In this document: piece after piece, positions 1 through 23,131 of the stretch | Position numbering within the stretch: the first letter of the stretch is position 1 | Layout: each line of letters begins with the position of its first letter | IMG/VR virus record: IMGVR_UViG_3300046689_000144 | Span: 1-23,131 of that record | From: a virus | Reading direction: 5' to 3' (one strand) | Length of the DNA stretch: 23,131 bases | Notes under the pieces: model-generated | What the model was told of the DNA's origin: nothing | The model's database searches: none | Seen by the model: the letters and a program-made list of their open reading frames with translations, nothing else | Translations under genes and position numbers: made by a program

Positions 1-1
1 G

Positions 2-253
2 GAGCACGTCGCGAAGAACCGCACGACGCGGATCGTGTTCCCGCCGCACGTCACCGAGGTCATCGCCCGGCAGCGCGACGCCGTGGCCTACCTCGCGAAG
101 CGCAAGCAGGGCCAGCGGCTGGCCGAGACGCAGCAGGACGCGCCGTCGAGGCCGAACCCGCTGCTCGACCCGAAGGTCCGCGCGAAGGCGCTGGCCGCAC
201 GCAAGCTGAAGGCCGCGAAGCGCCGCGCGCGTCGCGAGGCCCGCAGCAAGTAG
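2..253 (+). CDS. Hypothetical protein with basic tail, 5' end cut by window edge
   Basis: The reading frame is open from the left edge, so the gene probably begins upstream. An internal GTG at 35 is possible but has no Shine-Dalgarno sequence, and the codons before it read naturally (EHVAKNRTTR). The visible part has a predicted helical segment (VTEVIARQRDAVAYLAKRKQ), a Pro-rich linker, and a C-terminal tail of about 30 residues that is almost entirely Lys, Arg and Ala. Such a tail suggests nucleic-acid binding or a nucleoprotein role, but this is inference from composition only. I do not recognise a family. It is followed by a strong hairpin and then the next plus-strand gene, with which it may be co-transcribed. 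Confidence 0.6.
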   Translation, partial: EHVAKNRTTRIVFPPHVTEVIARQRDAVAYLAKRKQGQRLAETQQDAPSRPNPLLDPKVRAKALAARKLKAAKRRARREARSK

Positions 254-260
254 TTCATCC

Positions 261-282
261 GCCGGGGGCTTCGGCCCCCGGC
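261..282 (+). terminator. 9-bp GC stem with UUCG tetraloop between two plus-strand genes
   Basis: Bases 261-269 (gccgggggc) pair perfectly with 274-282 around the loop TTCG. The hairpin lies 8 bases after the first gene's stop and 19 bases before the next start. UUCG-capped stems are unusually stable and common in intrinsic terminators and mRNA-end hairpins. No T-run follows on the plus strand (CTTCACTGG), so it may act as an RNA-stabilising or attenuating hairpin and not as a full terminator. Confidence 0.55.
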
Positions 283-301
283 CTTCACTGGAGACACGAC
301 G

Positions 302-586
302 ATGAGAGATCCGAAGAGCATCGCCCGCGTGAGCGGCTACTCGATGTCGCAGGAGTATCACCTCGACTGGGAGACACACACCGCCATGTTCTGTCAGGAG
401 GTCTGCACCGAGGCGCGCTCGCTCTCGATGCCGACCACGCAGGCCATGCGCCACGACCGCACGCTGACGCTGCTGGGCGACCCGCCCGTGCGCGGCGTGA
501 CCTTCACCATCGTTGGCCCCCTCGGCCCGCCTGCGCGCCACGCGCTGGCCTCCGGGTGGGTCCAGAAGCAGGAGAACCCGACGTGA
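302..586 (+). CDS. Hypothetical protein, 94 aa
   Basis: ATG start preceded by GGAG at 290-293, a well-placed ribosome-binding site. The product is a small soluble protein with no signal peptide or membrane segment. It has two Cys in CQEVC (about residues 31-35), and a C-terminal half (GVTFTIVGPLGPP) that looks like a short beta segment followed by a loop. I do not recognise a family. It ends in GTGA shared with the start of the next gene, so translation of the two is probably coupled. It belongs to the short plus-strand cluster facing the structural genes, a position where phages often keep small accessory genes; no function can be assigned. Confidence 0.65.
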   Translation: MRDPKSIARVSGYSMSQEYHLDWETHTAMFCQEVCTEARSLSMPTTQAMRHDRTLTLLGDPPVRGVTFTIVGPLGPPARHALASGWVQKQENPT

Positions 587-1026
587 CCATCGACGTGACC
601 ATCCAGACCAACGGCACCGACTACCGGGCGCAGGGCACCACCGTGCGCCTGCCCCCGGAGGTGCATCAGGTCCGCTACAACCCCGCCGACTCGGGGCGCA
701 CCGCCGAGGTGATCGGCGACCGGCGCAAGCTCGCCCGCACGCTGCGGGAGGCGGGCTACACCGTCGTCTGGGAAGATGACAACCCGGCGGTCGCGCTCGG
801 CTCGCGCACGTCTCCGGCACGCAAGGCGGCGTCGGCGAAGAACGGCACGCTGTCGCGGGGGCGCCCGCGCTCCGAGGCGCTGCTCTGTCCTGAGCCGCTA
901 CTCTCGACGCTGATGGCGCTCGACAAGGGCACGCTGGCCGACGTGATCCACGTCGCGCTGCGCGGACGGCTGGCGGGCGACACGCTGCGCGAGACGCTGG
1001 CGCTCAGAGAGGATGCGACACCATGA
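583..1026 (+). CDS. Hypothetical protein, 147 aa, GTG start
   Basis: I place the start at GTG 583 and not at the earlier in-frame ATG 556. GGAG at 571-574 sits 8 bases upstream, and the GTG overlaps the previous stop (GTGA), the usual coupled arrangement here. The N-terminal 65 residues look like a small alpha/beta unit (VTIDVTIQTNGTDYRAQG..., then RRKLARTLREAGYTVVWED). A basic Ser/Ala/Arg linker follows (about residues 68-95), then a Leu-rich helical C-terminus (STLMALDKGTLADVIHVAL...). No family recognised. It overlaps the next gene by ATGA (1023-1026), so the two are probably translated together. Confidence 0.65.
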   Translation: MTIDVTIQTNGTDYRAQGTTVRLPPEVHQVRYNPADSGRTAEVIGDRRKLARTLREAGYTVVWEDDNPAVALGSRTSPARKAASAKNGTLSRGRPRSEALLCPEPLLSTLMALDKGTLADVIHVALRGRLAGDTLRETLALREDATP

Positions 1027-1217
1027 CTTGGACGTTTCCGCAGGCGATGCGCGAACTGCACCGCAGGAACACCGAGCACCTCGCGGAGCTTGAGGCGACC
1101 ATTCGCGAGCGTGACGGCGAGGCGGGGATCGAGAAGCTGAAGGCCGACATCGCGGCGCTGCCGCCGCGCCCGCCGGGCTGGGAGAACGAGGTGCCCCACT
1201 GGAGCGACGACGACTAG
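1023..1217 (+). CDS. Hypothetical small helical protein, 64 aa
   Basis: The ATG overlaps the preceding stop as ATGA. The product is mostly one long predicted amphipathic helix (residues about 5-45, rich in Glu, Arg, Leu and Ala, heptad-like), then a Pro-rich turn (PPRPPGW) and an acidic end (WSDDD). This composition suits a small coiled-coil or protein-binding partner, but no family is recognised. Its TAG stop (1215-1217) is immediately followed by the complement of the stop codon of the leftward 1601-aa gene, so there is no intergenic space between the convergent genes. Confidence 0.6.
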   Translation: MTWTFPQAMRELHRRNTEHLAELEATIRERDGEAGIEKLKADIAALPPRPPGWENEVPHWSDDD

Positions 1218-4200
1218 CTACATCGGCTGGGCGGCGGGCATCGCGCTCGCCGCCGCGTCCTGCGCCTCCGGCGAGTCGTCCTGACTCGCCTGCCACTGCT
1301 GGTAGAGCTTCATCCCCACGCCCGTCGAGAGCAGCGTCGCCATCAGGTTCGCGTCGCCCTTCCGCAGCCGGTGCTCAAACTCCGCGAGCGAGTAGCCGTG
1401 ATGGGCAGCGGCCTTCTCCACGATCTGCCGGAACTGCTCAAACATCGGCGTCGCGTCGGAGAGGTCGAGCTTGTAGGGCGTGCCGTACAGCTGCCCCGTG
1501 TTCTGGATCTCCTGAATGATGCCCGTCCACGCCTTCGCGCTGTAGTCGGCGGGCGTCTCGCCCCGCGCTCGCGCGTGCGCCTGCATCACCGCCTTCAGGA
1601 TCGGATACTGCGCGTCGGAGATCTTGCCGGGCACGGTGCCGAGGTAGATGCCCCGCGTCGGATCCTCGGCGAGCTTGGAATGGTGCGTGTCGGCGGTCAC
1701 CGGATCCGGCAGACCCCAGAGCGCGCCCTGCATATCGCCGATCTTCAGGTCGCCCACCGGCTCGCCCCGCATCGCCCGGTTGAGCGCCTCGACCCGCACC
1801 GTCTCCATCGGCATCTGGATCAGCCCGCTCTTGCCGTAGTACGCGCCGCCCTGCATCCGCCAGTCGGGCTGGATGAGCGGCTCGCCCTTGATGCGGCGCT
1901 GCAGGTAGACCGACGCCTGCCGGATGTTCTGCGCGACCGTCGTGCGCGGCGAGGTGGCCGCGAGGTAGCCCGCTGCCTCCTTCATCAGGTCGGGGCCGTA
2001 GACGTGCTCGATGTAGCTGCCCTGCAGCTTCCACCACGCGTGCCCGCCCTGCGTCTTGAGCCACGCGTCGCCGAGCGCCGCCATTTCGTGATACCGCTCT
2101 TCGTACTTCGGCCCCTCGACAAAGCTGCGCCAGTTCCGCACGTCGGTGAACGGGCCGGTGCCGAGATGCGGCGGCAACTTGTCGGCGGTGTAGATGGCGC
2201 TCTGCCGCGCCGCCTCACGCACGTTGGGGTTCGGGTCGAGCGCCGTGGCCTCCGGCCCCTCCGCAACCTTCGTCGCTGAGCGCACCTGATCGGCGACGTT
2301 GCCCTTCTCGTTCACGATGCGCTTGGAGGCGTCGAGGTAGACGAGCTTAGTGCCGACCGGATACTGCGACGCCACGTCGGTCGTCGGGCGCAGCGCCTCG
2401 GCCTGCGCGGCGAGCTTGTCAGCGCGGGCGGTGTCGCCTGCGGTGCGCGCGGCGTCGCTCTCGGCGCGGAGGATCTTGCCGTAGGGGGTGTCTTCCGCCG
2501 ACGACACCCAGCCGCCGAAGAAGCGGTCGCCCTTCGCCAGTTCGGGGCGCATCGTCTTCACGTACTTCGTGATGTCGGCAGCGGTGAAGTTCGCGAGCGG
2601 CTTCACCATGACGTTGGTGCTGTCGCTGTTCGGGTAGAGGCCCGTCATCGACCCCGTGTCCGGTTTGATCCCGGTCTTCAGATCGACGGTGATGCCGTCG
2701 CCCTGCACGATGTCGTTGTAGATGCTCTGCGCGGTGGTGTGCTTGAACGCGCCGAGCCGGAGCTTGTTCGACGGGATCGCGACCGACGTGGGATCGACCG
2801 GCGGCGCGGCCTTCGGGGCTTTGTCGGTCGCCGTCTCGGGCGGCAGCGTCACGTCGCTCGACACGGGCACGTCCGCGCCGAGGATCTTGGGGTCCGAGAT
2901 CACCCCGCGCAACCAGACCCGTCCGTCGATGTAGCCTGCCATTCGTAAATTGTTCAGCGTGGTCGTGTTGATGCCGGTGACGATCCCGCCGTTCTTCGTG
3001 CGGGTCGGCCAGCCCTGCGCCTCCAACGCCTTGAGCTTGTTGAGCGCCTCGCTCTGTGAGGGCGTGAGCGGCGGCTGCTCGGCGACCGGATGTCCGTTGA
3101 TGTCGAAGTACTCGCGGGGCTTCAGCCCCTTCATGCCCTTGCCCGCCGCCATGCCGAGGCCGACCACGCCCGCGCCCATCCCGGCGGCTTCAAACACCGC
3201 GTGCCGCGTCTCGTCGTCTGGGATCAGGCTCTTCGCGAGGTCGGTGTCGGCCAGCGCCTGCGACGACAGCCCGATGGCCGGGCCGATGGCCGCTTGCGTG
3301 CCCGCCGCCTTCAGCCCCTGCCCCAGCCGGGTGGCGAACCCGCCCGCCCGCCGGGCCGCAGGCGTCAGCGCCGCTGCCGCTTCCTCGCCCGCCGCCGCCA
3401 GACCCCCGCCACGCAGCCCCAGTGCCCCGAGGGCGGCTTGGGTGCCCCCGCCGATGACTTTGCCCGGTCGGCCCTCCACGACGCCTTCTAGGCCCGTCTG
3501 GAGGCCCGCAGCGGCCATCGCCGCCGCCAGCCCCTTCCCGATCATCTCGACGGGCCGGGCGAGCCGGGTCGCTGCCGCCAGCGGGCGTGCCCCCTCGACC
3601 CCGAGGAACGCGGCATTGAGCGGCGAGGTCTGCTCGGCGATCAGGTTCGCCAGCTTCTGCAGGTGCGGGTGCGCCGGGCCGAGGTCGGGCGCATTGACCA
3701 TCTGCGTCTGCAGCCACTCGGGCAGGCTGCTGGCCCCCGCCGTGGCGACCGGCGTGTTCGCGAGCGTGTCGTAGACGCGGCTCTCGGTCTGCGGGTCCAG
3801 TAGCTGCTGCTCTTCAAGGGTCGAGTCGATCTGATCCTGCTGCTGCAGGATCCGCCGATGGTCATCAAGGGCCGGGTCCACGCTGCCGCCGGAGCCGTAG
3901 ACGGTGTCGGGGCGGGCCGCATCGAGCACGCCCGGCGTCGGGCCGCGCCCGTTCAGGATGTTGTGGTGCTCGGCGTCGGCCTCGGTCGCGGTCAGGTCTT
4001 GATGCCCGAGCGCCGCCAGCCCGCCGTAATCCTTCAGCGACAGTTCCAGCAGCGCCCGGCGCATCACGGTCGCCATCGCCTCATTGGTGCCCGTCCGCAG
4101 CGCCTGCGCCATCGCGAGCTTCGTCTTCGCCGACAGCAGGTTGTAGACCGGCGAGCGCATCACGCGCACCGTCACCGCTGCCGCCGGAGCCGCCAGCGCG

Positions 4201-6023
4201 CCCGCGCCCACCATCCCGAACAGCCCCGCCCCGGCGTGGTGCGCGGCGAACCCGGCCCCGCCCTCAAACCCGGCCAGCGTCGCCATCGACCCGAACAGCC
4301 CGCCGCCGACGTGTCCCACGCGCCGCTCGGCGGTGGACGCCGCCGCGTCGCTCAGGCGCTTCCAGAACGCAAACTCGTTGCTCTGGTCGCGGACCTTCGT
4401 GCCCATCAGCGCGTCGCGCGTCGTCTCGACCTCGCCGCGCGCGGCCTTCATCGCGCCCTTCATCGACTCGTCGGCCATCGACGTGAGGAACCCGCGCCCG
4501 TTCGCGCCCGCGACGATGTTGCCCCAGTCGGCGGCGAGGCCGCGCAGCTGTTGCGCGTTCATCTCCGGCCCGAAGGACCGCACCGTCTCGGCCAGCTTCG
4601 CGATGTTGTTCGTGAACCCCGGATCGGTCGAGACGAACTCGCCCGCCGCGTTAATGTCGCCGAAGTTCATCCGCAGCGCGTCGATGCGCCGCGCGAGCGG
4701 CCCGGTCGCCATGCGCGTGCCCATCAGGTCGGTGTTGATCACGTCGCCGATGTCGCCCATCGTCTGCGCGATCTGCTGCTCGGCGGTGCTCTGCGCGCCG
4801 CGCGCGATGCCGCGCTGGATCACCTGCCCTTGGAATGAGCGCGGGCTTGCCATGCCGACGCGCTGCATCTCCGGCCCGAGGCCGCTGACCACGTCCTGCA
4901 GGCGGCTCGCCGCGTCCTGCAGCGCCGAGATGTTCGTGTCCGACGGGTTCAGCGCGCCGCGTCCGGTGGCGAGGGATGCGCGGATCTCTTCCAGCGCCTG
5001 CTTCGATTCGGGCGCGAGGTTCACGACGGCCATGCCATGCGCCTGCAGCAGCCCGTCGGCGGTCGCGCGGATGTTGTCGCGGATCCCCTTCAGCTTCGGG
5101 CCGATGTCGGGCTGCAGCCGTGCCGCGTAGGCGGCGTCGAGCGAGGTGCCGATGTTGTCGGCCTGCTGCTGCGCGAAGTCTACGATGCCCTGCAGCCCGC
5201 CGCCCTCGCGCCACGGGTAGGCGGCTGACAGCGGCACGTCCTGAATGATCTGCTGCGCGTTCTTGCCGACGAACTTCTTCCACGCCTCTTTGCCCGGCGC
5301 GATGACGCGCCCGAGGCTCTTCTCGGCGGCGCTCTCCAGAAACGGCGCGAGCCGCGACAGTACGGGCGTCGCCGAATCGATCACGGCCCCGCCGATGCCG
5401 CCGTAGACCGCGCCCGTCTCCGCGTCGTTGTCGAGCAGCTGTCCGTAGAGCGCGCCCTTGCCGATGTTCTGCGCGGCCCAGTTCGTCGCCTTCCCCGCGC
5501 CTGCGGGTAGCTCCGGCAGCACGGCATCCATCGCGAGCATCGAGCCGATGTCTCCGGCGACGCCGCCCAGCCGCTCGCCCGCGTTCTTCAACCCGAGCGG
5601 CCCGGTCGGGCCACTCAGCGCCTCCAGCTTCGCCGCGACCGACTCAGGATCCTCACTGCTCAGATACTGCTCGGCGTTCGGGTCAGGCGAGAAGCGCGCC
5701 GCGAACCGCGCGGCGTTGAGCGGCGCTTCGATCACGTTGGTCGCGATCTTCTTGCCCTCGCCGACGAGCGCCGTGAACGGGTTCATCTGCCGGATGTAGT
5801 CGTCGTAAATCGACGCGCCCGGCAGGTTCTTGTATTCCTCGGGCACGGGTGGCGGCATCAGCTGCTTCTGCAGGCGGTCGAGCCACGTCTCGCTCGTGTC
5901 TTCCTCCGGCGGCACGTCCACGTAGGACGGCAACGCCGGGAGGCCACCGCCCGCGCGCACGGTCGCCGGGGACAGCGAGAGCGGCGTGCTGGGGCCGACG
6001 ACCGAGATGTCGCCCTTCGCCAT
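1218..6023 (-). CDS. Giant internal virion/ejection protein candidate with modular C-terminus, 1601 aa
   Basis: The last and largest gene of the leftward block; its ATG follows directly on the previous stop (TAGATG). Residues 1-120 are Pro-rich. Long helical stretches fill about 120-560. Three Gly/Ala-rich hydrophobic zones (about 571-625, 825-893 and 938-970) could insert into a membrane. The last 600 residues look different: a possible winged-helix segment from L986 (LTPSQSEALNKLKALE, then GYIDGRVW); a module from about F1093 (TVDLKTG, FFGGW, LVYLDAS); and a module around Y1353 (LAATSPRTTVAQN) with TADTHH at 1443-1448 and AWTGI near W1499. These last two resemble modules I associate with large multidomain phage proteins, but I cannot name them securely. 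The position after nozzle and ejection-type genes suggests packaging and injection with the DNA. Function is inferred from size, composition and context; the reading frame is certain. Confidence 0.6.
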   Translation of the reverse strand: MAKGDISVVGPSTPLSLSPATVRAGGGLPALPSYVDVPPEEDTSETWLDRLQKQLMPPPVPEEYKNLPGASIYDDYIRQMNPFTALVGEGKKIATNVIEAPLNAARFAARFSPDPNAEQYLSSEDPESVAAKLEALSGPTGPLGLKNAGERLGGVAGDIGSMLAMDAVLPELPAGAGKATNWAAQNIGKGALYGQLLDNDAETGAVYGGIGGAVIDSATPVLSRLAPFLESAAEKSLGRVIAPGKEAWKKFVGKNAQQIIQDVPLSAAYPWREGGGLQGIVDFAQQQADNIGTSLDAAYAARLQPDIGPKLKGIRDNIRATADGLLQAHGMAVVNLAPESKQALEEIRASLATGRGALNPSDTNISALQDAASRLQDVVSGLGPEMQRVGMASPRSFQGQVIQRGIARGAQSTAEQQIAQTMGDIGDVINTDLMGTRMATGPLARRIDALRMNFGDINAAGEFVSTDPGFTNNIAKLAETVRSFGPEMNAQQLRGLAADWGNIVAGANGRGFLTSMADESMKGAMKAARGEVETTRDALMGTKVRDQSNEFAFWKRLSDAAASTAERRVGHVGGGLFGSMATLAGFEGGAGFAAHHAGAGLFGMVGAGALAAPAAAVTVRVMRSPVYNLLSAKTKLAMAQALRTGTNEAMATVMRRALLELSLKDYGGLAALGHQDLTATEADAEHHNILNGRGPTPGVLDAARPDTVYGSGGSVDPALDDHRRILQQQDQIDSTLEEQQLLDPQTESRVYDTLANTPVATAGASSLPEWLQTQMVNAPDLGPAHPHLQKLANLIAEQTSPLNAAFLGVEGARPLAAATRLARPVEMIGKGLAAAMAAAGLQTGLEGVVEGRPGKVIGGGTQAALGALGLRGGGLAAAGEEAAAALTPAARRAGGFATRLGQGLKAAGTQAAIGPAIGLSSQALADTDLAKSLIPDDETRHAVFEAAGMGAGVVGLGMAAGKGMKGLKPREYFDINGHPVAEQPPLTPSQSEALNKLKALEAQGWPTRTKNGGIVTGINTTTLNNLRMAGYIDGRVWLRGVISDPKILGADVPVSSDVTLPPETATDKAPKAAPPVDPTSVAIPSNKLRLGAFKHTTAQSIYNDIVQGDGITVDLKTGIKPDTGSMTGLYPNSDSTNVMVKPLANFTAADITKYVKTMRPELAKGDRFFGGWVSSAEDTPYGKILRAESDAARTAGDTARADKLAAQAEALRPTTDVASQYPVGTKLVYLDASKRIVNEKGNVADQVRSATKVAEGPEATALDPNPNVREAARQSAIYTADKLPPHLGTGPFTDVRNWRSFVEGPKYEERYHEMAALGDAWLKTQGGHAWWKLQGSYIEHVYGPDLMKEAAGYLAATSPRTTVAQNIRQASVYLQRRIKGEPLIQPDWRMQGGAYYGKSGLIQMPMETVRVEALNRAMRGEPVGDLKIGDMQGALWGLPDPVTADTHHSKLAEDPTRGIYLGTVPGKISDAQYPILKAVMQAHARARGETPADYSAKAWTGIIQEIQNTGQLYGTPYKLDLSDATPMFEQFRQIVEKAAAHHGYSLAEFEHRLRKGDANLMATLLSTGVGMKLYQQWQASQDDSPEAQDAAASAMPAAQPM

Positions 6024-8069
6024 CTACTGCTCCTGCCGCACGATCTGCCCGGCGGCGTTGCGCCCGAGGATCTTGTAGCGTTTGTTCGTCTCCGGGTCGG
6101 TGTAGATCAGCCCGGCCCCTTCCGTCGAGACGACGCCCTGCGCGGACGCGGCGGCTTTTTGTGCGGGCGCGGCCTGCGCTTCCGTCGCGCCGGGGATCAG
6201 CTTCCGGCCCCCGCTCGCGCGGATCTGCGCGGGCGACTGCGAGACACCGCCCGCCACCCCGCCGCCACCCCGGAACTTCGTGGCCTGCTCGGCTGCTGCC
6301 GCCTCGGCGGCGTCCTTCGCGTCGGCCTCACGCGCCCACTTCGGTCGGATGGGATCGTTGGTGGACCCGACGCCGGGCAGCATATAGATCTGCGGCGGGA
6401 TCCCGCGCGCCTCCAGCTGCGACTGGTAGCCGTCCACCAGCTGCTCGGCCCCGGCCTTCGATGCCTCGTAGGACCGCTTGAGCACGTCGGCCATCTGCGC
6501 CCGCTGCTCGGGCAGCAGCGACTGCCCGCCCCAGACGCGATAGGCGATGGCCCGCGCGTTCGACACGCCCGCCCGCGCCAATTCGATCCGCGCGCTCTCC
6601 TGATCGCCCACGCGCGCCGAGCCGGGATGTTTCGCGCGAATGAACTCCGCGATCAGCGTCTGGTCGGTGACGGCGTTGGGGTTCGGGTCATCCATCGTTC
6701 GGAGGAACTGGTCGTAGAGGTTCCCCTGCACCTGCGCGGCCTGATAGACCTTGTTGCGCGCCAGTTCCGCCGCGCGGCTCCGCGCGAACATATCCAGCTG
6801 CGGGGAGATCCCGCCGCCGCTGTCCCGTAGGTGCGCGGCCTGCGCGTCGAGCAGCGCGTTGGCCTTGCGCGCGTGCTCCAGCGCGAGCGTCTTCATCTCC
6901 TCCGACTGCGTCTCGTCGGTGGCGACCTTGTTCCACTCGTCCTTCCGCAGCTGCGCGATGACGGCGGGCAGCGGCTCCTGCCCCGTGCGCGCCTTGATCA
7001 TCGCGATGTGATCCTGCACCTCACTCTCGACCTTCTGCTCGATGGCCGAGGTCGTCGCGCCGCGCCCGGCGCTCACCGGCAGCGCGTCAGTCAGTTCGCG
7101 CCAGACCGACAGCGGTTTCGTCTCGCCGTCGATGCGGATCGCCATCGTCTCATCGAGCTTCGACTCATCGAACAGCCGCCCGGCGTCCTTGGCGTCCTGC
7201 CGCATTTTGTCGATGACCTTCGTCAGCCTGCCCCCGAGGTAATCCTTACGCCGCGTGTCCGCGCCGACCTCGACGCCGCGCCACGCGTCCATCACGTTGA
7301 TGCCCTGCTTGGCATAGAGCGGCGCCTGCGACTTCAACCACGCGAGGCCGTCGGCGGGGTTCGCAAACGACTTCGCCTTCTCGGCGAGCGCCGCGATGAT
7401 CGACGTGTTGTGCTCCAGCCGCTGCTGCTCGTCCTGCCACAGCTGGTGGTCGCGCGCGTAGGCGTCCTTCGCCTGCTGATACTTGAAGAGGCCGCGCTCC
7501 TTCAGGTCCGCGTTGTAGGCTTGGTTGCCCGCGTTGGCGCCCTGCAGCACGCCTGCCGCTGCCGCCTTGCCGCCGGTCAGCCCGGCGACGAGCGCCGCGA
7601 TGCCGGGCACGACGCCCTGCAGGATGTTGCGCTTGGTGCTCGGGTAGAGCGTGCGCTCATCGAGCGGCCCCGGCGGCGTCGGGGGCGGCGTGTAGCCGGT
7701 GCTGACGGGCGTGTCCCCCAGCGTGTATTGCCCCGGATCCGCCGCGCCTGCGGTCGTCACCGCCGGACCCGCGCCGAGGCCCAACCCCTGCTGCAGGTCC
7801 GGCCCGAGGCCCGCCGTGGCCGACCCGGCGTTTGGACCCGCGTAGGGCGACTCGTCCATCGGCGAGGGGCCAGCCCCCCCGCCCGCGCTCATCATCGCGG
7901 CAATCGCCGCCAGTGGGCTGGAGGCGCCCGGCCCGCTGAGCGCCGACAGATCCGGCATCGTCGGCGCGGGCATCGAGGCTGCTGGCGTCATCGCATACTG
8001 CGCCTGCGGCGCCAGCAGCGACTGGAGCGGGTTCGGGTTGCCGAGCAGCTGCTGGAACGGATCCACCAT
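6024..8069 (-). CDS. Probable internal virion (ejection) protein, 681 aa
   Basis: Residues 1-145 are disordered and rich in Pro, Gly and Ala. Residues about 145-185 form a hydrophobic Gly/Ala segment (ILQGVVPGIAALVAGLTGG) that could cross or dent a membrane. The middle 400 residues are strongly helical and charged (for example ERGLFKYQQAKDAYARDHQL). The C-terminus has an Ala/Glu helix, a Gly-rich linker and a small end domain (IYTDPETNKRYKILG). This pattern of disordered head, hydrophobic patch and long helices, together with its place beside three similar genes downstream of the tail genes, fits proteins that podoviruses store in the head and eject to build a DNA channel. No enzyme motif is visible. 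The upstream neighbour ends 9 bases before the ATG; its ribosome-binding site is weak (AGGGC), so translation may depend on coupling. Confidence 0.5.
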   Translation of the reverse strand: MVDPFQQLLGNPNPLQSLLAPQAQYAMTPAASMPAPTMPDLSALSGPGASSPLAAIAAMMSAGGGAGPSPMDESPYAGPNAGSATAGLGPDLQQGLGLGAGPAVTTAGAADPGQYTLGDTPVSTGYTPPPTPPGPLDERTLYPSTKRNILQGVVPGIAALVAGLTGGKAAAAGVLQGANAGNQAYNADLKERGLFKYQQAKDAYARDHQLWQDEQQRLEHNTSIIAALAEKAKSFANPADGLAWLKSQAPLYAKQGINVMDAWRGVEVGADTRRKDYLGGRLTKVIDKMRQDAKDAGRLFDESKLDETMAIRIDGETKPLSVWRELTDALPVSAGRGATTSAIEQKVESEVQDHIAMIKARTGQEPLPAVIAQLRKDEWNKVATDETQSEEMKTLALEHARKANALLDAQAAHLRDSGGGISPQLDMFARSRAAELARNKVYQAAQVQGNLYDQFLRTMDDPNPNAVTDQTLIAEFIRAKHPGSARVGDQESARIELARAGVSNARAIAYRVWGGQSLLPEQRAQMADVLKRSYEASKAGAEQLVDGYQSQLEARGIPPQIYMLPGVGSTNDPIRPKWAREADAKDAAEAAAAEQATKFRGGGGVAGGVSQSPAQIRASGGRKLIPGATEAQAAPAQKAAASAQGVVSTEGAGLIYTDPETNKRYKILGRNAAGQIVRQEQ

Positions 8070-8078
8070 CGGAGTGCC

Positions 8079-9293
8079 CTAGAAAACCTTGTCCCACGGG
8101 ATGTTGTTCGCCACGTTCGCGCCGACGTTGCCCGCCGCGCCCCAGATCGCCGCGTTGCGCGACGCGTTGATCTGATCCTGCTGGGTCTGGTTCTGCTGCA
8201 TCTGGTTGTACTGGGCGAAGAGCGACTGGCTCGTCGGCCCACCCGCCAGCGTCTGCTGCAGCGCCTGCATCCGCGCGTTGGTGAGCGCGTTCGGCAGCGC
8301 CGAGGTCTGCAGCAGGTCGCTGCCGCGCTGCATGTCGTCCAGATACTGCTGCCGCCGCAGCGACGCCATCGTGGTCGCCGCGTTGAGGCCCAGCCCCTGC
8401 TGCCCCTGAATCGCCGACAGCACGTTGCCGAGGATCCCCGCGCGCGTCGCCTGCCACTGGTTCGCCAGCGACGCGTTCTGCAGCGACGCCTGCGTCTGCA
8501 GCTGCGCGTTCTGCAGCAGCGTGTTCTGCTTCAGCGCCGTGTCCTGCCCGCCCGCGCCCTGCAGCGCGCCCGACATCTGCACCGCCGCGTCCTTACGCCG
8601 GTTCGCTTCGTCGGTGACGTACTGCAGCATCGCCTGCTGCTGCCCGGCCCGCGCCTTCTGGTAGCCCGCGCTCGTCTCCGCGCCGAGCGCCTGCGCGACG
8701 CCGGAGCCGGGGTCGAGGCCACGCGAGGCCATCTGCTGCGCGTTCTGTTTGTAGGCGTCGTCTCGACTGAGCGCGAGCGAATCGAAGAAGCGCGCCTTCA
8801 GCGCCGCCTCGTCAGCGGTCGAGAACGGGTCCGCGTTCAGCTGCGCCATGCGCGCCGTGGTCGCGTCGGCGTATTGCTTCGTGTAGGGGTTGTCGAGCAC
8901 ATTCGCGCTCTGGGCGCTCCCCTGCGCGGCCTTCCCGCCTGCTGACGCCGCCAGCGCCGCGAGGCCCGCGTTGAAGCGCGGGTCGGGCTGCAGGTAGCTG
9001 CCGAGCGTGCTGGTGATGTCGCCGTAGTTCGGCGCCGCTTGGTTCAGCTGCGTCATCCGCTGGTTCCACGCGGTGTTGATCGGCTGGCTCGTCGGGTCGT
9101 CAAAGAAGTTGCCGAACGGGCTGCTGGGCGACGGTGCCCACGACGGCGCGCTGCTCGCGCTCCCGGTCGAGGGGGCGCCCCAACCCGCCATCGGCGACGG
9201 CGCGTTCGTCGGGGCCGTATAGCCGCCGCCAGACGCCCCGCCGTATTGCGCGGGCGGGCCACCGGGGTTCCAGTAGGGCGACGGGGATGCCAT
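8079..9293 (-). CDS. Probable internal virion (ejection) protein, Gln/Ala-rich, 404 aa
   Basis: The ATG has GAGG about 7 bases upstream. The first 75 residues are Pro/Gly/Ser-rich and disordered, ending in an aromatic motif (PFGNFFDDP). The rest is an almost continuous run of Ala-, Gln-, Asn- and Leu-rich helices (for example ALKQNTLLQNAQLQTQASLQ), then a Gly/Ala segment near the C-terminus (AAIWGAAGNVGANVANN). Long Gln/Ala helices with few charges are typical of internal core or ejection proteins of short-tailed phages. The gene sits between the 318-aa Gly-rich and 681-aa helical proteins, which have the same general make-up, so the set probably works together. No catalytic motif is seen. 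Confidence 0.5.
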   Translation of the reverse strand: MASPSPYWNPGGPPAQYGGASGGGYTAPTNAPSPMAGWGAPSTGSASSAPSWAPSPSSPFGNFFDDPTSQPINTAWNQRMTQLNQAAPNYGDITSTLGSYLQPDPRFNAGLAALAASAGGKAAQGSAQSANVLDNPYTKQYADATTARMAQLNADPFSTADEAALKARFFDSLALSRDDAYKQNAQQMASRGLDPGSGVAQALGAETSAGYQKARAGQQQAMLQYVTDEANRRKDAAVQMSGALQGAGGQDTALKQNTLLQNAQLQTQASLQNASLANQWQATRAGILGNVLSAIQGQQGLGLNAATTMASLRRQQYLDDMQRGSDLLQTSALPNALTNARMQALQQTLAGGPTSQSLFAQYNQMQQNQTQQDQINASRNAAIWGAAGNVGANVANNIPWDKVF

Positions 9294-9302
9294 GAGATAC
9301 CT

Positions 9303-10259
9303 CTACGCGAAACGCGGACGCGCCGCTGCGTTCATCGCGCTCTGCGCGGCGGGCGCGCTGTTCTGGAGCCACTGCGCGTACTGCGGATCCTGCTTCATGT
9401 AGGTCGGGAGCATCCCGGCCTGCTGTCCCAGCAGCAAGCGACGCAGCGGCTGCTCCTGCTGCATCTGGTCCGACTGCTGCGCGAGCAGCGAGGTGAGCGC
9501 CTGATTGATGTCGTTCGGCTGGCTCTTGCCTCGCGTCGCCGCATACAGCCCCGCGACCGCCGGGGCCACGACCGCGCCCGCCGTCATCCACTTCTTCGCC
9601 GCCTTCTGCGCGGCGGTCTGCGCGACTTTCTTTGCCACGGTTCCTCCCAAGGTCGATCCCGCGCCGCCCGCCGCCGTGCCCGCGACTGAGCCTGCAGGCA
9701 CGCCAAGTGTCGCCCCTGCGCCCCCGGTGCCGAAGATGAGATCGCCCGTTGCGCCGAGGCCCGCGCCTGCGCCGCCACCTGCGCCCGCGCCAGCGGTGGG
9801 CAGCAGGACGCCCTCCGGGGTCATCCCGAGGCCGGTGCCTGCGCCGCCGATCCCCCACGCACCGCCGCCGCCACCTGCGCCTGCTGCTCCAGCCCCCGCG
9901 CCATACGCGCCCGAGAGCGCGAGGCCACCTGCGAGGCCCGCCGCGCCGAGGCCCATGCCAGCCATGCCGTAGGCGATGGTGTTGTCGAGGCCCGTGCTGA
10001 ACTTCTGCCACGGGGACGTGTTCACGATCTCACCCGCGCTGTTGTACTTCTTCCCGACGCCGGGCTTGCCCATCGCCAGCGACATGAAGCCGTTGTCGTC
10101 CAGCTTCCGCGACGAGGCGTAGCGCGGGTCGCTCGGGTCCATCGGGATCACACCGCCCTTGCCCGCGTAGTAGGACGTGGGCATCGCGTTCCCGCCCGGC
10201 GCGGTGTCGGTGTCGGGGTAGTAGATGACCTGCCCCTGCGAGTTGTAACCGTAGGCCAT
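9303..10259 (-). CDS. Gly/Ala-rich virion protein, possible membrane-active ejection protein, 318 aa
   Basis: The start overlaps the previous stop by one base (TGATG). The N-terminal 90 residues are polar and Tyr-rich (YGYNSQGQVIYYPDTD), with a repeated tyrosine-containing phrase near residues 75-80 (YNSAGEIVN). Residues about 95-215 are extremely rich in Gly and Ala, with long uncharged stretches. A short basic helix follows (VAKKVAQTAAQKAAKKW), then a hydrophobic helix (AGAVVAPAVAGLYAA). The C-terminus is Gln-rich and helical. A Gly zipper-like core next to a basic helix suggests membrane insertion, as expected for a DNA-ejection protein. A purely structural role in the inner core is equally possible. 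I do not recognise a named family. Confidence 0.45.
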   Translation of the reverse strand: MAYGYNSQGQVIYYPDTDTAPGGNAMPTSYYAGKGGVIPMDPSDPRYASSRKLDDNGFMSLAMGKPGVGKKYNSAGEIVNTSPWQKFSTGLDNTIAYGMAGMGLGAAGLAGGLALSGAYGAGAGAAGAGGGGGAWGIGGAGTGLGMTPEGVLLPTAGAGAGGGAGAGLGATGDLIFGTGGAGATLGVPAGSVAGTAAGGAGSTLGGTVAKKVAQTAAQKAAKKWMTAGAVVAPAVAGLYAATRGKSQPNDINQALTSLLAQQSDQMQQEQPLRRLLLGQQAGMLPTYMKQDPQYAQWLQNSAPAAQSAMNAAARPRFA

Positions 10260-10624
10260 CAGACCTCCAGCGCCACCATGAAGGGCGCGTTGATCGTCGG
10301 CGACGACAGATAGATGCGGTTGCCGTCAGCCTTCCGCGTCACCCGCAGCGGCACGATCTGCGCGCCCACGATCCGCACCGGCAGCACTTGGATCATGTTG
10401 TAGGGCACTGCCGCTAACCCATGCACCAGCGAGAACTCCGTGTTCGCGACCGCCGCCGTGATGCCGTCGAAATAGTACAGCTGCAAGTTCTCCGCGCGCG
10501 ACGCGGGGTCCGGTTGCCCGAGCCGCAGGTTCGTGAGCACGTACTCAAACGCCAGCTGCAGCGCCTTGCGCTGGTCGGTCGGGAACCCCGCCAGCACCTG
10601 ATTCACGTAGCTGGTCTGTGCCAT
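10259..10624 (-). CDS. Small virion-associated protein, 121 aa
   Basis: The N-terminal half is helical (YVNQVLAGFPTDQRKALQLA...FEYVLTNLRLG). The C-terminal half is a compact beta-rich unit (FSLVHGLAAVPYNMIQVLPV, then RIYLSSPTINAPFMVALEV). The phrase about a feature 'HGLAAVPYNMIQVLP' resembles short beta-sandwich units in phage tail-tip or fibre-associated proteins, where a conserved V/L-x-HGLGxxP pattern recurs; I state this from memory of such families. The gene lies 6 bases after the fibre-like gene and overlaps the next gene by one base, so it is part of the same translated unit. It could be a fibre adaptor, a minor tail protein or a fibre-assembly helper. Confidence 0.5.
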   Translation of the reverse strand: MAQTSYVNQVLAGFPTDQRKALQLAFEYVLTNLRLGQPDPASRAENLQLYYFDGITAAVANTEFSLVHGLAAVPYNMIQVLPVRIVGAQIVPLRVTRKADGNRIYLSSPTINAPFMVALEV

Positions 10625-10630
10625 CAGCCG

Positions 10631-11458
10631 TCACTGGATGCCGTAGATGAACGTCGCCGACACGATGTTGAGCACGCTCGTCCACGACACCGAGGCCAGT
10701 TTGGTGATGGCGATGGAACTCGCATTGCCCCACGACAGCGAGTTGGGGGCGTTCACGTTCGCGCCCTCATTCACGAAGATCGTCCCGGCGGGACCAGCCG
10801 AGGACACATTCACCATGACCCCGTAGGGGATCCCGAAATACATCCACGTCCCACCGGGCGCGGGCGCCCCCGCCATCGTAAGCTGCCAGATGACCGTCTT
10901 CCCGATCACGCAGTAGCGGTTCACCCCGATCATCGCCGCCGTGACGCCCGTCCAGAAGTTCGCGATGTTGAAGGGCACGGTCTGCCACTCGCCCATGTTG
11001 AACGCCCGGCCTCGCTCGGCAATCGCGCCCGTGGCGCAATCGACCTTGAACAGCGTCGATGCGGCACGCGGGTTCGCGCCCGCTGGCGCGGAATTGATCA
11101 CGAAGACGGTATTGGTCGCGTTTAGCTGGGCGTAGACCGAGGGGATCGTGAGATCGTCGGCGAGGGTCAGCGCGCCCGCGCCATCCACGTCGAGATTGTC
11201 GGTCCATGCGCTCACGCCCAGCACCGACGAGTGCTTGATCAGCCGACTCTTGGCGACTTGTCCTGCCGTCGTCAGAATCAGCGTCGGCTTACTGGGCGGC
11301 GTGGCCGCGATGACCTGCGGCGAGGGTAAGGTGCCGCCGATCATCGCCGCTTCCAGCGCCGCGATCTCATCCTGCAGCGCGTTGATGTGCTGCGAGAAGA
11401 TCGTCTGTCCATCGCTGCGCGCCGGGAAGACCGCCGGGGTCGTAGGAAAGCTCGCCAT
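10631..11458 (-). CDS. Tail fibre-like protein, 275 aa
   Basis: The N-terminus has a short linker, then a helix of the kind found at the base of trimeric phage fibres (SQHINALQDEIAALEAAM, residues about 22-40). After a Pro-rich hinge, the rest is predicted to be beta strands with repeated hydrophobic/Gly/Ser patterns (LDVDGAGALTLADDLTIPSV, VIWQLTMAGAPAPGG, NASSIAITKL) ending in FIYGIQ. The phrase LDVDGAGALTLADDL is a fibre-type repeat seen where 'wild' or 'tail fibre' proteins run in parallel beta rolls. It follows the nozzle gene by 2 bases. It probably binds the host surface, but is short for a complete receptor-binding fibre, so it may be a fibre tip or an attachment segment. Confidence 0.55.
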   Translation of the reverse strand: MASFPTTPAVFPARSDGQTIFSQHINALQDEIAALEAAMIGGTLPSPQVIAATPPSKPTLILTTAGQVAKSRLIKHSSVLGVSAWTDNLDVDGAGALTLADDLTIPSVYAQLNATNTVFVINSAPAGANPRAASTLFKVDCATGAIAERGRAFNMGEWQTVPFNIANFWTGVTAAMIGVNRYCVIGKTVIWQLTMAGAPAPGGTWMYFGIPYGVMVNVSSAGPAGTIFVNEGANVNAPNSLSWGNASSIAITKLASVSWTSVLNIVSATFIYGIQ

Positions 11459-11460
11459 GG

Positions 11461-13347
11461 TTAATTGATCCCGCGCATCTGCGGCTCGGGCCGCACGCCG
11501 AGCGCGTAGGTGAACAGCTTGAACGAGTCGGGGCCAGTGTAGGTCACGCGCACCGTGCAGGCGTTGCCCTCCGCGATCAGCGGCAGCATCGACTCGAAAT
11601 ACTTGCGCTGGCGTCCGCTATAGGGATCTTGCCCGTAGGTGCCCGCGCCGTAGATCGACAGCCCCTGCCCGGCGATGGGGATCTGCAGCGTCGCGACCGA
11701 CGAATCGTCCACCAGCACCTCAAGGGTCAACGTCCCCGCTGTCGGGCGGAACTCCCCGAAGATCTCGATGAAGCGCGCCCACCGTCGCGCCGCCGGGAGC
11801 AGCGCCGGGCCTTCATAGAAGCTCGTCATCGGGGCGCCGTCGTTCCCCGCGCCGGGGAGCGACTCTTCCGCCAGCTGCCCCGCCGTGAGCTTCCATGACC
11901 AGAGCCGCTGCTGGTCGCCGATGGCAAGCTCGCGCCCGTCCCACGGGATGTAGCCCGCGAGGCTGCGCGTCGTCGCGGTCCACGCCGAGGTGCCCTCGGC
12001 GATCTTGGTGCGCGAGAGGTCGAGCACCCACTCGCCCGGCGTCGAGATGTCGTAGAGGCGCGGCACCGCCACGCGCACTTCCTTGCGCGTCGGGTGATAG
12101 ACCACCGGGATCCGCTGGATGTCGGTGGGCGGGGTGTGCTGCATCATGTCCTGCCACGCCACCCAGATGTCGTCGCTCAGCAGCGAGTCGCTCGCGCCGT
12201 CGAACAGATACAGCCCGCCGTCGCTGCAGTGCAGCACGCCCGCTTCAATCTGGTAGACCGCGCGCGGCCCGAGCGCCCCGGCCACCGCGCCCGCACTGGG
12301 GCGCACTTCGAAGTCGAGCGAGGTCTGCCCGATGATGAGGTAGACCCCGGTGTTCCCGAAGATCACCAGCGTGTCGCCGAGCGCCACCATCGCCGTGATC
12401 CGGTCGCCGCGTTCGAACGGGATGTCGAGGTAGTAGAGGCCCGGCCACGCCTGCGGCAGGAAGATCTCCGAAAACCAGATCCGGTTCGTGACCGTCGCGT
12501 CGCGCGCCCACCAGCGGTTGCGCCAGACGACGCCGAAGCTGAACGCGCCCGGCACCGTGTTCTTCGTCGGCATCTCGACGCCGTCAGGGAAGAACGAACT
12601 GGGCGTCGTGATGTCGAAGGTGGCCGTCGCGTTCGGGACGCTGCCCGCGCGCCGCAGCACCGACTCGCCCGCCGTCACGTTGCGGCAGTAGATGTATTTC
12701 GTCGTGACCTGCGGGTCGGCGCTGTTCGGCATCGTCACGCGGATCGTGAGGTTGCCCGCTGTCGGCGCGATGCTCGCGACCGCCGAGGCGCTGCTCTCAA
12801 AGCTCAGCGCACTGTCGCCGTAGGTGAACGCGACCTCGTAGGTGTTGGAGACGACGAGCGTGCCCCCAGCGACCAGCGCGAGCGTCGGCGCAGCGGCAGG
12901 CGCGGTGATGCCCATCTGCGTCCACGTCGTGCCGTCCTTGCTCTTCTGCATCGACGCTTGGCCGTCGAACACCGCGACAAGGTTGCGGTCGTAGACGAAG
13001 TAGTGCTCGTTGACCGTCGAGCGCCCAGAGAGCACCGCTGCGCCCCAGACACCGACATCGCTCGGTTTGTAGACCTGCCCGTTGTAGCTCGCGAGCAGGA
13101 ACGTCCCGGTGACCAGATAGATCCGCCGCCCGCCCTGCGGGCGCAGGTTCCCCAGCGAGGCCGTGCTGCGCGTCTGCCAGCCGGGATACGGTGTGAGCGC
13201 GCCCGGCTCCTGCAGCGAGAAGTTCCGCAGAAAGCGCGCACGCTCCGGCTGGATCAACGTCGGCGAGTGTCGGAGATCGACCCCCGCCGTCAGGTCGTTG
13301 ATCGGGACCAGCTGATACGGCTTCTGCCCGAGCGCGGTCGTCGCCAT
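11461..13347 (-). CDS. Tail nozzle / tail tubular protein B-type virion protein, 628 aa
   Basis: The N-terminus has the phrase NDLTAGVDLRHSP...LIQPERARFLRNFSLQEPGALTPYPGW. The pattern 'gGvd-r-sp-...-e...l.N....epGaL..ypG' is common in nozzle and stabilisation proteins of short-tailed phages. The remainder is beta-rich with repeating hydrophobic blade-like segments (RIYLVTGTFLLASYNG, GDTLVIFGNTGVYLIIG, VLHCSDGGLYLFDG), consistent with a beta-propeller platform. Inserted Ig-like strands lie at about residues 155-215 (TYEVAFTYGDSALSFES). The C-terminal domain is beta-rich (FIEIFGEFRPTAGTLTLEVLV). Such a protein would close the DNA channel below the adaptor ring. The size fits, and its location between low-complexity proteins and the fibre-like gene agrees. 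A P22 gp10-like stabilisation role is the main alternative within the same idea. Confidence 0.65.
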   Translation of the reverse strand: MATTALGQKPYQLVPINDLTAGVDLRHSPTLIQPERARFLRNFSLQEPGALTPYPGWQTRSTASLGNLRPQGGRRIYLVTGTFLLASYNGQVYKPSDVGVWGAAVLSGRSTVNEHYFVYDRNLVAVFDGQASMQKSKDGTTWTQMGITAPAAAPTLALVAGGTLVVSNTYEVAFTYGDSALSFESSASAVASIAPTAGNLTIRVTMPNSADPQVTTKYIYCRNVTAGESVLRRAGSVPNATATFDITTPSSFFPDGVEMPTKNTVPGAFSFGVVWRNRWWARDATVTNRIWFSEIFLPQAWPGLYYLDIPFERGDRITAMVALGDTLVIFGNTGVYLIIGQTSLDFEVRPSAGAVAGALGPRAVYQIEAGVLHCSDGGLYLFDGASDSLLSDDIWVAWQDMMQHTPPTDIQRIPVVYHPTRKEVRVAVPRLYDISTPGEWVLDLSRTKIAEGTSAWTATTRSLAGYIPWDGRELAIGDQQRLWSWKLTAGQLAEESLPGAGNDGAPMTSFYEGPALLPAARRWARFIEIFGEFRPTAGTLTLEVLVDDSSVATLQIPIAGQGLSIYGAGTYGQDPYSGRQRKYFESMLPLIAEGNACTVRVTYTGPDSFKLFTYALGVRPEPQMRGIN

Positions 13348-13350
13348 GGC

Positions 13351-14328
13351 TCACCGATAGCCAGCGGCATACCACGTCGCGTAGCCCGGCACGCCCGGCC
13401 CCATGCCCGGCGGCATCGGCTTGAAGGTCGTGCCGCTCGCGCCCCCGTAGGCGGGCGGTGCCCCACCAGAGGCGGGCGGGCCGGTATAGATCGGCCCGTT
13501 CGGTCCCTGCGCGCCGATGGGCACGACTTCCGGCGCGGACGGGGCCGGAGCGACGCCGCCCGACTGCCCACCCGTTACCCCCGTGTTAGTCGGCGGCGTC
13601 GGCGCGGCTCCGGTCGGCGTGTTGAAGCGCGGGTCGCTGCCCCGGTTGAAGTCAACCGCGCCCCCGCCGGGGATGTTCGGGTTGATCGGCGGTAGCGTCA
13701 CGGTCGGCGGCTTCACGACCGGCGGCTTCGCGATCACGGGCGGCTTCAGCGACGGTGGGATCGGCGGGATCCCCGGCGGCATCCCCATCGGCGGCTTCGC
13801 GCCTGCGGACGGCGGCGTCGGCAGACCGGGCAAGCCCGGCAAGCCCCCGCCCGGCGGCTGCAGCCCCGGCAGCTTGCTGATGAGGTCGGCCAACCCGCCT
13901 CCCGGCTCGCCGCCTCCGGCCCCGCCCATCGGACCACCGGCATCGACGGACGGCGGCTTGAACTTCCCGAGGTCACCGAACCCGCCGCCTGCGAACCCGC
14001 CGCCGCGTGCGAGCGCCCCCTGCGTGCCGCCCCCGCTCGCCATCATCGCGTTCAGGAGCGCCTGCGTGCGCGGCTGATTCGCGCTCTGGCGCGCGACGCT
14101 GCCCGAGCGCCCCGACAGCAGGTCGGCGCCGACGGCATTCGGCGGCGCGGTCCCGGGGGCGGTCCCCGTGCCCGCTGCGGTCCCCGGATCGAGGCCACCC
14201 CCCGTCGCCGTCGGCAGCTGCAGCGACACCGTCTGCAGCGCCTGCTGGACGGGCGTGCGCTTGCGGCGCGCGACGTTCGGGTCTTGCGACTGCTGGCTCG
14301 CGGGCGAGAACGACTGGCCGAGATCCAT
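13351..14328 (-). CDS. Proline/glycine-rich low-complexity protein, 325 aa
   Basis: The ATG is preceded by AGGAG, which overlaps the TAG stop of the upstream gene. Residues about 19-38 hold a basic stretch and a short amphipathic helix (ARRKRTPVQQALQTVSLQLP). Nearly everything else is low-complexity: Gly-rich (about 97-145), then Pro-rich with a repeated KPPV-like unit (about 190-215: LKPPVIAKPPVVKPPTVTLPPI), then Pro/Gly/Ser. The end is aromatic (GYATWYAAGYR). The extended Pro tract probably forms a polyproline helix, which may act as a rigid spacer or binding ligand. The context, inside the tail genes, suggests a virion protein, but no family is recognised and the function is unknown. Confidence 0.5.
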   Translation of the reverse strand: MDLGQSFSPASQQSQDPNVARRKRTPVQQALQTVSLQLPTATGGGLDPGTAAGTGTAPGTAPPNAVGADLLSGRSGSVARQSANQPRTQALLNAMMASGGGTQGALARGGGFAGGGFGDLGKFKPPSVDAGGPMGGAGGGEPGGGLADLISKLPGLQPPGGGLPGLPGLPTPPSAGAKPPMGMPPGIPPIPPSLKPPVIAKPPVVKPPTVTLPPINPNIPGGGAVDFNRGSDPRFNTPTGAAPTPPTNTGVTGGQSGGVAPAPSAPEVVPIGAQGPNGPIYTGPPASGGAPPAYGGASGTTFKPMPPGMGPGVPGYATWYAAGYR

Positions 14329-14337
14329 GGACGGCTC

Positions 14338-15510
14338 CTAGTAGTACGCGAAGTTCGGGTTGTTCACGTTGCCGCGCGCCTTCGCGGCTTCGGTCTGCCA
14401 CGTCGTCGCCTGCTGCTGCAGCTGCTGCTGCGCGGCCTGCATCTGCTGCTGCTGCGTCTGCCACGCCGACTGCTGCGACGTGAGGTCGGCCAGCTGCTTC
14501 TGCAGGGCCATGTACTGCGGGTTCGTGGAGATGTCGAACGCCTGCGGCGCTGGGGTCGGTGCCTGATACGCAGGCGGTGGCGTCGGCGACATCAGCATGG
14601 TCATCAGCTGCGCGTAGGGGTCGCCTCCGGCGGCACCAGCCCCGGCAGCGGGCGCGGGTTTCTTCTGGCCCGCCGCGACCTGCGAGGCGTCGCCCCACCA
14701 CCAGCCGCTGCCGCCCGTGCTCGACTTCATCAGGATGTCGATGACGCCGACGCCGGGGATCTGAATATCGCCCTGCCCGACCTGCTTGGTGCCGGGATAC
14801 GCCGCTGCGATCCGCTGCACCGCCGTGCCCATCTGGTCCGTGGTCCCCGGCAGGTTGCTCAGGATGCGCCCGACGACGTACTTGGGATCCTGATTGGTCG
14901 GGTCGTTCCACTTGTTGCTGTCCCAGCCCGGCAGCGCGTAGCGGCTCGCCGGGGGCTGCACGGCCTGCGGCGACTGGAAGCCGTTGGTGTCGTGGCCCGG
15001 CGGCGGGGCAGTCATGCCGCTCGGCACTTGATACTGCTGCTGGTAGTTGCCCTGCGCGATGTTCGGCGGCACCACGCCCGTGTTGTAGTTGCCCCATTCG
15101 GGGCCGTACTGCTGGCCGGGGTAGCCCCCCTGCGCCCCGCTCACTTGCGGCTGCTGCGGCTGCGCGTAGTAGTTCGCCTGCGCCTGCCAGTTCGTCGGGC
15201 CACTACTCGCCTGCTGCGGCGGCGCGTAGTTGTAGCCGGTCTGCGCGGTCTGCTGCGTCGGGTAGTTGTAGCTCTGCTGGTTCGTCGGCGCCTTGTACGT
15301 GCCCTGCACCTGCGCGCCCTGCGTCGCCTTCTGCTGCGCGTAGTTCTGCGTCGGCGCGACGTACGTCTGACCCTTCAGCGAGGGCGACGGCGCGGGCGTG
15401 CCATAGCTCCCCGCCTGCGCGCCGCCACTGCTGCCGTAGCTGCTCGCCGGGTTGCCCGCCGAACTCCCCGACAGATAGGGCGTCGGGTTGTAGGGGTTGG
15501 TGGTCGCCAT
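14338..15510 (-). CDS. Gln/Tyr/Gly-rich (prion-like) protein with a small folded domain and C-terminal coiled coil, 390 aa
   Basis: Residues 1-185 are low-complexity and rich in Gln, Tyr, Asn, Gly, Ser and Pro (for example QQSYNYPTQQTAQTGYNYAP), a composition resembling prion-like domains. Residues about 190-270 look folded: WDSNKW, KYVVGRILSN, then IQIPGVGVIDILMKSSTGG and GWWWGD. I recall a similar W..KW / KYV.GRI / PGVGV.DV / G.WWG pattern in other phage virion proteins, but cannot name it. A Pro/Ala linker follows, then a Gln-rich coiled coil (about 330-375) and an Asn/Tyr tail (NFAYY). Placement before the nozzle and ejection genes suggests a virion or virion-assembly component. The role of the low-complexity head is unknown. 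Confidence 0.5.
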   Translation of the reverse strand: MATTNPYNPTPYLSGSSAGNPASSYGSSGGAQAGSYGTPAPSPSLKGQTYVAPTQNYAQQKATQGAQVQGTYKAPTNQQSYNYPTQQTAQTGYNYAPPQQASSGPTNWQAQANYYAQPQQPQVSGAQGGYPGQQYGPEWGNYNTGVVPPNIAQGNYQQQYQVPSGMTAPPPGHDTNGFQSPQAVQPPASRYALPGWDSNKWNDPTNQDPKYVVGRILSNLPGTTDQMGTAVQRIAAAYPGTKQVGQGDIQIPGVGVIDILMKSSTGGSGWWWGDASQVAAGQKKPAPAAGAGAAGGDPYAQLMTMLMSPTPPPAYQAPTPAPQAFDISTNPQYMALQKQLADLTSQQSAWQTQQQQMQAAQQQLQQQATTWQTEAAKARGNVNNPNFAYY

Positions 15511-15514
15511 CGGC

Positions 15515-15805
15515 CTACTTCTTCACTGCCGCCGCGACCGCCACCTTCTTCCCGTTGCCGTCCTTCTCCCGCGCGACCGGCTCGTCGGGGATCTCGACCG
15601 GCGGCACCTTGATCACGCGCACGACCTCGGTCGAGTCGTGGACCGCGCAGTGCGCGCCCTCGGCGTCGTACGTCGCGGCGTCCATGATGATGCGGCACCC
15701 GCACGCCATGATCGCTTCGCGCGTCTCGTAGGTGGTCGTCTTCGGCGTCGCCTTCGGGTCGAGCTTCGCTTCGACCTTGGGGTGGTCGGGCTTCGTTTCC
15801 ATCAT
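15515..15805 (-). CDS. Small putative zinc-binding protein (second of a tandem pair), 96 aa
   Basis: I choose ATG 15805. It overlaps the upstream stop as ATGA and has GAGGAG just upstream; the second ATG (15802) is a close alternative, while a longer in-frame ORF reaching 15961 only reads through the upstream gene. Residues 35-57 hold CGC-X14-HC-X2-HD (C35, C37, H52, C53, H56), a spacing shared exactly with the neighbouring 61-aa protein. The residues following are also alike (V-V-R-V, then PP). Four or five Cys/His ligands at this spacing suit one zinc ion. The N-terminal 30 residues are Lys/Pro-rich and the C-terminus is Lys/Ala-rich (KKVAVAAAVKK). It lies among tail genes, but the function is unknown. 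Confidence 0.6.
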   Translation of the reverse strand: MMETKPDHPKVEAKLDPKATPKTTTYETREAIMACGCRIIMDAATYDAEGAHCAVHDSTEVVRVIKVPPVEIPDEPVAREKDGNGKKVAVAAAVKK

Positions 15806-15987
15806 CGCTGCTCCTCTACGAGCGGGCCGGTGACGCCCGGTGCCCCGCGAAACCGGGGCGGCGGCGCGTCCACGCGCGACACCACCCAACAATCGTGCTC
15901 GACGCAGTGCGGCTCCGCACTGCTGGCCTCGCTGACCTGCAGCGCCTGCTGACAGCCGCACGCGAAGGTGAGCGTCAGCGCCTTCAT
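15802..15987 (-). CDS. Small putative zinc-binding protein (first of a tandem pair), 61 aa
   Basis: The ATG overlaps the stop of the adaptor gene as ATGA. The product starts MKALTLTFACGC and carries CGC-X14-HC-X2-HD (C10, C12, H27, C28, H31) followed by an extra Cys at 33, VVSRV and a Pro-rich tail. The ligand spacing is the same as in the downstream 96-aa protein, so the two are probably diverged tandem duplicates. The pattern suggests a small zinc knuckle that could bind nucleic acid or a protein. No named family is recognised. The gene is short but supported by the coupled start and by the conserved motif in its neighbour. Confidence 0.6.
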   Translation of the reverse strand: MKALTLTFACGCQQALQVSEASSAEPHCVEHDCWVVSRVDAPPPRFRGAPGVTGPLVEEQR

Positions 15988-16751
15988 GTGCGCGGGTCGT
16001 CCTGCACCGTGATGCCGCCGCGTGCCCGCGCCACCTCGCCCAGATAGTCGCGCTGCATCAGGACGCGCTTGTGCGCGCCCGGCGGGCGCGTGCTCTTCGC
16101 GTTCCAGTCTTCCACGTAGGCGCCGAACTTCGCGATCTGGTTCTTCTCCGCGTCGGGATCCTTCCGCAGCCGCTCCAGCTGGGCGGCAGCGTAGTGCGCG
16201 ATGCCCCAGTGGAACGGCTCCAAGTCAGGGCGCCCGTCGAACGGCACCTCGGTGTCGAGCACCATGTCGGCGGCGTTGGCCTGAATCGGGACGACCAGTT
16301 CCCACGTCTCGCTCGCCGGGATCGCAGGCTTCGGAAAGAACGCGAGGTAGTTGATCCCGTCGCGCGGGTCGTGGACGATGGCCTGCGGCGACCCGCTACT
16401 CGCACTGTCGCGCCAGCCCGGCAATGCCTCATCCGCATACGCCGTTGAGCGGATGACGAGCGTGCTCGCAGTCTTCGCGCTGTTCGCCACCGTCGTCACG
16501 CGCAGCCGCAGCGGCGCCCGTCCGAACGCGACAAAGCGACTCGCGCTCGCCGTGTCGAGGTTGTAGAGCAGCGTGCCCGCGATGACGGGGATGACGACCT
16601 CTTTCGAGATCGAGATCTTCCCGAGCCGGGCGAACTCTTTCTGCGCGCGGTTGACGGCGTACTTCCGCCGCACGGTCGTGAACAGCTGCGTGACATCCGC
16701 GCTGCCCAGTTCGTGGTTGACGGCCTCGCCGTAGAGGTCGGCGAACGTCAT
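15984..16751 (-). CDS. Head-tail adaptor (connector ring) protein candidate, 255 aa
   Basis: The N-terminal half holds helices (FADLYGEAVNHELGSADVTQ, RRKYAVNRAQKEFARLG), then a strand-rich middle (VVIPVIAGTLLYNLD, STLVIRSTAYADEALPGW, INYLAFFPKPAIPASETWEL). A C-terminal helical part follows (FHWGIAHYAAAQLERLR...FGAYVEDWNAK) with a basic tail (KRVLMQRDYLG). The order 'aln-aq-e...lg', a strand core with ylaffP.P, an acidic loop (VLDTEVPFDGRPDLEPFHW) and a helix near 'a..qlerl' is that of adaptor proteins that bind below the portal in short-tailed phages. Size and position after the capsid genes agree. It overlaps the downstream small Cys/His gene by ATGA. A different gateway or stopper protein is possible. 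Confidence 0.6.
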   Translation of the reverse strand: MTFADLYGEAVNHELGSADVTQLFTTVRRKYAVNRAQKEFARLGKISISKEVVIPVIAGTLLYNLDTASASRFVAFGRAPLRLRVTTVANSAKTASTLVIRSTAYADEALPGWRDSASSGSPQAIVHDPRDGINYLAFFPKPAIPASETWELVVPIQANAADMVLDTEVPFDGRPDLEPFHWGIAHYAAAQLERLRKDPDAEKNQIAKFGAYVEDWNAKSTRPPGAHKRVLMQRDYLGEVARARGGITVQDDPRT

Positions 16752-16755
16752 GGCG

Positions 16756-17082
16756 TCACCGCCCGACGAGATAGACCGTGCCGGTGCCGCCCGTGAGGGG
16801 CGTCGTGATGCGCGCCCGCACCGCCTTTGCCGTCCCGGCCAGCCGCACCGGGGCCGCGACGCCGACGATGAAGGTGACCGCCGCGCCGATGATCGTCCAC
16901 GTCCCCGCGTAGTTGATGTCGTGACTCTCTTCGATGGTCACCGCGCCCGCGCTCACGCCCGCGCCCCCGACGACGTAGAAGCAGAGGTTCGCGCAGCCTG
17001 CCACGTCCACGCCGGGCGAGGTGCCCGACGCCACGTTGGCGAGCAGCGGACGGTCGATCAGCGGAACCGTCAGGCCAGCCAT
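16756..17082 (-). CDS. Small beta-rich virion protein, 108 aa
   Basis: I use ATG 17082; the frame is open further upstream, but those codons lie inside the previous gene and have no suitable start context. The product is almost all beta strand with Gly/Ala/Thr/Val alternation (CANLCFYVVGGAGVSAGAVTI, TWTIIGAAVTFIVG, AVRARITTPLTGGTGTVYLV). This is the make-up of compact Ig-like or jelly-roll units found in phage head decoration and tail tube proteins. It starts 2 bases after the stop of the previous beta-rich gene and ends 4 bases before the adaptor. It could decorate the capsid or cap the connector; the exact role is unknown. Confidence 0.55.
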   Translation of the reverse strand: MAGLTVPLIDRPLLANVASGTSPGVDVAGCANLCFYVVGGAGVSAGAVTIEESHDINYAGTWTIIGAAVTFIVGVAAPVRLAGTAKAVRARITTPLTGGTGTVYLVGR

Positions 17083-17084
17083 CG

Positions 17085-17522
17085 CTAGAAGGCTCCACCC
17101 GCCAGCGAGTAGATGGTGACCGCCGGGTTCAGGCCGGGGTTGTTGACGACGACCATGAACGCCCGCGCGTTGTTCTGCGTGACCGTGATCGCGGCAGGCG
17201 ACAGCGTCACGCCCGTGCCCGCGACAATCGTGGACGCGAACGCGGCGGCGCTGCTGTTTCGAATCACGAACTCGTACGTGTGCCCCGCCACCGGAGGCCG
17301 ACCCATCACCGTCAGCGCGTCCACGATCTGCTGCGCCGTGGGCGTCGTGTCGTTGCGCGCCGCGCCGTTGCAGTCGCGCAGGATGAGGCGCTGCATCAGG
17401 TCGGTCGCGAGGAACGTCACGGGACCGGCGGTGTTGTAGTTGGGCAAGCCCGCCTGATCGAGCGGACGGAAGCAGTAGTCGATGATCTTGCGGCCCATCG
17501 CGAAGAGGCCAGTTTGATGCAC
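17085..17522 (-). CDS. Small beta-rich virion protein, GTG start, 145 aa
   Basis: GTG 17522 is the start: AGGAG lies 6 bases upstream. An ATG further in (FAMGRK) is less well placed. The N-terminal 45 residues (KIIDYCFRPLDQAGLPNYN) are followed by a helical part (QQIVDALTVMG). The C-terminal 60 residues are a Thr/Val-rich beta unit (YEFVIRNSSAAAFASTIVAG, TLSPAAITVTQNNARAFMVV, AVTIYSLAGGAF). The phrase 'RN-SAAAF-STIVAGTGVTL' is a type of strand repeat I associate with phage head and tail decoration proteins. It is the first gene after the capsid hairpins and may be less transcribed than the capsid gene. Confidence 0.6.
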   Translation of the reverse strand: MHQTGLFAMGRKIIDYCFRPLDQAGLPNYNTAGPVTFLATDLMQRLILRDCNGAARNDTTPTAQQIVDALTVMGRPPVAGHTYEFVIRNSSAAAFASTIVAGTGVTLSPAAITVTQNNARAFMVVVNNPGLNPAVTIYSLAGGAF

Positions 17523-17552
17523 AGCAGGCTCCTAGTCTGAACAGCGAACGAA

Positions 17553-17572
17553 AGTGTTCCCCGTGGAACACT
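17553..17572 (-). terminator. 8-bp perfect hairpin with T-rich tail, also a near match to a parS site
   Basis: Bases 17553-17560 and 17565-17572 form a perfect 8-bp stem with a 4-base loop. On the minus strand it is followed by TTCGTTCG, a weak T-rich tail. With the larger hairpin just upstream, it could trim or end transcripts leaving the capsid gene. The central 16 bases read TGTTCCACGGGGAACA on the minus strand, one base different from TGTTCCACGTGGAACA, a parS-type sequence of GC-rich bacteria. The two readings are not exclusive and neither is proven. Confidence 0.45.
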
Positions 17573-17575
17573 ACG

Positions 17576-17616
17576 GGCCGAGCGCGCGGGTATGGCTAAT
17601 TCCCGCACGCTCGGCC
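17576..17616 (-). terminator. Strong 15-bp hairpin immediately downstream of the capsid gene
   Basis: Nine base pairs (17608-17616 with 17576-17584), one pair that is a G-U wobble only in minus-strand RNA (17607 with 17585), and five further pairs (17602-17606 with 17586-17590) form a stem with an 11-base loop. It starts 14 bases after the capsid stop. The wobble pair argues that the structure works in the minus-strand transcript. There is no T-run directly after it, so it may protect the capsid mRNA 3' end or act with the second hairpin as a partial terminator. Confidence 0.6.
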
Positions 17617-17629
17617 ATCCCACGGCGGG

Positions 17630-18547
17630 CTATGCGCCAGCCGTGCCGTAGATGTTCTGCCAGAGGAACGCGTCCCACGCCTGCCGGAAGCGGACCTTGT
17701 AGATCCGGTTGCCGGTGCGCGCGTCCTGCATGGCAGGGGCGGCGGTGATCCCGACGCGGTCCACGCAGACCAGCCCGTGCGTTTCCTTCGCATCGGCGAC
17801 GAGGAACCACGCGTCCTGATCCGTCAGGTAGGGGTTGGTGAGGATGCGGATGTTGCGCCGACGCTTGATCGGGTTCACATCGTTGTCCACGCTCCCCGGC
17901 AGCAGCGTGCTGTTGAGCAGGCGGTCGGCCAGCATCTCCAGCTGCGGCGGCACGTAGAGGATCCAGTTCATCACGGGCGCGACCAGCTGCCCGCTCTCCA
18001 GCTTCGTGTCCGTCTGCACATCGACAATCGCCTGATTCAGCGAGTCGTAGCTCAGGTCGGCATCCGTCGCCGGACGGTTGCGCGCGGTGCCGCCCCCGGC
18101 CAAGACGTGCGCCGTGTTGAAGAGCGACACACCATCGGGCGCCAGCTGCGTCGAGAACCCGAGGTTGAACGGGATCGCCGCGTACTTCTCCTGCACGACG
18201 CGCGCGGAGAACGCGAGCCACGACGCCTGCCGCTGCAGCACGTCGAACTGGTCGTCTTCCATCGCCGTCTCGGTGACTTCGAAGCCGAGGCCGAACTCGA
18301 CCGGCGTCACGTCCTTGCTGTAGCCGGGCCGAATCAGGTCGAAGGCGTAGATGCTGCCCTCGGGCTTCTCGGGCACGTCGCCGAACGGCGTGACGGTCTG
18401 GAACCGTTCGAACTTGCGCGAGGAACTCTTGCGCGAGTAGATGTCGGTCCAGATGGGGGGAAGCTCTTTCAGCTGCTTGCCGAGCAGCGCGTACACCGTC
18501 TTATCGACGTTGTCGTAGAGCGCCGCAAAAGTTCCGCGTACTTGCAT
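17630..18547 (-). CDS. Major capsid protein, Mu gpT-like, 305 aa
   Basis: GAGGAG precedes the ATG. The protein has the order and spacing expected of Mu-type major head subunit gpT: an N-terminal helical arm, VTPFGDVPEKPEG (about 51-64), then GLGFEVTETAMEDDQFDVL (about 85-104; the EDD pair is characteristic), a helical part, DGVSLFNTAHVL (about 138-149), YDSLNQAIVDVQ, ILYVPPQLEMLADRLLNSTL (about 197-216) and ILTNPYLTDQDAWFLVAD. The length equals that of Mu gpT as I recall it. It would have an HK97-type fold and form the shell. It follows a decoration candidate and is followed by strong hairpins, as expected for a highly expressed capsid gene. Confidence 0.85.
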   Translation of the reverse strand: MQVRGTFAALYDNVDKTVYALLGKQLKELPPIWTDIYSRKSSSRKFERFQTVTPFGDVPEKPEGSIYAFDLIRPGYSKDVTPVEFGLGFEVTETAMEDDQFDVLQRQASWLAFSARVVQEKYAAIPFNLGFSTQLAPDGVSLFNTAHVLAGGGTARNRPATDADLSYDSLNQAIVDVQTDTKLESGQLVAPVMNWILYVPPQLEMLADRLLNSTLLPGSVDNDVNPIKRRRNIRILTNPYLTDQDAWFLVADAKETHGLVCVDRVGITAAPAMQDARTGNRIYKVRFRQAWDAFLWQNIYGTAGA

Positions 18548-18575
18548 GATGATCTCCTCGGGAACTGATGAGCGA

Positions 18576-19046
18576 CTACGAGGTCTGCGGCGTCCGCACC
18601 GCGTTCATAAACTTGCAGACGACCTTCCCGTTCACGTCGCCGACCGCGTCGATCAGTTCCGTGACGGTGACCGCCTTATTGGTCGTGTCGGCAAGGTTCA
18701 CGCGGAAGATGTCGCGGCCAGCGGCCACGTCGTACGTGAGGCCGAACTGCGCGCCGACGTTGGCGAGCGCGAGCGTGCCGGTGTCGGCGACGCGGGCCTG
18801 ATACTCGGTGTTCTCGTCGGCCATGTAGACGCCGATCTTGCGTCCGGTGACCCCGCTCGCGGCTTCGGCGGCGATGCCCACGATAGCGGCCACCGCTGCG
18901 GTCGCACCCTTCACGATGCTCCCGGCGCTGAGAATGACGAGATGCCCCGGCCTGAAGGTCTGCGCCGCGCCTTCAAGGAAGTACATGATCCGGGTGTTGC
19001 GGTACGGACGAAAGCCGTCACCTGCCCCGGCAGTGAATGTCACCAT
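18576..19046 (-). CDS. Head decoration / cement protein candidate, 156 aa
   Basis: I choose ATG 19046, with GAGGG 5 bases upstream. The longer in-frame ORF to 19157 would run into the structured non-coding leader. The product is beta-rich with Gly and Ala (GHLVILSAGSIVKGATAAVA, AIVGIAAEAASGVTGRKIGV, then VADTGTLALANVGAQFGLTYDV) and ends KFMNAVRTPQTS. Small beta-barrel proteins directly before the major capsid gene usually stabilise or decorate the shell, and the repeated 'VxGI...G..i.vy.a' phrase suits this. It is the first gene after the promoter and leader and starts 28 bases before the capsid ribosome-binding region, so the two are co-transcribed. Confidence 0.65.
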   Translation of the reverse strand: MVTFTAGAGDGFRPYRNTRIMYFLEGAAQTFRPGHLVILSAGSIVKGATAAVAAIVGIAAEAASGVTGRKIGVYMADENTEYQARVADTGTLALANVGAQFGLTYDVAAGRDIFRVNLADTTNKAVTVTELIDAVGDVNGKVVCKFMNAVRTPQTS

Positions 19047-19288
19047 GGAACCCTCGCCCTGATGGTCCGCGCGAGCGCGCAGACAAGTGTCTTCGGGGTT
19101 GCGGGTTGGCCTCGACGCAGTCGCAAGCGGCCAACCGAGGCTCGCGAGCAGCAGCACGCGCTGGGGTCACACCGTGTGCCCCGGCACGCGTGATACCGGG
19201 GAGGCGAAAGACGGTGGGGCAGCTGGACACAGAGGCGCGTGCCACTGGAGTAACACGCGGGAACCGTTGGAACTGCCCCGACCGTCAG
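19047..19288 (-). promoter_or_regulatory. Long structured 5' leader of the decoration/capsid genes
   Basis: About 240 bases without a convincing gene separate the promoter from the decoration start. In the minus-strand RNA I find, in order: an outer stem of 12 pairs with one bulge (19273-19285 with 19211-19222) enclosing a 6-bp hairpin (19254-19259 with 19236-19241); a 6-bp stem (19196-19201 with 19179-19184); a competing 8-bp stem with a one-base bulge (19179-19182 plus CACA with 19163-19178), which uses the same GGGG and so excludes the former; and a perfect 8-bp stem (19129-19136 with 19104-19111) with a 4-bp inner helix. AACCC segments at about 19097-19108 could pair with GGGUU of the ribosome-binding region. 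This looks like a cis-regulatory RNA, possibly a switch. Confidence 0.55.
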
Positions 19289-19294
19289 CGACGA

Positions 19295-19323
19295 AGGTTA
19301 CGGCGCGACGCCGTCGCTGTCAA
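19295..19323 (-). promoter_or_regulatory. Sigma70-type promoter ahead of the capsid genes
   Basis: The minus strand has a perfect -35 box TTGACA (19318-19323), a 17-base spacer and TAACCT (19295-19300), which fits the TAnnnT -10 pattern of GC-rich bacteria. Transcription would start near 19288, right before the first leader stem. The promoter begins 4 bases after the stop of the membrane protein gene, so it gives the decoration and capsid genes extra transcription over read-through from the portal side. Confidence 0.55.
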
Positions 19324-19327
19324 GCCG

Positions 19328-19528
19328 TCAGAAGAACGCGGGCGGCTCCGGCCCGAACAGCACGTAGAGGATCACCAGCGCGGCGAACGCGAACCGCAGC
19401 AGCGTGATCGCCGGACCTCCCGGGATCGGCATCCCCACCAGCTGCAGCAGCAGCGGGATGACGAACGCGAGGATGACGACGAGGATCACCGCGTAAACGA
19501 GCCGCCAGAGCAGTGCCTTGAGGTTCAT
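19328..19528 (-). CDS. Small two-helix membrane protein, holin candidate, 66 aa
   Basis: ATG 19528 is chosen: the longer in-frame ORF to 19675 overlaps the previous gene and adds only Arg/Ser-rich shadow sequence. AGGAG lies about 10 bases upstream and overlaps the previous TAG stop. The N-terminus is short with one Lys and one Arg, then a long hydrophobic helix (residues about 10-30: VYAVILVVILAFVIPLLLQL), a Pro/Gly turn (GMPIPGGP) and a second hydrophobic helix (about 42-59: LLRFAFAALVILYVLFG). The tail is PEPPAFF. Size and two helices fit a class II holin, but no endolysin is visible nearby, so an assembly or membrane role is possible. Confidence 0.55.
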   Translation of the reverse strand: MNLKALLWRLVYAVILVVILAFVIPLLLQLVGMPIPGGPAITLLRFAFAALVILYVLFGPEPPAFF

Positions 19529-19541
19529 GGCCCAAAAGCTC

Positions 19542-20216
19542 CTATGGTTGATGTTCACCGGGATCTGCCGCTGCATCGAGCGGGCCAGTGTCGGGGCTGA
19601 CGAGGCGGTCGCGCCCCACCTTGATCGAGCCGACCACCTCGCCCACCCCTTCGCTGTCCTCCGGGGACAGCCCACGCGCGACCGCAGCCGCGATGGCTGA
19701 ATCTTTCAACGCGCGCCCCGTCATCGTGCGCGCGTGCTTCTCATGCTGCTTGGCCTTGATGCGCCGGTAGAGCGCCATCGGCATCTTCATCAGCGCCTCG
19801 CGCCCGCCCTCGCTGCGCCGCACGAACTCGTCGGTCTTCGACGGGTTGCTGATGACATCCGCCGTCTGCAGTTCCTCCCACCGCACGGGCGCGTAGCCGA
19901 GGCTCTGCTGCGCGATGTGGTGGCGGTTCGGCATCGCGAGGTTGATCCAGCGGAGGTACCACTTGCGCCGGATGCCGCGCGGGTCTTCGTGCTCCAGCGG
20001 CTCGTCCTTCAGCCGGATCGGCAGCGCGTTGGGCAGGTTCGGATCCGTCAGGCGCCGCCCGGCGACCTCGATGTTCGCGAAGTCTTTGAACGCGTCCACC
20101 AGATCGGCGTCGGTCGCGCGCAGCCCCTGCTGCTTGATCGTCTCTTTGACGCGCCCCTTGACCGCCTTCTGGAGCTTCTCGGTTTCTATTTCGAGGCGAC
20201 TCTTCACATGGGCCAT
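19542..20216 (-). CDS. Conserved-looking phage protein of unknown function, 224 aa
   Basis: The N-terminus is a Lys/Glu-rich helix (VKSRLEIETEKLQKAVKG). Residues about 75-165 look like the folded core, with many aromatic, Arg and His residues: RRKWYLRWINLAMPNRHHIA, LGYAPVRWEELQTADVI, FVRRSEGGREALMKMPMALY and RRIKAKQHEKHARTM. The C-terminus is polar and disordered. The core resembles conserved proteins that sit beside scaffold and capsid genes in other phages, as far as I can recall, but I cannot name the family. It starts 3 bases after the scaffold-like stop. An assembly role in the procapsid is plausible; a DNA- or RNA-binding role would also fit the basic residues. Confidence 0.55.
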   Translation of the reverse strand: MAHVKSRLEIETEKLQKAVKGRVKETIKQQGLRATDADLVDAFKDFANIEVAGRRLTDPNLPNALPIRLKDEPLEHEDPRGIRRKWYLRWINLAMPNRHHIAQQSLGYAPVRWEELQTADVISNPSKTDEFVRRSEGGREALMKMPMALYRRIKAKQHEKHARTMTGRALKDSAIAAAVARGLSPEDSEGVGEVVGSIKVGRDRLVSPDTGPLDAAADPGEHQP

Positions 20217-20219
20217 GAG

Positions 20220-21182
20220 CTATTCCAATCGGTTGGGCTGGCCGGGGATGAAGTTGTTCAGCGACGCGTTGATCTGCTCGTCCTTCAGGCCCGTCGAGCG
20301 CAGCCGCTCGCGGAACACGTCGTCCAGCTGCGCGCCTGCGCGCGGACGCCCGCCGGGCGCTTCAGTGAACAGCGGCGGGCGGGCGCCCATGCGCTGCATC
20401 GGGGTGCCTCTGGGTTGCATCTGACGGGGCTGTCCGTTCTGCGGGGGCTGCGCCCCGAGCATGGTCTGGGTGCCCAGCGCCATCATCAGGACGGCCTGCT
20501 GCACCTCGGGGTTGTTGAGGTGTTCGGGCGGCGTCGCCTGCAGCCCCTGATAGACGAGGTTGCGGTCGATGCCGAACTGGTCGGCGACCTGCAGCACGCG
20601 GTTGATGACCGGCTGCGAGGCCAGCGTGATCGTCGTCTGCTGCAGCGGCCCGAGCGCCTGCCGCACCATCGTCTCGGTGCGCTTGCGGTCCCGCAGCACG
20701 ATGCGCGCGGCGGTGCGAAGGTCGGGCTGGCCCTGCGCGTCGTAGAGGCCGAGGTCTTGCGCGACCTCCTGCGCCTCCTGCACCAGCGCCTGATCCTCGG
20801 CGCTCATCTCGCCGGGCTTGCGCGGCGGCGGTTGCCCCGTCGTCGCGGCGTGCAGCAGTTCCATCCCGCCGGGCAGGCTCATCACCTGCCGCAGCAGTTC
20901 CTGCGACTGCGCGAGGTTCTGCTCCAGCCCCTGCCGCTTCTCGCGCTCGCGGACGAGGTCGCCCACGACACTGCGGCGTCCCGGCGGGGCGTCGGGTTCC
21001 TCTGGCTCTTCCGGCTCGGCCTCGGGCGGCTCCGGCGGTCCCTGATCGTCAGGGTCGGTCAGCGGCTGCGACAGATCGGGCGGGGGTGGTTCAGCGGGCG
21101 CCTGCTGCGGCGCCTGCGGGAGGGTCTGTGCGGTGGCGGGGGGCATTCCCCCGGTTGCGTCTTCCAGCACCACGTCGGCCAT
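20220..21182 (-). CDS. Scaffolding protein candidate, 320 aa
   Basis: The start overlaps the stop of the GroES-like gene by one base (TAATG). Residues 1-70 are very acidic and Pro-rich (EPPEAEPEEPEEPDAPPG). A coiled-coil helix follows (about 74-103: GDLVREREKRQGLEQNLAQS) and then other helices (EDQALVQEAQEVAQDLGLYD, LRTAARIVLRDRKRTE). The C-terminal third is Gln/Pro/Arg-rich with a helical end (QLDDVFRERLRSTGLKDEQI). Acidic, elongated and helical proteins located between portal and capsid genes are normally scaffolds that shape the procapsid and then leave. No protease motif is visible, so any removal would be without an internal enzyme, or by one outside this window. Confidence 0.65.
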   Translation of the reverse strand: MADVVLEDATGGMPPATAQTLPQAPQQAPAEPPPPDLSQPLTDPDDQGPPEPPEAEPEEPEEPDAPPGRRSVVGDLVREREKRQGLEQNLAQSQELLRQVMSLPGGMELLHAATTGQPPPRKPGEMSAEDQALVQEAQEVAQDLGLYDAQGQPDLRTAARIVLRDRKRTETMVRQALGPLQQTTITLASQPVINRVLQVADQFGIDRNLVYQGLQATPPEHLNNPEVQQAVLMMALGTQTMLGAQPPQNGQPRQMQPRGTPMQRMGARPPLFTEAPGGRPRAGAQLDDVFRERLRSTGLKDEQINASLNNFIPGQPNRLE

Positions 21183-21445
21183 TACTCACGCTCCACGACG
21201 GCGTCCAGCGCCGTCTCCGGCACCAGCACGCACGGTCGCCCATCCACCTGCACCTCTTCGACGGCGTAGCTGTCGAAGATCACGCGGTCGAGCGGCTTCA
21301 CGCTGGTGACGGCATCGCCTACTTGTAACACGATGCCCGTGCGGTCAGCGTCTTCGCGCGGCTTCGGCAGGAACACCAAGAACTGCGACCGCCACTCCGT
21401 GCGCGGCGGCAGTGCCACCAAGACGAGGTCGCTTCGCAGGGTCAC
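21182..21445 (-). CDS. GroES-like co-chaperonin, GTG start, 87 aa
   Basis: GTG 21445 overlaps the previous stop (GTGA), and no later ATG fits. The protein lines up with GroES/Cpn10 from end to end: an N-terminal strand (DLVLVALPP, about 6-14), a disordered stretch with hydrophobic FLVFL (22-26) where GroES has its mobile loop with IVL, then TGIVLQVGDAV (36-46), DRVIFDSYAVEEVQVDG (53-69) and a final strand (ETALDAVVE, 77-85). Relative to Escherichia coli GroES the roof hairpin is missing, as in some other phage versions. It lies between portal and scaffold genes, so it probably works with host GroEL to fold the capsid protein, as T4 gp31 does. The alignment is by eye. Confidence 0.6.
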   Translation of the reverse strand: MTLRSDLVLVALPPRTEWRSQFLVFLPKPREDADRTGIVLQVGDAVTSVKPLDRVIFDSYAVEEVQVDGRPCVLVPETALDAVVERE

Positions 21446-21795
21446 TGAGAATATTCCACGGTCGGGCCGAGCGGCGGCGCGTCGGGGTCCGGTGTGCTCT
21501 GCGTCGCGAGCTTGCGCTTGTATTCCTCGACCGCCCGCTCGGGGATGCTGAGGATGTCCACGGCGGCTTCGCGCGCCGCGATGAGGCCGATGGCCTTCTC
21601 GCCGATGGCCTGCGCGCTCCCAGACCGCAGGAGCGTCACGACCGTCTCCGCGAACACCCGTGCCCCGTAGCGCGTCGTGGCCTCGGCGCAGACCACCGCC
21701 CAGCCCGGCGAGACAAGGAGCGCCTCAAGGTCAGCCACGCGCTGCTGGAGGGCATCTGGGTCCGCGCTCGCGCGCGGCGTCGTCCGTCTCGGCAC
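21442..21795 (-). CDS. Small helical protein next to the portal, GTG start, 117 aa
   Basis: GTG 21795 shares a base with the portal stop (TAGTG), and no better start is visible, so translation is probably coupled to the portal gene. The product is helical: a heptad-like helix (ALQQRVADLEALLVSPGW, about 15-32), a second helix (RYGARVFAETVVTLLR) and a third (IGEKAIGLIAAREAAVDILS, then ERAVEEYKRKLA). The C-terminal 20 residues are Pro/Asp-rich. I do not recognise a family. Neighbours on both sides are portal and co-chaperonin genes, suggesting a role in head assembly, such as a portal partner or minor scaffold. Confidence 0.6.
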   Translation of the reverse strand: MPRRTTPRASADPDALQQRVADLEALLVSPGWAVVCAEATTRYGARVFAETVVTLLRSGSAQAIGEKAIGLIAAREAAVDILSIPERAVEEYKRKLATQSTPDPDAPPLGPTVEYSQ

Positions 21796-23129
21796 TACTG
21801 CACTCCGTGGGACATCGCCAACGACATCTGCGCCAGCAGGTCAGGCGGCACCTGCGGCATCGACCCCATGCCCGGCACCACGTCCGGCGGCATCGGCTGC
21901 GGCGGCGGCATCCCGCCCTCGTTGCCCATCGGCGGGCCTCCCGGCGGGGGCGGTCCCGGTGGCGGTGGCCCCGGTGGCGGCGGGCCTCCCGGCGGCGGCG
22001 GTGGTCCCGGTGGTCCCGGTGGCGGCGCTCCGGCGCCCGGCGGCGGCGGCGCCCCCGGCTGCGCGCCCGGCGGCTGCATCCCCGGCGGGGGCGGGGGCGG
22101 CTGCATCGCCTGCTGTGTCTGCCACTGCCGCAGCGAGCGCATCAGCTGGCCCTTGTTCGGTGAGTCGTAGAGCGACAGCGCCTGCTCAAACAGCGGGATG
22201 ATCACGTCCGGCGACGAGAACACCTGCTGCAGCGTCGGGTTCATCTGCGCGAACCCGCCCATCACCTGCATGAACCCGTTGTAGTTGCTCCGCTGCTTGC
22301 TCTTGTCCGCGCTCTCGACCGACCCGTGGGGTTTCCCGTGGAACGTCCCGGCGAGCGCCTCGCCCGTGATGCCGCCCTCGGCGAGGTCGATCTGGCGGAA
22401 CTGCAGCTGCTGCATGAACCGCTCGCTCGCCTCCAGCGGCGCTTCATCCGCCGCGCGGCGCCACAGTTCGTGGCGGATCTTGAACAGATCCTCCATCGTC
22501 TCCTGAATGTTGCGGACCTGCTCTTCGATGCGGACGAAGCTCTGCTCGGTGACCATCTGCACTTCGCCGAGCGTGCGGCTCTCCTGCGGCGCGCTGCCGA
22601 GCGTCACGTCGTTCAGCCCGCTCAGGCGTTCCGCCGCGTCGATGATCGCCTGCTCGCGCCCCGCCATCGACTGCGGTACATCAGGCAGGGCCACGGGCTG
22701 TACGTCGCCCATGTCCTGCACCGTGATGACCGCGCCCACGCCCCACGGCTCCTCGTCCATGTCCCAGCCGCTGTTCCTGAGTCGCTTGATCGGCGCGTTG
22801 TTGACGAGGTTGCTGCGGTCGGCAATCGCATTGCGCGTGCCCATGTGCTCTTCGCCAATCGACGCGAGCTTATCGACGTGGCTCTGGCCGTAGACGTTCA
22901 GCGGGTTGGGGGCGGGCCGGAACAGCAGGTAGCGCGGCAGACCGAGGTCGTCCAGCTGCACGCGCAGGATCTGCCGGTGAATGGCCGACAGCGTGATGAT
23001 GTACCACTCCTCGCTGCCGTCGTCATCGAGGTCGAGCAGGACGTGCAGTTCCCATAGCTCTTTCTCGATGGTCGTCTCGTTCGACTGCGCGGCCACGTCG
23101 ATGCCGCCCTGCATCACCGACTGCGGCAG
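21795..23129 (-). CDS. Portal protein, 5' end cut by window edge, Pro-rich C-terminus
   Basis: The frame is open to the right edge, so the first part of the protein is missing; an internal GTG at 23117 is not a natural start. Visible features match short-tailed phage portals: DGSEEWYIITLSAIHRQILR, PAPNPLNVYGQSHVDKLASI (the 'vyG.S..D.l' phrase), GTRNAIADRSNLVNNAPIKR and a long helical part (EEQVRNIQETMEDLFKIRHE). After a helix (FEQALSLYDS...LMRSLRQWQTQQ), the C-terminus has about 75 residues rich in Pro and Gly with runs such as PPPPPPG. The portal ring would sit at one capsid vertex and carry the DNA packaging motor. Terminase genes are expected just outside the window. Confidence 0.75.
   Translation of the reverse strand: MPQSVMQGGIDVAAQSNETTIEKELWELHVLLDLDDDGSEEWYIITLSAIHRQILRVQLDDLGLPRYLLFRPAPNPLNVYGQSHVDKLASIGEEHMGTRNAIADRSNLVNNAPIKRLRNSGWDMDEEPWGVGAVITVQDMGDVQPVALPDVPQSMAGREQAIIDAAERLSGLNDVTLGSAPQESRTLGEVQMVTEQSFVRIEEQVRNIQETMEDLFKIRHELWRRAADEAPLEASERFMQQLQFRQIDLAEGGITGEALAGTFHGKPHGSVESADKSKQRSNYNGFMQVMGGFAQMNPTLQQVFSSPDVIIPLFEQALSLYDSPNKGQLMRSLRQWQTQQAMQPPPPPPGMQPPGAQPGAPPPPGAGAPPPGPPGPPPPPGGPPPPGPPPPGPPPPGGPPMGNEGGMPPPQPMPPDVVPGMGSMPQVPPDLLAQMSLAMSHGVQ
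21884..22112 (-). repeat. Pro/Gly-coding low-complexity tract inside the portal gene
   Basis: This tract is built from short GGN/CCN triplet units (plus strand: repeats of ggcggt, ggtccc and cggcgggcc), coding for Pro, Gly, Met, Gln and Ala (QPPPPPPGMQPPG, GPPPPPGGPPPPG). Several near-identical 9-15 base units recur, consistent with growth by slippage. The runs of up to six Pro would need elongation factor P for smooth translation. Confidence 0.6.
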
Positions 23130-23131
23130 TT

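Follow-up and report, generated by a model that had tools for sequence, protein, structure and literature searches.

A structured leader RNA with a conserved predicted pseudoknot ahead of phage head genes

Head genes, promoter and leader

The window, that is, the whole stretch of DNA that was analysed, is a virus record of 23,131 bases with its head genes on the minus strand, several of which have no match. The genes and the promoter that frame the leader are as follows.

21795–23117, minus strand: SU10-type portal gene
19320–19535, minus strand: 71-codon open reading frame upstream of the leader, with its stop at 19320
19295–19323, minus strand: promoter, with -35 box TTGACA (19323–19318), 17-base spacer and -10 box TAACCT (19300–19295), from the sequence and homologous leaders
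18576–19046, minus strand: gene of a predicted head decoration protein of 156 amino acids, directly after the leader, with its ATG at 19046
17630–18547, minus strand: major capsid protein gene, next in the operon, from Pfam and PHROG

The 71-codon frame begins with TTG and has no family match, and DNA homologous to 19320–19535 is present in three related loci (L012, L014 and L030) with 85–89% identity. For the 156-residue protein, Pfam and PHROG give no hit; its AlphaFold2 model (pLDDT 86.4) resembles a capsid-stabilising protein of TW1 (Foldseek, E 4e-4) as well as HFTV1, Sf11 and Pam3 capsid chains and lambda gpD. These matches have modest E-values and TM-scores of 0.3–0.5, but they agree consistently on decoration proteins. 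The model thereby supports its prediction as a head decoration protein, as the initial annotation had named it. The capsid gene is matched by the Pfam families Phage_capsid_4 (69 bits) and Mu-like_gpT (28 bits) and by PHROG head proteins, and its product appears distantly related to the Mu gpT family.

Between the stop of the 71-codon frame and the ATG of the decoration gene lies a non-coding gap on the minus strand; the initial annotation had rightly reported such a gap but had given it 281 bases, while it measures 273–277. The perfect -35 box followed 17 bases later by a TAnnnT box, also reported there, is present in the sequence. The strict pattern TTGACN, 16–18 bases, TANNNT occurs upstream of the pseudoknot described below in 19 of 40 homologous leaders, against a mean of 0.11 and a maximum of 2 in dinucleotide shuffles, and at the level of sequence the promoter is conserved ahead of the leader across relatives. 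The transcript is expected to start near 19288, and an RNA from there (242 bases) begins at the first long hairpin.

The minus-strand fold of the gap is more stable than 199 of 200 shuffles (z -3.64), while the plus strand has no excess stability over shuffles (z -0.48), which indicates a coding-strand RNA and not an element at the DNA level. The region is about 66–69% GC and folds easily, so that chance folding, or a packaging or replication signal at the DNA level, might be considered; given the strand-specific excess stability and the compensatory changes, such an origin is disfavoured and hardly credible. Protein coding through the gap was rejected: counted from the start codon, the conserved block occurs in each of the three frames, no frame is conserved, and an in-frame stop is reached within 250 bases in 28 of 31 leaders. 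The earlier proposal of a leader RNA survives this check.

Related loci were grouped by the identity of their capsid protein to that of the window: 96–100% in group A, 80–88% in group B and 53–61% in clade C. One contig (L002) has an identical capsid, decoration gene and leader, and many further related loci were found. In most of about 40 related leaders, the gap before the decoration gene is kept at about 250–350 bases while its sequence diverges; by BLAST, the gaps of groups A and B have little in common and those of clade C nothing. A DNA similarity search of named phages gave nothing useful, and the named phages with related capsid genes (about 30–35% identity, Pam1-like) lack a gap there, which makes the element a property of the lineage of the window. 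Among GTDB genomes, only capsid relatives at 29–35% identity were found and no host, nor was a cultured member of the phage group found.

A model of the region from the pseudoknot to the start codon, built on groups A and B, gives one strong match per contig, at the leader locus, in ten A/B contigs, with the next matches at E above 0.1; the leader is not a dispersed element. Weighted by sequence and containing few base pairs, this model is limited and misses clade C, whose element was recognised by its layout. One strong match per genome record, for a large and structured RNA in a head gene cluster, would also suit a separate RNA cut from the leader, such as a packaging RNA like that of phi29. 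This is very improbable, since the structure takes in the Shine-Dalgarno sequence of the next gene and always stands directly upstream of that gene.

Hairpins and pseudoknot of the leader

Two hairpins precede the pseudoknot.

19210–19286, minus strand: first long hairpin, at the expected transcript start, from individual folds and alignment A1
19179–19201, minus strand: hairpin P3, CCCCGGUAU-CACGC-GUGCCGGGG, from group A comparison

The tip of the first hairpin, UUAC-UCCA-GUGG (19256–19239), is invariant in group A in alignment A1, in which the arm above it aligns poorly; in individual folds, the helix recurs with different sequences in L002, L003, L010 and L012. In four group B leaders (L017–L020) and one of clade C (L025), the loop of the first hairpin consists of pyrimidines (UCCCUC, UCCUCCCU) and is complementary to a Shine-Dalgarno-like sequence; in group A it is the invariant UCCA loop. 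Both kinds of loop might contact the ribosome-binding site.

In eight group A leaders, P3 is paired in 100% of cells, with both-side changes at five of its nine pairs, in keeping with the stem 19196–19201/19179–19184 of the initial annotation. A second stem, 19179–19182/19163–19166, had been proposed to exclude the first by using the same GGGG. It is possible in the window but lost in relatives, in which either the GGGG or the CCCC is gone, and the switch built on it was rejected, not being retained in L003, L004, L010, L012 and L014. The 12-pair outer stem described earlier did not stand either: it uses 19290–19299 and overlaps the -10 box, so that a transcript starting near 19288 would lack its 5' strand, and individual folds of most relatives do not use it. 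The outer stem could form on a transcript that reads through from upstream, though it is not a conserved feature.

The strongest feature of the leader, absent from the initial annotation, is a pseudoknot located about 60 bases before the start codon.

19104–19147, minus strand: H-type pseudoknot, from alignments and partner exchange
19147–19140, minus strand: strand a, UCGCGAGC
19136–19129, minus strand: strand b, GGUUGGCC
19128–19121, minus strand: strand a', GCUUGCGA
19120–19112, minus strand: pseudoknot loop, CUGCGUCGA
19111–19104, minus strand: strand b', GGCCAACC

In the group A alignment, the strands follow each other in the order a, b, a', b', with no linker from b to a', and a pairs with a' (stem 1) and b with b' (stem 2). 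A mechanical search recovers this layout, equally far from the start codon, in groups A and B and in a part of clade C. Pseudoknot scores as high as those of single leaders arise in shuffled sequences about once in 60, and therefore comparison among leaders, not single scores, is taken as evidence.

Alignment A5 comprises 12 leaders and was made from unaltered sequence alone. All 15 pairs are formed in 12 of 12 leaders (180 of 180 cells), both sides have changed at nine of them, including all eight of stem 1, and none of 500 shuffles matches the observed pairing or covariation score; when the partner strand is slid, pairing falls to 20–53%. Alignments A3, A6 and A7, which misplace strand a because the first loop varies in length, were left out of these counts, and A4 omits the variable first loop. 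Stem 2 is nearly invariant inside groups A and B (one pair, U-A to C-G) and varies between groups, with GUUGGCC/GGCCAAC, GUCGGCC/GGCCGAC, GGUCAG/CUGACC, GGAUCAA/UUGAUCC, GGAAG/CUUCC and GUCGGAA/UUCCGAC among its forms.

In 30 leaders annotated by eye, 94% of stem 1 and 98% of stem 2 are paired, against maxima of 61% and 69% when partners are exchanged among the leaders. Annotation of strands by eye favours pairing, so stem 1 was also tested without choosing strands, by the energy of the duplexes that the 25 bases preceding b can form with the whole stretch that separates b from b'. Summed over 34 leaders, own partners reach -719 kcal/mol and swapped partners -513 (sd 19; best of 5000, -615). 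Mismatches or bulges occur in stem 1 of some clade C pseudoknots, and the conserved loop letters are few and clade-specific (CUGCGUCGA in group A, GGC... in clade C). Sequence comparison thus shows the leader to be a real, conserved minus-strand element with a conserved pseudoknot structure. The promoter and large structured leader that the initial annotation had placed ahead of the decoration and capsid genes are upheld by the kept promoter and by compensatory changes in homologous leaders. Ribosomal frameshifting by the pseudoknot was discarded; the upstream frame ends about 170 bases before it.

Shine-Dalgarno masking and the proposed control of translation

From strand b' on, the leader continues into the ribosome-binding region.

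19094–19107, minus strand: two anti-Shine-Dalgarno copies, from the sequence
19107–19101, minus strand: copy 1, AACCCGC, overlapping b' by four bases
19100–19094, minus strand: copy 2, AACCCCG, without overlap with b'
19065–19084, minus strand: GC-rich hairpin GUCUGCGC-GCUC-GCGCGGAC, inside the Shine-Dalgarno hairpin, from group A comparison
19049–19059, minus strand: Shine-Dalgarno region, GGGCGAGGGUU, from the sequence

The Shine-Dalgarno region forms a duplex of -7.9 kcal/mol with the 16S tail. The GC-rich hairpin is paired in six of the six group A leaders that have it and stands at the same place in most relatives, and in nearly every leader the Shine-Dalgarno sequence is enclosed in a hairpin that spans the region from b' to the start codon. 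The AACCC segments once suggested as masks of the ribosome-binding region are these two anti-Shine-Dalgarno copies, both complementary to it. Copy 1 is used when b' is free and copy 2 in the whole-transcript fold; folded from a start near 19288, without the outer stem, the window forms the local Shine-Dalgarno hairpin AACCCCG/CG-A-GGGUU.

Different partners serve in different relatives, for instance GACGUCCC/GGGACGUC in L018, ACGUCUCC/GGAGGCGU in L020, ACCUCACC/GGUGAGGU in L087 and CUCCCAC/GUGGGAG in L086. The anti-Shine-Dalgarno:Shine-Dalgarno duplex energies sum to -484 for own partners and -400 for swapped ones, with -437 as the best of 400 shuffles. By clade, the covariation is equalled by 0 of 200 shuffles in clade C and 5 of 200 in group B; group A has none and is uninformative, both strands being nearly invariant. 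At least two bases of b' pair with the Shine-Dalgarno region in 29 of 34 leaders. Comparison among leaders thus shows, in most relatives, both the Shine-Dalgarno pairing and its sharing of bases with the pseudoknot, and evolution appears to support a competition between the last strand of the pseudoknot and the Shine-Dalgarno hairpin.

In the folding model, holding b' in the pseudoknot raises the mean unpaired probability of the Shine-Dalgarno sequence only from 0.17 to 0.27. The effect is strong in L017 (0.20 to 0.52), L082 (0.01 to 0.42), L097 (0.00 to 0.42), L025 and L085, and there is none in group A, in which the second AACCC copy takes over. Masking alone is near that of shuffled GC-rich sequence (0.17 unpaired versus 0.26). 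The case for a switch is therefore well motivated and weakest for the window's own leader.

The conserved promoter, the structured leader, the masked start, the shared bases and the single copy fit cis-acting translational control, and a promoter-proximal leader with such a role for the decoration and capsid genes is regarded as the somewhat favoured reading. Transcription would start near 19288, and the RNA would begin with the first long hairpin, followed by the second hairpin, the linker-less H-type pseudoknot and the hairpin in which the Shine-Dalgarno sequence of the decoration gene lies. With the anti-Shine-Dalgarno strand beginning at or inside b', the b:b' pairing would compete with or weaken the masking hairpin. 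Stabilisation of the pseudoknot would then allow more initiation on the decoration gene and, by coupling, on the capsid gene, and its opening would allow less. The likeliest effector would be a protein of the phage head or of its assembly, which would signal feedback or timing, and the leader probably governs the timing or the amount of head protein synthesis. From these comparisons we infer switching, its direction and its effector.

The strong hairpin exactly at the predicted 5' end, the fact that b' hardly affects exposure of the Shine-Dalgarno sequence in group A and the abundant expression that head genes need would also suit an element of stability or ribosome loading, in which the 5' hairpin and the pseudoknot would keep RNases out or serve as a standby site for high, constant head expression without switching. 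This is unlikely, as it has no obvious need for a pseudoknot that compensatory changes preserve across large divergence, or for b' and the anti-Shine-Dalgarno strand to have bases in common, as they do in 29 of 34 leaders.

The put sites of phage HK022 are RNAs that make the polymerase resistant to terminators. A leader directly after a conserved promoter and before a long head operon could act on RNA polymerase in the same way and render the late transcript termination-resistant; such antitermination, likened to put from description, is improbable, leaving unexplained the covarying Shine-Dalgarno pairing and the steady distance to the start codon.

Known systems and distant members

At the gathering score, Rfam 15 has no match in the window and 32 related loci except a tRNA-Met in L029. 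The initial annotation had raised membership in Mu-gpT-DE (RF03012), a motif named after Mu gpT, to whose capsid family the window's capsid gene is distantly related. The covariance model of this motif (53 positions) speaks against membership: it has no match in the leader even at E 10, its best score of 12.6 bits (18545–18562) is at chance level against a cut-off of 49 bits, with 13 of 14 control genomes behaving likewise, and nothing in the window and eight relatives comes near the cut-off.

A closer likeness is the pseudoknot in the gene 32 mRNA of T4-type phages, through which gp32 regulates its own translation (PMC3014915). It shares with the leader an H-type pseudoknot about 60–70 bases upstream of a phage start codon and thus upstream of the ribosome-binding site. 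Unlike gene 32, with its unstructured A+U-rich ribosome-binding site, the leader has a GC-rich hairpin there, and its masked site can share bases with the pseudoknot. Moreover, gene 32 encodes a DNA-binding protein, whereas the leader serves head genes, with a promoter directly upstream and extra structured domains. The rpsO (S15) operator of E. coli likewise contains a pseudoknot used in autogenous translational control (PMC3014915), and is likened here by description; rpsO is a ribosomal protein gene. By analogy with gp32 and S15 (PMC3014915), the simplest guess at the effector is a head or assembly protein.

Few conserved loop letters, all clade-specific, and stem sequences that are freely exchanged make a small-molecule riboswitch of a new class, with the pseudoknot as aptamer, quite improbable; head genes would be an unusual target, and Rfam gives no riboswitch match. 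What recommends it is the layout of SAM-II and preQ1 riboswitches, whose pseudoknots stand near the Shine-Dalgarno sequence; the leader resembles SAM-II in having its pseudoknot beside a masked ribosome-binding site, but differs from both in its two hypervariable stems, clade-specific loops, lack of a conserved binding core and lack of an Rfam match.

A published description of the leader family was not found in open-licence literature, which is weak evidence of absence. A translational leader with a pseudoknot is a known kind; the family, the overlap with Shine-Dalgarno masking and the tandem arrays described below appear undescribed in the searchable literature. In DNA phages, the amounts of capsid protein are usually taken to be controlled by promoters and gene order, and here a conserved RNA with evolutionary support at the level of base pairs is placed to control the most heavily made virion proteins. 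A 2010 review considered the gene 32 pseudoknot to be perhaps the only one in viruses that serves translational autoregulation (PMC3014915); if autoregulatory, the leader would add a large second family beside it. The free variation of stem partners within a kept layout makes testing by compensatory mutants easy.

In clade C, small H-type units of the form a-G(U/C)-CGCC-(G/A)-a'-loop-GGGCG are repeated upstream of the last pseudoknot, with 35 units in 16 of 27 leaders against 3.1 in shuffles (maximum 6). Their a/a' stems vary (CGCGG/CCGCG, ACAG/CUGU, GCCG/CGGU, AUCGCGU/ACGUGAU), and tandem small pseudoknots with the common CGCC/GGGCG second stem are seen in L026, L080, L085, L087, L088, L090, L097 and L098. 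A larger extra pseudoknot is present in L026, L080, L088, L097, L098 and L106, and in clade C its last loop often starts with GGC. Such arrays are an unusual RNA architecture in themselves. They invite the tentative and rather doubtful extension that the leaders form an undescribed class of phage sensor RNA, in which a series of one to four H-type pseudoknots, of which the last would compete with Shine-Dalgarno masking, would sense how head assembly stands and adjust the synthesis of decoration and capsid proteins. In group A, the P3 loop UCACGC could pair with a downstream GUGUGA, letters that hardly vary there, and P3 might be a reduced unit of the clade C kind.

The distant L106 (capsid protein 42% identical) has a pseudoknot with stems of 12 and 9 pairs and a GGCUCCUCG loop, and given this member the pseudoknot module may be older than the lineage of the window. 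In the divergent L029, the gap between the upstream and decoration genes holds a tRNA-Met gene (2434–2511, anticodon CAT), and between it and the start codon there may be a pseudoknot-like layout (CCGCGUC, GGUUGG, GACGCGG, CCAACC).
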